Shown here: positions 1-64,000 of the stretch, one piece after another
How the letters are laid out: each line of letters opens with the position of its first letter
How positions within the stretch are numbered: position 1 is the first letter of the stretch
From: Fodinicurvata sp. EGI_FJ10296
GTDB lineage: Bacteria > Pseudomonadota > Alphaproteobacteria > DSM-16000 > Inquilinaceae
Reading direction: 5' to 3'
Assembly (NCBI RefSeq): GCF_040712075.1
Contig: NZ_JBFCVL010000006.1
Location: forward strand, 248,001-312,000
DNA: 64,000 nucleotides
The notes under the pieces: generated by a model
What the model was told of the DNA's origin: nothing
Seen by the model: only the letters and a program-made list of their open reading frames with translations
The model's database searches: none
Program-made: the position numbers and the translations under genes

Positions 1-918
1 CAGAATCCACACCTCGCTCAATCCCACGCTGCGGCCGACCAGCCGAGGCGTCAGGTAATAGCTTTCCAGCGCTTGTCCCGCCAGAAAGACTCCGATCGTT
101 GCCAGGATCGGATAAAAGCTGTCAAAGGTCACCAGGGCTGCGATGAGACTCAGTGCCAGCCCAACTGCAAATCCCAGAAACGGTATGAATGCAGCAATGC
201 CGGCAACGACCCCGATGAAGATGCCGTACTGAAGGCCAAGGAGAGTCAATCCGACGCTGTAGAAAGCCGCCAGAATCAGGCACACCAGAACCTGACCGCG
301 CATCCATGCGCTGATGGCGTCATCGACGGCCTGTGCGTGGCTGCGCACGATCGGCCTTTGCTTTGGCGGAACGAGATCGTCCATATGCGTCAGCAAGGCG
401 GGCCAGTCGCGCATTGCGAAAATCGCGACGATCGGCGTGATGAACATCAGGCTGACGAAGTCGAAGAGAGCCATGCCGCCGCTAAGTAGCTGCAGCCCGA
501 CCTGTCCGGCTGATTCCATTGCCCAGCCGACGGATTCACTGCCGATGTCGATAATGCGGTCGCCCCATCCGTCGGGAAGGAACTCGTCCAGGATGATCAG
601 CGGTGTCAGTTCTTCGTTGGCGATCGCTTGCTGAAGATCGGAGAGCGCAGTGACGAACCCTGCAGCCTGCGAGATAAGGATCGGCATGGCCGCCACGATA
701 AGCCCCGCAATGGCGACGAAGAATCCACCGACGATCAGCATACCGGACGCAATTCGGGGCACACCGCGCTCTTCAAGCCAGCGACAGGCCGGGTCGCAAA
801 GATACGCCAGCAGTATCCCGACTAGAAAAGGCGCCAGAATATCCGATACGAACCACAGAAACAGTATGCCGACGCCCGCGATCAGGCACCAGACGACAAT
901 CCGCCGATCAATATTCAT
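1..918 (-). CDS. AI-2E family transporter (PerM-like), C-terminus cut by window edge
   Basis: The 306 codons visible run from ATG at 918 off the window edge without a stop, so the C-terminus is missing. The protein starts MNIDRRIVVW and is strongly hydrophobic, with an N-terminal membrane pair, a soluble stretch around residues 80-150, then several more membrane segments. The segment LRYG-like 'LQYGIFIGVVAGIAAFIPF' and the later 'GQALESYYLTPRLVGRSVGL' are typical of the PerM/AI-2E transporter family of multi-pass inner-membrane exporters. The family exports diverse small molecules or ions; the substrate here cannot be told. It lies 72 bases downstream of greA on the same strand and may be the last gene of the carAB-greA transcription unit. 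Confidence 0.85.
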   Translation of the reverse strand, partial: MNIDRRIVVWCLIAGVGILFLWFVSDILAPFLVGILLAYLCDPACRWLEERGVPRIASGMLIVGGFFVAIAGLIVAAMPILISQAAGFVTALSDLQQAIANEELTPLIILDEFLPDGWGDRIIDIGSESVGWAMESAGQVGLQLLSGGMALFDFVSLMFITPIVAIFAMRDWPALLTHMDDLVPPKQRPIVRSHAQAVDDAISAWMRGQVLVCLILAAFYSVGLTLLGLQYGIFIGVVAGIAAFIPFLGFAVGLALSLIAALVTFDSFYPILATIGVFLAGQALESYYLTPRLVGRSVGLSEVWIL

Positions 919-990
919 ATGCTACCCGAGCGACATTGAGACCCCGGGTAGCATTCGCCGGAGCAGGGCAAACGCAACCCCCGGGATGGG

Positions 991-1464
991 TCAGTTATAG
1001 GTGACGGAAATCACTTCGTACGAGCGGGCGCCGCTGGGGGTCGTAACCTCGACAAGATCGCCGACACTTTTACCGATCAAGCCACGAGCCAGCGGCGCGG
1101 TGATGGAGATACGGCCATCCTTGATGTCACTCTCGTCTTCTCCGACGATTTGATAGGTGATTTCCTCATCAGTATCCTCGTCGGCGAGGCTTACCGTTGC
1201 GCCGAACTTGATTATATCGCCCGACAGTTTGGAAACATCAATAACTTCGGCTCTGGCGATTTTGTCTTCCAGTTCCAGAACACGACCTTCGATGAAGCTT
1301 TGACGCTCCCGCGCGGCGTGATATTCGGCATTCTCGGAGAGATCACCATGTTCTCGAGCCTCGGCGATCGCACGGATGACTTCCGGTCGCGCGGTCGATT
1401 TCAGAAACTTTAGCTCGTCCTGCAAACGGGCGTAGCCCGTTGCGGTCATCGGGACCTTCTCCAT
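991..1464 (-). CDS. greA: Transcription elongation factor GreA
   Basis: A 157-aa protein, the usual GreA length. It binds the RNA polymerase secondary channel and stimulates cleavage of backtracked transcripts. The N-terminal coiled-coil contains the expected '[20 protein letters not shown]' segment with the acidic tip (D and E residues) that positions Mg2+. The C-terminal FKBP-like half carries '[18 protein letters not shown]'. I chose the ATG at 1464 ([14 protein letters not shown]) because it matches family N-termini and is preceded by AGAAGG; a longer in-frame extension upstream to 1572 has no homology and no good SD. It sits downstream of carB on the same strand, an arrangement common in Alphaproteobacteria. 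Confidence 0.97.
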
Positions 1465-1635
1465 ATTCTGTCTACCTTCTAAGGAAAATTCGAGCGGCGA
1501 TAACCTTAACGCCGCCCGCCAGTCGTTAACGAACATAAACCGCCGCAACCTCTGCTGCGGCGGCTCCGGCAAGTCACGGTTCCAGGCCGGTCATGATACC
1601 CGGCCAGTTACAATTCCCGGCCGGCACCCGGCAGG

Positions 1636-4600
1636 TTACGATCCGAAGACATAAGATTGCAGCGCCTCGACTTCAAGCTCACCTTCCTTCAGTGCGGCGA
1701 TGGCCTCTACCGCAGCGCGCGCCCCAGCGATCGTCGTATAATAGGGAATAGTATTGACCAGAGCGGTTCGCCGCAACCCCATGCTGTCGCGTACGGCCTG
1801 GGCGCTATCGGTCGTATTGATGACGAGGTCGATGACCCCGTTCTTCATTTCATCGACGATGTGGGGCTGGCCTTCCAGCACCTTGTTGACGGTGGTCACC
1901 GTCAGGCCGTGCGACGCGAGAAAGGCCTGGGTGCCGCGCGTAGCGACCAGGGTGAAGCCGAGTGCGGCCAGACCGCGGGCGATCGGTTCCAGGTTGGCCT
2001 TGTCGCGGTTGCGAACGGACAGGAAAGCCCGTCCCTCCCGCGGCAGGGTTACCCCTGCGCCCAGCTGTGACTTGAGAAAGGCGCGGCCGAAGCTTCGGTC
2101 GAGACCCATGACCTCGCCGGTGGACTTCATTTCCGGCCCGAGCAGTGTGTCGACCCCGGGGAATCGGGCGAACGGGAACACGGCTTCCTTGACCGCGACA
2201 TGGGGTGGCCGGTGGCCGAGCAGCAGCTTCTGGTCGCGGAATGTCGACAGCGGTTCGCCGGCCATGATCCGCGCGGCAATTTTGGCGATTGGCGTGCCGG
2301 TCGCCTTGGCGACGAACGGCACGGTCCGGCTGGCGCGGGGATTGACCTCGATGATGTAGATTTCGGCCGGCCCGTTCTCGGGGCCTCCCTCGGGTGTCTT
2401 GATGGCGAACTGCACGTTCATCAGTCCGACGACGCCCAGCTCTTTGGCCAGAAGCCGTGTCTGATCCTCGATCGCCGCCATGACGGCGTCGGTCAGACTG
2501 TGAGGCGGCAGGGCGCAGGCGCTGTCGCCCGAGTGGATTCCGGCTTCCTCGATGTGCTCCATGATCCCGGCGACATAGACGTCGCTGCCGTCGGAGACGG
2601 CGTCGACATCAACCTCCACGGCATCCTGAAGATAGCTGTCGATCAGTACCGGGTTGCGCCCCGAAACGATAACGGCCGTAGTGATGTAGCGGCGCAATTC
2701 CTCGCGGTTGTGGATCACCTCCATGGCGCGGCCGCCGAGGACATAGCTCGGCCGCAGAAGCAGGGGATAGCCCAGCCGTTCAGCGATCCGCTCGGCTTCT
2801 TCGGCCGACCGGGCAAGACCGTTCGCAGGCTGGCGAAGGCCGATGTCATTGAGCATGTCGGCGAACCGCTCGCGATCCTCCGCACGGTCGATGGCGTCCT
2901 TGGGTGTGCCCAGGATCGGTATGCCGGCGGCTTCGAGATCACCGGCGAGCTTCAGCGGTGTCTGCCCGCCGAACTGGACGATGACGCCCAGAAGGGCGCC
3001 GTTTCTTTGTTCCGTGCGCACGATCTCGATGACATCTTCGGTCGTCAGTGGCTCGAAATAGAGCCGGTCCGATGTATCGTAGTCAGTGGATACCGTCTCC
3101 GGGTTGCAGTTGACCATGATGGTCTCGTAGCCGGCCTCCTTCAGGGCATAGGCGGCGTGGACGCAGCAATAGTCGAACTCGATTCCCTGCCCGATCCTGT
3201 TGGGCCCGCCGCCGAGGATGATGATCTTGCGGCGGTCCGTCGGCAGGCTTTCGCAATCGGGCGGGTTGCCGTCGTCGGGTTCATAGCACGAATACATGTA
3301 CGAAGTGGGGGTCGAGAACTCCCCGGCGCAGGTATCGATCCGCTTGTAAATCGGCGTGACGTCCCGCGCCCGCCGCACCGCCGACACCGCGCGCTCATCC
3401 ATGCCGACCAGTTCGCCCAGGCGCGCATCCGCGAACCCCATCATCTTCAGGTCGAGCCAGTCACCGCGTGATTCGGGCAGGCCGTTCTTCTTCAAATCCG
3501 CTTCGGCAGTCACGATTTCGTTGATCCGATCGACGAACCACGGATCGTATTTGCAGATACTGGTGATTTCGGCCGGCGACATGCCGAGGCGCAGCGCCTG
3601 GGCGATGACGAGAATTCGATCGGGTGTCGGCCGCGACAGGGCCGCGCGCACCGGATTGAGATCCTTGACCGGCGCGCCGTCGTCGAGACCTTCGATGGCG
3701 ATCTCGTTCAGGCCGGTCCAGCCGGTCTCCAACGATCGCAGCGCTTTCTGAAAGCTCTCGGAAAAGCTGCGGCCGATGGCCATAGCCTCGCCGACGGATT
3801 TCATCGACGTGTTTAGCATCGGTTCCGCGCCGGCGAATTTCTCGAAGGTGAACCGGGGAATCTTGGTGACCACATAGTCGATCGTCGGCTCGAAACTGGC
3901 CGGCGTGACGCGGGTGATATCGTTGGTCAGTTCGTCAAGCGTATAGCCGACGGCCAGCTTTGCGGCCACCTTGGCGATCGGAAATCCGGTGGCCTTGGAC
4001 GCCAGGGCGGACGACCGCGATACCCGCGGATTCATTTCGATCACGACCAGTCGGCCAGTCTCCGGGTCGACGGCAAACTGCACATTCGAACCGCCGGTAT
4101 CGACGCCGATCTCCCGCAGCACCGCGATCGAGGCGCTTCGCATGATCTGGTATTCTTTGTCTGTCAGTGTCAGTGCCGGCGCGACGGTGATGCTGTCGCC
4201 GGTATGCACCCCCATCGGGTCGATGTTCTCGATGGCGCAGATGATGATGCAGTTGTCGGCCCGATCCCGGACCACTTCCATCTCGTACTCTTTCCAACCC
4301 AGTACGGATTCCTCGATCAGGACCTGGTGAACCGGGCTGAGCCTCAACCCGTTGCGGACAATGTTTTCGTATTCTTCCCGATTGTAGGCAATGCCGCCGC
4401 CAGCGCCGCCAAGGGTATAGCTGGGCCGGATAATGGCGGGCAGACCAACATACTCTAGCGCATCGGTTGCCTGATTAAAGTCGCTGACCAGACGCGACCG
4501 GGGACTGTCCAGGCCGATGCTGTCCATGGCTTCACGGAATTTCTGCCGGTCCTCGGCCTTGGCGATCACGTCCTTGTCGGCGCCGATCATTTCGATGCCG

Positions 4601-4932
4601 AGCCGCTCAAGCGTGCCGTCCTCCGCGAGGGCAATGGCCGTATTCAGCGCAGTTTGGCCGCCCATGGTCGGCAAAAGCGCGTCAGGGCGCTCCCGTTCCA
4701 GGATGCGCGCGACCGTGGCCGGGGTGATCGGCTCTATGTACGTCGCGTCGGCCAGTTCCGGATCGGTCATGATCGTTGCGGGATTGGAGTTGACCAGAAC
4801 GACGCGATAGCCCTCCGCCCTGAGCGCCTTGCAGGCCTGAGCCCCGGAATAGTCGAACTCGCACGCCTGGCCGATGACGATCGGGCCGGCGCCGATGATG
4901 GCGATCGAGCGGATATCGGTGCGCTTGGGCAT
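1636..4932 (-). CDS. carB: Carbamoyl-phosphate synthase large subunit
   Basis: A 1098-aa ATP-grasp enzyme that makes carbamoyl phosphate from bicarbonate, ammonia (from CarA) and two ATP, feeding pyrimidine and arginine synthesis. Two homologous halves are visible. The first begins with '[21 protein letters not shown]'-type sequence and the second with '[21 protein letters not shown]'. Each is followed by an ATP-grasp domain containing '[16 protein letters not shown]' or '[16 protein letters not shown]', and the C-terminal ~140 residues are the MGS-like allosteric domain. The frame stays open upstream to 5688, but that extension runs through carA in another frame. ATG 4932 ([10 protein letters not shown]) gives the correct family start. 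A 143-base gap separates it from carA. Confidence 0.98.
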
Positions 4933-5075
4933 GGATCGAAGGTCTCTCGGCCAATTGCGCCCAATTTGGGCAAGGAACAGTAAGGAACGGTTGTGACGGC
5001 AACCCGCCGCCCTGCAAGGGGCGGCGCCGTTATAGCGCCGTCGCCGGAACGTTGGAAGGCCTGTCGATGCGACAG

Positions 5076-6284
5076 TCAGGCCCTGCGGTCGATCATTTCC
5101 ATGAACCTGTCGAACAGGTAATGGCTGTCGACCGGCCCGGGCGATGCTTCGGGATGGTACTGAACCGAAAAGACAGGACGGTCCTGCAACCGGATCCCTT
5201 CGTTGGTACCATCGAACAGGCTGACATGCGACGGAACGATGCCCTCGGGCAGGGATTCCGGAACGACCGCGAAGCCGTGATTCTGGCTCGTGATCTCGAC
5301 CTTGCCGGTCGCCAGATCCTTCACCGGGTGATTGGCGCCCCGGTGGCCGCGCTCCAGCTTTCGTGTCTGACCGCCCAGGGCCAGCGACAGCAGCTGGTGC
5401 CCGAGGCAAATTCCCATGACCGGCACGTCCGTCTGGAGAATTGACCGCAGTGTCGGAACCGCGTAGGCGCCCGTGGCGGACGGATCGCCCGGACCGTTGC
5501 TCAGGAAGATTCCGTCGGGCCGATGGGACAGAATGTCTTCCGCCGTGGCCGTCGCCGGTACAACGGTCACACGGCATCCCGCCGTGGCGAGGCACCGCAA
5601 TATATTGCGTTTGGCGCCATAGTCGATGGCGACGACGTGCCGGGTCGGGTTGTCCTGCACGCCATAGCCGTCGTTGAGCGACCAGCACGTTTCACGCCAG
5701 CTGTACGTCTGCGTGCACGTCACGTCGCGGGCCAGATCCATACCTTCCAGACCCGGCCATGCCCTGGCCTCGTCGAGAGCGGCATCGATGTCCAGATTTC
5801 CATCGGGGGCATTCACGATCACGCCGACCGGCGGGCCGCCGTCGCGGATGCGCCGGGTGAGCCGCCGGGTATCGATGCCCGACAGGCCGACGATGCCGTT
5901 CATCTTGAGCCAGTCGTCCAGCGACCGTTCAGAGCGCCAGTTTGATGGCGCGGTCGGGTCATGCCGGACGATGAGGCCGCGAGCGGCCGGCGTCGTTGTT
6001 TCAACGTCTTCGACATTGGCGCCGACATTGCCGATATGGGGAAAGGTGAACGTAACGATCTGGCCGGCATATGACGGGTCGGTCAGGGTCTCCTGATAGC
6101 CGGTCATGCCGGTATTGAAGCACACCTCGCCGACGGCACGGCCGTGGGCGCCGATCCCGCGGCCGCGGAAGACAGTTCCATCCGCAAGGACGAGAGCGCC
6201 GGTGGCCTCGCGCACTCCCGATCGGGAGCCCGACGAAGGTGCCGGGGCGCTGGCCGTTGAGCTGAAAGGTGTGGACTGCATCAT
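5076..6284 (-). CDS. carA: Carbamoyl-phosphate synthase small (glutaminase) subunit
   Basis: A 402-aa class I glutamine amidotransferase that releases ammonia from glutamine and passes it to CarB. The N-terminal CPSase small-subunit domain has '[10 protein letters not shown]' and '[20 protein letters not shown]'. The C-terminal amidotransferase domain has the nucleophile elbow '[11 protein letters not shown]' and the His/Glu pair in '[12 protein letters not shown]'. Adjacent ATGs at 6284 and 6281 are both possible; neither has a strong SD. The frame is open further up to 6383, so a longer N-terminus cannot be excluded, but the Ser/Thr/Pro-rich residues before '[11 protein letters not shown]' are already outside the conserved domain. 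Divergent from yqeY. Confidence 0.97.
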
Positions 6285-6708
6285 AGGTATGTCTGCCCGA
6301 TATCGACTTTGCAATTGACGAAGACGCGCCGACCTCCTAACTCGGGGCGGTCGGCCACGAGGATCGGCAATCCGATAAAGCATGATTCCGGGGTAGAACG
6401 CCAGTGATCCCGGAGCATGTCTGGACCGAGTGCCGTGCAGAACGCCTGATCCGGAACAGGATCAACGACAGGCGGGCCTTGGAACTGCGGGTTGAGCGGT
6501 CGTGCCGCGAGGGTTCGCGAAGCGGCGTCACGGATTACGGTTTGCGGCCCATTCATCCAGTTCCGTTCATGAAAATCCGATCTTTAGGTGTTGCGTGCTG
6601 CAGCAGATCAGTAGACTTCTGTCGGGAAACCCCAGATCGGGGCGCGGCAGCAATAGGGACAATCTCGGCCTGTCGATCGTCGGCATGGCTTGCCGGAGGC
6701 CTGATTCG
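6285..6708. other. Divergent carA/yqeY intergenic region
   Basis: About 420 bases separate the divergent carA and yqeY starts. I see no convincing gene; the ORFs here are short and lack family resemblance. Two inverted repeats are present: 7-bp arms at 6328-6334 and 6349-6355 (GCCGACC/GGTCGGC), and TGATCC/GGATCA arms around 6449-6466. Both would be transcribed in the carA leader if its promoter lies upstream. On the minus strand an AGGAGG motif lies inside the first hairpin but no start codon follows at a usable distance. Whether they regulate carAB is unknown. Confidence 0.4.
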
Positions 6709-7170
6709 ATGATTCGCCAAAGACTGACCGATAGCCTGAAGCAGGCGATGAAGGAGCGTGACGATCGGACGGTGCGCACCATTCGTCTTATCCTTGCAGC
6801 GCTGAAGGACAGGGATATCGCGGTTCGAACCAAGACGGGACGCCAGGACGGCCTGGACGATCAGGAGATCGTTTCATTGCTCCAGACAATGGTCAAACAG
6901 CGCCGCGAGAGCATTGCGCTCTACGAGCAGGGTGCGCGGGTCGATCTGGCCGAGGGGGAGCAGGCAGAGATCGCGATCATTGAGCGGTTCCTGCCCCAGC
7001 AGATGTCGGACGACCAGATCCGCGAGGCCGTGAATGCGGTCATCGCGGAAATCGGCGCTACCGGGCTGAAGGATATGGGACGTACAATGGCGACATTGAA
7101 GTCCCGCCACGGCGGGACCATGGATTTTTCGAAGGCGAGCGGCGTCGCCAAAGCGGCGCTCAGTGGCTGA
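6709..7170 (+). CDS. GatB/YqeY domain-containing protein
   Basis: A 153-aa protein that matches the YqeY family across its length: 'MIRQRLTDSLKQAMKERD' at the N-terminus, the central 'MVKQRRESIALYEQGARVDLA' helix, and 'FLPQQMSDDQI' leading to a C-terminal domain ending 'GVAKAALSG'. YqeY resembles the tRNA-binding tail domain of GatB, the amidotransferase that makes Gln-tRNA and Asn-tRNA, but stands alone; its exact role is unclear. ATG 6709 has a GGAGG 10 bases upstream; longer in-frame starts lack this. It lies 36 bases before dnaG, a conserved neighbour in this phylum, and is probably cotranscribed with it. Confidence 0.93.
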   Translation: MIRQRLTDSLKQAMKERDDRTVRTIRLILAALKDRDIAVRTKTGRQDGLDDQEIVSLLQTMVKQRRESIALYEQGARVDLAEGEQAEIAIIERFLPQQMSDDQIREAVNAVIAEIGATGLKDMGRTMATLKSRHGGTMDFSKASGVAKAALSG

Positions 7171-7206
7171 TCGGGCAAAGCGTGCGTAGAAACCGGAGGG
7201 GCTGAC

Positions 7207-9216
7207 GTGTCGATACCGCCGTCGTTCCTTGAGGACGTAAAGAGCCGTATCGGGCTGTCTGATCTGGTCGGACGGTCCGTACGTCTAAAGAAGGCAGGGC
7301 GGGAATATTCCGGCCTCTGCCCGTTTCACAAGGAAAAATCCCCCAGTTTCACAGTCAACAACGACAAGGGCTTCTTTCACTGCTTCGGCTGCGGTGCCCA
7401 TGGCGATCACATCGGCTTTCTGACCGATCATGACGGCCTGTCCTTTATGGACGCCGTTGAGACGCTCGCGTCGATGGCGGGAATGGAAGTGCCGAGGCCG
7501 GCGCCTGGTGATCAGGCGCGGGAAAAGCGTCGCAAGACCCTTCATGATCTGGTCGAGGAGGCGTGCCGCTATTTTCAAGGTGCTTTGAACACGCGTGACG
7601 GTGAAACCGCACGTGACTACCTTAAGGGACGCGGATTGGACGATGCGGCGATCACCCGGTTCCGGATCGGATACGCGCCCGCGGCCGGTCAAAGGCTGGT
7701 GGAGCACCTGACGGCGCGAGAGTTCGACCCGGCGGCAATTGAAGAGGCCGGTCTCATTCGTACACCGGAGGACGGTCGCAAGCCGTACGCGTTTTTCCGC
7801 GACCGGATCGTCTTTCCCGTCACCGACCGACGTGGGCGCGTCGTGGCGTTCGGAGGCCGTGCGCTCAACGACAATGGCCCGAAATATCTCAACAGTCCCG
7901 ATGGCCCGATTTTTCACAAGGGCCGGCTTCTGTACAACCTTGCCGGTGCCGCACCCGCCGTGCAGCGCGGGCACGGATTGATCGTGGTCGAAGGCTATAT
8001 GGATGTCGTGGCACTGGTGCGGGCCGGTTTTCACGGCGCCGTCGCGCCGCTGGGAACGGCGCTGACCGAAGAGCAGGTCGATGTTCTCTGGCAGGTCTCG
8101 CGCGCGCCGGTGATCTGTTTCGATGGCGACAATGCCGGGCTTCGGGCTGCATTTCGCGCAGCGGAACGGGTGTTGCCCCGACTGCGTCCGGACCATACGA
8201 TCAAGATCGCGTTTCTGCCGTCGGGCGACGATCCGGATTCGCTGGTGCGTCGTGACGGCACAGAGGCTGTGCGCAAGGTCCTGACGGCGGCGCTGCCCCT
8301 GGCCGAAATCGTGTGGCGCGAGGAATATGCCCGTCACGATGTCAGCGCACCGGAAGGTCTGGCGGGACTCAGGGCAGGGCTCGACCAACGGGCGCAGTCG
8401 ATCGGAGACTCAACGGTTCGTACCTATTATCAGCAGCATTTCCGGGACCGCCTGGCCGAAGTTTTCCCATCGGGCAACCGATTCGCAGGATGGGGTAACG
8501 ATAACGGCAGAAGTGCCCGACCGGGTTCGGGATCCGATTCGCGCGGAGCGTGGAAATCCGGCGGACGAGGGAGAGGCGGCTGGTTCGGGAACCAGGGCCG
8601 CGCGAATGGTGCTCGCGCGGCTGGTGCGGGTGGTTCCCATGTGTCCCGCTACGCGCCATTGCCGGTCGAGCCGCCGTCGCGGGTAACGAACGCGCGATCG
8701 TTGATGCCGCTGATATTGTTGGCCCTGATCATCAATCACCCGCGTGCCTTCGACGAATATGGCGAAGTTCTGGGGCTGCTGCGTATCGAGGATGCCCAAC
8801 TCGACAGACTGCGCCAAAAGGTAATAGCCGTGCTTTCGGCATATGAATCGGAAACCGGGGCCGACTTGGAGACTCAACCGGGGCCAGTGCCGGGCGCTGC
8901 GGACGCGCAGGGTGAGACCGTCCTTGATTCGGAAGCCGCCAAAGGCCATCTAATCAATTCACTCGATACTGATGCGCTGAAAAGACTTGACCTTTCGGGC
9001 GTTTACGACCATGCGCCATATGTGGGATCCGACAGGAGCGACGAGGCTGCGATCGACGGGTGGCGAGAAACATGGCGTTTACATGGCGTTCGTGAGGTGC
9101 GTGACGAGATCAGGCGGGCACTGTCACTGCTCGAGGGCGATCCGTCCGAAGGCAATCGGCAGCGGATATCGGCCCTCAAGTCCATCGTTGCGGAAAACCG
9201 TGGCACCGGCCCGTGA
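7207..9216 (+). CDS. dnaG: DNA primase
   Basis: A 669-aa primase that lays RNA primers for Okazaki fragments and leading-strand initiation. The CHC2 zinc finger is Cys38-x2-His41-x17-Cys59-x2-Cys62. The catalytic TOPRIM core shows 'IVVEGYMDVVAL' (Glu) and 'ICFDGDNAG' (DxD). The C-terminal third is the helicase-interacting region, separated from the core by an unusually Gly/Arg/Ser-rich linker (roughly residues 420-490) that is probably disordered. The start is GTG at 7207 with GGAGG just upstream; no ATG matches the family N-terminus 'IPPSFLEDVKSRIGLSDLV'. Followed 390 bases later by rpoD as in the classical macromolecular synthesis operon. Confidence 0.97.
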   Translation: MSIPPSFLEDVKSRIGLSDLVGRSVRLKKAGREYSGLCPFHKEKSPSFTVNNDKGFFHCFGCGAHGDHIGFLTDHDGLSFMDAVETLASMAGMEVPRPAPGDQAREKRRKTLHDLVEEACRYFQGALNTRDGETARDYLKGRGLDDAAITRFRIGYAPAAGQRLVEHLTAREFDPAAIEEAGLIRTPEDGRKPYAFFRDRIVFPVTDRRGRVVAFGGRALNDNGPKYLNSPDGPIFHKGRLLYNLAGAAPAVQRGHGLIVVEGYMDVVALVRAGFHGAVAPLGTALTEEQVDVLWQVSRAPVICFDGDNAGLRAAFRAAERVLPRLRPDHTIKIAFLPSGDDPDSLVRRDGTEAVRKVLTAALPLAEIVWREEYARHDVSAPEGLAGLRAGLDQRAQSIGDSTVRTYYQQHFRDRLAEVFPSGNRFAGWGNDNGRSARPGSGSDSRGAWKSGGRGRGGWFGNQGRANGARAAGAGGSHVSRYAPLPVEPPSRVTNARSLMPLILLALIINHPRAFDEYGEVLGLLRIEDAQLDRLRQKVIAVLSAYESETGADLETQPGPVPGAADAQGETVLDSEAAKGHLINSLDTDALKRLDLSGVYDHAPYVGSDRSDEAAIDGWRETWRLHGVREVRDEIRRALSLLEGDPSEGNRQRISALKSIVAENRGTGP

Positions 9217-9302
9217 ACTCGGCGCGGCTCCATACGGATGGGTCAGCTGCAGATCGCTTGCCAGGCTCGCAACACGGCCCATTTTTCAATAAGGAGACAC
9301 GA

Positions 9303-9356
9303 ATGAATGCGGATGTTCAGGCTCTTTTATACTGTCCTGTTTGGTGCAGTTCATAG
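9303..9356 (+). CDS. Possible 17-aa leader or small peptide in dnaG-rpoD spacer
   Basis: ATG at 9303 is preceded by a near-perfect Shine-Dalgarno AAGGAG at 9291-9296 with six bases of spacing, stronger than the one before rpoD. It opens a 17-codon frame, MNADVQALLYCPVWCSS, ending in TAG at 9354. No family is recognised and the length is below what can be judged by composition. It could be a leader peptide, a true microprotein, or chance. The placement, between dnaG and a long dyad at 9409, makes a translation-coupled control element conceivable. Confidence 0.3.
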   Translation: MNADVQALLYCPVWCSS

Positions 9357-9408
9357 CGCAATGCCGGTGGCTATGGTTCCATTGAGTTGACCTCTGCACG
9401 TTTCGTCC

Positions 9409-9442
9409 ATGCCCGCAGCCGACCCGGGTCGTTTGCGGGCAT
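9409..9442. repeat. 34-bp near-perfect dyad between dnaG and rpoD
   Basis: Arms ATGCCCGCA (9409-9417) and TGCGGGCAT (9434-9442) flank a central GACCCGGGTC palindrome (9421-9430), all sharing one symmetry axis at 9425.5. As RNA it would form a stem of about 17 bp with one mismatch and one G-U pair. No T-run follows, so it is not an ordinary intrinsic terminator. In E. coli the dnaG-rpoD junction contains an RNA processing site and rpoD has internal promoters, so a processing hairpin or protein operator are both plausible. Confidence 0.6.
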
Positions 9443-9606
9443 CGACGTTTCAGTGGGGGTTCCGGCCTCGTCGCAGGTTTTCGGCGCCCAGTGCGACCGA
9501 ACACAGGCAATGGATGGCGCGGGTTGCCGCGCGGCCCATCGTCGCTTTCGACGAGGATAATCTGATCGGACGGTCCCGTTTGTCGGACGGAAATTGCGAG
9601 TAGTAT

Positions 9607-11745
9607 ATGGCGAAGACGACGAATTCCGCGGAGACGAACGAAGCCCGCGACGATGCTGGTGAAGGTCCGCTTCTGGACAATGTCGGCCAGTCGATCAAGA
9701 AGATCATCTCCAAGGGCAAAGAACGGGGCTACATCACGTATGATGAGCTGAACGCCGTTCTTCCCCCCGACCAGACGTCATCGGAGCAGATCGAAGACGT
9801 CATGGCGGCCCTGTCGGAGATGGGGATCAATGTGATCGAACCGGAGGAGGCCGACGACTCCGCCAGTGCGGCTCCGGAAGCCGACAAGGACGGCGATTCC
9901 CGCGTATCAGGCAATCTGGACGATGATGAGATCGGTCGAACGGACGATCCCGTTCGGATGTATCTGCGTGAAATGGGGTCGGTGGAGCTGCTTTCGCGCG
10001 AGGGTGAGATCGCCATCGCCAAGCGGATCGAGGCTGGCCGCGAGATGATGATCGGCGGCATCTGCGAAAGTCCGCTGACCATTCGCGCCATCATCGAATG
10101 GCATAATGCCATCAAGGAAGGCAAACTGCTGCTTCGCGATATCATCGATCTCGACGCTACCTATGGCGCCGGACCTGATGGCGGAAACGGGCCGGACAAT
10201 AGCGCCGGAGCGGGCCAGTCGGGGACGGGCCAATCGGAAACCGCCGATGCCGCCGGAGCGGCTGACGGCGAGCCGAATGCGGATCGATCCGGAGATGGGG
10301 CAGGAACCAACCCGATTGCCGGGCAGGCCGTCCATTCGGCGCTCCGGACCGGCGGCGGACAGTCCGGCAATGCCGCATCGACGCAAGCATCAGGCGCGGT
10401 ACCGGGCACATCTGCATCGAATGATGACGAGCCCAGGGTCGATGACGGCGACGAAGACGACCTCGATGACGACGGCGTGGGCATGTCGCTATCGGCGATG
10501 GAAGAGGCGCTGAAGCCACAGGTCCTCGAAACGTTCGACCAGATCGAGGAAACGTATGGCAAGATGTACAAGCTGCAAGAGCAGCGGCTGTCTCATCTTC
10601 AGCGCGGCGAGCCACCACCCAAAACAGCGGACGCAAAATACGAAAAGCAGCGATCGGACCTCGTTCGCCTGATGGACGGCGTGCGTCTCAACAACGCCCG
10701 TATCGAACAACTGGTCGAGCAACTCTACGTGCTCAATCGGACGCTGGTGGGGCACGAGGGCAAGCTCATGCGCCTGGCGACCGACGCCAAGATTCCGCGT
10801 GACGATTTCCTGAAAGAATATTTCGGCCGTGAGCTGGATCCGACATGGGTCGAGCGGGTCAAGGCCAAGGACAAGCGCTGGGGCCGGTTCGTCGATCGGA
10901 GCGGCGAGCAGGCGCAGGTGATTCGATCCGCGATCCGTGACGTGTCCGAACAGGCCGGTCTGCCGGTGTCCGAGTTCCGGCGCATCGTCGCGACCGTCCA
11001 GAAGGGAGAAAAGGAAGCTGGCCGGGCGAAAAAGGAAATGGTCGAGGCAAACCTGCGTCTCGTGATTTCCATTGCGAAAAAATATACGAACCGCGGCCTG
11101 CAGTTCCTGGATCTGATCCAGGAGGGAAATATCGGCCTGATGAAGGCGGTTGACAAGTTCGAGTACCGGCGTGGCTACAAGTTCTCGACCTATGCGACAT
11201 GGTGGATTCGTCAGGCGATTACCCGGTCCATCGCCGATCAGGCGCGGACGATCCGTATCCCGGTCCACATGATCGAGACGATCAACAAGCTGGTCCGGAC
11301 AAGCCGGCAGATGCTGCACGAGATCGGCCGCGAGCCGACGCCGGAAGAACTGGCGGAGCGGCTGATGATGCCGCTGGAAAAAGTCCGCAAGGTGCTCAAG
11401 ATCGCCAAGGAGCCCATCAGCCTTGAAACGCCGATCGGGGACGAGGAAGACAGCTATCTTGGCGATTTCATCGAGGACAAGAACGCGGTTCAGCCTTTGG
11501 ACGCTGCGATCCAGTCCAATCTGCGCGAGACCACGACGCGGGTCCTGGCCAGCTTGACCCCGCGTGAGGAGCGGGTTCTGCGCATGCGCTTCGGCATCGG
11601 GATGAACACCGACCATACCTTGGAAGAGGTCGGGCAGCAGTTCTCGGTGACCCGGGAGCGTATCCGGCAGATCGAAGCCAAGGCCCTGCGCAAGTTGAAG
11701 CATCCCTCACGGTCGCGTAAGCTGCGCTCGTTTCTGGATACCTGA
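9607..11745 (+). CDS. rpoD: RNA polymerase primary sigma factor RpoD (sigma-70)
   Basis: A 712-aa housekeeping sigma factor that directs RNA polymerase to -35/-10 promoters. Region 1.1 lies at the N-terminus, region 1.2 at '[22 protein letters not shown]', then a long acidic, Gly/Ala/Ser-rich non-conserved region (about residues 190-300). Region 2 follows with '[26 protein letters not shown]' and '[19 protein letters not shown]', then region 3 and region 4 with the helix-turn-helix '[27 protein letters not shown]'. The non-conserved insert is somewhat longer and lower in complexity than usual. The ATG has only a weak GAG upstream. Ends '[11 protein letters not shown]'. Confidence 0.98.
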
Positions 11746-11835
11746 GGCGCTGGGGGCGGTTGTTGGCGCCGGGTGGCGTCGGCCCCTCGTTCACGGGATA
11801 TTTTCGCAGCATTTCAGTGGCAGGACAAAAGATAG

Positions 11836-12291
11836 ATGGCAGCTAAAGGGATGGCGCTGAAGCCCGGTTTCGGCCGTGATGCCGTGAATTCGCGCCCGGT
11901 GAAAGGTTGCGTCGTGTTTCTGGCTCTGTCGCTTGTTGCGGCGTGCAGTGATTCCGCTGGAACCGGGGACGTCGCCAGTTCTGGCGCAGAAGAAGACGCG
12001 CACGCGATGACCGGCAGTGTCGTTCAGGGCCGGTTCACCGCGCAGCGCTGGTGTTCGTCGTGTCACCAGGTTGACGCTACGGCGCCGGGTGTCGAGGCCG
12101 GAGCGCCGGCCTTTGTTGCCGTGGCAAACAGACCGGACACGACGCGAAGTTCGCTTCTGGACTTCATGGATGAGACCCACCCGGTCTACAGCCTCGGCGC
12201 TCCGATCGATATGCCGACGGATGTCCTGTATGAACGGGAAAAAGCCGATCTTGTAGCTTATATAGTTTCTCTCCGCCAGACCGACGACTAG
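11836..12291 (+). CDS. Lipoprotein-type monoheme cytochrome c
   Basis: A 151-aa secreted protein. A hydrophobic segment ends in the lipobox LVAAC (Cys37), predicting a lipid anchor. One heme-binding motif is present, CSSCH at residues 73-77, and a Met in 'APIDMPTDVLY' near the C-terminus may be the sixth ligand. The tail 'EKADLVAYIVSLR' is the closing helix typical of class I cytochromes c. It probably carries electrons in the periplasm; the partner is unknown. An alternative start at codon 6 would also retain the signal sequence. It stands alone between rpoD and a tRNA gene. Confidence 0.8.
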   Translation: MAAKGMALKPGFGRDAVNSRPVKGCVVFLALSLVAACSDSAGTGDVASSGAEEDAHAMTGSVVQGRFTAQRWCSSCHQVDATAPGVEAGAPAFVAVANRPDTTRSSLLDFMDETHPVYSLGAPIDMPTDVLYEREKADLVAYIVSLRQTDD

Positions 12292-12386
12292 GGCTGCCGT
12301 GCCATCGGCCCTGGCATCGGTGGCGCGACAGCGGCAATTGATCGTTGACGCGAACGACCGGGAAGGCTAACCCTTCGCAACGGTTG

Positions 12387-12463
12387 GGGCCTGTAGCTCA
12401 ACTGGTTAGAGCCGGCCGCTCATAACGGTCTGGTTGGGGGTTCGAGTCCCTCCGGGCCCACCA
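12387..12463 (+). tRNA. tRNA with CAU anticodon, probably tRNA-Ile2 (lysidine type)
   Basis: A 77-nt cloverleaf with encoded CCA. The acceptor GGGCCTG pairs with CGGGCCC (one G-T), the D-arm is GCTC...GAGC, and the anticodon stem GGCCG/CGGTC encloses CTCATAA with CAT at 12421-12423. The T-loop is TTCGAGT. CAU can be initiator, elongator Met, or Ile2 read as AUA after TilS modification. The first acceptor pair is G-C, which argues against initiator tRNA, and the overall sequence resembles alphaproteobacterial tRNA-Ile(CAU) from memory. Confidence 0.9.
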
Positions 12464-12747
12464 AGATTTTCAATCATTTGACTTTTAGGTTACGGACTGC
12501 GTTCCGGTTCAATGAACCTGAACGTGGTTCGGCGGACTTATCCGGTGTGCCCGTCAACCGGTGCACGCCGTGTTCGCGCCAGCCGGGCAGATGCGGCGAC
12601 CGCCAACGCCTGGTCACGGGTTATCGACACCCCGTGTGATGCGTCTTGCCTCAAAGCCGCGATTTCATTAACATTTACCCGCTTTGGTTTCGGTCAGGTA
12701 TCGGGTTACAGCGCCATGCTTGCTTTTCGCGATACCAGCGAGCTTTC
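12464..12747. other. tRNA to nucleotidyltransferase intergenic region
   Basis: No gene is supported in these 284 bases. A 13-bp palindrome GGTTCAATGAACC lies at 12506-12518. An AT-richer patch around 12662-12680 (CATTAACATTTACC) could hold the promoter of the following nucleotidyltransferase-ABC pair, but no clear -35/-10 match is seen. The frame of the next gene stays open to a TTG at 12646, which I do not take as the start. No repeat of the tRNA 3' end was noticed further downstream, so a tRNA-integrated island is not shown. Confidence 0.4.
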
Positions 12748-13986
12748 ATGACCCAGGCGTCTGCTCTCGCCCTGATCCATCCGGTTCTCCTGCCCTCCGA
12801 GGTGCGACTTCTGCTTTTGCTGTCGCGCCCCGCCCTGTCGGCCGCGCAGCAGGAACGCGCGCGCGTGCTTGTTCGGCAGGTTGTTGATTGGCAGGCACTC
12901 GTCGACACCGCATGGCGCAAATACGTCCTGCCCCTGGTCTACCAGAACCTTGCCGCGCTGGGGCGTGGCGCGCCTACCGACGACGTATTGGCGATCATGC
13001 GCCCCCTTGCTCTGCTCGGGACGTCGGGAATGCTCCGCTGGCACGCGGCCTTCGACTGGTTCCACGAACGCTGCGTCCTCGCATCGGGCGTGCCCTATGC
13101 ATATTTGAAGGGCCGCGCCCTGGCGGCCCGTTTCTATCCGGACCCGGCACTGCGAATGTTCCGGGATGTCGACATTCTGGTGCCGCCCGATCGCCTGCCC
13201 GAGATGCTGCTTTGCGCGATCAATCAGGGCTGCACAGTCTTTCTGAAAGACGAACCGGACACTGAATTTGACTTGAGCACCGAGGATAAGCTCGCAGAGT
13301 TCGTGTATATGAACCCGGTCCCGAGCGTGCTGATGCCGCAGGGATTACTGGTGGAAATCCATGGAGAGATCGACCAGCACACGAAGCTGTTCCGCACCGA
13401 CGATCTTCTGCGCGATGCACAGGAAACGGCGACCCGGAACCACCGCATCAAGGTGTTGCCGGATGCCCCGCATATTACCTTCATCTGCTATCACCACACA
13501 CGCCACTTGTGGAGCAAGCTCAACTGGCTCGCCGATCTCGACGCGATCTGTGCGCATCCCGAATTCGACCGGGGCGCGGTTCTGGACTATGCGCGCGCCG
13601 TAAAGCTCGACACCACGGTCGCCGCGACGCTCGAATTCCACGAACTGGCATCGAACGCGCTTCACCCGGCCGATCTCGATCGCGCGACGCCCGGCGGCGA
13701 TCTGCTGCGCGCCTGCGTCGACGGCCTTGCCGGCGATGACGAACTCGAGGCGCAGATGCGTCAGGGACAAGTCCTGAATGCCTTCTCCTTCGAATGGCAG
13801 AGAATGCCGGTGTCGCGCTGGCGCTTCCTGCAATTGACGTTGTTGAAGAAGTTCAGGCCGAGTTACGCGGATTTCCGCGCCTTGCCAGGGGGGTTCAGGC
13901 TGCGTCGACTACGCTATGCGCTGGCGACCGGTTACCGGATTCCCCGCTACGCTATTCAACGGCTGCAACGGGCTCGACGGCAATGA
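12748..13986 (+). CDS. Nucleotidyltransferase family protein (NTP_transf_5-like) of lasso cluster
   Basis: A 412-aa soluble protein. The segment 'YAYLKGRALAARFYPDPALR' followed by 'RDVDILVP' (about residues 124-145) is the hallmark of the uncharacterised nucleotidyltransferase family PF14907, with the DxD likely binding metal. Such proteins recur beside PqqD-like and HPr-kinase-like genes in RiPP clusters, including the paeninodin-type lasso peptide clusters; their reaction is not established. ATG 12748 was preferred over an in-frame TTG at 12646. Its stop overlaps the ATG of the ABC exporter gene (ATGA), so the two are translationally coupled. Candidate tailoring enzyme that transfers a nucleotidyl or related group. 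Confidence 0.8.
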   Translation: MTQASALALIHPVLLPSEVRLLLLLSRPALSAAQQERARVLVRQVVDWQALVDTAWRKYVLPLVYQNLAALGRGAPTDDVLAIMRPLALLGTSGMLRWHAAFDWFHERCVLASGVPYAYLKGRALAARFYPDPALRMFRDVDILVPPDRLPEMLLCAINQGCTVFLKDEPDTEFDLSTEDKLAEFVYMNPVPSVLMPQGLLVEIHGEIDQHTKLFRTDDLLRDAQETATRNHRIKVLPDAPHITFICYHHTRHLWSKLNWLADLDAICAHPEFDRGAVLDYARAVKLDTTVAATLEFHELASNALHPADLDRATPGGDLLRACVDGLAGDDELEAQMRQGQVLNAFSFEWQRMPVSRWRFLQLTLLKKFRPSYADFRALPGGFRLRRLRYALATGYRIPRYAIQRLQRARRQ

Positions 13987-15803
13987 CCCTCACTGCCCGA
14001 GCGCGCCAGAGCCTGAGCCTGTGGCGCAAGCTTTACGACCTCTTGCGTTTCAGCAGCCGTGGCCTGAGCCTCGTCGTGGCCGTCCTGTTAGTTGCCGAGG
14101 CGGTCTTCGGGATCGCGCTGCTCTATTTCGTCAAGCTGCTGGTCGATGTCGTCTCCGAGCAACTCGGGGAGGGGGGCAGCATCGCGAATCCGGCGCAGAT
14201 ATTCCTGTATCTCGGGTTGATCGGCCTGATGATGGTGCTGGCCGTCGCCTTTCAGCGCCTCGGCGACTATGCGGGTCAGCGGCAAGGCATGGAGGTTGCG
14301 GACTACGTCGACCGCTTGATCCACGAACGCGCCATCCAGGTAGACCTATCGTTCTACGAAAATCCGCAATACTACGACTCACTGCAGCGCGCCCGTGCGG
14401 CCGGAAGCCAGCGGCCGGCGATGGTCATCACCACCCTTTCGCAGCTTCTCCGCAGTGTGCTCTTTCTCGTAGCAATTCTCGTCCTGATGGCGGCGCTGGA
14501 CTGGCGGCTGGTCCCGATTATTGTGGTAAGCATGGCGGCGGCCCTGGTGGTGCGGATGCATTTCACGCGTCTGCTCCATCTGTGGCGGCATCGCCGTGCG
14601 CAGATGGAACGCCGCGCCGAGTATCTGGACTGGCTGCTGACGTCGGCCGAACACGCCAAGGAACTGCGTATAGGCCGGCTCGGGGGCGAGCTGCGCGACC
14701 GCTACAGTCGCCTGCGCCGCCAGATCCGTTCGGAACAGCTATCCATCGAAAAGCGCAAAATGGTGGCCGAGGTCGGCGCTGCGGCGGCTGCGGCGCTGGT
14801 CTTCTTCGGTGCCACGACATGGCTGGTGTTGCGCGTGATCGAAGGAACGACAGGGCTGGGCGATCTTGTGCTTTTCCTGCTGCTTTTCCGGCGCGCCGAA
14901 GCCAGCGGACGCGAATTTGTCACGGCATTGTCGGGGACCTACGACCACCAGCTCTACCTGTCGCATCTTTTCAGTTTCTTCGAGGTCAGCCCCGAAATCA
15001 CGACGCCGGCACAGCCGGCGCTGCTACCGCACCCAATTCGCCAAGGTATACGCTTTCACGGGGTCACCTTCACTTATCCGGCCACCGAGACCCCCGCCCT
15101 TTCCAGCGTGGATTTCGAACTGCAGGCGGGAAAGATCACGGCCATCGTCGGCGAGAACGGCTCGGGAAAGACCTCGCTGATCAAGCTGCTCTGCCGCCTC
15201 TATGATCCCACCGAGGGCAGCATAACGCTGGATGGCGTCGATATCCGCGAGTTCGATCCGGTCGAATACCGGCGGATATTCAGCGTCATCTTCCAGGATT
15301 ACGCACGCTACGCCGAAACGGTCGGTGAAAATATTCGCTTCGGTGATATCACCGTCGAAGGTGGCGATCCGAGAATAGCGCACGCCGCCGATCTGGGCGG
15401 GGGCAGCGACTTCATCCGGCGGCTTCCGAAAGGGCTGGAAACTCCGTTGACCAAACTCTTCGACGACGGTCACGAACTCAGTCTCGGGCAATGGCAACGC
15501 GTCGCGCTGTCGCGGGCGTTCTTCCCGCATTCCGAATTCATCATCATGGACGAACCCACCAGCGCCGTCGACCCGCGTGCCGAAGCCGAGCTTTTCGACA
15601 ATTTTCGCGCCAGGCTGGAAGGCCGGGGGGCGCTGATCATCTCGCACCGGCTGTCCACCATTCGCATGGCCGACACCATCTACATGCTCAGTGATGGCAA
15701 GGTCCTGGAGCACGGCACCCACGAGGCCCTGGTCGCCCGGCAGGGCCGTTATGCGCAACTCTTCGAGCGACAGGCCCGGCCGTTCCGCTCTGCGAACCCT
15801 TAA
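13983..15803 (+). CDS. Lasso peptide ABC exporter (McjD-type, fused TMD-NBD)
   Basis: A 606-aa half-transporter that should dimerise in the inner membrane and export the mature peptide, which also gives producer immunity in known systems. The N-terminal ~310 residues form the six-helix exporter domain. The nucleotide-binding domain has Walker A 'GENGSGKTS' (about 390), the Q-loop 'IFQDYARYA', signature 'LSLGQWQRV' (about 499), Walker B 'FIIMDEPTSAVD' (about 515-526) and the H-loop 'IISHRLSTI'. ATG 13983 overlaps the end of the nucleotidyltransferase gene; an in-frame open stretch upstream is inside that gene. It converges on the cyclase gene with a 23-base gap. Confidence 0.9.
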   Translation: MTLTARARQSLSLWRKLYDLLRFSSRGLSLVVAVLLVAEAVFGIALLYFVKLLVDVVSEQLGEGGSIANPAQIFLYLGLIGLMMVLAVAFQRLGDYAGQRQGMEVADYVDRLIHERAIQVDLSFYENPQYYDSLQRARAAGSQRPAMVITTLSQLLRSVLFLVAILVLMAALDWRLVPIIVVSMAAALVVRMHFTRLLHLWRHRRAQMERRAEYLDWLLTSAEHAKELRIGRLGGELRDRYSRLRRQIRSEQLSIEKRKMVAEVGAAAAAALVFFGATTWLVLRVIEGTTGLGDLVLFLLLFRRAEASGREFVTALSGTYDHQLYLSHLFSFFEVSPEITTPAQPALLPHPIRQGIRFHGVTFTYPATETPALSSVDFELQAGKITAIVGENGSGKTSLIKLLCRLYDPTEGSITLDGVDIREFDPVEYRRIFSVIFQDYARYAETVGENIRFGDITVEGGDPRIAHAADLGGGSDFIRRLPKGLETPLTKLFDDGHELSLGQWQRVALSRAFFPHSEFIIMDEPTSAVDPRAEAELFDNFRARLEGRGALIISHRLSTIRMADTIYMLSDGKVLEHGTHEALVARQGRYAQLFERQARPFRSANP

Positions 15804-15826
15804 GCGATGCGCAGGGGCTGGAAACG

Positions 15827-17713
15827 TCAGGTCCAATACCGGCGCAGCCAGACTTCGAGGCAAAGAATCTCCCATAGACCCGTCGTGCTCCCGCCGCGGG
15901 AGGCCGCTTCATACAGGGCTTGCAGCTTGGCGTCGTCGACAAAGCCGCGGGCAGCGACCTGAGAGTCGGTGATCAGATGGGTGATCGTGTCGCGCGCTCC
16001 GATCTGCAGGGCGTATTGCGAAAGCGGACCCAGCGACACCTTGTCCAGCTTCTGCCTTGCGTCTTCCGGCATCATGCCTTTCATGGCGTCCCGGGCCAAG
16101 CGCTTGTAACCGCTCGGTCGGTTCAGTTCTTCCTGCGGAATGGCCAGCACGAATTCAACAAGGCGTCGATCGCTCCACGGATCGGCATGTAGCAGGCCGT
16201 GTCGCGCATGGTTGCGCTCGAAATCGACCATGGTGAAAGCATAAAGAGGATCGAAGATAGTCTGATAACGCCGGCGCACCGAGGCGTTTCGAACCGAGGT
16301 TGGTGCTTCCACGGATGCCAGTTGTTTCGCCAGACCGGCCCGCTCGGCGAATTCGGAGCGGAGCCAGTCCGGATATGGCGGCACCTTGGGTCGGCCGATC
16401 ATTCGATGCCAAAACCATCGCTGTATCGGTGCCTGGAGCCCGCTTGGTCCCCATGACATCAGCGCCGGCAAGAGCAAGTGCTTGGTGACCGATTTCGGGA
16501 ACCGACGCCATGTTCGGCGGTCGGGTTTCAGCACCATCGAAAGATCCTGCCACAGTCCTGCTGTCAAGAAGCTTAGGGCATCGTAGTATACCCCCACCAG
16601 GAGATCACCACGGAAACCGGTGATCATCGTCGCGACGCCATCTGCGCGCGCGCGAGAAAGCACGCGATCATTAAGTGGGCGAAATATCAATGTCGTGGGC
16701 GCGTCTGGTGTTGGCCCGTTTTCGGGGTGGTCCGCAAGCGGAAATGCATCATCAGCCGGAACGTTGGTCGCGGGGAGGCGATAGCGATCAGTAATCAGGC
16801 GACTGACGTGACGCTCGTCACATTGCGCCAGACGCTCGAACGCATGGGAATAAGTGCGGAATTCACCAAGGCCCGCCGGATCATTCTCCAGTAGCCAGCC
16901 GGCCGTTGCCGCGACTGAGCCGGAATCCACGCCCCCGCTCAGCATCAAGCCAACAGGACGGTCACCACGCAGCCGGCAGCAGACCGCCTCCTTGAAAAGC
17001 TCGCGGAAGTGATCGGTGTATTCGCTGGCGTTGCGATAGCGGATCCGGCGGCCGGCCTCGACGTCCCAGTATCGCCAGACCCGCGTTCGTCCCTGCTGGA
17101 TCGTTAGGGCATGGCCCGGGGGCAACTGCGCGATACCGCGATAGAAGGTCCGATCCAGCGCCACCGGCTGGGCGGTCAAATGCGCTGCGACCATAAGTTC
17201 GTCAAGCTCGGCTGGAACGCCCCGGACGGCAAGGATCTGGGCGATTTCGCTCGCAAAAATCAATTGGTGATCGGTCAGCCGGTAATAGAGCGGGCGCGAT
17301 GACATCGGATCTCGCGCCAGAAGCAGGCGTCGCTCGGTGCGATCCCAGATGCCAAAGGCGAAATCGCCGATCAGATGGTCGACGCAGGCGCGCCCCCAGC
17401 GGCGATAGGCCGACAGGATGAGACGCGCACTGCCGGCAGCCTCTCCTCCGTCCACCGTCGATGCATTCAGCAGGTCCTGGCGATTGTCGATCCGCGCATC
17501 GGCGGCAATAACCAGCCCGCCTTCCACTAGTGGCTGGGGGGCCCGGTCCTCTGGCGTGACATGAAGCGCCAAATGACCGAGAGCGACACTGTCTCCGACC
17601 CAGTTTCCGGCGCCGTCGGGGCCGCGATGCGATCCGGCATCGAGCATGGCCTGCAGCGAGGTCCGGTTGGCCGGTCCGCCTTGAAGGTTGAGGATTCCGC
17701 AGACTCCACTCAC
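15827..17713 (-). CDS. Lasso peptide cyclase, asparagine synthetase-like (protein C)
   Basis: A 628-aa asparagine-synthetase homologue. In lasso peptide biosynthesis this protein adenylates the side-chain carboxylate of Asp/Glu and closes the macrolactam with the core N-terminus. The N-terminal Ntn-like domain begins MSGVCGILNL with the Cys at position 5 rather than directly after Met; this shift would block the usual processed Cys nucleophile and fits loss of glutaminase activity. The ATP-pyrophosphatase motif SGGVDS lies at residues 259-264. Its start overlaps the stop of the B2 gene by four bases (ATGA), and it is third in the B1-B2-C minus-strand operon. Confidence 0.9.
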   Translation of the reverse strand: MSGVCGILNLQGGPANRTSLQAMLDAGSHRGPDGAGNWVGDSVALGHLALHVTPEDRAPQPLVEGGLVIAADARIDNRQDLLNASTVDGGEAAGSARLILSAYRRWGRACVDHLIGDFAFGIWDRTERRLLLARDPMSSRPLYYRLTDHQLIFASEIAQILAVRGVPAELDELMVAAHLTAQPVALDRTFYRGIAQLPPGHALTIQQGRTRVWRYWDVEAGRRIRYRNASEYTDHFRELFKEAVCCRLRGDRPVGLMLSGGVDSGSVAATAGWLLENDPAGLGEFRTYSHAFERLAQCDERHVSRLITDRYRLPATNVPADDAFPLADHPENGPTPDAPTTLIFRPLNDRVLSRARADGVATMITGFRGDLLVGVYYDALSFLTAGLWQDLSMVLKPDRRTWRRFPKSVTKHLLLPALMSWGPSGLQAPIQRWFWHRMIGRPKVPPYPDWLRSEFAERAGLAKQLASVEAPTSVRNASVRRRYQTIFDPLYAFTMVDFERNHARHGLLHADPWSDRRLVEFVLAIPQEELNRPSGYKRLARDAMKGMMPEDARQKLDKVSLGPLSQYALQIGARDTITHLITDSQVAARGFVDDAKLQALYEAASRGGSTTGLWEILCLEVWLRRYWT

Positions 17714-18267
17714 CGGGGAACGTGTCGTCCGAGATATCGCTCCAGCGAGGGCATCGGTGTGAACCGCGCCATGTCCGGAAGTTCGCCCACCACGACTTCG
17801 CCCCGATGCTCAATCCAGGCATGTGCCTCGAAGCCACGCTCAGGGTCCTGACGGATCCCGATCCGCACCTCGCTCTCATGGCCCGCGCGGCCAAGCATAA
17901 TCTGGCTGGCCAAGGCTTGGGGAAGGCAGTTGGCCTTGGGGATCACACGGCCTGCACGCTGGACCGCCTGCGCCAGGTCGTGAACCCCCGGCCCGTCAGC
18001 GCGGGACAGACCACGCCGATCCCGCGCCCGACAGGTCAGCCGCAACGCGGTTTTTAGCGGCACGAGCCACAGGGCGATGCGCACGGCCGCCAGGATCGGC
18101 ACCGCACGCAGAAACAGCCGGCGCTCATTTGCCGGAGAGCGCAGAAAGCGCAAGATCCTTTGTTGCCACGAAGATGCTGCCCGGTTCATGCGACGTCCCG
18201 TACGTGTGCTTGCACCGCCTGGGGTGAGCCGACGGTCCAGCTCGTGCTTGTCTCCGGCCATCCGCAT
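17710..18267 (-). CDS. Lasso peptide leader protease (B2, transglutaminase-like)
   Basis: A 185-aa protein of the McjB C-terminal/B2 family, a transglutaminase-fold cysteine protease that cuts the leader from the precursor. The probable triad is Cys114 in 'KANCLPQALA', His149 in 'FEAHAWIE' and Asp165 (or Glu162) in 'VVVGELPDM'. The annotated ATG lies one base after the B1 stop; a Met at codon 27 (MNRAASSWQQ) is an alternative that fits the usual shorter N-terminus. It needs the separate RRE protein B1 for substrate binding, which is the gene immediately upstream. Four-base overlap with the cyclase gene. Confidence 0.9.
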   Translation of the reverse strand: MRMAGDKHELDRRLTPGGASTRTGRRMNRAASSWQQRILRFLRSPANERRLFLRAVPILAAVRIALWLVPLKTALRLTCRARDRRGLSRADGPGVHDLAQAVQRAGRVIPKANCLPQALASQIMLGRAGHESEVRIGIRQDPERGFEAHAWIEHRGEVVVGELPDMARFTPMPSLERYLGRHVPR

Positions 18268-18268
18268 T

Positions 18269-18550
18269 TCAGCGCACCGTGATCAGTCGTGCGCGCGCCA
18301 TGTCTTGCAGAAGCGAGACGATGTCGGCTTCGCAGCGCTCGGCGTCGACGTCATGGGTCGAGGTGATATTATCGACGATCTCGTTGACCGTCGTGGGCTT
18401 CTGAATCAGCCCCCAGACCTCGGTTCCCAGTTCATTCAGGTTGTAGTAGCGGTCAGTCTCAACCTGTAAGATTACAAGCCCTTCGGCCAGCGGCGCCGCC
18501 AGCGGCTCCGGCTTTGCTTCAACAACCGATCGGACCGTAATTGCATCCAT
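18269..18550 (-). CDS. PqqD-like RiPP recognition element (lasso protein B1)
   Basis: A 93-aa PqqD-family protein. The wing and helices are visible: 'LVILQVETDRYYNLNELGTEVWGLIQKPTTVNEIV' followed by 'ADIVSLLQDMARARLI'. Standalone proteins of this kind bind the YxxP region of the lasso leader and deliver it to B2. It is the first gene of the minus-strand operon, divergent from the precursor gene 233 bases away. The ATG at 18550 has only a weak AAAGAT upstream. Confidence 0.9.
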   Translation of the reverse strand: MDAITVRSVVEAKPEPLAAPLAEGLVILQVETDRYYNLNELGTEVWGLIQKPTTVNEIVDNITSTHDVDAERCEADIVSLLQDMARARLITVR

Positions 18551-18783
18551 ATCTTTTTGTCGCTGCGATCGGCGCTTCTGTCAACGAAATCGGTAATGAC
18601 AGCGTCATATCCATCCAAGGCGATAGATTCTCCAGTAAATACAATTTTTCGGTGAATGCGCTATTGTTCTTGCTTGATAGGCGTGTGTATGTTAACCAAT
18701 CTGTTGTAGTAAGCGGATTGTCCTCCCAAGACTGCAGGCCAATCCTTCGGTCGTGTTTTGGACTATGAAACGAGGGCAATGCA
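18551..18783. promoter_or_regulatory. Divergent lasso operon control region
   Basis: These 233 bases separate the B1-B2-C operon (minus) from the precursor operon (plus) and are clearly AT-richer than the cluster genes. They should hold both promoters. On the minus strand TTGACA (complement at about 18575-18580) is a possible -35 near B1. On the plus strand several TTG-start hexamers (18665-18680) followed by TATGTT give only a weak match. The precursor SD is GAGGG at 18772-18776. No operator could be defined. Confidence 0.5.
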
Positions 18784-18939
18784 ATGAACCCACCTAAAAA
18801 GCCATATCACCGTCCCGTCCTTGAAGATCTTGGGACAGCGAAGGAACTGACTCGAGTCGGTCTTACGAACCCTGGCTCGGATACGGTACGTGGTCGGCCT
18901 ATGGGTGGTTCAGTCATGCTGCCGGGTCCGGCACGTTGA
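18784..18939 (+). CDS. Lasso peptide precursor (protein A), 51 aa
   Basis: This small gene opens at ATG 18784 with GAGGG eight bases before it. The leader fits the lasso consensus YxxPxLxxxGx5Tx exactly: Tyr8, Pro11, Leu13, Gly17, Thr23. With Thr at -2 the core would begin at Val25; if it begins at the usual Gly, it starts at Gly26 with GLTNPGSD. The only acidic residue after the leader is Asp33, position 9 or 8 respectively, so it must be the ring acceptor if this is a lasso peptide. The tail is Gly/Pro/Met-rich with Arg36, Arg38 and a terminal Arg51 (ending PGPAR). Followed after 30 bases by the PRTase-RRE fusion gene. Confidence 0.88.
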   Translation: MNPPKKPYHRPVLEDLGTAKELTRVGLTNPGSDTVRGRPMGGSVMLPGPAR

Positions 18940-18969
18940 CAAGGAGAAGGCTCCCGGTGACCGCGTCGG

Positions 18970-20172
18970 ATGAAGGCAGGCAGATTTGTTTTCCTGGCTG
19001 GTTCATGTGATCATGTCCCGCCAGGAACAGAAAGAGTCAGCTTCGATAATTTTTTAAGCGCGCGAGACGCAGAGTCGATTGCCCGCGCGCTGGCGAGCAG
19101 CTCTGTCTGGCGTGAATTTCGCGAAGCGGTCCTCATTGTACGGACCGAACCGGAAGCACGCATCGCCGTAGCCGGGTACTTCGATGATTCGGATGAGGTG
19201 CGGCTGCAGTACCTGCTTCACCGCATCCAGGATGACCTGCCGAGGCTTCACCATGTCGGCTATGATCAGGCGCAAGCTGACTGCCTGCACCTGGCCTCTC
19301 TACTGCAGGCGCGTTTCGGAAGCGCTGCCCGGGATGAATTTCAGTATGCCGCGATTCCGCGAGGCGGGCACATCGTCCTTGGAATGCTGGCCTATGCTCT
19401 CGACCTGCCCGCCGAACGCTTTACGCTCCCCGACTCGGCCCCCAACTCGCCTCAGGTCCCGCTGGTCGTCGTCGATGACTGCGCCCTGAGCGGCGCCCGA
19501 TTCAAAGGCTTCTTGCCCAGGCTTGCAAGCGACAACATCATCTTCACACCACTTTATTCCCCACCGGCATTGCGCCGCGCGATCGTTGAGCGGGAGCCGC
19601 GCGTGCTGGATTGCCTGAGTGCAAATGACCTGGAGGACGAAGCGCCCGTCCGGCAAGGTGCAGGATATGCGGACTGGCTGGAATTCCAGCGGCAAAGAGG
19701 CGGCGATGGCGGCTACTGGTGCGGTCAGTACCCCCCCTTCGGCTTTGCCTGGAACGAACCGGATGTCGGATTCTGGAATCCGGTGACCAGCCGACGGGAG
19801 AAGCACTGGAATCTCCTGCCACCCGAGCTTTGCCTCAAGAACCGGATTGGCTGGGATCCCGATGCCGCGCGGATCCAGGTGAACAAGGACGACACGGGCC
19901 CCATCGTTGTCGGCAAGGGCGTGCTTTATGCCGATTTTGGCGACACCATTCTTGTCGGCGAGGCCAGTTCGGGGCGCACCCATGCACTCGATAATGTCGG
20001 GGCCGACATGTGGCGGGCCCTGGTGACAACCGGCGACACCAGACCCGCCCTTGCCGTCTTGCGCGCGGCTTATGATGTAGACGACGCCACCCTCGGCCGC
20101 GACCTCCAGGCCCTTGCCGAAACCCTGTTCGGCAAGGGGCTTCTGCAGCGGAGACAAGACGGTGACGATTGA
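18970..20172 (+). CDS. Phosphoribosyltransferase-like protein fused to PqqD-like RRE
   Basis: A 400-aa two-domain protein. Residues ~95-215 look like a type I phosphoribosyltransferase: 'AAIPRGGHIVLGMLAYAL' (PRGG at 130-133) and the PRPP-loop-like 'VVVDDCALSGARF' (166-178). Residues ~315-395 look like PqqD: 'HALDNVGADMWRALVTTGD' then 'LGRDLQALAETLFGKGLLQR'. I infer that the RRE brings the lasso precursor to a PRPP- or ribose-phosphate-dependent reaction; no such activity is proven. ATG 18970 is poorly placed relative to the SD AAGGAGAAGG (18941-18950), which better suits a GTG at 18957 in another frame that stops at 19010. Ends overlapping the kinase gene. Confidence 0.78.
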   Translation: MKAGRFVFLAGSCDHVPPGTERVSFDNFLSARDAESIARALASSSVWREFREAVLIVRTEPEARIAVAGYFDDSDEVRLQYLLHRIQDDLPRLHHVGYDQAQADCLHLASLLQARFGSAARDEFQYAAIPRGGHIVLGMLAYALDLPAERFTLPDSAPNSPQVPLVVVDDCALSGARFKGFLPRLASDNIIFTPLYSPPALRRAIVEREPRVLDCLSANDLEDEAPVRQGAGYADWLEFQRQRGGDGGYWCGQYPPFGFAWNEPDVGFWNPVTSRREKHWNLLPPELCLKNRIGWDPDAARIQVNKDDTGPIVVGKGVLYADFGDTILVGEASSGRTHALDNVGADMWRALVTTGDTRPALAVLRAAYDVDDATLGRDLQALAETLFGKGLLQRRQDGDD

Positions 20173-21190
20173 TCGAGGTTCAAGGGCGGTCGCGGCGCCG
20201 TCACTGCGACGCCATCGACTGTATGGCCTCACCATGGCGAGCGACTTTCCCTTCCGGAATCGCCTGTCGAAGGGCGATGGTGCGCCTGATCTTGTCTTCG
20301 CCCGCGTCCGCGAGGCGCCGGAGGACTTCGACCCCGATGCGCAGTTGCCGGTATATGTCAGTCCAATTCGTCCGGGTGACAGCGTGCCATTCTTTCGCAT
20401 CTATGTATTGCGTGCCGGCACCCCGGACGAGGTGCTGGTACTCAACTACCCGGAGTCGGCCGACCATTTTCTTTATCTTGACCGCATCGTCACGCATCGG
20501 CGCCATCCGACCTCCGACTACCTCGTCGAGATTCAACTGCTCGGCGACGTATTCTCGGTCTGGCTGGAACGCCGGGGGGTGATCGCGCTGCACGCCTCGG
20601 CGGTTGTGATCGGCGACGCCTGCATCGGGTTTCTGGCCAGCAACAAGGGCGGTAAGACGTCGCTCGCCGCCAGCCTGATGCAGACGGACTGCCCACTGCT
20701 GACCGACGACATCCTGCCGCTCGAAGCGACGGCCGGAGGCGTGGTAGGTCATCCCGGTTTCCCGCAAATGCGGATGTGGCCCGACGTAGCGGACCATTTC
20801 CTGGCCGACTGGAGCGATGCGGAAACAGTTCATCCGGCCTTCACCAAGCGCCGCATCGATGTCTGCCCACAGCGACTGGGAGCCTTTCACGATCGGGCGG
20901 TGCGTGTGGCGCGCCTTTTCGTGCCGGAAATGATTGCTGATGACAGCCAACAGGTCGAGATGGAGCGCCTGTCCACGCGCGAGGTCCTGGCGTATTTGCT
21001 GGGCAATTCCTTCGCTGTCGATTGGGTTGACGCATTGGGGTGGCAGAAACGGCGGCTGAATCTTCTCGCCCGAACAGCAACCACGGTTCCCGTCCTGCGT
21101 TTGCGCTATCCCCGCGGTATGGATCGGTTACCGGAGGTGCGGCAGGCGATCCTCGACAGTTGCACCCAGTCGGGCTGCGCGCACCGTTAG
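20162..21190 (+). CDS. HPr kinase-like protein of lasso cluster
   Basis: A 342-aa protein resembling the C-terminal catalytic domain of HPr kinase/phosphorylase. It has 'GVIALHASAVVIGD', the P-loop-like 'ASNKGGKTS' (159-167, Ala where the first P-loop Gly normally is) and 'CPLLTDDILPLEA' (Asp182/183). Homologues in paeninodin-type lasso clusters phosphorylate the C-terminal Ser of the precursor. Here the precursor ends in Arg, so the target must differ or the protein may have another role. GTG 20162, overlapping the previous stop by 11 bases and preceded by GGAG, is chosen as start; ATG at codon 25 (MASDFPFRNR) is an alternative. Confidence 0.82.
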   Translation: MTIDRGSRAVAAPSLRRHRLYGLTMASDFPFRNRLSKGDGAPDLVFARVREAPEDFDPDAQLPVYVSPIRPGDSVPFFRIYVLRAGTPDEVLVLNYPESADHFLYLDRIVTHRRHPTSDYLVEIQLLGDVFSVWLERRGVIALHASAVVIGDACIGFLASNKGGKTSLAASLMQTDCPLLTDDILPLEATAGGVVGHPGFPQMRMWPDVADHFLADWSDAETVHPAFTKRRIDVCPQRLGAFHDRAVRVARLFVPEMIADDSQQVEMERLSTREVLAYLLGNSFAVDWVDALGWQKRRLNLLARTATTVPVLRLRYPRGMDRLPEVRQAILDSCTQSGCAHR

Positions 21191-21413
21191 GCAGGCAGCG
21201 CCTCCCGGTCTGGCGTAACCGAACGGTACCGCAACATCCGGGGACGCCGGCGAGAAGTTGCGATCTGCTTCAGGATCCGCTGCATTCGCCCATGCCAGCG
21301 GCAGGGTAGGGCCGGGCAGGGCAGAACCGGGCGTCTCGCAATGCCGGCCCGGGATGGTGTACTCTGGTGCCCGCGGTTCGAAGAAACCGGATCAGGCAGC
21401 AGGGAGGCCCGGC

Positions 21414-22262
21414 ATGACGGCGGACATCATCGATTCGCATCTTCACCTTTGGGACACGGATCATCTGGACTATGGCTGGCTTGCCGCAGTGCCGCCGATC
21501 AACAGGCCGCATCTTCCAGCGGAAGCGATGCCGCTCATGCGCGAGGCCGGTGTCGAAAGTGCCGTTTTCGTTCAGGCGGAATGCCGCCGCGATCAGTCCG
21601 TCGAGGAGGTCCACTGGGTATCCGGCCTGGCGGCGCAGGGAATGCCGATTCGCGGAATCGTCGCGTGGGCGCCGTTGGAAGCTGGCGACGACGCCGCACC
21701 GACCCTTGATCGGTTGGCCGAAATACCTCTGGTGCGCGGCGTGCGGCGCCTCATCCAGGATGAGCCGGATCCCGATTTCTGCCTTCGGGAAGAATTCATT
21801 TCGGGCGTGAAGTTACTCGGTCGCTATTCGTTGTCCTTCGACATCTGCATCCGGGCGAGCCAATTCGATGCCGCCCTCGGTTTCGCCGCCAAATGTCCCG
21901 ATATTCCCATGGTTCTCGATCATCTGGGCAAGCCGCCAATTGCCAGCGGCGATCTGCGGGAATGGCGGCGTCAGATGCGAGCCCTCGCGGCCATGGATCA
22001 TGTATTTGCGAAACTCTCCGGCCTGGCAACCGAGGCTGGGAGCGACTGGACGGTCGCCAATCTTGACCCCTGCCTGGACGTCGCGCTTGAAACGTTCGGA
22101 CCCGACCGCCTTATGTTCGGCAGCGACTGGCCAGTTTGTACACTGGCGACAACCTACCCGCAGTGGGCTGCCGTTATTAAGGAATATCTGGCGAAACTGT
22201 CAGAGAGCGAGCGCCGCGCTGTCCTGTCGGAGTCCGCTTCCCGGTTCTACCGGCTCGCCTGA
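21414..22262 (+). CDS. Amidohydrolase family protein (COG3618, sugar lactonase-like)
   Basis: A 282-aa TIM-barrel hydrolase. 'IIDSHLHLWD' at the N-terminus provides the HxH metal ligands, 'MVLDHLGKP' another His, and 'LMFGSDWPVC' the conserved Asp near the C-terminus. The family (amidohydrolase_2, COG3618) includes L-fuconolactonase and L-rhamnono-lactonase, so a sugar-lactone substrate is likely but not certain. ATG 21414 has GGGAGG nine bases upstream; the in-frame upstream part back to 21258 is not family-like. It stands alone between the lasso cluster and a polyamine-type ABC operon. A link with the rhamnose locus 5 kb away is possible but that locus already has the phosphorylated route. 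Confidence 0.85.
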   Translation: MTADIIDSHLHLWDTDHLDYGWLAAVPPINRPHLPAEAMPLMREAGVESAVFVQAECRRDQSVEEVHWVSGLAAQGMPIRGIVAWAPLEAGDDAAPTLDRLAEIPLVRGVRRLIQDEPDPDFCLREEFISGVKLLGRYSLSFDICIRASQFDAALGFAAKCPDIPMVLDHLGKPPIASGDLREWRRQMRALAAMDHVFAKLSGLATEAGSDWTVANLDPCLDVALETFGPDRLMFGSDWPVCTLATTYPQWAAVIKEYLAKLSESERRAVLSESASRFYRLA

Positions 22263-22781
22263 TACGGGGAAGCCTCATGCACGTGAATCGCGAGCGTATA
22301 ACGGTGAATGCCGGCAAATCCGCGTATCATCTTGCTTTCGAGACTAGTGATTGAGATAAATGCTACTGACCGCAGCTGGCGCAGGGTGTCATCTGAAGCC
22401 GACTGCCGTAGCTGGAACGACCGGGTGGCAAAAAATGCACAGCATCATTACCCATGAAAGGAAATGGTTCATGGTTTGAGCACGAAGTTTTTTGCCCAGT
22501 ATCCGTATTATTCACTATGAATCAGTTCTAAACTCCCCGATTCGGCGCGGTGTATCCCGTAAACGGTACAACAATGCTGTCCGATATTTGGCCGCCATGA
22601 CGGCCTCTCGGCAGCGTCCGGGTCGGACCGTATCAATTTTTGCTTTGACATAAGGTGGCTGCGGTCATTTAATCGATCAAATGCTGGATGAACGGCGTGG
22701 TTGAACAGGGCGGCGAGGGTGCAATCCTATTGTGGTCCTCTCCGGCTACCGGCTGGGCAATAACTAGAAGAGAGCGGCTGC
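22263..22781. promoter_or_regulatory. Intergenic region with probable sigma-70 promoter for ABC importer
   Basis: A 519-base gap, AT-richer than its surroundings. TTGACA at 22645-22650 and TTTAAT at 22668-22673 with 17-base spacing form the best sigma-70-type promoter seen in the window; it points into the ABC operon starting at 22782. A 25-codon frame from 22276 was considered and not called. No other gene is seen. Confidence 0.6.
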
Positions 22782-23873
22782 ATGCCTGAAACGGACGATG
22801 GATTTGTCGAATTCCGTAATGTTCAGAAAAGTTATGACGGCGAAACACTTGTCGTCAAAAACCTGAACCTCTCGATCGCGCGGGGCGAGTTCCTGACAAT
22901 GCTGGGGCCGTCCGGATCCGGTAAGACGACATGCCTTATGATGCTCGCCGGATTCGAGTCGGCGACATTTGGCGACATTGTCCTGAACGGAAGTGCGATC
23001 AATTCCGTGGCACCGCACAAGCGGGGCATTGGCATGGTGTTCCAGAACTATGCCCTGTTTCCGCATATGACAGTCGCCGAAAATCTTGCTTTCCCTCTGC
23101 AAGTCCGGAAGATGGACAAGGCCACGACCGCCGAAAAGGTGAAGCGTGCGCTCGATATGGTCGAGCTCGGGGAAATGGGCGGGCGTCGACCCGCTCAGCT
23201 ATCGGGCGGACAGCAACAGCGGGTCGCGGTCGCCCGTGCTCTGGTCTTTGAACCCGATCTGGTGCTGATGGACGAGCCGCTGGGCGCGCTCGACAAGACT
23301 CTGCGTGAGCAGATGCAGTACGAGATCAAGCACATCCATGAAAGCCTTGGCGTCACGGTCGTGTATGTGACGCACGACCAGACCGAAGCTCTGACGATGT
23401 CGAACCGCATTGCGGTTTTCGACGACGGTATCGTGCAGCAGTTGGCGCCGCCCGAAGATCTGTACGAGCGTCCGATGAATGCTTTCTGTGCTGCCTTTAT
23501 CGGCGAGAACAACCGGTTTCACGGAACCGTGGCTGAGATCAACGGCGATGAGTGCGTGGTTCGGCTTGCCGACGGGACGGCGATCAGAGCCCTCAAGGTC
23601 AATGTTGACAAGAAGGGTGATCGGACGACGTTGTCGTTGCGGCCAGAGCGGGTCGAGATCGCGCCGGAGGCTGGTACCTATCCAAATGTCGTGCCGGCTC
23701 GTGTCAAGGAACTGATCTATTTGGGCGATCATATAAGAACCCGCGTCTCCGTTTGTGGAAACGACGATTTCATTGTCAAGGTGCCGAACGCCAGCCGCCA
23801 CGCAAGGTTGACGGTCGGTGATACCATCGATGTTGGGTGGTCTCTCGAAGATTGCCGCGCGCTGGACGGCTGA
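22782..23873 (+). CDS. Spermidine/putrescine-type ABC transporter ATPase (PotA-like)
   Basis: A 363-aa ATPase that powers import through the two permeases downstream. It has Walker A 'GPSGSGKTT', the Q-loop 'VFQNYALFPHMTVAEN', signature 'LSGGQQQRVAVARAL', Walker B 'LVLMDEPLGALD', the switch His in 'VYVTHDQTEALT' and a C-terminal TOBE-like domain from about residue 280. Length and the 'APPEDLYERPMNAFCAAFIGENN' linker are those of PotA and related polyamine/opine ATPases. The exact ligand cannot be read from it. First gene of an operon with binding protein and two permeases. Confidence 0.92.
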   Translation: MPETDDGFVEFRNVQKSYDGETLVVKNLNLSIARGEFLTMLGPSGSGKTTCLMMLAGFESATFGDIVLNGSAINSVAPHKRGIGMVFQNYALFPHMTVAENLAFPLQVRKMDKATTAEKVKRALDMVELGEMGGRRPAQLSGGQQQRVAVARALVFEPDLVLMDEPLGALDKTLREQMQYEIKHIHESLGVTVVYVTHDQTEALTMSNRIAVFDDGIVQQLAPPEDLYERPMNAFCAAFIGENNRFHGTVAEINGDECVVRLADGTAIRALKVNVDKKGDRTTLSLRPERVEIAPEAGTYPNVVPARVKELIYLGDHIRTRVSVCGNDDFIVKVPNASRHARLTVGDTIDVGWSLEDCRALDG

Positions 23874-24047
23874 CTCGCCTCTGTCACTCGACAGGTCGGG
23901 TAGGTTGTTCGGATCAGCCGATCGGTAAGCGGGAGAAGACTGCGGTAGGCTGTATATGGCGGGCACCAATGTGTCCGCGGCCGAGCAGCCGGGCGGGGAT
24001 CGAATGCGCGATACCCGCTCACGAAAATCAATGAGGAGGCTTTATTA

Positions 24048-25157
24048 ATGCGATCAATCGCACTTTCGACGACAGTTCTTGCGGCTGGCGGACTGCTGGC
24101 ACTCGGCGCCGGTTCGGCCAATGCGCAGGAAACGAGCCTGACGGTGGTTTCCTGGGGCGGTGCTTATTCCGAGAGCCAGCAGCGCGCATACCATAACCCC
24201 TACATGGAAGCCAATCCGGAGATCGAGATCGTCAACGACGACAGCTCGGCCAATGCCCTTGCCGGTCTGCGTGCGCAGTCGCAAGCAGGCAACGTCACCT
24301 GGGATCTGGTTGACATGCTTCCGTCCGACGCGCAGCTGGCCTGTGATGAAGGTCTCCTGATGGAGATCGATCACGACGAGATGCTTGCGCCTGCGCCGGA
24401 CGGAACCCCCGCTTCAGAAGATTTTCTGCCGGGCTCGCTGGGGGACTGCTTCATTCCCCAGATCGTCTACTCGACGATCATGTCGTACAACACCGACATG
24501 TTCCCGGAAGATGCGCAGCCGTCTTCGATCGATGATTTCTTCAACGTCGAAGACTATCCGGGACGTCGCGCCATTCAGGACCGTCCTGCCGCCAATCTCG
24601 AGTGGGCGCTTTATGCCGACGGCGTGGCGATCGAAGATATCTACGATGTCCTGGCGACCCCCGAAGGCGTCGATCGCGCCTTTGCCAAGCTCGACACGAT
24701 CAAGGACGAACTGGTCTTCTGGACCGAAGGCAGCCAGGCGCCGCAGCTGCTCGCCGACGAGGAAGTTTCGTTTGCGACCGGCTACAATGGCCGGATCTTC
24801 AACGCCGCTGAAGTCGAAGGTCAGCCCTTCGCGATCATCTGGGACGGTCAGATCGTGGAATGGGATGGCTGGGTCGTGCCGCTCGATACGCCCAACCTCG
24901 ACGCCGTGATGGACTACCTCTATTGGGCGACGGACACCCAGCGACTGGCTGACCAGGCCAAGTACATCTCGTACGGTCCGGCGCGCGCGTCCTCTGCGGA
25001 CCTGGTTGGTGAGCACGAAGATCTGGGTATCGATATGGTCGAGCATATGCCGACCAATCCCGATAACTACTTCGCGCCAATTCTGCTCGATAACAACTTC
25101 TGGGCGGATTATGGCGACCAGCTGCGGGAACGGTTCAGCAACTGGATGCTGCAGTAG
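24048..25157 (+). CDS. Periplasmic substrate-binding protein, polyamine/opine type (PotD-like)
   Basis: A 369-aa exported protein. The first 26 residues form a signal peptide ending 'GSANAQE'. The mature part starts 'TSLTVVSWGGAYSESQQ' and contains 'TWDLVDMLPSDAQLACDEGLL' and 'PQIVYSTIMSYNTDMF', as in group D binding proteins for putrescine, spermidine and related cations. It would capture the ligand and hand it to the PotB/PotC-like permeases. The SD GAGGAGG precedes ATG 24048 and is strong, as expected for an abundant binding protein. A stable hairpin follows at 25186-25211. Confidence 0.9.
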   Translation: MRSIALSTTVLAAGGLLALGAGSANAQETSLTVVSWGGAYSESQQRAYHNPYMEANPEIEIVNDDSSANALAGLRAQSQAGNVTWDLVDMLPSDAQLACDEGLLMEIDHDEMLAPAPDGTPASEDFLPGSLGDCFIPQIVYSTIMSYNTDMFPEDAQPSSIDDFFNVEDYPGRRAIQDRPAANLEWALYADGVAIEDIYDVLATPEGVDRAFAKLDTIKDELVFWTEGSQAPQLLADEEVSFATGYNGRIFNAAEVEGQPFAIIWDGQIVEWDGWVVPLDTPNLDAVMDYLYWATDTQRLADQAKYISYGPARASSADLVGEHEDLGIDMVEHMPTNPDNYFAPILLDNNFWADYGDQLRERFSNWMLQ

Positions 25158-25185
25158 TCCGCTTCCGCGGTATTACTTTGACGGA

Positions 25186-25211
25186 GGCCGGTCCGCAAAT
25201 GCGGGCCGGCC
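25186..25211 (+). other. Intercistronic hairpin after binding-protein gene
   Basis: An 11-bp stem (GGCCGGTCCGC / GCGGGCCGGCC, one G-T) closes a four-base AAAT loop. No T-run follows. Such hairpins after binding-protein genes commonly protect the upstream mRNA end so the binding protein is made in excess over the permeases. Inference from position and stability. Confidence 0.6.
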
Positions 25212-25267
25212 AGCGTTAAAAAATCACCCAGGTTACGACTGCCCCCTAAGGCCGGAGCTTTGAGCGG

Positions 25268-26554
25268 ATGACGACGGTAGAGCACGCAGAAAATCAAGTC
25301 GCCGATGGCGCCGCGGCACCCAAGCTCGTCACGGCGGACGGCGTGCCGCTCAAATCCAGCCTCAAACGTGCGGAACGGCGCAAGAAGCTGGCAGCTTTTT
25401 TCCTGGTAACACCACTGCTGCTATTTATCATCGTTACTTTTATTTTGCCGATTGCCTCGATGCTGTGGCGCAGCGTCGACAATCCGGCCCTTGTCACATA
25501 CCTTCCCAATACCGTTGAAGCCATCGAAACCTGGGACGGTGACGGCCTGCCCGACGAGGCGGTCTACGCTGCGATGGTCGACGATCTGATCGTGGGCGGC
25601 GAGAACCGGACAATCGGACAGGTCGCTGTTCGCCTGAACTACGAGATGAGCGGTGCAAGAAGCCTTTTCTCCGGTTCGGCGCGTAGAGCCGATGAACTTG
25701 AGCCGCCCTACAAGGAAGCGCTGATCGACCTCAATCCCAATTGGGGCGAAATATCAACATGGCGGATCATCGAGCGCGAGGCCTCGCCGATTACGGCGAG
25801 TTACTATCTTGCCGCGGTCGATATGGGCTACGGCGAAGACGGCAGCGTCCAATTTCAGGACGAAAATCGTAGAATTTATCTGCCATTGTTCGGGCGGACG
25901 CTCGTTCTGAGCATCTCGATCACACTGACGACATTGGCGCTTGGATTCCCTATCGCCTATCTGCTGGCAACGTTGCCGATGCGATACTCGAATCTACTGA
26001 TGATCTTCGTGCTGCTGCCGTTCTGGACGTCGCTGCTGGTGCGAACGTCAGCCTGGATCGTGTTGCTTCAGCAACAGGGCGTCATCAACGAGATACTGGT
26101 TTCACTGGGTTTGCTGTCTGACGATAACCGCGTTCAAATGGTTTATAATGCGACAGGGACGGTCATTGCGATGACGCATATCCTGTTGCCGTTCATGGTG
26201 TTGCCGCTCTACAGCGTCATGAAAACCATTCCGCCGAGCTATATGCGGGCTGCCTGTTCGCTGGGTGCCCATCCTTTCCTGGCCTATTGGCGGGTCTATG
26301 TGCCGCAGACCGTGCCCGGTATCGCGGCGGGGGCCATTCTCGTCTTCATTATCTCCATCGGCTATTACATCACCCCGGCCCTGGTCGGCGGACAATCGGG
26401 GCAGTTGATCTCGAACCTGATCGCCCACCACATGCAGTCATCCCTGAACTGGGGGCTTGCAGCGGCGTTGGGCTCGATCCTCCTGGCCGGCGTCCTGATC
26501 CTTTACTGGCTCTTCAACCGGCTCGTCGGTGTGGAAAAGCTGAAATTCGGTTGA
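25268..26554 (+). CDS. ABC transporter permease, PotB-like
   Basis: A 428-aa inner-membrane permease. A short N-terminal cytoplasmic stretch is followed by the first membrane segment (about residues 45-65). A large periplasmic insertion of about 150 residues comes before the remaining segments, a feature of a subset of polyamine/opine permeases. The EAA loop region 'AACSLGAHPFLAYWRVYVPQTVPGIAAG', which contacts the ATPase, is clear near residue 320. Pairs with the next gene to form the channel. Confidence 0.9.
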   Translation: MTTVEHAENQVADGAAAPKLVTADGVPLKSSLKRAERRKKLAAFFLVTPLLLFIIVTFILPIASMLWRSVDNPALVTYLPNTVEAIETWDGDGLPDEAVYAAMVDDLIVGGENRTIGQVAVRLNYEMSGARSLFSGSARRADELEPPYKEALIDLNPNWGEISTWRIIEREASPITASYYLAAVDMGYGEDGSVQFQDENRRIYLPLFGRTLVLSISITLTTLALGFPIAYLLATLPMRYSNLLMIFVLLPFWTSLLVRTSAWIVLLQQQGVINEILVSLGLLSDDNRVQMVYNATGTVIAMTHILLPFMVLPLYSVMKTIPPSYMRAACSLGAHPFLAYWRVYVPQTVPGIAAGAILVFIISIGYYITPALVGGQSGQLISNLIAHHMQSSLNWGLAAALGSILLAGVLILYWLFNRLVGVEKLKFG

Positions 26555-26576
26555 GCGAGAGAATAGGAACAACATC

Positions 26577-27428
26577 ATGGCACTTCCGTCCTATACGTCG
26601 CCGATCGAACGGGTTTGGCATTATTCCTATCTCGTGATTTGCGGGCTGGTCTTCTTCTTCCTGATGATGCCGATCATCGTGATCATCCCGCTGTCCTTCA
26701 ATGCCGAGCCGTATTTCACCTATACCCGCGAGATGCTCACGCTGAACCCGGAAGGATACTCTCTGCGGTGGTATCAGGACTTCTTCGGCAGCGAGCGCTG
26801 GATGTCCTCCATCAGGAACTCTCTGATCATCGGCGTTGCATCGACATTCATAGCGACGACGTTGGGAACCATTGCCGCGCTGGGCCTGTCGCGCAGCCAC
26901 ATGCCCTATCGTGGCCTGCTGATGGGTGTCCTGATTTCACCGATGATCGTTCCGCTGATCATCTCGGCGGCTGGCATGTTCTTTTTCTATTCATCGGTCG
27001 GTCTGGCTCAGAGCTTTCTTGGCGTCATTCTCGCCCACGCCGCATTGGGGACGCCATTCGTCGTAATCACGGTGACGGCGACATTGTCCGGCTTCGATCA
27101 GAGCCTGATCCGGGCATCGGCCAGCCTTGGCGCAAATCAGACAACGACGTTCTTCAAGATCATCCTCCCCTTGATAACGCCCGGCGTGATCAGCGGTGCC
27201 CTGTTCGCCTTTATCACATCCTTTGACGAAATCGTTGTCGTGCTCTTTGTTGCAGGTGTCGAGCAGCGAACGATCCCCCGCGAGATGTGGTCTGGTATTC
27301 GGGAGTCGATCAGCCCGACGATCCTGGCCGTTGCAACATTGCTGGTGCTGATCTCGGTGCTGCTGTTGACCACCCTTGAACTGCTGCGCCGCCGGAACGA
27401 ACGTATTCGCGGCATCCGTCCGACCTGA
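26577..27428 (+). CDS. ABC transporter permease, PotC-like
   Basis: A 283-aa six-helix permease, second half of the transporter channel. The EAA loop is 'RASASLGANQTTTFFKIILPLITPGVISG'. The N-terminus 'VCGLVFFFLMMPIIVIIPLSF' (with Ile in the sequence) is the first membrane segment. It starts 22 bases after the PotB-like gene with no better ATG. Last gene of the importer operon and convergent with rhaK; the 84-base gap contains an imperfect GGCAAC/GTTGCC hairpin that may serve either strand. Confidence 0.9.
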   Translation: MALPSYTSPIERVWHYSYLVICGLVFFFLMMPIIVIIPLSFNAEPYFTYTREMLTLNPEGYSLRWYQDFFGSERWMSSIRNSLIIGVASTFIATTLGTIAALGLSRSHMPYRGLLMGVLISPMIVPLIISAAGMFFFYSSVGLAQSFLGVILAHAALGTPFVVITVTATLSGFDQSLIRASASLGANQTTTFFKIILPLITPGVISGALFAFITSFDEIVVVLFVAGVEQRTIPREMWSGIRESISPTILAVATLLVLISVLLLTTLELLRRRNERIRGIRPT

Positions 27429-27512
27429 GGAAGTCTGACGCAGGGCAAATGCGCGGTGCCGGGCAACAACGGCGCCGCGTTGCCAAATGAGGGTGGCGCT
27501 ATGCCCGCGCAG

Positions 27513-28907
27513 TTACAATTCAGGAAGCTCCGATTTCAGTTCGTGACACCAGGCCCTCGAATACGCGTCAAGGTCGATCAGGGGCAGGGGTGACACTGGC
27601 GATTGGTCGGCATCAGATTTCCCCGCATTCATGATCAGGGTTGCCACCCCCGCCGCCGTGCCTACGCCTGGAACCGCTGGAATGACACGTCGGTCTGGAA
27701 ACAGGGCAGCCACAATTCCACAATAGAGTCCGTTGCGTGCGAACGGTCCGTCAACGACGATGTCGCCCCGACCGTCGACCAGTTCAATGCAGGTTCGGGT
27801 CATCGACGCGCAATAAAGGGCGGCGAGGGCCGTCCGTCCGGCATCGGAGTCCGGCGGATTGGCGATCCGTCCTTTGGCATGCGGAAACGGGCCGCTGTGC
27901 CCGGCCAGGCTCGGCAGCGCCATGGTTCCGGAATCAATGAGAGTCTGAATGTCCTGGATGGTGGCGGCGACATCCTTGGTCGGGGAGATCGCGGCGTATT
28001 CCCGGCCCCCCATGAACCGGGCGCATGGCACGGGCTTGCCGTTGACATCGACATTGGCGAGCGTATCGCGCTTCGGGTCCAGGGGCGGCGGTTCGCCCGA
28101 TTCCATGCCCGACATGGTAATGATCCAGGTGCCGGTCGACAGCACCGTGAACGGCCGTGACCGGGTCGAAAGATAGCGCAGATAAGAGGCGTTGCTGTCG
28201 TGCAGGCCGTTCAGTACGCGGCAATCCGGCATCAGGCCGGTATGCCTGGCGATATCGGCGCCGATCGGCCCAAGGTCTGCTCCGGCCGGTTCGAAGGGCG
28301 GGAATAGCGCATCCCAACCCTCGGCCCGGGCCAGCGAGGAGAATTCACCCCGGGCCGGGACCCACAAATCGGTGTGGCACCCGATTGAAGTGAATTCCGA
28401 GACAGCGCGGCCCCCCAGGCGCCGGCACCAGTACTGCGGATACAGCAGGACCGCGGCCGCCTTCGACCAGAGCGCCGGATGGGCGGTCTTCAGCCAATGC
28501 AACTGACGTCCGATATTCAGGCCGCCAGGCAGGGCGGGCGACAGTGTTTCGGCAAAGGAAGGCCGGATGCGGTCGTACTCCGCGTCACCCTCCGGACCGT
28601 CATATTCATAGTCCAGCGCCGGCAGCGCTTCGCCGCCGCTGTCGACCGGTACCGCCGCCGCCCCATGCGTGACGGGCAGGATGGCGTCGATCGCATGGTC
28701 CCGGCCGGCGCGCGACAGTGCATCAAGGACCCAGTGCCAGATGCCGTCGATGTCGAAATGCGGATAGGGCGGGCCCGGCAACACGGTGTTTGCCGTTTCG
28801 TCCTGCCACTCGGTTCTCCCGGCGGCGTCAAGGACGACCAGCTTGACGTTGGTCTTGCCGATGTCCAGCACGGCCGGGCGCCGTATGGGGCCAGCGTAGG
28901 CTGTCAT
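27513..28907 (-). CDS. rhaK: FGGY-family sugar kinase, RhaK (rhamnulokinase of rhizobial type)
   Basis: A 464-aa FGGY kinase. The N-terminal '[19 protein letters not shown]' is the phosphate-1 motif, '[11 protein letters not shown]' a substrate-side segment and '[10 protein letters not shown]' the phosphate-2 region. In Rhizobium leguminosarum the same position in the rha locus is held by RhaK, which is needed both for rhamnose phosphorylation and for transporter function. It is the last gene of the rhaRSTPQ-mutarotase-rhaK operon and overlaps the mutarotase gene by four bases. Annotated as rhamnulokinase from context as well as family; the sequence alone could also fit L-fuculo- or xylulokinases. 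Confidence 0.85.
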
Positions 28908-29239
28908 GGCAGGTGAAAAACCCGGGTCAACGGCGACTGAACAGGGCTGTTGTCGTCATTGGTCGCCATGATATCGGCCATATGCGCCCACCACTGTTTC
29001 ATGATCGCGGTTTCCGGCAAGGCGTCCATGGTATGGCCGTCCTCACGCTTCAACACGGCAAACAGTGTGTTCGTTTCCTCGTCCAGAAAGATCGAATAGT
29101 CACGGACGCCGGCATCGCGCAGCGCCTTCGCCAGTTCCGGCCAGATGGCATCGTGACGGCGCTTGTATGCCGCCGATTGGCCGGGGTTCAGATGCATCTT
29201 GAAGGCGATCTGTTCCATGATCTCGGTCCCGGAACTCAT
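28904..29239 (-). CDS. rhaM: L-rhamnose mutarotase
   Basis: A 111-aa protein closely matching RhaM (RhaU of rhizobia), which interconverts alpha and beta anomers of L-rhamnose. The motif '[12 protein letters not shown]' carries the catalytic His, '[17 protein letters not shown]' a conserved Tyr, and '[19 protein letters not shown]' plus the C-terminal 'FHLP' are diagnostic. The start may be at codon 8 ([10 protein letters not shown]), which would match the E. coli length of 104; the earlier ATG overlaps the end of rhaQ by four bases. It lies between the second permease and rhaK. Confidence 0.93.
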
Positions 29240-30237
29240 GAGTGGCTGCGCAGGCGCTCCATCGCGCGGCGCAGCAGGATGGGCAGCGCGATGGCGCCGA
29301 TCAGCAGCAGGCCGATGAAGATCGACATGACGATGCCCGGCACATTGATCAGGCCCAGCCCGAAGGTGAACATGCCCAGCACCAGCACAGCCAGCACGAC
29401 GCCGGGGATCGTGCCCGAACCGCCGAGGATGCTGACGCCACCCAGCACGACGACCGTGACGACTTCCAGCTCCCAGCCCAGCGCGATATTGGGCCGGGTG
29501 CTGCCGATGCGCGAGGTCAGCAGTACCGCCGACAGCCCGGCAAAGGCGCCGTTGAGGGTAAACAGGCAGAAGCGATAGCGGTCGACGGGGATGCCGGAGA
29601 ATTGTGCGGCTGTGGGGTTGTTGCCGATTGCATAGATGTTCCGGCCGATCACGGTCCCGTGAAGCACGAACGCCATGATCGCCGCCAGGACCAGAAAGAT
29701 GATGAACTCGTAAGGGATCAGACCGAACGCATAGCCCTGGCCCAGCACCCAGAAATCGGCAGGGTATTCCGACAGCGAGGTATCGCCCAGGACGATATAG
29801 GAGATGCCACGGTAGAGCGACATCGTGCCGATTGTGACGACGATCGCCGGCACCGCGAAGCGGGTGACGATCGCGCCATTCACCCCGCCGGCGATGATCC
29901 CCACTACAATGCCGATCACCGCCAGCATGGGCACACCGGCACCGGCTTCAGCCGCCAACCCCATTGCCGTGGACGCCAGGGCGATGATCGCCGCGACCGA
30001 CAGATCGATGTCGCGGCAGATGATCACCAGCGCCATGGACAGGGCGATGATGGCCTTCTCCGAGAAATTGAACGTGCTGTCGGCCAGACTGTACATGTTG
30101 AGAAAATAGGGCGATATCAGGCTGTTGGCCGTCACCACCACCGCCAGCAGCCCGATCAGCATCACTTCCCATCGCAGCAGGAAATCGCCGACGGTCCAGG
30201 GCGGGCGGTCCGGTATGGCTGTGTGCCGTGACGTCAT
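29236..30237 (-). CDS. rhaQ: Rhamnose ABC transporter permease RhaQ
   Basis: A 333-aa permease of the ribose/rhamnose (CUT2) family with about ten membrane segments. '[21 protein letters not shown]' and '[30 protein letters not shown]' are typical. It forms the channel with RhaP. The order rhaT-rhaP-rhaQ, with four-base overlaps on both sides, is that of the characterised rhizobial locus. Which of the two permeases is called P or Q follows gene order. Confidence 0.9.
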
Positions 30238-31273
30238 GGCGATGGTCTCTCCCCCTTACCGGAACCCGCATGGCTTTCCCGAAGGATTCTCCTGGTTCCG
30301 GATGCTTCGTCGCGGGCATTGATCGCTACGGCGACAAGGATCACGATGCCGGCGATCGCCATCTGCCAGAACGGCGACACGTTGATGACCGGCAGGGCGT
30401 TGTAGATCACCGACAGGAACAATGCCCCCAATACGGCGCCGCCCAGGGTGCCGATGCCGCCGGCGATGCTGATGCCGCCGATGACGCAGGCCGCGACCAC
30501 CTGCAGTTCGAACGCCATTGCCAGTTCGGTATAGGCGATTGCATAGCGCGCCACCCAAAGATAGCCGCACAATCCGGCGATCAGGCCGGAGAGGCAATAG
30601 ACCATGAACTGGCGCGCCGGCAGGTCGATGCCCAGATAGCGCGCCGCCACCGGATTGCCGCCGACGGCATAAAGCTCGCGGCCATAGCGGGTGTGGCGCA
30701 GGAAGACGTAGACCAGGGCCACGACCACCACCGCGCACCAGACCATGCTGGTCAGGCCGAGAAAGCGCATGCGGGGCAGGTTGAGGAAGATGTCGGTCAT
30801 CTGGTTCGAGGTGACCCAGCCGCCGCCGGACACCACGAAAATCAGCCCGCGATAGATCGACATCGTCCCCAGTGTCACCACGATCGGTGGAATCCGGACA
30901 TAGGCGACCAGAAGGCCGTTGAAAGCGCCCAATGTCAGCCCGACCAGCATGGCCGCAGCGATCAGAAAGCCGATCGGCACGCCGGGGAACTGCAGCTGAA
31001 TCAACGCCGCCACCATGCCCGACAGCGCCAGATTGGCGGCGACGGACAGGTCGATTCCGCGCGTCATGATGACCAGCATCTGTCCGGCGGCGAGCATGAC
31101 CAGGATGGTGCTGTCGGTCAGGACCGTATCCAGGTTCCGCTGACTGAGGAAGACCGGCGCGCGCAGGCCGATCAGCAACATCATCCCGATCAGCAGAATG
31201 GCCAGAACCGGTTCCCGCCGCTTCAGCCAGCCGGCCGGATTCCAGACGCCCGCCAGAGGTGCGGTGGTGACGC

Positions 31274-31277
<4 letters not shown>
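30234..31277 (-). CDS. rhaP: Rhamnose ABC transporter permease RhaP
   Basis: A 347-aa CUT2-type permease, about 30-40% like RhaQ by eye. It carries 'IVVTLGTMSIYRGLIFVVSGGG', 'GREKVYAVGGNP'-like 'GRELYAVGGNPVAARYLGI' and 'VVAACVIGGISIAGGIGTLGG'. ATG 31277 overlaps the rhaT stop by four bases. Together with RhaQ, RhaT and RhaS it makes a complete rhamnose importer. Confidence 0.9.
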
Positions 31278-32866
<1,589 letters not shown>

Positions 32867-32908
32867 GGTTCGATCCTTAGGGTCGTCGGCGGTCGCGACC
32901 GGCCCGAT

Positions 32909-32924
32909 ACCCCCGGCAGGGGGT
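32909..32924 (-). other. Hairpin between rhaS and rhaT
   Basis: Perfect 6-bp stem ACCCCC/GGGGGT with a four-base loop, in the 101-base gap after the binding-protein gene rhaS. No T-run follows on the transcribed strand, so partial termination or mRNA 3'-end protection of rhaS is more likely than full termination. The same arrangement follows the PotD-like gene at 25186. Confidence 0.55.
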
Positions 32925-32967
32925 GCCGAACCGGCGCAGTCCATCGGGCATTTCAGGATTTGCCGGA

Positions 32968-33981
32968 TTAGAATACGTCGACGAAATCCTGGACGTTCCC
33001 CGCGTTGTATTCGAACGGTTCGGCCATGGCGGCCTCGCCGCCTTCGCCGATCGTGATCGTGCCCATGCGCCCGGCCGGGATCTCCTCGCCTTCCGCGCCC
33101 TCGAAATCGCCGGTGGCGAACTGATAGCCGAGGTGTACGGCCGTGTAGCCGAGGTCGATCGGGTTCCAGATGGCAAAGCTTTCGACCGCGCCGGACTCGA
33201 CGTGACCCGCCATTTCCGACGGCAGCCCGAGGCCGGTGACGTAGACGTCGCCAATCAGTTCTTCGTCGGCGACCGCCTGAGCGGCGGCGGTAATGCCGAC
33301 CGTCGTCGGGGCGATGATGCCGCGCAGATTCTCATGCGAGCGGATCAGGCCGACGGCTTCGCGATAGCTCTTGTCGGACTGGTCGTCGCCATAGACGACG
33401 TCGACCAGGTTGAGGCCGCTGTAGTCGTCCTCTTCCAGCACGGCTTCCATTTCCTCGATCCAGATGTTCTGGTTCGTGGCTTGGGCCGTCGCCGACAGGA
33501 TGGCGATGTCGCCTTCGCCGCCCAGCGTTTCGGAGATCATTTCGATCTGCTTGCGGCCGATCAGCTCGTTGTTGGACGGGTTGAGATGCATCAGCCGGCC
33601 ATCGGCACTGATGCCGCTGTCGAACGATATCACCGGAATGCCGCGCTGCATGGCACGGCGGGTCGTCGGCACCAGGGCGTCGGGATCATTGGCCGACACC
33701 ACGATCGCGTCGACCTGCTGGGCGATCAGGGAATTGATCGTTTCGATCTGCCCTTCGGCGGTCGGCGATGTCGGGCCGGTGTAGATGATCTCGACATTGC
33801 CCAGTTCTTCGGCCGCCTCCTGACCGCCGTCGCGTGCGGCCTCGAAGAAGTTGTTGCCGAGCGACTTGACGACCATGGCGATGCGCAGATCGTCCTGGGC
33901 TTCGGCCTGACCGTTGGCGCCGCCGACCAGGGCCAGTGCGAGAACACCGGCAAGGCCTGTAAGGGTCCTGGTAAATCGCAT
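32968..33981 (-). CDS. rhaS: Rhamnose-binding periplasmic protein RhaS
   Basis: A 337-aa sugar-binding protein of the peripla_BP_4 (ribose/rhamnose) family. The signal peptide spans about 24 residues, 'FTRTLTGLAGVLALALVGG', with cleavage before 'QAEAQDDLR'. The mature part shows 'IAMVVKSLGNNFFEAARDGGQEAAEEL', 'QQVDAIVVSANDP' and 'VYGDDQSDKSYREAV'. ATG 33981 is preceded by GGGAGGAAA; the earlier in-frame ATG at 34002 would lie before the SD. It delivers rhamnose to RhaTPQ. Confidence 0.92.
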   Translation of the reverse strand: MRFTRTLTGLAGVLALALVGGANGQAEAQDDLRIAMVVKSLGNNFFEAARDGGQEAAEELGNVEIIYTGPTSPTAEGQIETINSLIAQQVDAIVVSANDPDALVPTTRRAMQRGIPVISFDSGISADGRLMHLNPSNNELIGRKQIEMISETLGGEGDIAILSATAQATNQNIWIEEMEAVLEEDDYSGLNLVDVVYGDDQSDKSYREAVGLIRSHENLRGIIAPTTVGITAAAQAVADEELIGDVYVTGLGLPSEMAGHVESGAVESFAIWNPIDLGYTAVHLGYQFATGDFEGAEGEEIPAGRMGTITIGEGGEAAMAEPFEYNAGNVQDFVDVF

Positions 33982-34061
33982 GGTTTCCTCCCAAAGTTTC
34001 AAGTGGTTGTGGTTGTATCGCGGGGGTTCCGTTTTCGGACTTGCCCCCCCCTTGTCGTACC

Positions 34062-34892
34062 CTATGCGGCCCGAAATGCGCCGCGGTCCTCCTCGCTGAC
34101 CGTCGCCACGACCAGGTCGATTCCCGCATCGCTCAGCATTTTCCGGGCCGCGCGGTCGATGCCGTCGTCAGTGATCACCGCGTCGATGCGATCGAGCGGA
34201 CACAGAATCAGCGCGCTTTGCTGGTGGAATTTCGAACTGTCGACCATCAGGATGAACCGGCCGGCCTGATTGATCAGCTTCTGCTCGGCCTGGATCAGCA
34301 GCGGGTCGGCTTCCATCATGCCCTGCGGGCCGATGCCGCGCGCGCCCATGAACACCTTCGACGCGTAGTAGCTCTGCGTCGTGTCGTTGCCGAACGGGCT
34401 GAGGATGATGTTCTGGTCGCGATAGACCTCGCCGCCCGGCAGGATGATCCGGTTCTCGCTGTGGGCGACGAGATCGGCTGCCATCTGAAACGAATTCGTC
34501 AGTATCTGCAGATGGCGGTCGGCCAGAAACTCGACCATCCGATAGGTAGTGGTGCCGCCGTTGACGATGATCGATTCGCCATCCTGGCACAGGGCGACGG
34601 CTTCGCGGGCGATCGCGCGCTTTTGCGCATAGTTGATCGTTTCGCTGTGCCGAAATACCGGCGCGGACAGCGGGCTGGGCGCCCCCGTGTCCTGCGTCGA
34701 CCGCCTTTGGTTGGCGACCGGTTCGGCGCCACCGTGAACCTTGACGAGCTGACCCGTCGCCGCCAGCCCAACGATGTCGCGCCGAATGGTCGGCTGCGAT
34801 GCGCCGCAGATTCGCGCCAGTTCCGAAACGGGGGTCAGGCCCCGCTCGGCCAGCGTATTCAGGATCAGCATATGGCGTTCACGTTGATGCAT
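34062..34892 (-). CDS. rhaR: DeoR-family repressor RhaR
   Basis: A 276-aa regulator. The N-terminal winged helix 'HMLILNTLAERGLTPVSELARICGASQPTIRRDIVGL' is the DeoR signature. The C-terminal sensor domain (DeoRC, sugar-phosphate isomerase fold) contains 'INGGTTTYRMVEFL'-like and 'FMGARGIGPQGMMEADPLLIQ'. In rhizobia RhaR controls both rha operons and responds to a catabolic intermediate. It is the first gene of its operon; a GAGGAGA SD precedes ATG 34892. The likely operator lies in the 219-base gap to rhaD. Confidence 0.9.
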   Translation of the reverse strand: MHQRERHMLILNTLAERGLTPVSELARICGASQPTIRRDIVGLAATGQLVKVHGGAEPVANQRRSTQDTGAPSPLSAPVFRHSETINYAQKRAIAREAVALCQDGESIIVNGGTTTYRMVEFLADRHLQILTNSFQMAADLVAHSENRIILPGGEVYRDQNIILSPFGNDTTQSYYASKVFMGARGIGPQGMMEADPLLIQAEQKLINQAGRFILMVDSSKFHQQSALILCPLDRIDAVITDDGIDRAARKMLSDAGIDLVVATVSEEDRGAFRAA

Positions 34893-34941
34893 GTCGTCTC
34901 CTCACCTTGCTATCAGACTGTCATAAACGATCACGCTGTCA

Positions 34942-34967
34942 ATCGAAAATGATCGAATAAGATCGAA
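34942..34967. promoter_or_regulatory. Probable RhaR operator: three ATCGAA repeats at 10-bp spacing
   Basis: ATCGAA occurs perfectly at 34942-34947, 34952-34957 and 34962-34967, one helical turn apart, in the divergent rhaR/rhaD promoter region. Direct repeats with helical phasing are usual for DeoR-family operators. The surrounding 34915-35000 is AT-rich and should contain both promoters. Assignment to RhaR is inference from position. Confidence 0.6.
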
Positions 34968-35111
34968 ACTGCGCATCGCAGCGCAACATTCGCATCCTTA
35001 ATGCGCATTCGTGATTGAACGTGATTATCTCCGGCGTTAGTGTGGCACCACAGTCGCCATATCAGAGCGGCCGCCGACGTCGGCCAATCGCGCGAGAGGG
35101 AGTTCGCCCAA

Positions 35112-37208
35112 ATGACCCAGGACACCGGCCAGGACACTCGTATGCCACCGCTCGACGATCATTGGGACGATCGCGTCGCCGCGGATCTCGATGAGCCGGG
35201 CCAGTTGCTCTACCGCTCCAATCTGCTGGGGCGCGACAAGCGGATCACCAATTACGGCGGCGGCAACACCTCGGCGAAGATTCCGATGCGTGATCCGCTG
35301 ACCCGCGAGATGGTCGACGTGCTGTGGGTCAAGGGGTCCGGCGGTGATCTCGGGTCCATGGATCTGGGCGGGTTTTCCACGCTCTATCTCGACAAGCTGG
35401 AACAGATCAAGCAGCACTACCGCGGCATCGACCACGAAGACGAGATGGTCGGTTTCCTGCCCCATTGCACGTTCAATCAGAACCCGCGCGCCGCCAGCAT
35501 CGACACGCCGCTGCATGCCTATCTGCCCTATCGCCACGTCGACCATGTGCATCCCGACGCCGTCATCGCGATCGCGGCGGCCAGCCGGGGCGAGGAATTG
35601 ACGACAGAAATCTTCGGCGGTGAACTGGGCTGGCTGCCCTGGCAGCGGCCCGGCTTCGATCTGGGGCTGAAGCTGGAACGCCTGGCGAAGGAAAATCCGA
35701 ACCTGACAGGCGTCGTGCTGGGCGGCCACGGCCTGTTTACCTGGGGTGAGACGGCCCGCGACTGCTATCGCACGACGCTTCGGATCATACAAAAGGCAGC
35801 AGATTGGCTGGCGGCCAACGAATCGGCGCCGGCGTTCGGCGGCGAACGCGTCGCGGCACGGCCGGCAGACGAACGTGCGCGCATCGCCTCGGCCCTGATG
35901 CCGGAAATCCGCGGCCTGATCGGCGCGGCGAAGGCCAAGATCGGCCACTTTACTGACGCGCCGGAAGTGCTGACATTCGTCAACTCGCAACGTCTGCACG
36001 CATTGGCACCACTCGGCACCTCGTGCCCCGATCACTTCCTGCGCACCAAGATCCGCCCGCTGGTGCTTGAGCCTGGCGCGGAAGGCCGGGTCGACGGTCT
36101 GCCGGATGCGCTGGAAGCCTATCGTCAGGACTACCGGGCTTATTACGAACGCTGCCGCCATTCCGACAGCCCGGCGATCCGCGATCCCAACCCGGTCGTC
36201 TATCTGGTGCCGGGGGTCGGTATGATCACCTTTGCCGGCGACAAGGCGACGGCACGGATCGCGGCGGAATTCTATACCAACGCGATCAATGTCATGCGCG
36301 GCGCCGATGGCGTTGACGAGTATGTCGGCCTGGACGAGCAGGAGGCCTTCAACATCGAATACTGGCTGCTGGAGGAAGCAAAACTCCAGCGTATGCCCAA
36401 GCAAAAGGCGATGGCGGGCCGGGTCGCGGTCGTGACCGGCGGCGCCGGTGGCATCGGCATGGCGGCTGCCCGCCGGTTGCTGGCCGAAAGCGCCTGTGTG
36501 GTGCTGGCCGATGTCGATGCCGAGGGTGTCACTTCGGCGGTCGAGACGCTGGCCGGTGAGTCCGGCGCCGATCGGGTGGCCGGCGTGAGTGTCGATGTGA
36601 CCGACGAGGCGCGGGTGACGGCGATGATCGACGACGCCGCCCGGTTGTTCGGCGGCATCGATGTCGTGGTGTCGAATGCCGGGATCGCGTCGTCCGCGCC
36701 GCTGGATGAGACGTCGCTGGCGCTCTGGAATCGCAATATGGACATCCTGTCGACCGGCTATTTTCTGGTGGCGCGGGAGTCCTTCAAACTGATGAAGCGT
36801 CAGGGGATCGGCGGATCCATGGTGTTCGTGGCCAGCAAGAACGGTCTCGTGGCTTCGGCCAATGCGTCGGCCTATTGCACCGCCAAGGCGGCGGAAATCC
36901 AGCTTGCCCGCTCGGTCGCGCTGGAAGGCGCACCGCACGGTATTCGGGTCAACACCGTCAATCCCGATGCCGTCATCCGGGGGTCCAGGATCTGGACGGG
37001 CAAATGGAAGGAAGAACGCGCCCAGGCCTATGGCATCGGCGAGGACGACCTGGAAGAGCATTACCGCAACCGCAGTCTGCTCAAGCGCAGCGTGCTGCCG
37101 GAGGACGTCGCCGAGGCGATCTATTTCCTGGCGTCGGAACAGGCGGCGAAGTCCACCGGCAACATCATCAATGTCGATGCCGGGCATCCGCCGAGCTTTA
37201 CGCGATAA
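35112..37208 (+). CDS. rhaD: Bifunctional rhamnulose-1-phosphate aldolase / lactaldehyde dehydrogenase RhaD
   Basis: A 698-aa fusion. The N-terminal class II aldolase/adducin domain (about 1-400) has 'NYGGGNTSAK', 'CTFNQNP', 'YRHVDHVHPDAVIAIAA' (zinc-binding His pair) and 'LGGHGLFTWG'. The C-terminal SDR domain (about 430-698) has the NAD motif 'TGGAGGIGMA', 'VSNAGIASSAP' and the YxxxK motif 'YCTAKAAEI'. It splits rhamnulose-1-phosphate to DHAP and lactaldehyde and oxidises or reduces the aldehyde. ATG 35112 has GAGGGAG upstream; the upstream frame to 35040 is intergenic. First gene of the rhaDI operon. Confidence 0.95.
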   Translation: MTQDTGQDTRMPPLDDHWDDRVAADLDEPGQLLYRSNLLGRDKRITNYGGGNTSAKIPMRDPLTREMVDVLWVKGSGGDLGSMDLGGFSTLYLDKLEQIKQHYRGIDHEDEMVGFLPHCTFNQNPRAASIDTPLHAYLPYRHVDHVHPDAVIAIAAASRGEELTTEIFGGELGWLPWQRPGFDLGLKLERLAKENPNLTGVVLGGHGLFTWGETARDCYRTTLRIIQKAADWLAANESAPAFGGERVAARPADERARIASALMPEIRGLIGAAKAKIGHFTDAPEVLTFVNSQRLHALAPLGTSCPDHFLRTKIRPLVLEPGAEGRVDGLPDALEAYRQDYRAYYERCRHSDSPAIRDPNPVVYLVPGVGMITFAGDKATARIAAEFYTNAINVMRGADGVDEYVGLDEQEAFNIEYWLLEEAKLQRMPKQKAMAGRVAVVTGGAGGIGMAAARRLLAESACVVLADVDAEGVTSAVETLAGESGADRVAGVSVDVTDEARVTAMIDDAARLFGGIDVVVSNAGIASSAPLDETSLALWNRNMDILSTGYFLVARESFKLMKRQGIGGSMVFVASKNGLVASANASAYCTAKAAEIQLARSVALEGAPHGIRVNTVNPDAVIRGSRIWTGKWKEERAQAYGIGEDDLEEHYRNRSLLKRSVLPEDVAEAIYFLASEQAAKSTGNIINVDAGHPPSFTR

Positions 37209-37251
37209 TCGCCGAGGTGCGACAGAAACGACGAAACAGGGGGAAGGTGCC

Positions 37252-38553
37252 ATGTCCAGTCCGGTTCATCGCGTTACGCAGGATCATATCGATGCGGCCA
37301 ACGCGGATCTCGCCGCACCGCTGGAGCGCGACTACAATCATCTGGGGGAGCAGCTTGCCCGACGCGGGGTCGCCATCGACCGGGTGCGCGAGCGTGTCGG
37401 CGCCTTTGCCGTCGCGCTGCCAACCTGGGGCGTGGGCACCGGCGGAACCCGCTTCGCACGCTTTCCCATGGACGGCGAACCACGCTCGGTGATCGAGAAG
37501 ATCGCCGACTGTGGTACCATCCACCAGCTTGTGCGCGCGACGCCGGCCATTTCGCCGCATTTCCCGTGGGACCGCGTCAACGACACCGATGAACTGAAGC
37601 AGGCGGCGGCGGCCGAGGGGCTGGCTTTCGACGCCGTCAACTCCAACACGTTTCAGGATCAGCAAGGTCAGCCGCTGTCATACAAATTCGGCAGCCTGAC
37701 CCATACCGACCCGGATGTGCGGGCGCAGGCGATCGAGCACAACATCGAATGCATCGAGACCGGCCGCGCGCTGGGATCCAGGGCGCTGACGGTATGGGTC
37801 GGGGACGGCACCAACTTCCCCGGCCAACAGCCGTTCATCGAGTCGCTGGAACGCTATCTCGACAGCATGGCAAAGGTCTACGCTGCCCTGCCGGACGACT
37901 GGCGGGTGTTTCTTGAACACAAGCACTATGAGCCGGCATTCTATTCCACCGTCATTGCCGACTGGGGCACGAATTATCTCTGCGCCCGGGAACTGGGGCC
38001 AAAGGCGCATTGCCTCGTCGACCTGGGGCACCATGCGCCGAACACCAATATCGAGATGATCGTGGCCCGGCTGATCCAGTTCGAAAAACTCGGCGGTTTT
38101 CATTTCAACGACAGCAAATACGGCGACGACGATCTGGACAGCGGCGCCATCGATCCGTTCCAGCTTTTCCTGGTGATGAACGAACTGGTCGATGCCGAGG
38201 ATCAGGGCCGGTCGGGATTCGATCCGGCCTACATGCTCGACCAGTCGCACAATGTGACCGATCCGATCGAAAGCCTTATGGTGTCGGCGATGGAGGTCCA
38301 GCACGCCTATACCCGCGCGCTGCTGGTTGATCGTCCGGCCCTGCGCGCGGCCCAGCAGAACAACGACGCCTTGCTGGCGCACCGGATCCTGAAATCGGCC
38401 TATGAGACCAACGTCGCGCCGATCACGGCGACGCTGCGGCTGCGCAATGGCGCCGCGATCGACCCACTGGCCACCTATCGCCAGAGCGGCTATCGCAAGG
38501 CCAAGGCAGCGGAACGCCCCTCCACCGGCGGACCGTCGGCGGGAATTGTTTAG
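37252..38553 (+). CDS. rhaI: L-rhamnose isomerase RhaI
   Basis: A 433-aa TIM-barrel sugar isomerase of the rhizobial RhaI type, converting L-rhamnose to L-rhamnulose. 'AVALPTWGVGTGGTRF', 'FLEHKHYEPAFYSTVI', 'LVDLGHHAPNTNIEMIV' and 'GGFHFNDSKYGDDDLDSG' carry the metal-binding Glu, His and Asp residues. It is unlike E. coli RhaA in sequence but fits the Pseudomonas/Rhizobium isomerase family. ATG 37252 has GGGGGAAGG just upstream and is 43 bases after rhaD. The frame open back into rhaD is a shadow. Confidence 0.93.
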   Translation: MSSPVHRVTQDHIDAANADLAAPLERDYNHLGEQLARRGVAIDRVRERVGAFAVALPTWGVGTGGTRFARFPMDGEPRSVIEKIADCGTIHQLVRATPAISPHFPWDRVNDTDELKQAAAAEGLAFDAVNSNTFQDQQGQPLSYKFGSLTHTDPDVRAQAIEHNIECIETGRALGSRALTVWVGDGTNFPGQQPFIESLERYLDSMAKVYAALPDDWRVFLEHKHYEPAFYSTVIADWGTNYLCARELGPKAHCLVDLGHHAPNTNIEMIVARLIQFEKLGGFHFNDSKYGDDDLDSGAIDPFQLFLVMNELVDAEDQGRSGFDPAYMLDQSHNVTDPIESLMVSAMEVQHAYTRALLVDRPALRAAQQNNDALLAHRILKSAYETNVAPITATLRLRNGAAIDPLATYRQSGYRKAKAAERPSTGGPSAGIV

Positions 38554-38596
38554 GGTGGGGCGGAGGTCGCCTGGTAGTGCCTTTGTGTTGAAGGTA

Positions 38597-38630
38597 AGCG
38601 GTGCATCGTGAACCCTTCGGTTCAGCCGCT
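38597..38630 (+). terminator. Hairpin downstream of rhaI
   Basis: TGAACC/GGTTCA arms (38609-38614, 38619-38624) around a CTTC loop, extended by AGCGG (38597-38601) and CCGCT (38626-38630) with an unpaired stretch on one side. No T-run follows. It may mark the transcript end of rhaDI, facing the convergent SIR2 gene. Weak call. Confidence 0.3.
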
Positions 38631-38686
38631 GTCACCCCCGGTTTGCACCTACGCCCTGAAAGCATTAGGCTGGTCCATCGCTTTTC

Positions 38687-41600
38687 CTACAGTCGAGAAA
38701 GGCGTATGAAGCGACTATCCTGCGCGATTCCTTCGTCGATTTTTTGCATCTCGTTGAGTATTTCCTGAAGCGAGTGATTGTGCGAGTGTTCGATGTCATT
38801 TTCCGGAATAATGAGAGTAAGCAATTTAAGTGTTTCGGTAGGCCAACGCTGATGAATGCCACTTCTTCGAACGCGCCAAAGCACGTAATCCGTGCCCGGT
38901 CGCAAATATTCCTCTGCCCATCGCAGCGCATCCGGGAAGGCGTCACCTGTATTGATTAGGCATTGCACGAGGGCAATTGATGTTTTGGTTGTATTGCGCT
39001 CCTTGGCTTTCGGCCAGTAAACCTGTAGCCAAGGGAAGCAGACGGTGCTCCAGTTCTCCGCCTGCTCGGTCACGTTGGCGCCAAGACGCTTCTCAAAAAA
39101 ATGGGCGACATCGACCAGCCCGTCCTCCGGCAAGTTGGCCATCACGGCCCGAATTTCGTCGGGCATGAAAATGGTGTGTTCATCGAGGCTGGCTGCCAGA
39201 AACAAGTAGATGAGTCTTGATCGCTGTTCTCCAAGTTCCGCGTATTTCCCGAGTGCAGTCGCGAAGTCGGCCTTAATCGCAGCAAGCAGATTCGGTCCGG
39301 CGCGAGCCGCCCAAGCGTATGCTGTCCACAAGTCCCGCGCCTCGTTGGAGGTTCCCCAGCGCATACACGGTAGCAGGGACTGGGTCGTCCAATCCGGCGC
39401 GATTGCAAAAAGGCTGTAGAGTTTCGCGGCTAGCATAACCCGACCCAAACGGCCGGCTGTTGACTTGGCAATAGAATCGAAGTAGTCGGAGACAGGCTCA
39501 GGCAGACCCCTACCCGCTTCTGGTTGGTATTTCCAAAGGCGGTCATACGCTGCATCAGCAAGGCGACCAGGGGCACTGTTTAGCGCTTGGGTAAGCGCAT
39601 CGTCCCTGCCAACATCGCATCGATCGACGATCGAACTCCACGCTTTGTTCCAAAGATTGCGGACGGAGACTTCGTCTTCGACCGGAAGTGCTTCAGAAAG
39701 ATCTTTGACAAACAAAGAAACGGCAGAGCTAATTTCGACATGAAAATCTTCCGGAGCTGTCAACAGAAGCGTTGAAAGGTACCGCAGTCGACTGGGGTGA
39801 AATTTTTTCTCTCGATGAAGGGCGTTCGTGCTCCATAACAAACGGCGCCAATACACTGCGGGCCAGTTGTCGTCATCCGCCAGCTTGCGGAGTGTGAAGA
39901 AAGCGCGGCTGGGCCAAATTCTGCAAATGCCCTCAAATTCATCTTCTGTTATTTTGTCATGCCGCACGTGGTTGATCAGTTCATCTAGAGGAGGCGAGTT
40001 TTGCCAATCGGGTCGGACATGATCGTGCGGCCCGATCCATTGAACGCTGCCACTCCAGGCAAGGAACTCGTCTCTATCGGACGGCTCGTCCGGCGGAGGT
40101 TGGTAAGCGTCAGCTATTATCTTGGCTTCGGCATCGAGTGCGGCACCTGAGGATGCAAGCTTGCCCAGGCGAATTCTGATTTCTCTTGCCCGCAGCTGTC
40201 CATTTTCGTCCTCCGTGTCCCTAGATGGAGGTCCAGCCTTAATTGTCTCTACAAGCTTACCAAGGTCGTCGGCGGGAAGCCGGTGACCGGCCTTTCGGAG
40301 GAAGACCATGACCTCGTGGTAGAGCTCATCGGACCACACACAGGGCGGGTCGCCAGCCAGTAAGAGCTTGGTTGCCGTCTGGATATCCGCTTTGGGGTCT
40401 TCCGCAAGGACATGAAGGGCGAGTCGGTGCAGCAATGGAATATCGCTCCCGACCCACATACGGATCAAGAGATCGGCGTACGTGGCGTTTTGCGTCGCGA
40501 GCGCGAAATATGCGTCCCGAGCCAAGTCGATTAGGAAAGTCCAATCATTCCTTTCCCGGTTCTGGTCATGTGATTCAATGGCGGGTCGGTAAAACTGCGG
40601 AAGTCGTAGACCAGAGTCATTATCCACCAATAACTTATCAGAAACAAGTAAATGTTCGCTAAGTACAAAGGCGTTTCCTGCTAGCAAATCTTCTCTAAAT
40701 GGTAGTTGCTCCAGACGACGATATAGCTTACCATCCCCTGCAAGCATCTTGAAATGCGCGCATTCTTCCAGTGCGGTTATCGGTGCGGAAGTGTCTTCAA
40801 ATAAATTTCTGAATTGCACATTTTCCGACGGTCCCGGGATTACAGCGGGGTGCGGTCGTAGGCTCTCGATAAATGCACGCCCCACGATCGCGCGCTCGGT
40901 ATCGGATGCGGCGTTTCTGACCAGATCTGCCCACCAGAGGTCCTCGCCGTGATCGACGGGACTGTTTTGTATTAGGATGGTCCAAAAGAGGCGTAGTCGC
41001 TCCGGAATTTCAGGAACCCCATTTTCATTGCGGTCCTTTACAGAAAGGCGGCGACGAACCTCGTCTCGGAAGTCGGGGTGGAGGTATCCACCTTTGCGTG
41101 CTGCCCAGCCAAGGACCTGAGGGACGTGAAGGTGCTTAGCAAGCCAAACGACCAGTCGTGTCGAGATATCGTCCAAGTGGTTGGTGGCGTGCTGCGTGAA
41201 GGCGTGACCGACGATCGGTGTACGATGCGCAGTTCCATTGGCAGGTGTATCTCCCGGACGTGACATGAGTCCGGCTTCATCGAAAACGTTGAGCCATCCA
41301 GCCAAAATAGGGTAGGCGTCTTCGTCAGTAATCGCTGGGGCTTCGGCGAGTGCTTTCGATGTGGGCTTATCCGCGAGAGCCCAGGTTACTCGCTTTGCGA
41401 TTGGGTCATCAGCGTTGGCCGGTAGCTTGCCTAGCTCGTCGAAAACAATCTGACGACGGGATTTGATCGGGTCCCGGCCGATGTCGGCCCATTTGGTGAG
41501 CGTGTCGCTAAGTTTTCCAAAGCCGTCTTCCGCACTGAAAAGGATTGGCCTGACGTTCTTGCCTTGCCAGGAAAGTTCCGCTTGCTTGCGACCACTGGCA

Positions 41601-42331
41601 CCATCTCTGAAATCCGCGAAAGCATAAGCTTCTTGGAAGCGCGCACCCCGGCTGCGTTCCGCCGCGAGTGCATCGACCATATATGACATAACAGGGTCGT
41701 TAAGACTGTAACCCACAAACACGATGGTGAATTCGCGGAACAACTCGGTGATGAACCGGGAAGCCCACCGTTCCGTCAGGTAGGCACGCCCGAAATCCGC
41801 CGCAGTCATCACAAGATCTTGGCTTTTAGGGTCATCCGCCTTGATGCGACCATGGAGATGCACAAGTGAGCCCCAGCCGTGTGGCTTGGGCAGGGGCAGT
41901 CGCGGAGCGCTGTCGATCGTGAGATTTGAACTGGCGAGTTCAAAACGGTTGTCAAAATTGGTTGTAACAAGCCGAATGCCATGGTCATCACTACGTGACA
42001 GGCTGAGAAGGGCCTCATGGGTAACCAGCGAGTTCTCTGGAGGCTCCGTTGAAAGGATTTCGATCGCCTCTCGGCGAAGCCTGCCCGGATTGAGGCGATC
42101 TTCGAGAAGTCCGAGAACTTTGTCGTATTGACCGTTTCCGCATAGTGTCTTCTCCAGATCGGTTGGAGTCTCCGAGGTGCGATCGTAAATTTCAGATACA
42201 AGACCAGAAAACATTGGCAAACCGGTTGGAGCGGAAATACCGGACCCACAGAAAAAGACGACGTTGCCGTCGTCTCGACGGTTCATCAGTTCGACCGGGA
42301 TATCCGGTCCATCCTGTATCAGCTCGGGCAT
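38687..42331 (-). CDS. SIR2-domain protein with long helical C-terminus, DSR-like
   Basis: A 1214-aa protein. The N-terminal ~300 residues are a SIR2-like NADase domain: 'GSGIS' (29-33), 'TTNFD' (123-127), 'LHLHG' (157-161, candidate catalytic His160) and 'GYSLND' (207-212). The remaining ~900 residues are mostly helical with no recognised motif. This layout and size match defence-associated sirtuins (DSR), which degrade NAD+ when phage proteins are sensed and abort infection. Function here is inferred. The coding sequence is visibly less GC-rich than neighbouring housekeeping genes, which suggests transfer. It lies 89 bases downstream of a Fic gene on the same strand, probably cotranscribed. 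A Met at codon 16 is an alternative start. Confidence 0.82.
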   Translation of the reverse strand: MPELIQDGPDIPVELMNRRDDGNVVFFCGSGISAPTGLPMFSGLVSEIYDRTSETPTDLEKTLCGNGQYDKVLGLLEDRLNPGRLRREAIEILSTEPPENSLVTHEALLSLSRSDDHGIRLVTTNFDNRFELASSNLTIDSAPRLPLPKPHGWGSLVHLHGRIKADDPKSQDLVMTAADFGRAYLTERWASRFITELFREFTIVFVGYSLNDPVMSYMVDALAAERSRGARFQEAYAFADFRDGASGRKQAELSWQGKNVRPILFSAEDGFGKLSDTLTKWADIGRDPIKSRRQIVFDELGKLPANADDPIAKRVTWALADKPTSKALAEAPAITDEDAYPILAGWLNVFDEAGLMSRPGDTPANGTAHRTPIVGHAFTQHATNHLDDISTRLVVWLAKHLHVPQVLGWAARKGGYLHPDFRDEVRRRLSVKDRNENGVPEIPERLRLFWTILIQNSPVDHGEDLWWADLVRNAASDTERAIVGRAFIESLRPHPAVIPGPSENVQFRNLFEDTSAPITALEECAHFKMLAGDGKLYRRLEQLPFREDLLAGNAFVLSEHLLVSDKLLVDNDSGLRLPQFYRPAIESHDQNRERNDWTFLIDLARDAYFALATQNATYADLLIRMWVGSDIPLLHRLALHVLAEDPKADIQTATKLLLAGDPPCVWSDELYHEVMVFLRKAGHRLPADDLGKLVETIKAGPPSRDTEDENGQLRAREIRIRLGKLASSGAALDAEAKIIADAYQPPPDEPSDRDEFLAWSGSVQWIGPHDHVRPDWQNSPPLDELINHVRHDKITEDEFEGICRIWPSRAFFTLRKLADDDNWPAVYWRRLLWSTNALHREKKFHPSRLRYLSTLLLTAPEDFHVEISSAVSLFVKDLSEALPVEDEVSVRNLWNKAWSSIVDRCDVGRDDALTQALNSAPGRLADAAYDRLWKYQPEAGRGLPEPVSDYFDSIAKSTAGRLGRVMLAAKLYSLFAIAPDWTTQSLLPCMRWGTSNEARDLWTAYAWAARAGPNLLAAIKADFATALGKYAELGEQRSRLIYLFLAASLDEHTIFMPDEIRAVMANLPEDGLVDVAHFFEKRLGANVTEQAENWSTVCFPWLQVYWPKAKERNTTKTSIALVQCLINTGDAFPDALRWAEEYLRPGTDYVLWRVRRSGIHQRWPTETLKLLTLIIPENDIEHSHNHSLQEILNEMQKIDEGIAQDSRFIRLSRL

Positions 42332-42420
42332 TCAAAAAACCTTTTCGGGAACAGGTGAATTAGACAATTGCAACCATCAACCTTCATTCAGCGCATCTCA
42401 ATGCCTTCAGACTTGTGTCC

Positions 42421-43560
42421 CTAAACCCCGCGTCGTTCGATGGGCGATTGGTCCGTTTGCGTGTTTGCCAGCCAATACCGCGTATGTCGCCGCTCGCCGG
42501 TGCGTGTAAGTGCGCCCTTGTCCACCAGGTCCTGTAGATCGCGGGTGGTGGTAGCGCGCGACGCACCAGTAATGCGAATGTAATTCTCCGCGCTCAAGCC
42601 GCCCTTGAAACCTTCGACGCCTTCGCGGAACATGCGGGCGAGCGCTTTTTTCTGGCGCGGATTCAGCTTGCCGCGCAGCCGGTCATAGAGGCGGGCCTTG
42701 GCAATGTAGAACTCGATGCGCGTGAGCGTGTTGGCTTGTGCTTCCAGAATCGTCTCGGCGAAGTAAACCAGCCAATTCGTGATTTCATTGCTCTTGTTTG
42801 AGCGTTCCAGAATCTCGTAGTAGGTTTTGCGGTTGCGCTCGATCGTGTAGGCTAGGGCGATCAGGGTCGGCTGGCCAAGATTTTGCGCCAGGGCCTTTTC
42901 CGACAAGGCACGGCCGATACGACCATTGCCGTCCTCGAAAGGATGGATGCTTTCAAAGTACAGGTGCGCAATGCCACTGCGTAACAGGGCGGGGCGCGGA
43001 CTTTTTCCATCCGGCGCGCTGCCGTTGAACCATTCGATGAAGGCATCCATTTCGGCGCGGATCTGGTTCGATGGTGGCGCCTCGAAATGGACCTTCTCGC
43101 GGCCGATCGGGCCTGACACAACTTGCATCGGGTCGTCGTGTTCGCGGTACCCGCCGACGATCTGAATATCGCGGTGGCCGGCCATCACCATTTTGTGCCA
43201 GGAAAACAGACCGTAGTGCGTGAGACTGTCGCCGTAGGTTCGGTAAAGTGTGACCATCATCTCCGCGATGCCGCGCTCTTCCGGGAGTATGCGCCGTGTT
43301 TCGGAATCAAGTCCCATTTGCTGACGCAGCGACGATTGAACACTGTCGCGATTGAGAATTTCGCCTTCTATCTCGGAGGTTTTCAGCGCCTCGTCGCTGA
43401 TGAGTTCGATGCGGAGCGTGTCACGATCGTTTGGATTCACATGATGAAAGGCACCGAACAACTCGCCGGCCCGGAGCAGGAATGTCTCCTCCAGCGATGC
43501 CAGTGCCGCGCTATCGTAGCGGAATTCCGGCCAATCAGTTTGTTGCCAGTTCCAAACCAT
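42421..43560 (-). CDS. Fic family protein (class II, with C-terminal winged helix)
   Basis: A 379-aa Fic enzyme, probably an AMP- or NMP-transferase. The active motif HPFEDGNGRIGR is complete at residues 206-217. An inhibitory helix motif TSEIEG (S/TxxxE-G/N) lies at 61-66, so the enzyme is class II and self-inhibited. The N-terminus 'WNWQQTDWPEFRYD' is the DUF4172 type, and the C-terminal part ('AENYIRITGASRATTTRDLQDLVDKGALTRTGERRHTRYWL') is a winged helix that may bind DNA. The ATG has GGAGGAGAGG upstream. Matching inverted repeats at its start suggest autoregulation. The targets are unknown. Confidence 0.92.
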   Translation of the reverse strand: MVWNWQQTDWPEFRYDSAALASLEETFLLRAGELFGAFHHVNPNDRDTLRIELISDEALKTSEIEGEILNRDSVQSSLRQQMGLDSETRRILPEERGIAEMMVTLYRTYGDSLTHYGLFSWHKMVMAGHRDIQIVGGYREHDDPMQVVSGPIGREKVHFEAPPSNQIRAEMDAFIEWFNGSAPDGKSPRPALLRSGIAHLYFESIHPFEDGNGRIGRALSEKALAQNLGQPTLIALAYTIERNRKTYYEILERSNKSNEITNWLVYFAETILEAQANTLTRIEFYIAKARLYDRLRGKLNPRQKKALARMFREGVEGFKGGLSAENYIRITGASRATTTRDLQDLVDKGALTRTGERRHTRYWLANTQTDQSPIERRGV

Positions 43561-43614
43561 GAGCTATAGCCTCTCCTCCTATAACTCAATAATTCCGCAT
43601 ATCATGAGTTATAG
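43560..43614. promoter_or_regulatory. Probable operator for Fic operon: three TGAGYTATAG half-sites
   Basis: TGAGCTATAG at 43560-43569, its inverted form CTATAACTCA at 43579-43588, and TGAGTTATAG at 43605-43614. The last two form a perfect 10-bp inverted repeat. The first overlaps the Fic start codon region and the second the SD, so a bound protein would block initiation of fic. The C-terminal winged helix of the Fic protein is the obvious candidate binder. Confidence 0.6.
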
Positions 43615-43717
43615 CAAGAAGCTCTATGCATCACCGACTGTATGGTGGAGAAATGGCCACCGGAAAATCGGGAGCAGGATCTCGGTGCGGCTATTGCTGG
43701 GCCTGTGCGGCGGCCCA

Positions 43718-43745
43718 CGGCCGGGATCGTCTGAAACCCCGGCCG
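43718..43745 (-). terminator. Possible purB 3' hairpin
   Basis: Perfect 8-bp inverted repeat CGGCCGGG/CCCGGCCG with a 12-base loop, in the 209-base gap between the end of purB and fic. It lacks a T-run, so termination is uncertain. Nothing else is seen in this gap apart from the fic operator. Confidence 0.35.
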
Positions 43746-43769
43746 ATACGGTATGCAAACAGGATGGCA

Positions 43770-45080
43770 CTATGCCGCTGGTGTCGGTTCTCCGAAGACG
43801 CGCTTCATGATCGTGTCCACATGTTTCATGTGGAAGTCGAGATTGAACAGCTTTTCGATCGCTTCCGGCTCGATGATGGCGGAGATCGCCTCGTCCTTCA
43901 GCAGCAGATCCAGGAACTTGCCTTCGCCCCGCCAGACCGGCATGGCGTTGCGCTGCACGGCCATATAGGCGTCCTCGCGGCTCATGCCTGCCTGGGTCAG
44001 CGCCAGCAATACCCGCTGCGAGAACACCAGACCACCCAGCCGGTCGAGATTGGCCTTCATGGTCTCGGGATAGACGACCAGATTGCGGATGACGCCGGTA
44101 AGCCGCGCGAGCGCGAAATCCAGCGCGATGGTCGCATCCGGCCCGAACACCCGTTCGACCGACGAATGGCTGATATCGCGCTCGTGCCACAGCGTGACGT
44201 TTTCCATCGCCGGGACCACGGCGGCCCGCACGACCCGCGCGATTCCGGTCAGGTTCTCGGTCAGCACGGGGTTGCGCTTGTGCGGCATGGCCGACGAGCC
44301 CTTTTGTCCCGCCGAGAAATACTCCTCGACCTCCAGCACTTCGGAACGCTGAAGGTGGCGGATCTCGGTCGACAGGTTCTCGATCGACGAAGCGATGACG
44401 CCCAGCACGGCGAAAAAGGCCGCATGCCGGTCGCGGGGAATGACCTGGGTGGAAATCGGCTCGACGCTCAGCCCCATTTTCTCCGCCACATGGGCTTCGA
44501 CATGGGGGTCGATGTTGGCGAAGGTGCCCACGGCGCCCGAAATGGCGCAGGTGGCGATGTCGGCTCGCGCCGCCGCCAGCCGCTCGCGGTTGCGGGCGAA
44601 CGCGGCATAGTGGCCGGCCAGCTTCAGGCCGAATGTCGTCGGCTCGGCATGGATGCCGTGGCTGCGGCCGATGGTGGCCGTGTACCGGTGCTCGACCGCC
44701 CGATCCTTGAGGGCCGCCAGCAACTGGTCGAGATCGGCCAGCAGCAGGTCGGCGGCCTGCGTCATCTGGACGGCGAGCGTCGTGTCGAGCACGTCGGACG
44801 ATGTCATGCCCTGATGGACGAAACGGGCGTCGTCGCCGACATGTTCGGCCAGATTGGTCAGGAAGGCGATGACGTCGTGCTTGGTCTCGCGCTCGATCTC
44901 GTCGATGCGATCGATCTCCCACTTGCCGTATTTCCAGACAGTCTGGGCTGCCGATTTCGGAATGACGCCCAACTCAGCCTGGGCGTCGCAGGCATGGGCC
45001 TCGATCTCGAACCAGATGCGGAACTTGTTTTCCGGCTCCCAGATGCGGGTCATTTCGGGGCGGCTATAGCGGGGGATCAT
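43770..45080 (-). CDS. purB: Adenylosuccinate lyase
   Basis: A 436-aa fumarase/aspartase superfamily enzyme that releases fumarate from SAICAR and adenylosuccinate in purine synthesis. The N-terminus 'MIPRYSRPEMTRIWEPENKFRIW' region, 'HQGMTSSDVLDTTLAVQM', 'TIGRSHGIHAEP' (catalytic His) and the signature loop 'GSSAMPHKRNPVLTENLTG' are all present. The SD AGGAG stands nine bases before the ATG. It lies downstream of the flagellin glycosylation block on the same strand, 65 bases after the FkbM gene, but is likely separately expressed. Confidence 0.98.
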   Translation of the reverse strand: MIPRYSRPEMTRIWEPENKFRIWFEIEAHACDAQAELGVIPKSAAQTVWKYGKWEIDRIDEIERETKHDVIAFLTNLAEHVGDDARFVHQGMTSSDVLDTTLAVQMTQAADLLLADLDQLLAALKDRAVEHRYTATIGRSHGIHAEPTTFGLKLAGHYAAFARNRERLAAARADIATCAISGAVGTFANIDPHVEAHVAEKMGLSVEPISTQVIPRDRHAAFFAVLGVIASSIENLSTEIRHLQRSEVLEVEEYFSAGQKGSSAMPHKRNPVLTENLTGIARVVRAAVVPAMENVTLWHERDISHSSVERVFGPDATIALDFALARLTGVIRNLVVYPETMKANLDRLGGLVFSQRVLLALTQAGMSREDAYMAVQRNAMPVWRGEGKFLDLLLKDEAISAIIEPEAIEKLFNLDFHMKHVDTIMKRVFGEPTPAA

Positions 45081-45145
45081 CGATCAACTCCTGTCGGTAC
45101 CGGGCCTGTGCCTCGCTGATACACGATCCGCCGCGCCGGATTAAC

Positions 45146-45880
45146 TTATTTTCGCGTGATCCGCGGCCGGTCGGGGCGATCGCGTCGCGCAGCCGACCCG
45201 AGATCGGGCATGATTTCAAACGCTGCCTGGTCGGCCGGTATCAGGTCTTGTCGCAGCAGTGCCAGTTCGCCCCGGTGCGGAAACCGGATGGAACCGCTGA
45301 TCAGGCAATGCGAAGTCAGCATCGACGGCAGGAATTCGGCGACGAACCGGGCCGAATGGTATTCCATGAAGATGAGCGGAATAGAGGCAAGAATACCACC
45401 GGGCAGATTGGCGAGATGCCATTCCGCACCCTCTATGTCCGCTTTCAAAAGGTCGATCCGGCCATAGGTCGAGAGGACATCATCAAGAAACTCGCGCGCC
45501 CCGAACGACCGAACCTCGACGCTTCTGGCGTCGTCGGCCATGGCGCCGGCAAAGATGGAATTCATGACGCTGTCGTTGCGGCCGACATTCAGGCGCACCG
45601 ATCCAGTGGTGTCCGAAATCGCGATGTTGCGCAGGTCCGCGTCGGCAAAGTCCGACAGGTTGCTCTGCAAGAACCCGAAACACGCCGGATCCGGTTCAAC
45701 GGAGATCAGCCGCGCGTCGGGGCGCCAGACTTTGCAGGCAAGGCTGAACGCGCCGATATTCGCGCCGAGATCGACACAGACCGGACTGTCGGCAAGGTGA
45801 TCCAGTGCCGACAGCGCATAGGACTTTCCGCCCAGCACCTCGGATATGATCTTGGAATTGTATTTCGTTATGCCCTTCAT
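45146..45880 (-). CDS. FkbM family methyltransferase
   Basis: A 244-aa SAM-dependent methyltransferase. 'VCVDLGANIGAFSLACKV' is the SAM-binding motif I, 'LISVEPDPACFGFLQSNL' motif II, and 'LLKADIEGAEWHLANLP' the FkbM-type motif. Family members O-methylate sugars or peptides. Position directly after a UDP-xylose synthase and a TPR glycosyltransferase next to flagellin suggests methylation of a flagellin glycan; this is inference. 34 bases separate it from the upstream epimerase gene. Confidence 0.85.
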   Translation of the reverse strand: MKGITKYNSKIISEVLGGKSYALSALDHLADSPVCVDLGANIGAFSLACKVWRPDARLISVEPDPACFGFLQSNLSDFADADLRNIAISDTTGSVRLNVGRNDSVMNSIFAGAMADDARSVEVRSFGAREFLDDVLSTYGRIDLLKADIEGAEWHLANLPGGILASIPLIFMEYHSARFVAEFLPSMLTSHCLISGSIRFPHRGELALLRQDLIPADQAAFEIMPDLGSAARRDRPDRPRITRK

Positions 45881-45914
45881 CGCCCATCCTGCCCTTGACC
45901 TTACCTGTCTGCAA

Positions 45915-46850
45915 TCAGCCGAGAAGCCACCGGAAGTATCGGATCGTCTCCTGCAATCCGTCGTGCAGGCCGACCGTCGGTTGCCAGTTCATCGTCTCGG
46001 TCGCTTGCGCTATGTCGGGCTTGCGCTGCAGCGGATCGTCGGCCGGAAGGTCGCGGAAGTCGATGCGGCTGCGCGAATCCGTCAGCTCGATGATCGTTTC
46101 GGCCAGATCGCGCACCGTGATTTCATGCGGATTGCCGACGTTCAACGGACCGACATGGGCGTCCTGATCCATGAAGGCGAGCATGCCCTTGATCATGTCG
46201 TCGACATAGCAGAAGGACCGGGTCTGGGATCCGTCGCCGTAAATGGTGATGTCTTCGTTGTTGAGCGCCTGGATGATGAAATTGCTGACAACCCGCCCGT
46301 CGCGGGGATGCATGCGCGGCCCATAAGTGTTGAATATCCGCATCACGCGAATGTCGACGTTGTGCTGGCGGTGGTAGTCGAAAAACAGGGTTTCGGCGCA
46401 GCGCTTCCCCTCGTCGTAGCAGGCCCTGGGGCCAATCGGATTGACATGGCCCCAATAGGTTTCCGGTTGCGGATGAATCTGCGGATCGCCGTACACCTCG
46501 CTGGTGGAGGCTTGCAGAATGCGGGCCTTTCGGCGCTTGGCGAGGCCGAGCATGTTGATCGCCCCGAGCACGGAAGTCTTGACCGTTGCCACGGGATCGT
46601 TCTGGTAATGGATCGGGCTGGCCGGGCAGGCGAGATTGAATATCCGATCGACTTCGATGAACAGCGGTAGCCAGATATCGTGACGCATCAACTCGAAACG
46701 CCTGCTGTCGATGGCGCCGCTCAGGTTGTCCTTGCTGCCCGTATAGAAGTTGTCGACGGCGACCACATCGTTGCCACGTGCAATCAGCGCGTCGCAGAGG
46801 TGCGAGCCGAGAAACCCCGCACCGCCGGTGACGAGAATGCTTCCGTTCAT
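45915..46850 (-). CDS. NAD-dependent UDP-glucuronate decarboxylase (UDP-xylose synthase-like)
   Basis: A 311-aa extended SDR enzyme. '[19 protein letters not shown]' binds NAD, 'STSEVYGDP' gives the Ser/Thr, and '[11 protein letters not shown]' the YxxxK pair. 'CPASPIHYQ' and '[22 protein letters not shown]' are specific for the UXS group, which decarboxylates UDP-glucuronate to UDP-xylose. Its ATG overlaps the stop of the glycosyltransferase gene by four bases, so it probably makes the donor sugar for that enzyme. Confidence 0.9.
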
Positions 46851-48994
46851 CGGCCTTCCCCGTCGTTGCGCGCCCGATAGGCGTCCCAGGCCGATGTCAT
46901 GAGTGTCTCGAACTTGCGGGCGAAGTTGCGCCCGTCGAACAGCGGCGAGGCCAGAACGCGCTGCCGCAAGCCGCGTTTAAGGTCGATCAGCCCGGCCGCG
47001 TCCGTCGCGAATGCCGCCGCCTTGGCGACATAGTCGTCGTCGTCTTCGGCGACCCAATCGCCGAGGCCGACATTGCTGACGATCGAACCGCCCATCCGGG
47101 CCAGGAACCGGTCGCCGCGCTTGGTCAGCACGGGTACGCCCATCCATAGCGCCTCGGCGCTGGTGGTGCCGCCGCCATAGGGAAACGGGTCCAGCGCGAT
47201 ATCGACCTTGTTATAGGCGTCAAGCAGTGCCTCCCGGGGGCTGGGGCCTTCCAGGATCAGGCGGTCGAGGTCGATGCCTTCGGCTGCAAAGCGCTGAGTG
47301 ATGCGTTCTCGGTGATCCTGCCGGTTCAGCAGCATCGTCTTGAGCATCAGGCGCGAGCCGGGCGTCGCCTTCAGGACCCTGGCCCAAAGGGCAAGGACGT
47401 TATCAGTCACCTTGTTCAGATTGTTGAACGACCCAAAGGTGACCATGCCGTTCTCGCTCACCGGCGCTGGCCTGACCGGAACGTCGCAGTCGGGTTCGGA
47501 GAAGCAGAGGTAGGAGTCTGGAAAACGCAGGACAGCTTCGGAGAATTCGGCTTCACAGTCGTCCGGGACGACATACGGATCGGCCAGAATGTAGTCGACT
47601 TCGCTTACGCCGGTCGAGGCATAGTAGCCGAGCCATGTCATCTGGACCGGTGCCGGCTTGTGGACGAGGGCACTGAGGCGCGTATATTTCGTATAACCCG
47701 CGAGATCGATCAGAATGTGGAGCCTGTCGTCGGCGATTTCCTGCGCAACCTTGCGGTCCAGCTTGTTGTTGATGTTGCGGAAGGCGGCTGAATTCTCGAC
47801 GAAGAAGTCCGACAGGTCGTCGTATTCGACGGCATTGTGATAGATGAAGAACGCGAACCGCTCTCGGTCATATTCCGTGAACAGTTGCTTGAGGAAGTAA
47901 CCGACCGGATGACGCCGGAAGTCGCCGCCGATAAAGCCGATCCGCAGTTTGGCCGCGTCATCCGCAGGATTCGCCAATACGTCCGGGCGGTAAATGTCGT
48001 GGAGATCGCTAAAACGCCGCGCCGCCCGCAGATAGTCGGCGGCGTCATAGTCGTCGGCGCGCGCCGCGAGCGAAACCAGCAGGGCTTGTGCTGTTATGGA
48101 TGCCGGCTCGATCGCGATGACCGATTCGGCGGCAGCCTTCGCGTCGTCTATCCGTCCAAGACCGATAAGCGAATCGGCCATGACGGAGTGGGCCTTGACG
48201 TATTTCGGCTCACGTTCGATCAGTTCGGAGGAAATGGTGAAGGATGCGTCGAAGAGATTGTTCTTGTTATAGACATTACAGATATTGACCGAGCCTTCTT
48301 TCATGCCCGGATCCAACGCCAGTGCCTGATTGTACATGTCGATCGCGTTGGAGTCGCGGCCCAGAAAGCGCAGGCTGTTGCCGATATTCACGAATGTATA
48401 CGGATCGCTCTTGTTCAATTTCAGGGCGGCCATCAGCACATCCAGCGCCTCGGAAAACTGCCCGAGACGGTTGAGGGCCGCGCCATAGTTGGACAGCGCC
48501 GGCGCCAGATCGGGCCGGACCGATAGCGCCCGCCTGAGGACGAGCGCGGCATTGTCGAAATCGTCAAGCTTGATCAGCGCCATGCCGAGATTGTTGAGCG
48601 CCAGGGGATTTTCCGGCTCGATCGCGGTGGCCTGCTGGCCAAACGATCTGGCGGCTTCGAATTGGTCGAGGTGATAGCTGGCAAGGCTGAGATTGATCAG
48701 TGTCGACGGATTGTCCGGGGCGAGGGCGTTCGCCCTGTCGAGCGCCCGTTTCGCCTCAGCCCATTGCCTGGTGTCGATCAGGACACGGCCGAGATTTCGC
48801 CAGCCGGCGGGCTCCTTCTTGTTCTTTGCGACGAATGACCGGGCCTTTTTCAGGGCTTCATCGAGTTGCCCGGCCTCCTGCAATGCCTGGACTTCGGCCA
48901 GTTGCCGATGGGCCTTCAGACCCTTTTTTTCGTATCTGGGTTCGCGCGTCGGCACGGTTGAGACCGTATGATCGTGAACTGAGCTGCGAAGCAT
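46847..48994 (-). CDS. TPR-containing GT41 (SPINDLY/OGT-like) glycosyltransferase
   Basis: A 715-aa protein. About eight TPR repeats occupy residues ~40-320 ('[20 protein letters not shown]' and similar). The rest is a GT41 domain with '[16 protein letters not shown]', '[21 protein letters not shown]', '[15 protein letters not shown]' and the donor-site '[23 protein letters not shown]'. Such enzymes add a sugar to Ser/Thr of proteins in the cytoplasm. Location just downstream of flagellin points to flagellin O-glycosylation. ATG 48994 is chosen; the open frame upstream begins with TTG at 49021. The 109 bases between it and the flagellin terminator must contain its promoter unless read-through occurs. 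Confidence 0.88.
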
Positions 48995-49103
48995 GGAACC
49001 GTCCCAGGAATGGCCAACCAATCAACTCGATGATGTTAAACGCCGAACGTAAACAATGAGTTTAGGAGAGGGCTGGACTCAGGTCCGGGTGGGCGCGTTG
49101 GTT

Positions 49104-49137
49104 AAAAAAAGGCCGCCCCGAGTATATCGGGACGGCC
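49104..49137 (-). terminator. Rho-independent terminator of flagellin gene
   Basis: On the minus strand an 11-bp GC-rich stem (one G-T) with a five-base TATAC loop is followed immediately by seven T residues. It lies 40 bases after the flagellin stop. This is the clearest intrinsic terminator in the window. Confidence 0.92.
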
Positions 49138-49176
49138 CGGATAGCGACCAGCCGAAGTGGAAGCTGGATGCGGAGA

Positions 49177-50646
49177 TTAACGGAACAGCGACAGGATGTT
49201 CTGAGGCTGGCTGTTAGCGATCGACAGGGCCTGCGTGGAGAGCTGCTGCTGCACCTGCAGAGCCTGAAGCCGGGCGGATTCTTCCGCCATGTCGGCATCG
49301 ACCAGAGCGCCGACGCCGGCGTCGAGGGCATCGGTCAGGTTGGTAACGAAGTCCTGCTGGAGTTCCAAACGCTGTTGGACCGAACCGAATTCGGCAGCAG
49401 CGCCGGTAGCGGTTTGCAACGCGCTTTCGACCCGACCCAGAAGCGTCTGGAAGTCGTCGCCCGTGCCAGTCTTGAACGTGACGTTCGACAACGTCGTGTC
49501 CTGGTCAGCTACGATTCTCAGCAGGCCGCTGCTGTCCGCCGAAGCCGCGGTGCCGGTGAGGCCGGTTACGGAGTCGATGGCGTCAATGACATCGGTCATA
49601 TTCGACGCAGCGGCTTCGAATACGCCGGAGTCTTCCTGGAAGGTGCTGGCGGTGCCGGCGCTATCTATGGAAATCCGGTAATCGTTGCCGTTTGCCGAGA
49701 ACCGGACGACGGAGCCGTCGTCGGGGGCTTCACCGGTCCGCAGCAGGGCGCCGGTTTCATCAGCGGCGAGGGCAAGGTTCTGGTAGTCGAAGCTTGCACC
49801 GCCTGTGAACGACGCCGGCGTCGAAAGGTTGGATACTTCCAGCGCCGCCGCGTCTTCAACCACGATGCGGCCGTTCTGGACCGACGCGGAGTCGACCGAA
49901 CCACCAAGCGCGGATGCCAGACCCTGAAGCACATCTTCTGCAGTGTCGCCGGCTGCCACTGTATACGTCGTGGCCGTACCGCCGATACTGATTTCCAGAT
50001 CGCCGGCAGATGATCCGTCGAGCCCGCCGAGATCGATGACGACCCGTTCGTCCTGAGCTTCGCTTGACGGGGCGCGGTCGACGATTTCCGCACCGCGGCT
50101 GTCGGCGACACGCATATTGTCGAGCATGCCCAGACCGCCATTAATGCGAAGGTCGGAGCGATTGGCGTTGATGTAGCTGGCCGACACATTTTCCCCGGCC
50201 CGGTCGATCGAGGACAGCAGACGCTCGGTGCCGGAATCCGTCAACAGATTGACGCCGTTGAACTGGGCGCCGCCGACGATGCTCTCGATCTGGCTGATGC
50301 GCTGGTCGATGTCCGCCTGAACCTTGTCGTTGCTGACGGCGGGGTTCTCGGCGTCGGTGATCAGGGTGCGGATTTCCTTGATCACGTCGGAAACCTGTTC
50401 GGCGGACGAACGGGCGACCGAAACCGTGCTCTGGGAAACCGAAAGGCCTTCGCCAATTGATTTGAAGCTGGCGATGTCAGCGCGCATGGTCTGAGCAACC
50501 GAGAACGCCGAGGCGTTGTCTTTGGCGTTGCCGACCTTGAGGCCGGTGGAGATACGTTCCTGGACCTGACCAATATTCTTGCCGACGGAGCGCAGATTCT
50601 GAAGGGCTGCCTGTGCGCCGACATTGGTGAGAATGGAATTCGACAT
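49177..50646 (-). CDS. Flagellin
   Basis: A 489-aa flagellin. The N-terminal D0/D1 region is canonical ('SILTNVGAQAALQNL', 'ERISTGLKVGNAKDNASAFSVAQ'), and so is the C-terminus ('DADMAEESARLQALQVQQQLS', 'SIANSQPQNILSLFR'). The middle ~250 residues (D2/D3) are variable and rich in Ser, Thr, Ala and Asp, providing many possible O-glycosylation sites. It is exported by the flagellar type III system without a signal peptide. ATG 50646 (MSNSILTN) is chosen over one five codons upstream because of family alignment and the GAGG SD. A hairpin lies in the leader. Confidence 0.96.
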   Translation of the reverse strand: MSNSILTNVGAQAALQNLRSVGKNIGQVQERISTGLKVGNAKDNASAFSVAQTMRADIASFKSIGEGLSVSQSTVSVARSSAEQVSDVIKEIRTLITDAENPAVSNDKVQADIDQRISQIESIVGGAQFNGVNLLTDSGTERLLSSIDRAGENVSASYINANRSDLRINGGLGMLDNMRVADSRGAEIVDRAPSSEAQDERVVIDLGGLDGSSAGDLEISIGGTATTYTVAAGDTAEDVLQGLASALGGSVDSASVQNGRIVVEDAAALEVSNLSTPASFTGGASFDYQNLALAADETGALLRTGEAPDDGSVVRFSANGNDYRISIDSAGTASTFQEDSGVFEAAASNMTDVIDAIDSVTGLTGTAASADSSGLLRIVADQDTTLSNVTFKTGTGDDFQTLLGRVESALQTATGAAAEFGSVQQRLELQQDFVTNLTDALDAGVGALVDADMAEESARLQALQVQQQLSTQALSIANSQPQNILSLFR

Positions 50647-50677
50647 TTTTTGGCCTCGCATGTTTTCGCGATGAAGG

Positions 50678-50696
50678 GGGGTTCATTCTGAACCCC
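50678..50696 (-). promoter_or_regulatory. Stem-loop in flagellin mRNA leader
   Basis: Perfect 8-bp stem GGGGTTCA/TGAACCCC with a three-base loop, 32 bases upstream of the flagellin ATG. In Caulobacter and Brucella the flagellin leader is the target of FlbT/FlaF translational control; this hairpin could be an equivalent. The flbT and flaF genes are not in the window. Confidence 0.5.
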
Positions 50697-50828
50697 GTCC
50701 CGCGGCCGCTCGGCGACCGGGTGACCGCACGAAAATATTCCCTAGGAACCTAACAATTCGTAAACGAAGGTATAGAAATCGAAGGGTAGGTTTGGGGCTG
50801 CGACACTGGTCGGGCTCATGCGGGGCCA

Positions 50829-50931
50829 GACCCCGGGTCTGCGCAGCAGCATTTTATGCTGCAGCGCGCACGGGGATTGGATGTTGATAAGGGCGTGGGC
50901 ACGCGTTGCCACCCTGACCAATTCCCGGGCG
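50829..50931. repeat. ~102-bp palindromic interspersed repeat, copy 1
   Basis: Starts with GACCCCGGGTCT and contains the hairpin arms GCAGCAT/ATGCTGC (50844-50862 region) and ends at AATTCCCGGG. Near-identical to copy 2 at 51001. Internal palindromes and dispersed low-coding content indicate a REP-like element. Apparent ORFs across it are not real. Confidence 0.8.
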
Positions 50932-51000
50932 CGTAGCGACCCGGGATCTCGCACAGCAACTTCTAACGGGCGAAGCGCGAGCCGGGCTTCTGCGGATCGC

Positions 51001-51102
51001 GACCCCGGGTCTGCGCAGCAGCATTATATGCTGCAGCGCACACGGGGATTGGATATCAGTAGGGGTGTGGGCCGCGTTTCCACCGTCACCAATTCCCGGG
51101 CG
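51001..51102. repeat. ~102-bp palindromic interspersed repeat, copy 2
   Basis: Direct repeat of 50829-50931, offset 171-172 bases, with a handful of substitutions and a 1-base indel. The central hairpin is preserved by the change TTTT to TATA in its loop. The two copies and the ~70-base spacer fill the gap between flagellin and the regulator gene; no gene is seen in 50697-51202. Confidence 0.8.
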
Positions 51103-51202
51103 TGGGCGCACGAGAGCAAATGCTCACGCTTTGCTGATCCGCCCGCATGCGCTATGTCTCGGCCGCCACCAAAGCAAGCAGTTCGATCGGGGATTCGGCA
51201 TC

Positions 51203-52177
51203 ATGACCACGCGCGCCCACAAGTCAGTCGATCCGCAGTTGCGCCGGCGCCTCGACACGGCGGCGCGGGCGGCGTGGCTTTATTATATCGGCAGCCGGAC
51301 GCAGGACGACATCGCCTCGGAACTGGGCGTCTCGCGCCAGAATGTTCAGCGGCTTATCGCGCTGGCCCTGTCCGAGCGGCTGATCAAGTTCCGCCTGGAT
51401 CACGAACTGGGCCCGTGCTTCGAGCTTGCCGAGCGGCTGCGCGAGCGGTTCGACCTGAAGATCAGTGAGGTCGTGCCGACCGACAGCGCCAGCGACGGCA
51501 ACAGGCTGGGCGTCGGCATCGCCGCCGCGCAGCTGCTGGAAGGGTTGCTGTCGCAGAAGGACGGCATCACCGTCGGGATCGGCACCGGGCGGACGCTGCG
51601 CGAGGCGGTCCGCCAGGTGCAGACGGTGTCGCGGCCGCAACACAAGATCGTCTCGCTGGTCGGAAATATCGCCCGCGATGGCCGGGCGAGCCCGTACGAG
51701 GTGCTGATGCGGCTGGCCGACCGTATCGAGGCGCCGTGCTTTCTGCTGCCCATGCCCGTGGTCACCGACACGGCGGCGGAACGCGAGATGCTTCAAAAGC
51801 AGCGCAGTTTCTCGATGATCAGCAGTTTGCTGGAGGAAGCCGAGATCCACATCATGGGGATCAGCCATCTGGCGGTCGACTCGCCGCTGGTTGTCGACGG
51901 CTTCATAGGCGAGGCGGAACTCAACGAAATGGTCGCCCTCGGCGGTGTCGGAGAAATGCGGGGCTGGACCTTCGACGCTGACGGCCGGGTGCTCGATGGC
52001 GGCTATCACGACCGGCTGACATCCGTGCCGCTGATGGTGAAACCGCGCAATGCGTCCGTCGTCGTCGGGGCCGGGCAGCCCAAGGTCGCGCCGATCCGGG
52101 CCGCATTGGGCGGGCGGCTCGCCAACGGCCTGATCACGGACGAGGCGACGGCCCGCGCCATTCTGCAGTCAGAGTGA
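51203..52177 (+). CDS. SorC/DeoR-type sugar-binding transcriptional regulator
   Basis: A 324-aa regulator. The N-terminal helix-turn-helix 'AAWLYYIGSRTQDDIASELGVSRQNVQRLIALAL' is of the SorC type. The C-terminal domain contains 'VGIGTGRTLREAVRQV' and 'MGISHLAVDSPLVVDGFIGEAELNEM', the effector-binding sugar-phosphate fold. It converges with the aldehyde oxidoreductase operon. The effector and targets are unknown; either the neighbouring oxidoreductase or a distant sugar operon is possible. Confidence 0.85.
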   Translation: MTTRAHKSVDPQLRRRLDTAARAAWLYYIGSRTQDDIASELGVSRQNVQRLIALALSERLIKFRLDHELGPCFELAERLRERFDLKISEVVPTDSASDGNRLGVGIAAAQLLEGLLSQKDGITVGIGTGRTLREAVRQVQTVSRPQHKIVSLVGNIARDGRASPYEVLMRLADRIEAPCFLLPMPVVTDTAAEREMLQKQRSFSMISSLLEEAEIHIMGISHLAVDSPLVVDGFIGEAELNEMVALGGVGEMRGWTFDADGRVLDGGYHDRLTSVPLMVKPRNASVVVGAGQPKVAPIRAALGGRLANGLITDEATARAILQSE

Positions 52178-52195
52178 TCAGCCGAATTTCAACGC

Positions 52196-54340
52196 TCAGG
52201 CCAGTATCCGCTCCGGCGTGATCGGGAACTCGCGGATGCGCTTGCCCGTTGCGTGGTAGACCGCGTTTGCGATCGCCGGCGCCACGCCGCAGATCGCGAC
52301 TTCGGCCAATCCCTTGGCGCCAAGGGGGTTGAAGGTCCGGTCGTCGCTGGGCACGAAAGTCACGTCCAGTTCCCGAATATCGGCCGAGACCGGCACCAGA
52401 TACTCCGCCAGATTGGCGTTCATGACCCGGCCAAAGCGCGGGTCCCACTCCGCTTCTTCCAGCAGAGCCATTCCCAAGCCGCCGACCAGTCCACCGATGC
52501 ATTGGCTGTGCGCGATCTTCGGATTGATGACGCGCCCGACGTCATAGGCACCGACCATCCGTGGCACGCGGATAGTGCCGAGGTCGGGATCGACCAGAAC
52601 TTCGGCAAAAACGGCGCCGAACGCTGAACTGGCATGGGTCTCGGCTTCTTTTCCGGGGCTGGCCTGTTCGGTCGCGTCCAGAGATTCCATATTGTTGCGG
52701 CGCAGTATCTCGGCATAGGTGAGCGTAGCCCCGTCTCCATCAGGGCCGGGTTCGGTCTTGCGGCCCAGATCGGCCAGGCGATTCTTCAGCGCCCGGCAGG
52801 CGGCGGCGACGCCGTTGCCGACGCTGGCCATGGTGATCGAGCCGCCATGCACCGGGGCGTTCGGAAAATCGGTGTCGCCGAGTTCGAAGCGAACCTGCTC
52901 GATCGGGAGGTCGAGCGACTCTGCTGCGATCTGCGTCATCGACGTATAGGTACCCGGTCCCATATCCGACGCGGCGCTGCGGATGACGGCCGTGCCATTG
53001 GCATAGATGGTCGCCGAGGCCGAGGCTGGTGACCGCTGGGCATGATAAATCGCCGTTGCCATGCCCCAGCCGACCCTGAGACGGCCCTGGCGCATCGACC
53101 CCGGGTCGGACCTGCGCTTTGCCCAGCCGAAACGCGCGGCGGCGGTTTCATAGCAGGCGCGCAATTCGTTGCTCGACCAGGGCAGGTCCTTTTTCTGATC
53201 AAACTCGGCCATATTGCGCAGGCGCAGCGCCAACGGGTCCATGCCCAGTGTGACGGCGAGTTCGTCCATTGCCGATTCCAGCGCGAGCAAGCCGGTGATG
53301 ACGCCCGGCGCCCGCATCGGGCAGGGCGTGTTGGTGTTCATCTCCACCAGCTCATAGCCGGTGCGGACATTGGCGCAGGCATAGGTGTTCTGCGGCGGTT
53401 CCAATGTCGGCTCGGTGTAATCCTCGTAGGTCGAAGTCTGGCCCCATGCCTCGTGGACGATGCCGGTCAGGCGCCCGTCACGGTCGGCGCCGAGGGCGAC
53501 CCGCTGTTCCGTGTGCGGCCGAAAGCCAGTCGAGGTGTAGAGCTCGCGCCGGCTCAACTCGACCCGGACGGGCCGGCCGGCGGCGCGAGCGGCCAGAGCG
53601 GCAACGGTGACATGCGGCCAGACTCGCAATGCCGATCCGAAGGCCCCTCCGACATAGGGCGACACGACGTGGATCTTCGCCTCGTCGATGCCGAAGACAT
53701 GGGCGATCGCCGCGCGGGCATTCATCACCCACTGCGTCTTGTCGTAGAGCGTCAGGTTCTCGCCCTCCCAGGCGGCGATGGTCGCATGGGGTTCGATCGC
53801 GTTGTGATGTTCGCGCGCCTGAACGTAACGGGCATCGACCGATGCCGCCGCCGCCGCGATGGCGTCGTCCGCCTGCCCGCGCTCGGCGTTCGGCTTGTTC
53901 GGCTGGCGGCCGCGCTCGACATCGAATTGGTTTCGCGCCTCGGCGGCTTCATAGCGCACCCGCACGAGATCAGCCGCATGGGTCGCCCGCTCGGGTGTAT
54001 CGGCGACGACCACGGCCACCGGCTGGCCGGAGAAGACGATGCCGTCGTCCTGGAAAACCCGCAATTCTCGACCGGTGGCGGGGTCTACCGGCGGTCGCGG
54101 GTCGCGCGCGCGATAGGGCAGGCGCGGCGCATTTCCGTGGTGAAGCACGGTGATGACACCGGGCGCCTGTTCCGCTTCTGCCGCGTCGATCTCTGCTATC
54201 CGCCCGGCAGCGACCGTGCTGGACACGATCGCGCCATAGGCGAGATTGGGCAGGTCGAATTCCGCGGCATAGCGCGCGGTGCCGGTGACTTTCGCCGGGC
54301 CGTCGACCCTGCTGACGGGGGTTCCGACGATCGTGCTCAT
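52196..54340 (-). CDS. Molybdopterin-binding subunit of aldehyde oxidoreductase (PaoC-like)
   Basis: A 714-aa large subunit of the xanthine oxidase family carrying the molybdenum cofactor. 'RVDGPAKVTGTARYAAEFD' at the N-terminus and 'GAKGLAEVAICGVAPAIANAV' near the C-terminus, the latter with the catalytic Glu, are diagnostic. Its partners (see next two entries) match PaoABC of E. coli, so aldehydes are the likely substrates rather than purines or CO. Its ATG overlaps the FAD subunit stop by four bases. Third gene of the operon. Confidence 0.88.
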   Translation of the reverse strand: MSTIVGTPVSRVDGPAKVTGTARYAAEFDLPNLAYGAIVSSTVAAGRIAEIDAAEAEQAPGVITVLHHGNAPRLPYRARDPRPPVDPATGRELRVFQDDGIVFSGQPVAVVVADTPERATHAADLVRVRYEAAEARNQFDVERGRQPNKPNAERGQADDAIAAAAASVDARYVQAREHHNAIEPHATIAAWEGENLTLYDKTQWVMNARAAIAHVFGIDEAKIHVVSPYVGGAFGSALRVWPHVTVAALAARAAGRPVRVELSRRELYTSTGFRPHTEQRVALGADRDGRLTGIVHEAWGQTSTYEDYTEPTLEPPQNTYACANVRTGYELVEMNTNTPCPMRAPGVITGLLALESAMDELAVTLGMDPLALRLRNMAEFDQKKDLPWSSNELRACYETAAARFGWAKRRSDPGSMRQGRLRVGWGMATAIYHAQRSPASASATIYANGTAVIRSAASDMGPGTYTSMTQIAAESLDLPIEQVRFELGDTDFPNAPVHGGSITMASVGNGVAAACRALKNRLADLGRKTEPGPDGDGATLTYAEILRRNNMESLDATEQASPGKEAETHASSAFGAVFAEVLVDPDLGTIRVPRMVGAYDVGRVINPKIAHSQCIGGLVGGLGMALLEEAEWDPRFGRVMNANLAEYLVPVSADIRELDVTFVPSDDRTFNPLGAKGLAEVAICGVAPAIANAVYHATGKRIREFPITPERILA

Positions 54341-55320
54341 GTCCGCTCTCCGACCACTGACAGCGCGCGCGCCACGATACCCTGCAGCATTGGCACCTTA
54401 TAGGCATTGCGCCCGTGCGATTCTGCGCCGCCCGCTGCCAGCCCGCGGGCTTCGAAAATCGCCTCGGCGTCGAGGACGCGGTTGGCCAGTGCCGCTTCGA
54501 CGTTACGCAGCCGCCACGGTTTCGTCGCCACGCCGCCGACCGCGATGCGCAGGTCCTGCACCCGCCCGTCGGGATCGACATCGATGGCGACCGCCGCCGA
54601 AGCCAGCGCCCACTCGAAGCTCGCCCGGTCGCGCACCTTGAAATAGCGAGAGCGCAGCTTTGTGGCGGAGGCCGGGATGACGATCGCGGTGATGATCTCG
54701 CCCGGGTCGAGGACGGTATCGACATGGGGTGTCTCGCCCGGCAGCCGGTAAAGGTCCTCGACCTTGATGCTGCGTTCGGTTCCGCTCGAAACCAGTATCT
54801 CGGCGTCCAGCGCGACCAGGGCGACCGCCAGATCGGACGGCTGAACGGCGATGCAGTGTTCGCTGCCACCGAAAATGGCGTGCATGCGGTTCTGCCCGTC
54901 GATCGCCGGGCAGCCGGTTCCGGGGTCGCGCTTGTTGCAGGGAACCGCCCGGTCGCGAAAATACGGGCAGCGGGTCCGTTGCAGCAGATTGCCGCCCATG
55001 GTCGCCATATTCCTGACCTGGGGCGAGGCGGTCTCGCCCAGCGCCTCGGCAACGACGGGAAGCTGGTCACGAACGGTCGGATCATCGGCGACATCAGCCA
55101 GCGTCGTCAGCGCGCCGATATGGATGCCGTCGATGCTGCTGGAAATGCCGCGTATCGGCAGATCGTTCAGGTCCAGCAGTTCATCGGCATCCTCGACGCG
55201 TTCCTGCAGCAACTGCAGCAAATCGGTGCCGCCGGCGATGCATCGCGCCCCGCGTCCGTCGCGAACGCGGCTGATCGCATCGGCGGCATCTGTGACGCGG
55301 GAATAGCTGAACGGGTTCAT
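54337..55320 (-). CDS. FAD subunit with extra [4Fe-4S] cysteines (PaoB-like)
   Basis: A 327-aa FAD-binding subunit that passes electrons from the iron-sulphur centres to the acceptor. 'ARCIAGGTDLLQLL' and 'NMATMGGNLLQRTRCPYF' bind FAD. Cys118, Cys128, Cys137 and Cys156 sit in an insertion matching the [4Fe-4S] loop of PaoB (TRCPYF...PCNKR...GC). Most xanthine dehydrogenase FAD subunits lack this cluster. ATG 55320 is chosen; the long upstream frame is antisense to hyuA's leader and the 2Fe-2S gene. Overlaps the small subunit gene by four bases. Confidence 0.9.
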   Translation of the reverse strand: MNPFSYSRVTDAADAISRVRDGRGARCIAGGTDLLQLLQERVEDADELLDLNDLPIRGISSSIDGIHIGALTTLADVADDPTVRDQLPVVAEALGETASPQVRNMATMGGNLLQRTRCPYFRDRAVPCNKRDPGTGCPAIDGQNRMHAIFGGSEHCIAVQPSDLAVALVALDAEILVSSGTERSIKVEDLYRLPGETPHVDTVLDPGEIITAIVIPASATKLRSRYFKVRDRASFEWALASAAVAIDVDPDGRVQDLRIAVGGVATKPWRLRNVEAALANRVLDAEAIFEARGLAAGGAESHGRNAYKVPMLQGIVARALSVVGERT

Positions 55321-55799
55321 GTGCCACTCTCCCCGGCGGCTGCGCGCACCGCTGCCACGATGTTGGTATAGGCGCCGCAGCGGCAGAGATTGCCGCTCAT
55401 GCCTTCGCGGATTTCGCTGTCCGAGCTTGCGCGTCCCTCGGCGATCAGGCCCGCCGCCGACATGATCTGCCCGGGTGTGCAATAGCCGCACTGAAAGGCG
55501 TCGTGCTCGACGAACGCGGCCTGGATACGGTCGAGACGACCCTCGGCCTGCCCCTCTATCGTCGTGACCGCGCGGCCGTCGTTCATGGCGCCCAGCGTCA
55601 GGCACGAGACGATTCGCCGCCCGTCGACCAGCACCGTGCAGGCGCCGCATTGGCCCAGGCCGCAGCCCTTCTTCGTGCCGGTCAGCTTCAGCCTGTCGCG
55701 CAACGCGTCCAGCAGCGTCGTGCGCGGGTCGACCCGGACGCGGCGCTGCTGACCATTCACTGACAGCGTGATCTCGATCTCTTTGTCGTCGTTCGTCAT
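55317..55799 (-). CDS. 2Fe-2S subunit of aldehyde oxidoreductase (PaoA-like)
   Basis: A 160-aa subunit with two [2Fe-2S] clusters: Cys46, Cys51, Cys54, Cys66 in the ferredoxin-like domain and Cys104, Cys107, Cys139, Cys141 in the helical domain. The sequence 'TTLLDALRDRLKLTGTKKGC' and 'GNLCRCGAYTNI' resemble E. coli PaoA, but the Tat signal of PaoA is absent: the protein begins MTNDDKEIEITLSVNG. So the complex should be cytoplasmic. ATG 55799 with GGAG ten bases upstream decides the start. First gene of the operon, divergent from hyuA. Confidence 0.9.
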   Translation of the reverse strand: MTNDDKEIEITLSVNGQQRRVRVDPRTTLLDALRDRLKLTGTKKGCGLGQCGACTVLVDGRRIVSCLTLGAMNDGRAVTTIEGQAEGRLDRIQAAFVEHDAFQCGYCTPGQIMSAAGLIAEGRASSDSEIREGMSGNLCRCGAYTNIVAAVRAAAGESGT

Positions 55800-55932
55800 C
55801 GCCGGCTTGCTCCGCTTCGTTCCTGCCGGAACCGTCGCGGGGCGCATCTGTTCCACAGCGAGGCATGGACCCCGGGCGCGCCACCCGCTACCGTCGCTGG
55901 CGATTCTTCGAGACCAAACGGAAAGGCGCCGG

Positions 55933-58017
55933 ATGAGCAGGGTCAAGGTTGCGATCGATATCGGCGGCACGTTCACCGATGCCGTACTTCGGGATGCCGG
56001 AACTGACGCCAGTGCCGCGAACAGCGACATTGTTGCCAAGGTGTTGACGACGCCGGCCGCGCCTGAGGACGGCTTTTTGCAGGCGCTCGACCGCGTTCTG
56101 GCGGCCGGTGGCCGGATGGCATCGGAAATCGGCGCCATCATCCACGGTACCACGCTGGCGACCAATGCGGTTCTGGAACGCCGGGGCGCGCGGGTCGCGC
56201 TGCTGGTGACCGAGGGTATGCGCGACGTGCTGTCGATCGGCATGGAGAGCCGCTTCGATCAGTACGACCTGATGATCCAGCGCACGCCGCATCTGGTGGC
56301 CGATGATGCCATCGTGCCTGTGCGCGAGCGTATGGCGGCCGACGGTGAGGCGCTGGTTGGGCTGACCGAGGCCGAGATCGAGCGCGTTGTTGCCCGGGTG
56401 CGGGAAATGGCGCCGGAGTCGATCGCCATCGGCTTTCTGCATGCCTATCGCGACGGCCGCCACGAACGGGCCCTGGCCGACGCACTGGCGGCCGCGCTGC
56501 CGGACATTCCCGTCAGCCTGTCGCACGAGGTCAGCCCCGAGGCGCGCGAATACGAACGGCTGTCGACGACGGTGGTCAATGCCTATGTAAGGCCGATGAT
56601 GGACGGCTATCTGCGGCGCCTGGACGACACGTTGACCGCACGCGGGATGAGCGGATCGCTGTTGCTGGTGACCTCCAGCGGCGCGCTGACCGGCGTCGAG
56701 GACGCGCGGCACTTTCCCGTCCGGCTGATCGAAAGCGGCCCGGCAGGCGGCGCGGTGCTGGCGGCCGGGCTGGCGCGGGACGAGGGCGAGCCTGCGGTCA
56801 TGAGCTTCGACATGGGCGGGACAACGGCCAAGCTGTGCCTGATCCGCGACGGCCAGCCGCTGCTCGGCCGCACTTTCGAGGTCGATCGCGCCGCCCGCTT
56901 CCTCAAGGGCAGCGGACTGCCGGTGCGGATTCCGGTGGTGGAACTGGTGGAAATCGGCGCCGGTGGCGGATCGATCGCGGCCATCGACAGTCTGGGCCGG
57001 CTGGCGGTCGGTCCCGAAAGCGCCGGGGCCGATCCCGGTCCGGCCTGCTATGGCCAGGGCGGTACACGCCCGACGGTGACCGATGCCGACAGCGTTCTCG
57101 GTAAACTGGGCCCGGGTCTTCTGGCGGGCGGTTCGCTGACCCTGGATACAGCGGCCGCGCGCCAGGCGGTCGAAACCGGCATCGGCGCCGCGCTGGGGCT
57201 GGATGCCGACGCCGCGGCGCGCGGTATCGAGACCATGGTCGACGAGTCGATGGTCAATGCCGCCCGCGCGCACGCCGCCGAACATGGCGAGTCGCTGGGC
57301 CGATTCACCATGGTCGCCTTTGGCGGGGCGGCGCCGCTGCATGCCGCGTCGCTGGCGGCCAAGCTGGGTATCGCGCGGGTGATCGTGCCGCGCGATGCCG
57401 GGGTCGGGTCGGCGGTGGGCTTTCTCGATGCCCCGGTTGCCTTCGACATCGTGGTGTCACGGCAGATGCTGCTGGACCGGCTGGACGGGGCGGCGGTCAC
57501 CGCGCTCTATGACGACATGGCCGAGCGGGCCGGGGCGGTGGTGGCGCGCGGCGCCCCCGACCGACCGACACGGGCCAACCGCATCGCTTTCATGCGCTAT
57601 CGCGGCCAGGGGCACGAGATCCCGGTCGATGTTCCCGACCGCGCGTTAATCGACGACGACGCGGCCTTGCTGGCCGAGCGGTTCCGCGATGCCTATACCG
57701 CATTGTTCGGCCGCGCATTGCCGCATGCCTCTGTCGAGGTGACGAGCTGGGGGCTGCGCGTCGAGGCCGAGGGCGCCGATCTCCTGCAGGAGACGGGCAA
57801 GCGGCGGGCAGAGCAATCCGACCGGACCGGGGCATCACCGGCTGCACTCGCCGACGGCGTCATCGCCCGTGCCGATCTGGCCGCCGGGCAATCGGTAGAA
57901 GGGCCAGCCGTCATCACCGAGGAAACGACGACCACTTTCGTGCCGGCGGGCGTCCGGGCCGAGCTCCTGCCGTCGGGCGCTCTGCTTCTGACCGCCAACC
58001 AGGGGGCAGCACAATGA
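55933..58017 (+). CDS. Hydantoinase/oxoprolinase family protein, subunit A
   Basis: A 694-aa ATP-dependent hydrolase subunit of the HyuA/5-oxoprolinase family. 'VAIDIGGTFTDAVL' is the phosphate-binding motif, and 'GTTLATNAVLERRGARVALLVTEG', 'SFDMGGTTAKLCLI' and 'EIGAGGGSIAAID' follow. With the next gene it forms an A2B2-type complex that opens hydantoins, 5-oxoproline or related lactams (or carboxylates ketones in the acetone carboxylase branch). Substrate cannot be read. Divergent from the paoABC-like operon with a 133-base gap holding both promoters. Confidence 0.88.
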   Translation: MSRVKVAIDIGGTFTDAVLRDAGTDASAANSDIVAKVLTTPAAPEDGFLQALDRVLAAGGRMASEIGAIIHGTTLATNAVLERRGARVALLVTEGMRDVLSIGMESRFDQYDLMIQRTPHLVADDAIVPVRERMAADGEALVGLTEAEIERVVARVREMAPESIAIGFLHAYRDGRHERALADALAAALPDIPVSLSHEVSPEAREYERLSTTVVNAYVRPMMDGYLRRLDDTLTARGMSGSLLLVTSSGALTGVEDARHFPVRLIESGPAGGAVLAAGLARDEGEPAVMSFDMGGTTAKLCLIRDGQPLLGRTFEVDRAARFLKGSGLPVRIPVVELVEIGAGGGSIAAIDSLGRLAVGPESAGADPGPACYGQGGTRPTVTDADSVLGKLGPGLLAGGSLTLDTAAARQAVETGIGAALGLDADAAARGIETMVDESMVNAARAHAAEHGESLGRFTMVAFGGAAPLHAASLAAKLGIARVIVPRDAGVGSAVGFLDAPVAFDIVVSRQMLLDRLDGAAVTALYDDMAERAGAVVARGAPDRPTRANRIAFMRYRGQGHEIPVDVPDRALIDDDAALLAERFRDAYTALFGRALPHASVEVTSWGLRVEAEGADLLQETGKRRAEQSDRTGASPAALADGVIARADLAAGQSVEGPAVITEETTTTFVPAGVRAELLPSGALLLTANQGAAQ

Positions 58018-59576
58018 CCGATATTCTCACGCTTCAGACTTCGTGGAACCGGCTGCTGGCGGTGGTCGAGGAACAGGCGCGCACGCTGTTGCGCACGGCC
58101 TTCAGCCCGATCGTGCGCGAGGCGGGCGACCTGTCGGCCGGCGTTTTCGATCCCAAAGGCCGCATGCTGGCACAGGCGGTGACCGGCACGCCGGGGCATG
58201 TCAATTCCATGGCGGCGTCGGTCGGCCGGCATTTCACCCGCTTCCCGCCGGAGACCATGCGCGACGGCGATATCTTCATCACCAACGATCCGTGGGACGG
58301 CACCGGCCACAAGAACGATCTCGTGGTCACGACGCCGGTCTTTCGTGGCGGTAAGCTGGTGGCGCTGTTCAGTTGCACCAGTCACCTGACCGATCTCGGC
58401 GGGCTGGGCTTCGGGCCGGACGCCACGGACGTCTATGCCGAGGGGCTGGGACTGCCGATCATGAAGCTGGCGACTGGCGGCGAGATCAACGAGGCGATCC
58501 TGGATATCGTCGCCGCCAACTCGCGTCTTCCCGAAGACAGTGTCGGCGACGTGCATTCGCTGGTCGCCTGCAACGAGATCGGCGCCCGGCGCCTCAACGC
58601 CATGATGGACGAATTCGCGATCGCTGATCTGGATGCGCTGGGCGACTATATCCTGACGACGTCCCGGAACGGCGTGCTGAGCGCCATGGCAGACCTGCCG
58701 CGCGGATCGTGGTCGTACAGGATGCGCGTTGACGGCTATGATCATCCGATCGATCTGGCAGCAACGACGACGATCGAGAATGATCGGGTCTGTGTCGACT
58801 TTGCCGGCACGTCGCCGGAGGTCGGCCGGGGCATCAATGTGCCGCTGACCTACACCGCCGCTTATACCAGTTTCGGGCTGGCCTGCGCCCTGGCACCCCA
58901 TGTTCCCAACAACGCCGGATCGCTGGCGGTTTATGAGACCCGGGCGCCGGAGGGCTCGATTCTCAACGCCCGACCGCCGGCGCCGGTTGCCCTGCGGCAC
59001 GTCATTGGCCAGATGCTGCCCGATATGGTTTTCGGCTGCTTGCGCCAGGCCATACCCGGTCGTCTGCCGGCGGAGGGCACATCGTGCCTGTGGAACATCA
59101 CGCTGCGCGGAGTTTCCGGCGATATGGCGTCAGCCGACGGCGAAAACTTCGCTCTGACGGTCACCTCCAACGGCGGCACCGGCGCCCGACCGGGCCTGGA
59201 TGGGCTTTCCGCGACGGCGTTTCCGTCGGGCGTCAAGGGCAGTTCGGTGGAGATCATGGAAACGGTGGCGCCAATTGTCATCCGGCGCAAGGAACTGCGC
59301 CCCGGTTCCGGCGGTACCGGGTTGACGCGCGGCGGCGACGGCCAGTCGATTGAAATCGCACATCGGCACGGCCGGGCCATGACCTTGCTGGCAGCGTTCG
59401 ATCGAATCGATTATCCAGCGCGCGGTGCTGACGGCGGCGCCGATGGCCTGCCGGGCAGTGTCGCTCTGGGGTCAGGTGCCCGCTTGCGCGGCAAGGGAAC
59501 GCAGACGATTCCGGCCGGGGACAGCCTGGCCATTGAAACGCCCGGCGGCGGAGGGCTCGGCCGTAAGTCCGAGTAG
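58014..59576 (+). CDS. Hydantoinase/oxoprolinase family protein, subunit B
   Basis: A 520-aa HyuB homologue. 'GHVNSMAASVGRHF', 'GDIFITNDPWDGTGHKNDLVV', 'AVYETRAPEGSILN'-like 'YETRAPEGSILNARPPAPV' and the C-terminal 'GGTGLTRGGDG...IETPGGGGLG' are typical. It overlaps subunit A by four bases (ATGA), so the two are made in equal amounts. About 230 bases follow without a gene except a weak GGGCG/CGCCC hairpin near 59604-59619. Confidence 0.88.
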   Translation: MTDILTLQTSWNRLLAVVEEQARTLLRTAFSPIVREAGDLSAGVFDPKGRMLAQAVTGTPGHVNSMAASVGRHFTRFPPETMRDGDIFITNDPWDGTGHKNDLVVTTPVFRGGKLVALFSCTSHLTDLGGLGFGPDATDVYAEGLGLPIMKLATGGEINEAILDIVAANSRLPEDSVGDVHSLVACNEIGARRLNAMMDEFAIADLDALGDYILTTSRNGVLSAMADLPRGSWSYRMRVDGYDHPIDLAATTTIENDRVCVDFAGTSPEVGRGINVPLTYTAAYTSFGLACALAPHVPNNAGSLAVYETRAPEGSILNARPPAPVALRHVIGQMLPDMVFGCLRQAIPGRLPAEGTSCLWNITLRGVSGDMASADGENFALTVTSNGGTGARPGLDGLSATAFPSGVKGSSVEIMETVAPIVIRRKELRPGSGGTGLTRGGDGQSIEIAHRHGRAMTLLAAFDRIDYPARGADGGADGLPGSVALGSGARLRGKGTQTIPAGDSLAIETPGGGGLGRKSE

Positions 59577-59808
59577 TAATATCGTTGCCTGCCCACTCCG
59601 AAAGGGCGGCCGTTCGCCCGGCGTTTCATCATCATGCATAAAAATTAGTCGAGGATCGCCTATTTAGCATTCGGCGGGCCTGTTGCCATGCGCTGAGCGC
59701 ATTGCCGCGGTGCAGCGTAAAGCCGAAGTTAGCCCTTCACGATGGCGGGTCGAGGTGTCATCTTTGGTGTGCGAACGATGATTTCTATTCGCACTTATGG
59801 AGAACGAC

Positions 59809-60036
59809 ATGACCAGCATCGCTATCAACACCATGACCCGCGGCAGCGCTTCGGTTCGCAGTTTCTTCGGCCGGATGGTCGACAGCATTCGCGAGGCCAA
59901 TGAACAGCGCCGCGCCTACGATGCCGTGATGAGCGAATTGCAGCGTCTCGACGACAAGGAAATGCACGGTCTGGGCATCAGCCGCGCCGACTTCCACGAC
60001 ATCGCGTCGGGCAACTTCAAGCGTTCCGTACGGTAA
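59809..60036 (+). CDS. DUF1127 small protein
   Basis: A 75-aa protein ending in the DUF1127 motif: 'YDAVMSELQRLDDKEMHGLGISRADFHDIASG'. Alphaproteobacterial DUF1127 proteins are small, often stress-induced and linked to RNA metabolism or nutrient responses. I take ATG 59809 (MTSIAI) because GGAG lies eight bases upstream; an earlier ATG at 59797 overlaps that SD. Paired with a second DUF1127 gene 58 bases downstream. Confidence 0.88.
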   Translation: MTSIAINTMTRGSASVRSFFGRMVDSIREANEQRRAYDAVMSELQRLDDKEMHGLGISRADFHDIASGNFKRSVR

Positions 60037-60094
60037 TACGCCAACCGGCGGCAAGACCCCGACGGACGCTAATGACACTTAAGGAATTTTCGAT

Positions 60095-60328
60095 ATGGCT
60101 TACGACAGTGTTACGCATGCCAATGCCGGCCCGCTGTCCATGCTTGGCCGGCTTGTGGCTGACCTCCGTGTTCGGTTCGACCGGTCGGCGCAGCGTCGAC
60201 ACGACTATCAGCGCATTATGGCCGAACTGAACCGCCTGGAAGATCGCGATCTGGCGGATCTGGGCATCAGCCGCGCCGATTTCCGCGACATCGCGGCAGG
60301 ACGATACGGCCAGCCTTCGACGCGCTAA
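60095..60328 (+). CDS. DUF1127 small protein, second copy
   Basis: A 77-aa paralogue of the preceding protein, ending 'YQRIMAELNRLEDRDLADLGISRADFRDIAAGRYGQ'. The C-terminal ~30 residues are nearly identical to copy one while the N-termini differ, as expected from tandem duplication of a conserved domain. Probably in the same transcript. Confidence 0.88.
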   Translation: MAYDSVTHANAGPLSMLGRLVADLRVRFDRSAQRRHDYQRIMAELNRLEDRDLADLGISRADFRDIAAGRYGQPSTR

Positions 60329-60358
60329 CGCGCCGGCCGGCGACGCTTCGGCTCGGTG

Positions 60359-60739
60359 CTATTCCGCTTCCGGCATCGGCGTTGCCGTGGTCTCGCCCCC
60401 GGTTTCGCCCCCGGTTTCGCCCGTGGTCTCACTATGGCGAAAACGCCGCTTGCCGATCCGCTTGATGCGGAATCGCGACGTGCAGTTCGGATCGGGGCAG
60501 GCCACCACAGCGTCGGTGCTCATCCAGTCATTGGGGTCGGTTTCGCGCTGTTTGGCGGGCAATAGCGGCAACAGGGCTGCCAGCGTATAGATCGACCAGC
60601 TCTGCCCGGGCGGAAAGCGTAACTGCTCTCCCTCCAGCATGAAGTGATCGCCGGACCTGGCTTCGCAATAGCAGGCCGGCGGCGACCCGGCTTCCCATTC
60701 GACCTTCAGATCATAAAGCGTGAAGCTGTCGTCGTTCAT
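60359..60739 (-). CDS. TIGR04076 family protein with repetitive tail
   Basis: A 126-aa protein. The region 'TLYDLKVEWEAG..CYCEARSGDHFMLEGEQLRFPPGQSWSIYTLAALLPLLPAKQRE' resembles the TIGR04076 family of small Cys-containing proteins of unknown function; a second Cys pair lies at 'VACPDPNC'. The C-terminus has tandem TGGE/GGET units from 12-base DNA repeats (60395-60425), then acidic residues. ATG 60739 starts the family-like part; the longer frame to 60784 is not needed. Convergent with the DUF1127 pair. Confidence 0.7.
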   Translation of the reverse strand: MNDDSFTLYDLKVEWEAGSPPACYCEARSGDHFMLEGEQLRFPPGQSWSIYTLAALLPLLPAKQRETDPNDWMSTDAVVACPDPNCTSRFRIKRIGKRRFRHSETTGETGGETGGETTATPMPEAE

Positions 60740-60805
60740 CGACACTCTCGCCCATTCGAAACCGCGTCGATCGTGACGCTGCACCTTGTTGTCGGTACCG
60801 CGCTT

Positions 60806-60842
60806 TGTCGCCCGGGTGAAGCGGAAAATTATCCGGGCGACA
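60806..60842. repeat. Perfect 10-bp inverted repeat upstream of TIGR04076 gene and tRNA-Pro
   Basis: TGTCGCCCGG (60806-60815) and CCGGGCGACA (60833-60842) flank a 17-base AT-richer loop. It lies in the 199-base gap between the divergent TIGR04076-like gene and tRNA-Pro. Either an operator or an RNA hairpin in the leader of the minus-strand gene. Confidence 0.55.
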
Positions 60843-60938
60843 GCGGGCGACCGAAGGCACGAAAACCATTGATCGGAAGGGCCGGGCGCGATATAAGCGC
60901 GCCATCAGGACGTCGGTGGCCCCAAAGCCACCATGCGT

Positions 60939-61015
60939 CGGAGTGTAGCTCAGCTTGGTAGAGCACTGTCTTCGGGAGGCAGGGGCCGGTGGTTCGAATC
61001 CACTCACTCCGACCA
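60939..61015 (+). tRNA. tRNA-Pro (anticodon CGG)
   Basis: 77-nt cloverleaf with encoded CCA. Acceptor CGGAGTG pairs with CACTCCG, the anticodon stem CTGTC/GGCAG encloses TTCGGGA with CGG at 60973-60975, and the T-loop is TTCGAAT. The C-G first pair with discriminator A is typical of bacterial tRNA-Pro. Confidence 0.96.
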
Positions 61016-61150
61016 CTTCTCTTTTCCCGCTCCTTTCCAGTTGCCCACCGATATATGCAATCTGATTGTCTTGTCCCGAGATGATTATATCCGCACCCTG
61101 ATCGATTAGGGTAGCCTTCGGTCAGTGGAAACTGGTGAGCGTTAATAATA

Positions 61151-62440
61151 ATGATATTGAGCAGAACAGTGTCTTTGGTCGTGACGACAATGGTCGTGGC
61201 GGCGTGCGCCGGTGGGGCAGGGTCTCAACAGTCTGGCCAGCAATCGACGGCAATCGAAACCCCTGCCGCTGGGACTCCGACATCGCCGCCGCAGCCGCCG
61301 GTTATGCAGACCGCCCCCAATCCGGCCTTTGACACATGGCTGGACAATTTTCGGCCCCGCGCCCGGGCCGAGGGTATTTCAGAGACCACGCTGAACGCTG
61401 CTTTCGATCAGGCCGGTTTTCTGCCCGACGTCGTGCAACGCGACCGAAATCAGGCTGAATTCACTTTGACGCTCGAAGGCTATCTGGGCAGTGCGGCGTC
61501 GGATAGTCGCGTCGAGAACGGCCGCGCGATGCTGGCGCGCTATCGCCCGGTGCTCGACTCGATCGAGGCCCGATACGGCGTTCCGCCCCATGTCGTCGTT
61601 GCCGTCTGGGGGATGGAAAGCAATTACGGCAGCAATCTCGGCACCGTACCGGTAATTTCCGCGCTGGCCACGCTGGCCTATGACGGAAGGCGCGGCGCGT
61701 TCTTCGAGCAGCAGCTGATTGCCGCGCTACGCATTCTACAGAACGGCGACACGACGCCCGACCGGATGACCGGCAGTTGGGCGGGGGCCATGGGGCATAC
61801 GCAGTTCATCCCGACCACATACGAGGCCTATGCCGTCGACTTCACCGGCGACGGCCGGCGCGACATCTGGTCGGCGGCGGATCCGACCGACGCATTGGCC
61901 TCGGCGGCGGCCTATCTGTCCCGCTCAGGCTGGACGTCCGGCGAACCCTGGGGTCTGGAAGTGCAACTTCCGGCGGGTTTTAATCACAATCTGACCGGGC
62001 GCGATACGACCCGTAGCGCCGGGCAATGGGCCTCGATGGGCGTTCGCGATATGAACGGCAATCCGCCGCCGGGCTATGGGTCGGCGTCGATCCTGACGCT
62101 GGCCGGCTCGAACGGTCCCGCCTTTATGGTGTTCGATAATTTCGGGGCATTTCTGCGCTATAACAATTCCGAATTCTACGCCGTGGGCGTCGGCCATCTA
62201 TCCGACCGGCTCAACGGTGGACCCCCGATCCAGGCCGCGTTCCCACCCGACGAATACGGGATGATGCGCGGCGATCGTCGAGACCTCCAACGACTTTTGA
62301 CGGAAGCGGGCTTCGATACTCAGGGCGTTGACGGCGCGATCGGCCCCAACAGCGAAGCGGCGATCCGCGCTTATCAACGGTCTCAAGGCCTGCCAGTGAC
62401 CGGCGAGCCGTCGCTTGAGCTGCTCGACCGGTTGCGCTGA
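61151..62440 (+). CDS. Lytic murein transglycosylase, MltB family, lipoprotein
   Basis: A 429-aa enzyme that cleaves peptidoglycan glycan strands with 1,6-anhydro product formation. A lipobox VVAAC follows the N-terminal hydrophobic segment, so it is membrane anchored. The catalytic domain has 'VVVAVWGMESNYGSNLG' with the catalytic Glu and 'GSWAGAMGHTQFIPTTYEAYAVDFTGDGRRDIW'-type sequence. The C-terminal ~60 residues are a peptidoglycan-binding domain 1 ('GVDGAIGPNSEAAIRAYQRS'). The ATG at 61151 has no strong SD. It stands alone. Confidence 0.93.
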   Translation: MILSRTVSLVVTTMVVAACAGGAGSQQSGQQSTAIETPAAGTPTSPPQPPVMQTAPNPAFDTWLDNFRPRARAEGISETTLNAAFDQAGFLPDVVQRDRNQAEFTLTLEGYLGSAASDSRVENGRAMLARYRPVLDSIEARYGVPPHVVVAVWGMESNYGSNLGTVPVISALATLAYDGRRGAFFEQQLIAALRILQNGDTTPDRMTGSWAGAMGHTQFIPTTYEAYAVDFTGDGRRDIWSAADPTDALASAAAYLSRSGWTSGEPWGLEVQLPAGFNHNLTGRDTTRSAGQWASMGVRDMNGNPPPGYGSASILTLAGSNGPAFMVFDNFGAFLRYNNSEFYAVGVGHLSDRLNGGPPIQAAFPPDEYGMMRGDRRDLQRLLTEAGFDTQGVDGAIGPNSEAAIRAYQRSQGLPVTGEPSLELLDRLR

Positions 62441-62465
62441 CTGTTTCGGTGCCGATGATACTGCC

Positions 62466-63098
62466 TTACGACCGGGCCGCGATCCCCCGTCCACGCGTGG
62501 CTCTGATCCAGGCCAGGGTGCGGGCGGTGGGGTCGTCGTTGCGCGTGATGTCGGTGACGACGGCGGCGATGTCGGCGCCGGCGTCGAATACCTGATCCAG
62601 GCGCTCCACCGACAGGCCGCCGATCGCAACCAGCGGGATATCCCCGATGCGCGATTTCCATTCGGTCAGCCGGGCCGGGGTCTGGGGCGCCCATTTCATC
62701 GATTTCAGGATCGTCGGCCAGACCGGGCCAAGGGCGATGTAGTCCGGCTCGGCCTTCAGCGCGGTCTCCAACTCGTCGTCATCATGGGTGCTGATGCCCA
62801 GCGACAGCCCGGCGTCCTGGATGGCACCCAGATCGGCCTCGGCCAGATCTTCCTGCCCCAGATGAACGTAATCGCAGCCTTCCTCGATCGCCAGTCGCCA
62901 GTGGTCGTTGACGATCAACTGGCAGCCGTGGCTGGCGCAGATATCGCGCGCGCGGCGGATCTCGCGCCGCAGGAAATCCTCATTGTCGCTCTTGGTCCGC
63001 AACTGGATCATCCTGACGCCCAACGGTACCAGCCGTTCAACCCAGGCGGCGGTGTCGACGATCAGGTAGAACGGATCGAGGGGACGTTTCGACTTCAC
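62466..63098 (-). CDS. thiE: Thiamine phosphate synthase
   Basis: A 210-aa TIM-barrel enzyme that joins the pyrimidine and thiazole moieties of thiamine. 'MIQLRTKS' and '[25 protein letters not shown]' form the pyrophosphate and Mg2+ site, followed by '[29 protein letters not shown]' and '[20 protein letters not shown]'. Its start overlaps the thiG stop by four bases, giving a thiS-thiG-thiE order. Confidence 0.93.
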
Positions 63099-63862
63099 AG
63101 GATGGCCCTTCCGAATACAGGGGTGGAGGCAGCGGCCATGTCGCGCGGTTCCATCGCGCCGGCCTCGAAACCCGTGCGCCCGGCTTCGATCGCAAGGGCG
63201 AACGCTTCAGCCATGCGCACCGGATCCTCGGCCTTGGCGACGGCAGTATTCAGCAGCACGCCGTCATAGCCCAGTTCCATGGCGGCGACGGCGTGGGACG
63301 GCCGGCCGATACCGGCGTCGATGATCAATGTCGTGTCCGGGAAGTGCGCGCGCATCGACCGCAGGCCGTGGACGTTGTTCAGGCCCTGTGCCGAGCCGAT
63401 CGGCGCCCCCCACGGCATCAGAACGCGGCAGCCGGCATCCATCAGCCGTTCCGCTGCGACCAGATCCTCCGTCGTATATGGCAGAACCTCGAAACCTTCG
63501 TCGGTCAGGATGCGCGCGGCCTCGACCAGCCCGAAGAGATCGGGCTGCAGGGTATCGGTCTCGCCGATCACTTCCAGCTTGATCAGCGGCGTGTCGAACA
63601 CCTCGCGCGCCATCTGGGCGGTCGTCACGGCCTCCTTCACCGAATGGCACCCGGCGGTGTTGGGCAGCACCTGTACGCCCAACGAGCGGATCAGCGACCA
63701 GAACTCCTGCCCCGCCCGCTGCCCCGCCGCTTCGCGCCGCAACGAGACCGTGACCATTTCCGTGCGCGACGCCCTGACTGCGGATTGCAGCACAGTGGGC
63801 GAGGGGTACTGCGCCGTCCCGAGCAGAAAGCGCGAGCCGAGGGTGCGGCCGTAAACATCCAT
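63095..63862 (-). CDS. thiG: Thiazole synthase
   Basis: A 255-aa enzyme that builds the thiazole phosphate from DXP, dehydroglycine or glycine imine and ThiS-thiocarboxylate. '[10 protein letters not shown]'-like 'LIKLEVIGE' holds the Schiff-base Lys; '[14 protein letters not shown]' and '[32 protein letters not shown]' form the phosphate-binding barrel end. Starts [16 protein letters not shown], three bases after the thiS stop. Confidence 0.95.
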
Positions 63863-63865
63863 CGA

Positions 63866-64000
63866 TCAGCCTCCGCTCATTGGGGCAATCACTTCGATCC
63901 GGTCGCCGTCTTTCAGCGGCGTTGCCGACCGCTGGGGTGCCGGTACGAAACCCTGATTGAGGGCTGTGGCCACGGTCATATCACCGTATTTCAGTTCCAC
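63866..64000 (-). CDS. thiS: Sulfur carrier protein ThiS, N-terminus cut by window edge
   Basis: The last 44 codons are visible, ending 'DRIEVIAPMSGG' with the C-terminal Gly-Gly that becomes the thiocarboxylate. The sulphur on this tail is used by ThiG, whose gene starts just downstream. The N-terminal ~20 residues lie outside the window. Confidence 0.92.
   Translation of the reverse strand: MELKYGDMTVATALNQGFVPAPQRSATPLKDGDRIEVIAPMSGG

Follow-up and report, generated by a model that had tools for sequence, protein, structure and literature searches.

Phosphoribosyltransferases (PRTases) are familiar from the synthesis of nucleotides and nucleotide precursors. What, then, would a protein of this fold do when its gene follows that of a lasso precursor and its C-terminus resembles PqqD, a leader-binding type of domain (RRE)? 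Such a gene is found in the window, i.e. the whole 64,000-nucleotide stretch of Fodinicurvata sp. EGI_FJ10296 DNA analysed here, and it is present in only one copy in the genome. We propose that its product is an RRE-bearing PRTase-fold protein working in lasso-peptide maturation (probability of about 0.85), the best reading being that of a dedicated tailoring enzyme in a subset of lasso clusters. There is good support for the architecture of the protein and for its cluster; the chemistry is what we infer.

The initial annotation had assigned this gene to a RiPP pathway together with a B1 protein. Indeed, the gene lies within a complete lasso cluster, in which A, B1, B2 and C are all present (Table 1). 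The likely start of the kinase gene falls inside the 3' end of the PRTase gene, so that the two may be translationally coupled. The kinase of the window retains the His (LHASAV), the P-loop Lys (GGKTS) and the Asp-Asp pair (LLTDD). Farther from the PRTase-RRE gene, the cluster contains the PF14907 nucleotidyltransferase gene, listed as an open reading frame from 12646 and more likely to start at the ATG given in the table, followed by the ABC exporter gene.

Table 1. Features of the lasso cluster (positions in the window) and of the PRTase-RRE protein (positions in amino acids, aa).
Feature	Position	Strand	Remarks
PF14907 nucleotidyltransferase (NTP_transf_5)	12748..13986	+	ATG at 12748
ABC exporter (transmembrane + ATPase)	13983..15803	+	start codon inferred
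C, lasso cyclase, asparagine-synthase family	15827..17713	-	best NCBIfam NF033535, below its cut-off
B2, lasso leader peptidase	17710..18267	-	Transglut_core3; NF033537
B1, stand-alone PqqD/RRE	18269..18550	-	
Lasso precursor A	18784..18939	+	MNPPKKPYHRPVLEDLGTAKELTRVGLTNPGSDTVRGRPMGGSVMLPGPAR; NF033521 above cut-off (leader match)
PRTase-fold protein with C-terminal PqqD-like RRE	18970..20172	+	ATG, 400 aa
HprK-like peptide kinase	20162..21190	+	GTG start, inferred
PPi-loop PRGG of the PRTase-RRE protein	aa 130-133		
PRPP motif VVVDDCALSGARF of the PRTase-RRE protein	aa 166-178		
Conserved W-x-E-P...W-N...W block of the PRTase-RRE protein	aa 250-292		
RRE of the PRTase-RRE protein	about aa 312-394		

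Two motifs, a PPi loop and a PRPP motif, had suggested a type I PRTase, and we found both at the positions originally given. They are kept, as PRGG and LVVVDDCA[LI][ST]GxR, in 17/17 homologues, where the two blocks are invariant or nearly so, and they are among the most conserved residues of the protein along with the W-x-E-P block. Outside both loops, W250, G252, F259, W261, E263, P264, W269, N270, W280 and P284 are conserved; these residues may line the pocket where the acceptor binds. In the PRPP loop, the usual DTG(G/K)T is replaced by LSGAR. When the window protein was compared with Pfam, residues 333-392 matched PqqD (E 4.7e-7, over the curated cut-off) and the PRTase part alone gave no significant match (PRTase-CE, E 0.11). 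Among the 18 members of the family, PqqD is matched by 18/18, PRTase-CE by 14/18 (best 4.2e-5, under its cut-off) and Pribosyltran by 7/18 (best 7.3e-4).

The structure was predicted by AlphaFold2 with the 18-sequence alignment (pLDDT 85.1, pTM 0.80), the least confident regions being residues 9-31 and the linker near residue 292; a model from the single sequence was discarded (pLDDT 34.6). When this model was compared with the PDB by Foldseek, we obtained two independent matches, one to the E. coli xanthine-guanine PRTase XGPRT (4jit, E 1.9e-5, TMt 0.59, rmsd 3.8) and one to the TbiB1-leader complex (5v1v, E 1.9e-5, TMt 0.86). A profile of the PRTase part also retrieved a xanthine PRTase (XGPRT) gene of another genome (E 5e-4), and hhalign aligned this part with 21 XGPRT sequences (E 1.5e-6, 90% probability), placing RGG over RGG and DD over DD. 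The C-terminal RRE gave profile matches to the lasso RREs TbiB1 and TfuB1. The PRTase fold and the PqqD-like domain proposed at the outset thus both reappear in the model, and the predicted architecture, a type I PRTase core with an RRE, is well supported. Since the motifs are conserved and both profile matches to XGPRT and structure matches to XGPRT and TbiB1 were obtained, the observation is beyond chance.

Two departures from the known folds were observed. In the hhalign alignment, the flexible catalytic loop, which runs from beta2 to the PRPP loop, is essentially absent, leaving a gap of about 20 residues relative to XGPRT; at this place the relatives have a short stretch, hypervariable between them, of about 16 residues (aa about 149-164). 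It is mainly this missing loop that calls for caution about catalysis. In the RRE, whose predicted fold makes leader binding plausible, the beta3 region is without the YY/YH and L-N pattern typical of B1 of the same loci.

How widespread is this protein? A survey of the phylum gave one full-length relative, 39% identical, in Litchfieldella (locus L020). With the single protein as query, only RRE matches were obtained in 289 genomes of the class, and a scan of species-genome contigs found no relatives. With the pair alignment as query of 84,980 species genomes, we found 18 loci with PRTase-RRE relatives (L016-L033), distributed among Pseudomonadota, Gemmatimonadota, Chloroflexota, Spirochaetota, Acidobacteriota and one archaeal bin. 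The latter is labelled Methanospirillaceae from a 5-kb MAG contig, and the label may be a binning error. An origin as phage or plasmid cargo is unsupported because no PRTase-RRE relatives were found in the plasmids, phages and viral contigs searched. Two relatives look like broken copies or assembly errors: in L032 the N-terminal half is missing and the contig carries no lasso genes, and L033 is garbled past its middle. Many source bins (CSSed, T1Sed, B1Sed, GEM2, DLM2) apparently belong to series of sediment samples from soda or saline lakes, Halomonas and Litchfieldella are halophiles, and a haloalkaline bias among these loci is possible.

Nearly all intact relatives lie within lasso clusters, in the order A-PRT-HprK, extended to C-A-PRT-HprK in most long loci. 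The cyclase C is present in the window and at L016-L018, L020-L029 and L031; it was not found at L019, which shows glycosyltransferase genes, or at L030, which shows B2. Near the clusters of L022, L023, L024, L026 and L031, our small custom models recognised no B1 or B2; B2-like genes occur elsewhere in the assemblies of L022, L023, L026 and L031, and not in that of L024. Two loci have duplicated parts: L017 has two lasso cyclase genes (7643-9487 and 11982-13913) with a single recognised precursor, and L025 has two tandem precursors (3360-3497 and 3536-3769) ahead of the PRTase gene.

We also observed exopolysaccharide (EPS) or capsule genes adjoining about half of the PRT loci (L017, L019, L020, L022, L023, L028, L031, L032 and L033), namely Poly_export/Wza, EpsG, UDP-glucose dehydrogenase, RmlD, sugar transferases and glycosyltransferases; L028, L031 and L032 are not independent in this respect because one EPS locus is common to them. 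The same query set matched 2/20 kinase-only loci (L073 and L077), where the flanks are shorter, and no such neighbours are seen in the window.

The co-occurrence of the fusion with kinase and nucleotidyltransferase genes, suggested as a check, proved very strong for the former and only partial for the latter. An HprK-like kinase is encoded in every intact locus whose contig is long enough, that of L016 ending too early to judge. As a rule its gene is directly downstream of the PRTase gene (window, L017-L029 and L031), and in many loci the two overlap or adjoin; at L030 it is located about 3 kb upstream on the opposite strand. Distance matrices of PRT and HprK are correlated with r = 0.91 (15 loci) versus 0.83 for PRT and C, which indicates joint inheritance and not contact, the sequences being of common descent. 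The PRT-linked kinases retain the His, the P-loop Lys and the Asp-Asp, and residues of this H-K-D-D type were named essential in lasso kinases (PMC9266682). Conversely, a PRTase was found in 0/20 other alphaproteobacterial kinase loci, mostly lasso clusters. One alphaproteobacterial genome with several of our loci (G095, L071-L081) has nine HprK-like kinase matches, several of them in separate lasso clusters. A nucleotidyltransferase is present in the cluster only in the window and at L017, L020, L022 and L028; none was found near L018 and L031, though their flanks are long.

Which residue of the peptide could be modified? A C-terminal Ser is present in 1/16 precursors from PRT clusters versus 9/10 from kinase-only loci (Fisher p 3e-5, for sequences that are not independent); the latter count covers 10 loci because L066, L068-L070, L072, L074, L077 and L083-L085 have no clear precursor. 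The window precursor ends in Arg, with a candidate ring G1-D8 (GLTNPGSD) and a tail G-S at GGSV. A tail G-[ST], a motif defined post hoc, is found in 15/16 PRT-cluster precursors versus 7.7 +/- 1.8 when tails are shuffled, and 0/5000 shuffled sets reached the observed count. However, the precursor of L073, a kinase-only locus, ends in TMM, has an internal GGS and is without C-terminal Ser; since it breaks the pattern, the tail G-[ST] may mark a lasso subfamily and not the action of the PRTase. L073 is a lasso locus with a nucleotidyltransferase and adjoins rmlB/rmlD-like genes. In most of the 16 precursors the sequence is T-x-[VAT]-G; because two residues thus separate the leader Thr from the Gly, the ring would have 8 residues if it starts at this Gly and 9 if it starts at V/A/T, where the usual Thr(-2) rule would place its first residue.

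We infer leader binding, PRPP use, the acceptor residue and the order of the steps as follows. The C-terminal RRE, by itself or beside B1, would dock on the leader of precursor A and so bring the core within reach of the type I PRTase-fold domain. The HprK-like kinase would phosphorylate a tail Ser/Thr, in all likelihood the one in the conserved G-[ST], and the PRTase-fold domain would then move the 5-phosphoribosyl group from PRPP to the new phosphate or directly to the hydroxyl. The product would be a phosphoribosylated lasso peptide, and in clusters with a PF14907 nucleotidyltransferase this enzyme may extend the modification. RRE-guided tailoring of this general kind, with phosphorylation of the tail by the kinase and a PRTase-fold enzyme that adds or handles phosphoribosyl, has in our view slightly less than an even chance of being right. 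Catalysed transfer of phosphoribosyl to the peptide is a shade more doubtful than that. The fully specified version, PRPP-dependent phosphoribosylation of the kinase-installed phosphate, so that the tail bears a phosphodiester-linked (or polyphosphate-extended) ribose phosphate, is rather unlikely in all its details. PRPP is able to donate to a phosphate, as in the reaction of decaprenyl-phosphate phosphoribosyltransferase. A sugar on a phosphorylated lasso Ser has a precedent in pseudomycoidin, where a kinase and then a nucleotidyltransferase homologue act on Ser, adding a phosphate and then a hexose (PMC9266682). The reverse reaction, removal of phosphoribosyl, which the initial annotation had also envisaged, received no support.

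Because the flexible loop is missing, readings as adaptor, sensor, maker of a building block or enzyme with another donor all stay viable. The PRTase fold could be non-catalytic, and the protein would then serve as a second RRE adaptor, offering the leader (and tail) to an HprK-like kinase that itself lacks an RRE; we consider this improbable, at perhaps one chance in several. The absent loop, the obligate adjacency to HprK with the closest distance correlation (r 0.91), the overlapping or adjacent genes in many loci and the suggestion that B1 is a helper of lasso kinases (PMC9266682) are all in agreement with it. Yet a plain adaptor would need no PPi-loop, PRPP-loop or W-x-E-P residues, and all of these are highly conserved. 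Retention of the PRPP motif with loss of the catalytic loop would suit a regulator that, as a sensor of PRPP or nucleotide status, controls maturation of the peptide by way of its RRE, and PurR-type regulators have the PRTase fold. The protein, however, shows no DNA- or RNA-binding domain, is closely tied to a peptide kinase and to features of the precursor, and occurs across phyla almost only inside lasso clusters, so that we regard this role as quite unlikely.

Similar odds, if anything a trace better, are given to the same pocket transferring or removing something else (another phosphosugar donor, or removal of phosphoribosyl): the deviant PRPP loop LSGAR and the conserved aromatic W-x-E-P...W-N...W region would fit, but no specific alternative donor is indicated. 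Least probable of all is synthesis by the enzyme of a free ribosyl or nucleotide building block, for the PF14907 nucleotidyltransferase to attach to the phosphorylated peptide. Although the nucleotidyltransferase gene belongs to the clusters of the window, L017, L020, L022 and L028, it is missing from the long flanks of L018 and L031, and an RRE is hard to explain if the enzyme acts on a small molecule only.

A search of the open-access literature found no description of a PRTase with lasso, RRE or RiPP; the locus is a lasso cluster variant with a new tailoring component. A PRPP-derived mark on a ribosomal peptide is what one would predict from a PRTase that is joined to a leader-binding domain of RiPPs and conserved, in several phyla, together with a peptide kinase. 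If true, RiPP chemistry would gain a post-translational modification and a donor that are both new to it. Even a non-catalytic protein would delimit sharply a group of kinase-bearing lasso clusters in which phosphorylation probably takes place at another site. Litchfieldella qijiaojingensis, a cultured species, has a PRTase-RRE relative and is a ready test system.

Among known proteins, XGPRT resembles the PRTase-RRE protein in its core fold, the RGG of its PPi loop, the DD of its PRPP loop and the upstream helix pattern. Unlike XGPRT, the PRTase-RRE protein is without the catalytic flexible loop and has a deviant PRPP loop; it adds an N-terminal region, the W-x-E-P block and the C-terminal RRE, and its acceptor is presumably a peptide. 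Of the Pfam families, PRTase-CE (PF24390) is the one that the PRTase part matches best in most members: a PRTase-CE protein (L086) has DD-x-x-x-TG-x-R in common with it, and both end in a P/W-rich block, whereas no RRE was seen in the PRTase-CE proteins examined. An identity with PRTase-CE was rejected, all members being under the curated cut-off of 27 bits (window 12.7, best 24.0); hhalign also failed, against a poor alignment of four divergent CE proteins. The C-terminal 80 residues match TbiB1/TfuB1 in profile and fold, but here the RRE is fused to a PRTase fold and its beta3 pattern is unlike that of B1.

At cluster level, the pseudomycoidin cluster (PsmK and PsmN), likened here by its description, also combines a kinase with a nucleotidyltransferase-type gene and puts a sugar on a phosphorylated Ser, and no PRTase is described there (PMC9266682). 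The paeninodin-type clusters (PadeK, ThcoK, SyanK; PMC9266682) likewise encode an HprK-like kinase with the H-K-D-D residues in a lasso cluster. The window cluster does not belong to this class, as ruled out by its missing C-terminal Ser: compared with the paeninodin type, precursors of PRT clusters are without the C-terminal Ser modified by the kinase, and the clusters carry the PRTase-RRE gene in addition.

Follow-up and report, generated by a model that had tools for sequence, protein, structure and literature searches.

The window, i.e. the whole analyzed stretch of 64,000 nucleotides from Fodinicurvata sp. EGI_FJ10296, contains a lasso peptide cluster in which a kinase gene directly follows a gene for a two-domain protein, here called PRTase-PqqD. 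The features of this cluster are as follows:

12646-13986, forward strand: NTP_transf_5 nucleotidyltransferase (PF14907), start uncertain
13794-15803, forward strand: ABC exporter, with the start as listed for the open reading frame; the real start is possibly later
15827-17713, reverse strand: lasso cyclase C, asparagine-synthase-like
17710-18267, reverse strand: B2 leader peptidase (NF033537, 2.6e-26)
18269-18550, reverse strand: stand-alone B1 (PqqD/RRE; PqqD 2.3e-19)
18784-18939, forward strand: lasso precursor, 51 aa
18970-20172, forward strand: PRTase-PqqD, a predicted type I phosphoribosyltransferase (about residues 92-269) with a C-terminal PqqD/RRE domain (about 311-397)
20162-21190, forward strand: lasso precursor kinase of 342 aa with a predicted HPrK/PEPCK fold, starting at GTG, with His144, Lys165, Asp182, Asp183 and the P-loop A159-SNKGGKT

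The precursor is thus surrounded by a full lasso set (ABC exporter, C, B2 and B1), and the genes A, B1, B2 and C by which an HPrK-type lasso kinase is recognized are all present. The GTG codon at 20162 lies 11 nt inside the 3' end of the PRTase-PqqD gene, i.e. the two genes overlap; this start is credible because relatives align from the same region. The original prediction dealt with kinase and precursor and made no mention of the adjoining PRTase-PqqD gene or of the nucleotidyltransferase. The latter would be of the PsmN/BsfN type, where PF14907 membership of PsmN and BsfN is deduced from their descriptions as nucleotidyltransferases alone. Relative loci are cited here by L numbers; L016 and L017 have a PF14907 nucleotidyltransferase 3' of the kinase, and PF14907-like genes occur in 11 of 25 PRTase loci (some of them incomplete at their ends). 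Hence the phosphate may also be elaborated further, in the way proposed for pseudomycoidin.

The predicted structure of the kinase (pLDDT 79, pTM 0.79) resembles both PEPCK (Z 13.6, rmsd 5.5, 263 aligned residues) and HprK/P (Z 11.4, rmsd 3.7, 136 aligned), and the catalytic His-Lys-Asp-Asp set is complete (H144, K165, D182, D183). The P-loop reads F-L-A159-S-N-K162-G-G-K165-T: as originally noted, Ala159 takes the place of the initial Gly; in addition, Lys162 stands where GxxGxGK has its middle Gly. The first P-loop Gly, G163 in the characterized kinase BsfK, is accordingly absent. The protein has no Pfam match, and its score of 13.5 bits against a curated cut-off of 200 places it outside HprK_rel_A (TIGR04352).

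Four relatives with 38-43% identity were found in one scan of genome contigs, in MAGs of Nitrospirota, Gemmatimonadota and Rhodothermota, and all of them have Ala or Ser at P-loop position 1. In the alignment of these four with the window kinase, H144, K165, D182, D183 and G-G-K are invariant and GGK-[ST] is kept. The kinase family spans four phyla as one intact family, and in a tree of 63 kinases the 23 PRTase-linked members form one group (support 95/81); the division between PRTase-linked and C-terminal-Ser kinases requires a single change in 100% of the bootstrap trees. Within this clade, position 1 is Ala in 17 kinases, Ser in one and Gly in five, and the His-Lys-Asp-Asp set is kept in 23/23. 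Outside the clade, Ala occurs at this position only in L043 and L048 (the same gene as L025); the kinases of L006 and L023 have Gly. Since 18 of the 23 members carry Ala or Ser, the Ala P-loop is a clade trait: it is unusual against the whole HPrK-like superfamily but not within its own clade, which has evidently adapted to Ala, and judged by sequence the enzyme is not degenerate. The idea that the altered P-loop signals impairment is thus not borne out, and loss of function caused by Ala159 was rejected as an explanation. In BsfK, the exchange G163A at the matching position greatly lowered solubility, and G166A, at the middle Gly, left activity near wild type (PMC10368454; this paper and PMC9266682 are cited throughout from excerpts). 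Ala is therefore tolerated in the context of the window clade, not in every kinase. A plasmid search with the kinase returned nine records, none above 31% identity.

The C-terminal domain of the partner protein matches PqqD (PF05402, 4.7e-7), and its model superimposes closely on the lasso RRE TbiB1, its nearest solved relative (5v1u_A; Z 13.6, rmsd 1.4, 84 aligned). The preceding domain is modeled with a type I PRTase fold (HGXPRT: Z 13.1, rmsd 2.3, 125 aligned) and has both active-site motifs, a PRGG PPi loop and the PRPP motif VVVDDCALSGAR. The AF2 model of the whole protein is weak (pLDDT 61.7) and better in these two domains, which are the only parts used here; the N-terminal stretch of about 90 residues has no assigned fold, with pLDDT below 50 over most of its length, and is absent from the L014 version. 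PRGG and VDD-x3-[ST]-G-x-R, with IDD in some cases, are conserved in every locus that contains those stretches. Fold and active-site loops are shared with PRTase-CE (PF24390) and with type I purine PRTases (XGPRT, HGXPRT), but the window protein combines them with an RRE and belongs to a lasso cluster. PF24390 reaches only E 0.11 in it, so that Pfam alone misses the domain; in L066 and L047 (E 2.3e-5 and 4.2e-5) the match is slightly below the gathering score. In the preferred reading, the fused RRE would hold the leader, with the PRTase domain poised to use PRPP. In L072 (7968-9175) the PRTase-PqqD gene is broken across two frames, and the adjoining kinase is intact. A plasmid search with the PRTase-PqqD protein gave no match. 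A defence role for the pair was considered and rejected, as none of three proteins had a PADLOC match.

In the phylum sample, 2 of 398 genomes have a full PRTase-PqqD gene, and six other matches comprise PqqD only; in the class sample the gene occurs in 1 of 385 genomes, namely the window's own. Higher frequencies are seen in the family of genome G436 (8/121) and in one genus within that family (13/90). Kinase and PRTase-RRE genes are near each other in nearly all loci, in variable order (the kinase precedes the PRTase in L091-L095). Among 19 further loci found purely by the PRTase query (L066-L072, L085-L096), 17 contain a clade kinase; in L068 and L088 the retrieved DNA has the PRTase without a recognizable one. 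L068 (G502:C15:61000-79000) combines PRTase-PqqD with three precursors bearing a Gly-Ser tail, and no kinase is recognizable within 18 kb. Genomes G531 and G513 each hold two types: a PRTase-linked kinase with Gly-Ser-tail precursors (L067, L072) and a classical Gly P-loop kinase near Ser-ended precursors (L129, L132). L132 itself contains two kinases. In L016 (4126-5778), cyclase and precursor form one stop-free open frame 3' of a transposase-like ORF, which is either a genuine fusion or the result of damage to the MAG locus.

The window precursor (MNPPKKPYHRPVLEDLGTAKELTRVGLTNPGSDTVRGRPMGGSVMLPGPAR) scores 19.8 bits with the lasso leader model NF033521, above the cut-off of 19, and its leader has the pattern Y8xxP..L....T23-R24 with Thr23 at position -2. 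The predicted core is V25-R51 with D33 as ring acid. In agreement with the original reading, the translation of 18784-18939 ends in Arg51, not Ser, and its hydroxyl residues are internal (Ser32, Ser43, Thr18, Thr23, Thr28, Thr34). Two of these are candidate sites: Thr28 in the ring, five residues before D33, and Ser43 in the tail motif GGSV. With Arg51 at its end, the precursor falls outside the PadeK subclass, in which a C-terminal Ser is phosphorylated. The BsfK subclass is defined by Ile/Val at leader position -2 and a ring Ser/Thr at position 3; the window precursor differs by Thr23 at -2, and since Thr28 stands at an equivalent distance from the ring acid, it is partly similar to this subclass.

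For comparison, 26 precursors of the clade were collected, namely 24 ORFs with the leader motif at most 160 nt from PRTase or kinase plus two more in L068; L015, L017 and L096 yielded none. None of the 26 ends in Ser, a count that leaves out other regex-matched ORFs, including one in L066 (178-387) that carries a leader and ends in Ser-Ser; it belongs to the same cluster, 6.6 kb away, and adjoins B1. Their C-termini are varied (R, F, N, T, G, E, P, V, L, A), and phosphorylation of the C-terminal Arg was rejected for this reason and for want of any support. A G-[S/T] pair occurs in the tail of all 26, C-terminal to the ring acid (as GGSV in the window; PGST, DGSV, NGSR etc. elsewhere), and the place of Ser43 is the sole hydroxyl position kept throughout. 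The motif is short, with a probability of 0.19-0.89 per precursor in shuffled tails, and the joint chance value of 10^-8.8 is optimistic because the precursors are related. Thirteen control precursors came from lasso-leader searches and L048, some of them from kinase-less clusters (L126 and L130 gave none). The tail motif is present in 6/13 of these versus 26/26 in the clade (Fisher p 1e-4), and six of the 13 end in Ser; these Ser-ended controls (L120, L122, L129, L131 twice, L132) belong to loci with a Gly P-loop kinase. Among the lasso-leader loci, L123, L126 and L127 contain HPrK-like proteins without the simple H..DD spacing, and the precursors of L123 and L127 have no terminal Ser.

One of the closest known systems is the bsf cluster of Bradymonas sediminis (PMC10368454). 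Its HPrK-like kinase is likewise accompanied by B1, B2 and C, by a transporter and by a nucleotidyltransferase, the last as a prediction, and BsfK shares the His-Lys-Asp-Asp set with the P-loop Lys, assistance by B1/RRE and a precursor without terminal Ser, which ends in Asp. The differences are the P-loop Gly of BsfK, an identity of 23% over 191 columns, Ile at leader position -2 in place of the window's Thr, and a gene list that, as given in that paper, includes no PRTase-RRE. BsfK was reported in 2023 to phosphorylate the internal ring residue Ser3, assisted by B1, so the premise of the original prediction that characterized kinases of this family use the C-terminal Ser no longer holds in general. 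PadeK (paeninodin), ThcoK and SyanK are also lasso precursor kinases with the His-Lys-Asp-Asp motif, but they phosphorylate the C-terminal Ser, no PRTase partner is described for them in the excerpts of PMC9266682, and none of the precursors counted beside the window's type of gene pair ends in Ser. PsmK and PsmN of pseudomycoidin similarly combine kinase and nucleotidyltransferase in a lasso cluster; their substrate has a C-terminal Ser, and the same excerpts describe no PRTase-RRE. The further suggestion of a new site or a new substrate stands in part: the C-terminus is unlikely as the site, the substrates form a different set from those of PadeK, ThcoK and SyanK, and the notion of a new substrate is sharpened by the PRTase-RRE partner.

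We consider it rather likely that the window encodes an active lasso kinase which acts on an internal core hydroxyl, with Ser43 as first and Thr28 as second candidate, and which works together with PRTase-PqqD. Judging from its conserved residues, the kinase is probably active. The chances for Ser43 itself are about even. Against this reading stand the Ser-Ser-ended ORF of L066, the lack of a recognizable kinase in the retrieved DNA of L068 and L088, and the solubility loss of BsfK G163A. According to this model, the RREs (B1 and the PqqD domain of the fusion) would hold the YxxPxL leader, the kinase would phosphorylate the internal hydroxyl while the leader is still attached, in the manner of BsfK with B1, and the PRTase would use PRPP on the same peptide, possibly transferring phosphoribose. 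A tentative extension is that the RRE-tethered PRTase then adds phosphoribose from PRPP to the phosphorylated Ser/Thr, perhaps at its new phosphate group, comparable to PsmN, which has been linked to a hexose on phosphate in pseudomycoidin (PMC9266682). Searches of the open-licence literature found no PRPP-driven peptide phosphoribosylation in RiPPs and no relevant paper on a PRTase in a lasso or RRE context. To our knowledge, such a modification has not been recorded from any RiPP. The pairing of kinase and PRTase-RRE was likewise found nowhere in that literature, including the excerpts of PMC11705953, PMC11596576 and PMC13352647. In the excerpted main text of a 2025 RRE survey (PMC12710340), no word begins with 'transferase' or 'kinase', and this survey is absent from the open-licence matches for phosphoribosyl and lasso peptide.

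What is more challenging is the choice between Ser43 and the ring. The kinase might act on Thr28 as BsfK does on Ser3, leaving the tail Gly-Ser for PRTase action, export or folding. BsfK is the only characterized kinase in PMC9266682 and PMC10368454, as excerpted, whose precursor lacks a terminal Ser; in its substrate BsfA, Ser3 stands five residues before the ring acid D8, the same spacing as from Thr28 to D33, and LvtA has Thr3 at the place of Ser3 (PMC10368454). Ser or Thr occupies the Thr28 place in 22 of the 26 precursors. A G-S-T likewise follows the ring acid in the tail of BsfA, whose S10A and T11A variants are still phosphorylated (PMC10368454); a tail Gly-Ser alone therefore does not mark the site. 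On the other hand, the hydroxyl is missing in L014 and in three short precursors (L068 5899, L069 6237, L072 7734), which have few or no ring hydroxyls and still carry PGS[TV]; the kinase follows this precursor after 40 nt in L069 and after 4 nt in L072. Together with the low identity between the window kinase and BsfK, this makes the ring site somewhat unlikely. An inactive, degenerate kinase, for which the replaced P-loop residues and the poor profile matches could be cited, is very improbable given an intact family in four phyla with invariant catalytic residues, GGK-[ST] in all five aligned sequences, and the dispensability of the middle Gly in BsfK.

Two other explanations concern the partner. 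The PRTase domain could be a PyrR-like nucleotide or PRPP sensor that gates precursor delivery. The usual PRPP motif ends in T-G-x-T. The window motif ends in S-G-x-R, and the fold comparison also matched PyrR structures (Z ~10.5). The conservation of PRGG and the PRPP motif and the fusion to an RRE, usually the mark of a peptide-modifying enzyme, argue against a sensor, which we regard as doubtful and less likely than a transferase. Alternatively, the kinase could act on a sugar or phosphate group that the PRTase or the nucleotidyltransferase has attached, building (poly)phosphate on peptide-bound phosphoribose. ThcoK and SyanK do put phosphate on phosphate (PMC9266682), and the proximity of the paired genes and the nucleotidyltransferases in many PRTase loci are consistent with such a scheme. 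However, characterized lasso kinases use linear unmodified precursors and the gene order is variable; we consider this explanation quite unlikely.

In place of an odd kinase with a missing Ser, the preferred reading of an internal-site kinase working with PRTase-PqqD describes a recognizable subclass of lasso clusters in four phyla, with two named candidate residues, Ser43 and Thr28. Through the RRE-fused PRTase, PRPP could become a new donor in the modification of peptides, and the two relatives' genomes that hold both kinase types represent a natural comparison of site choice.
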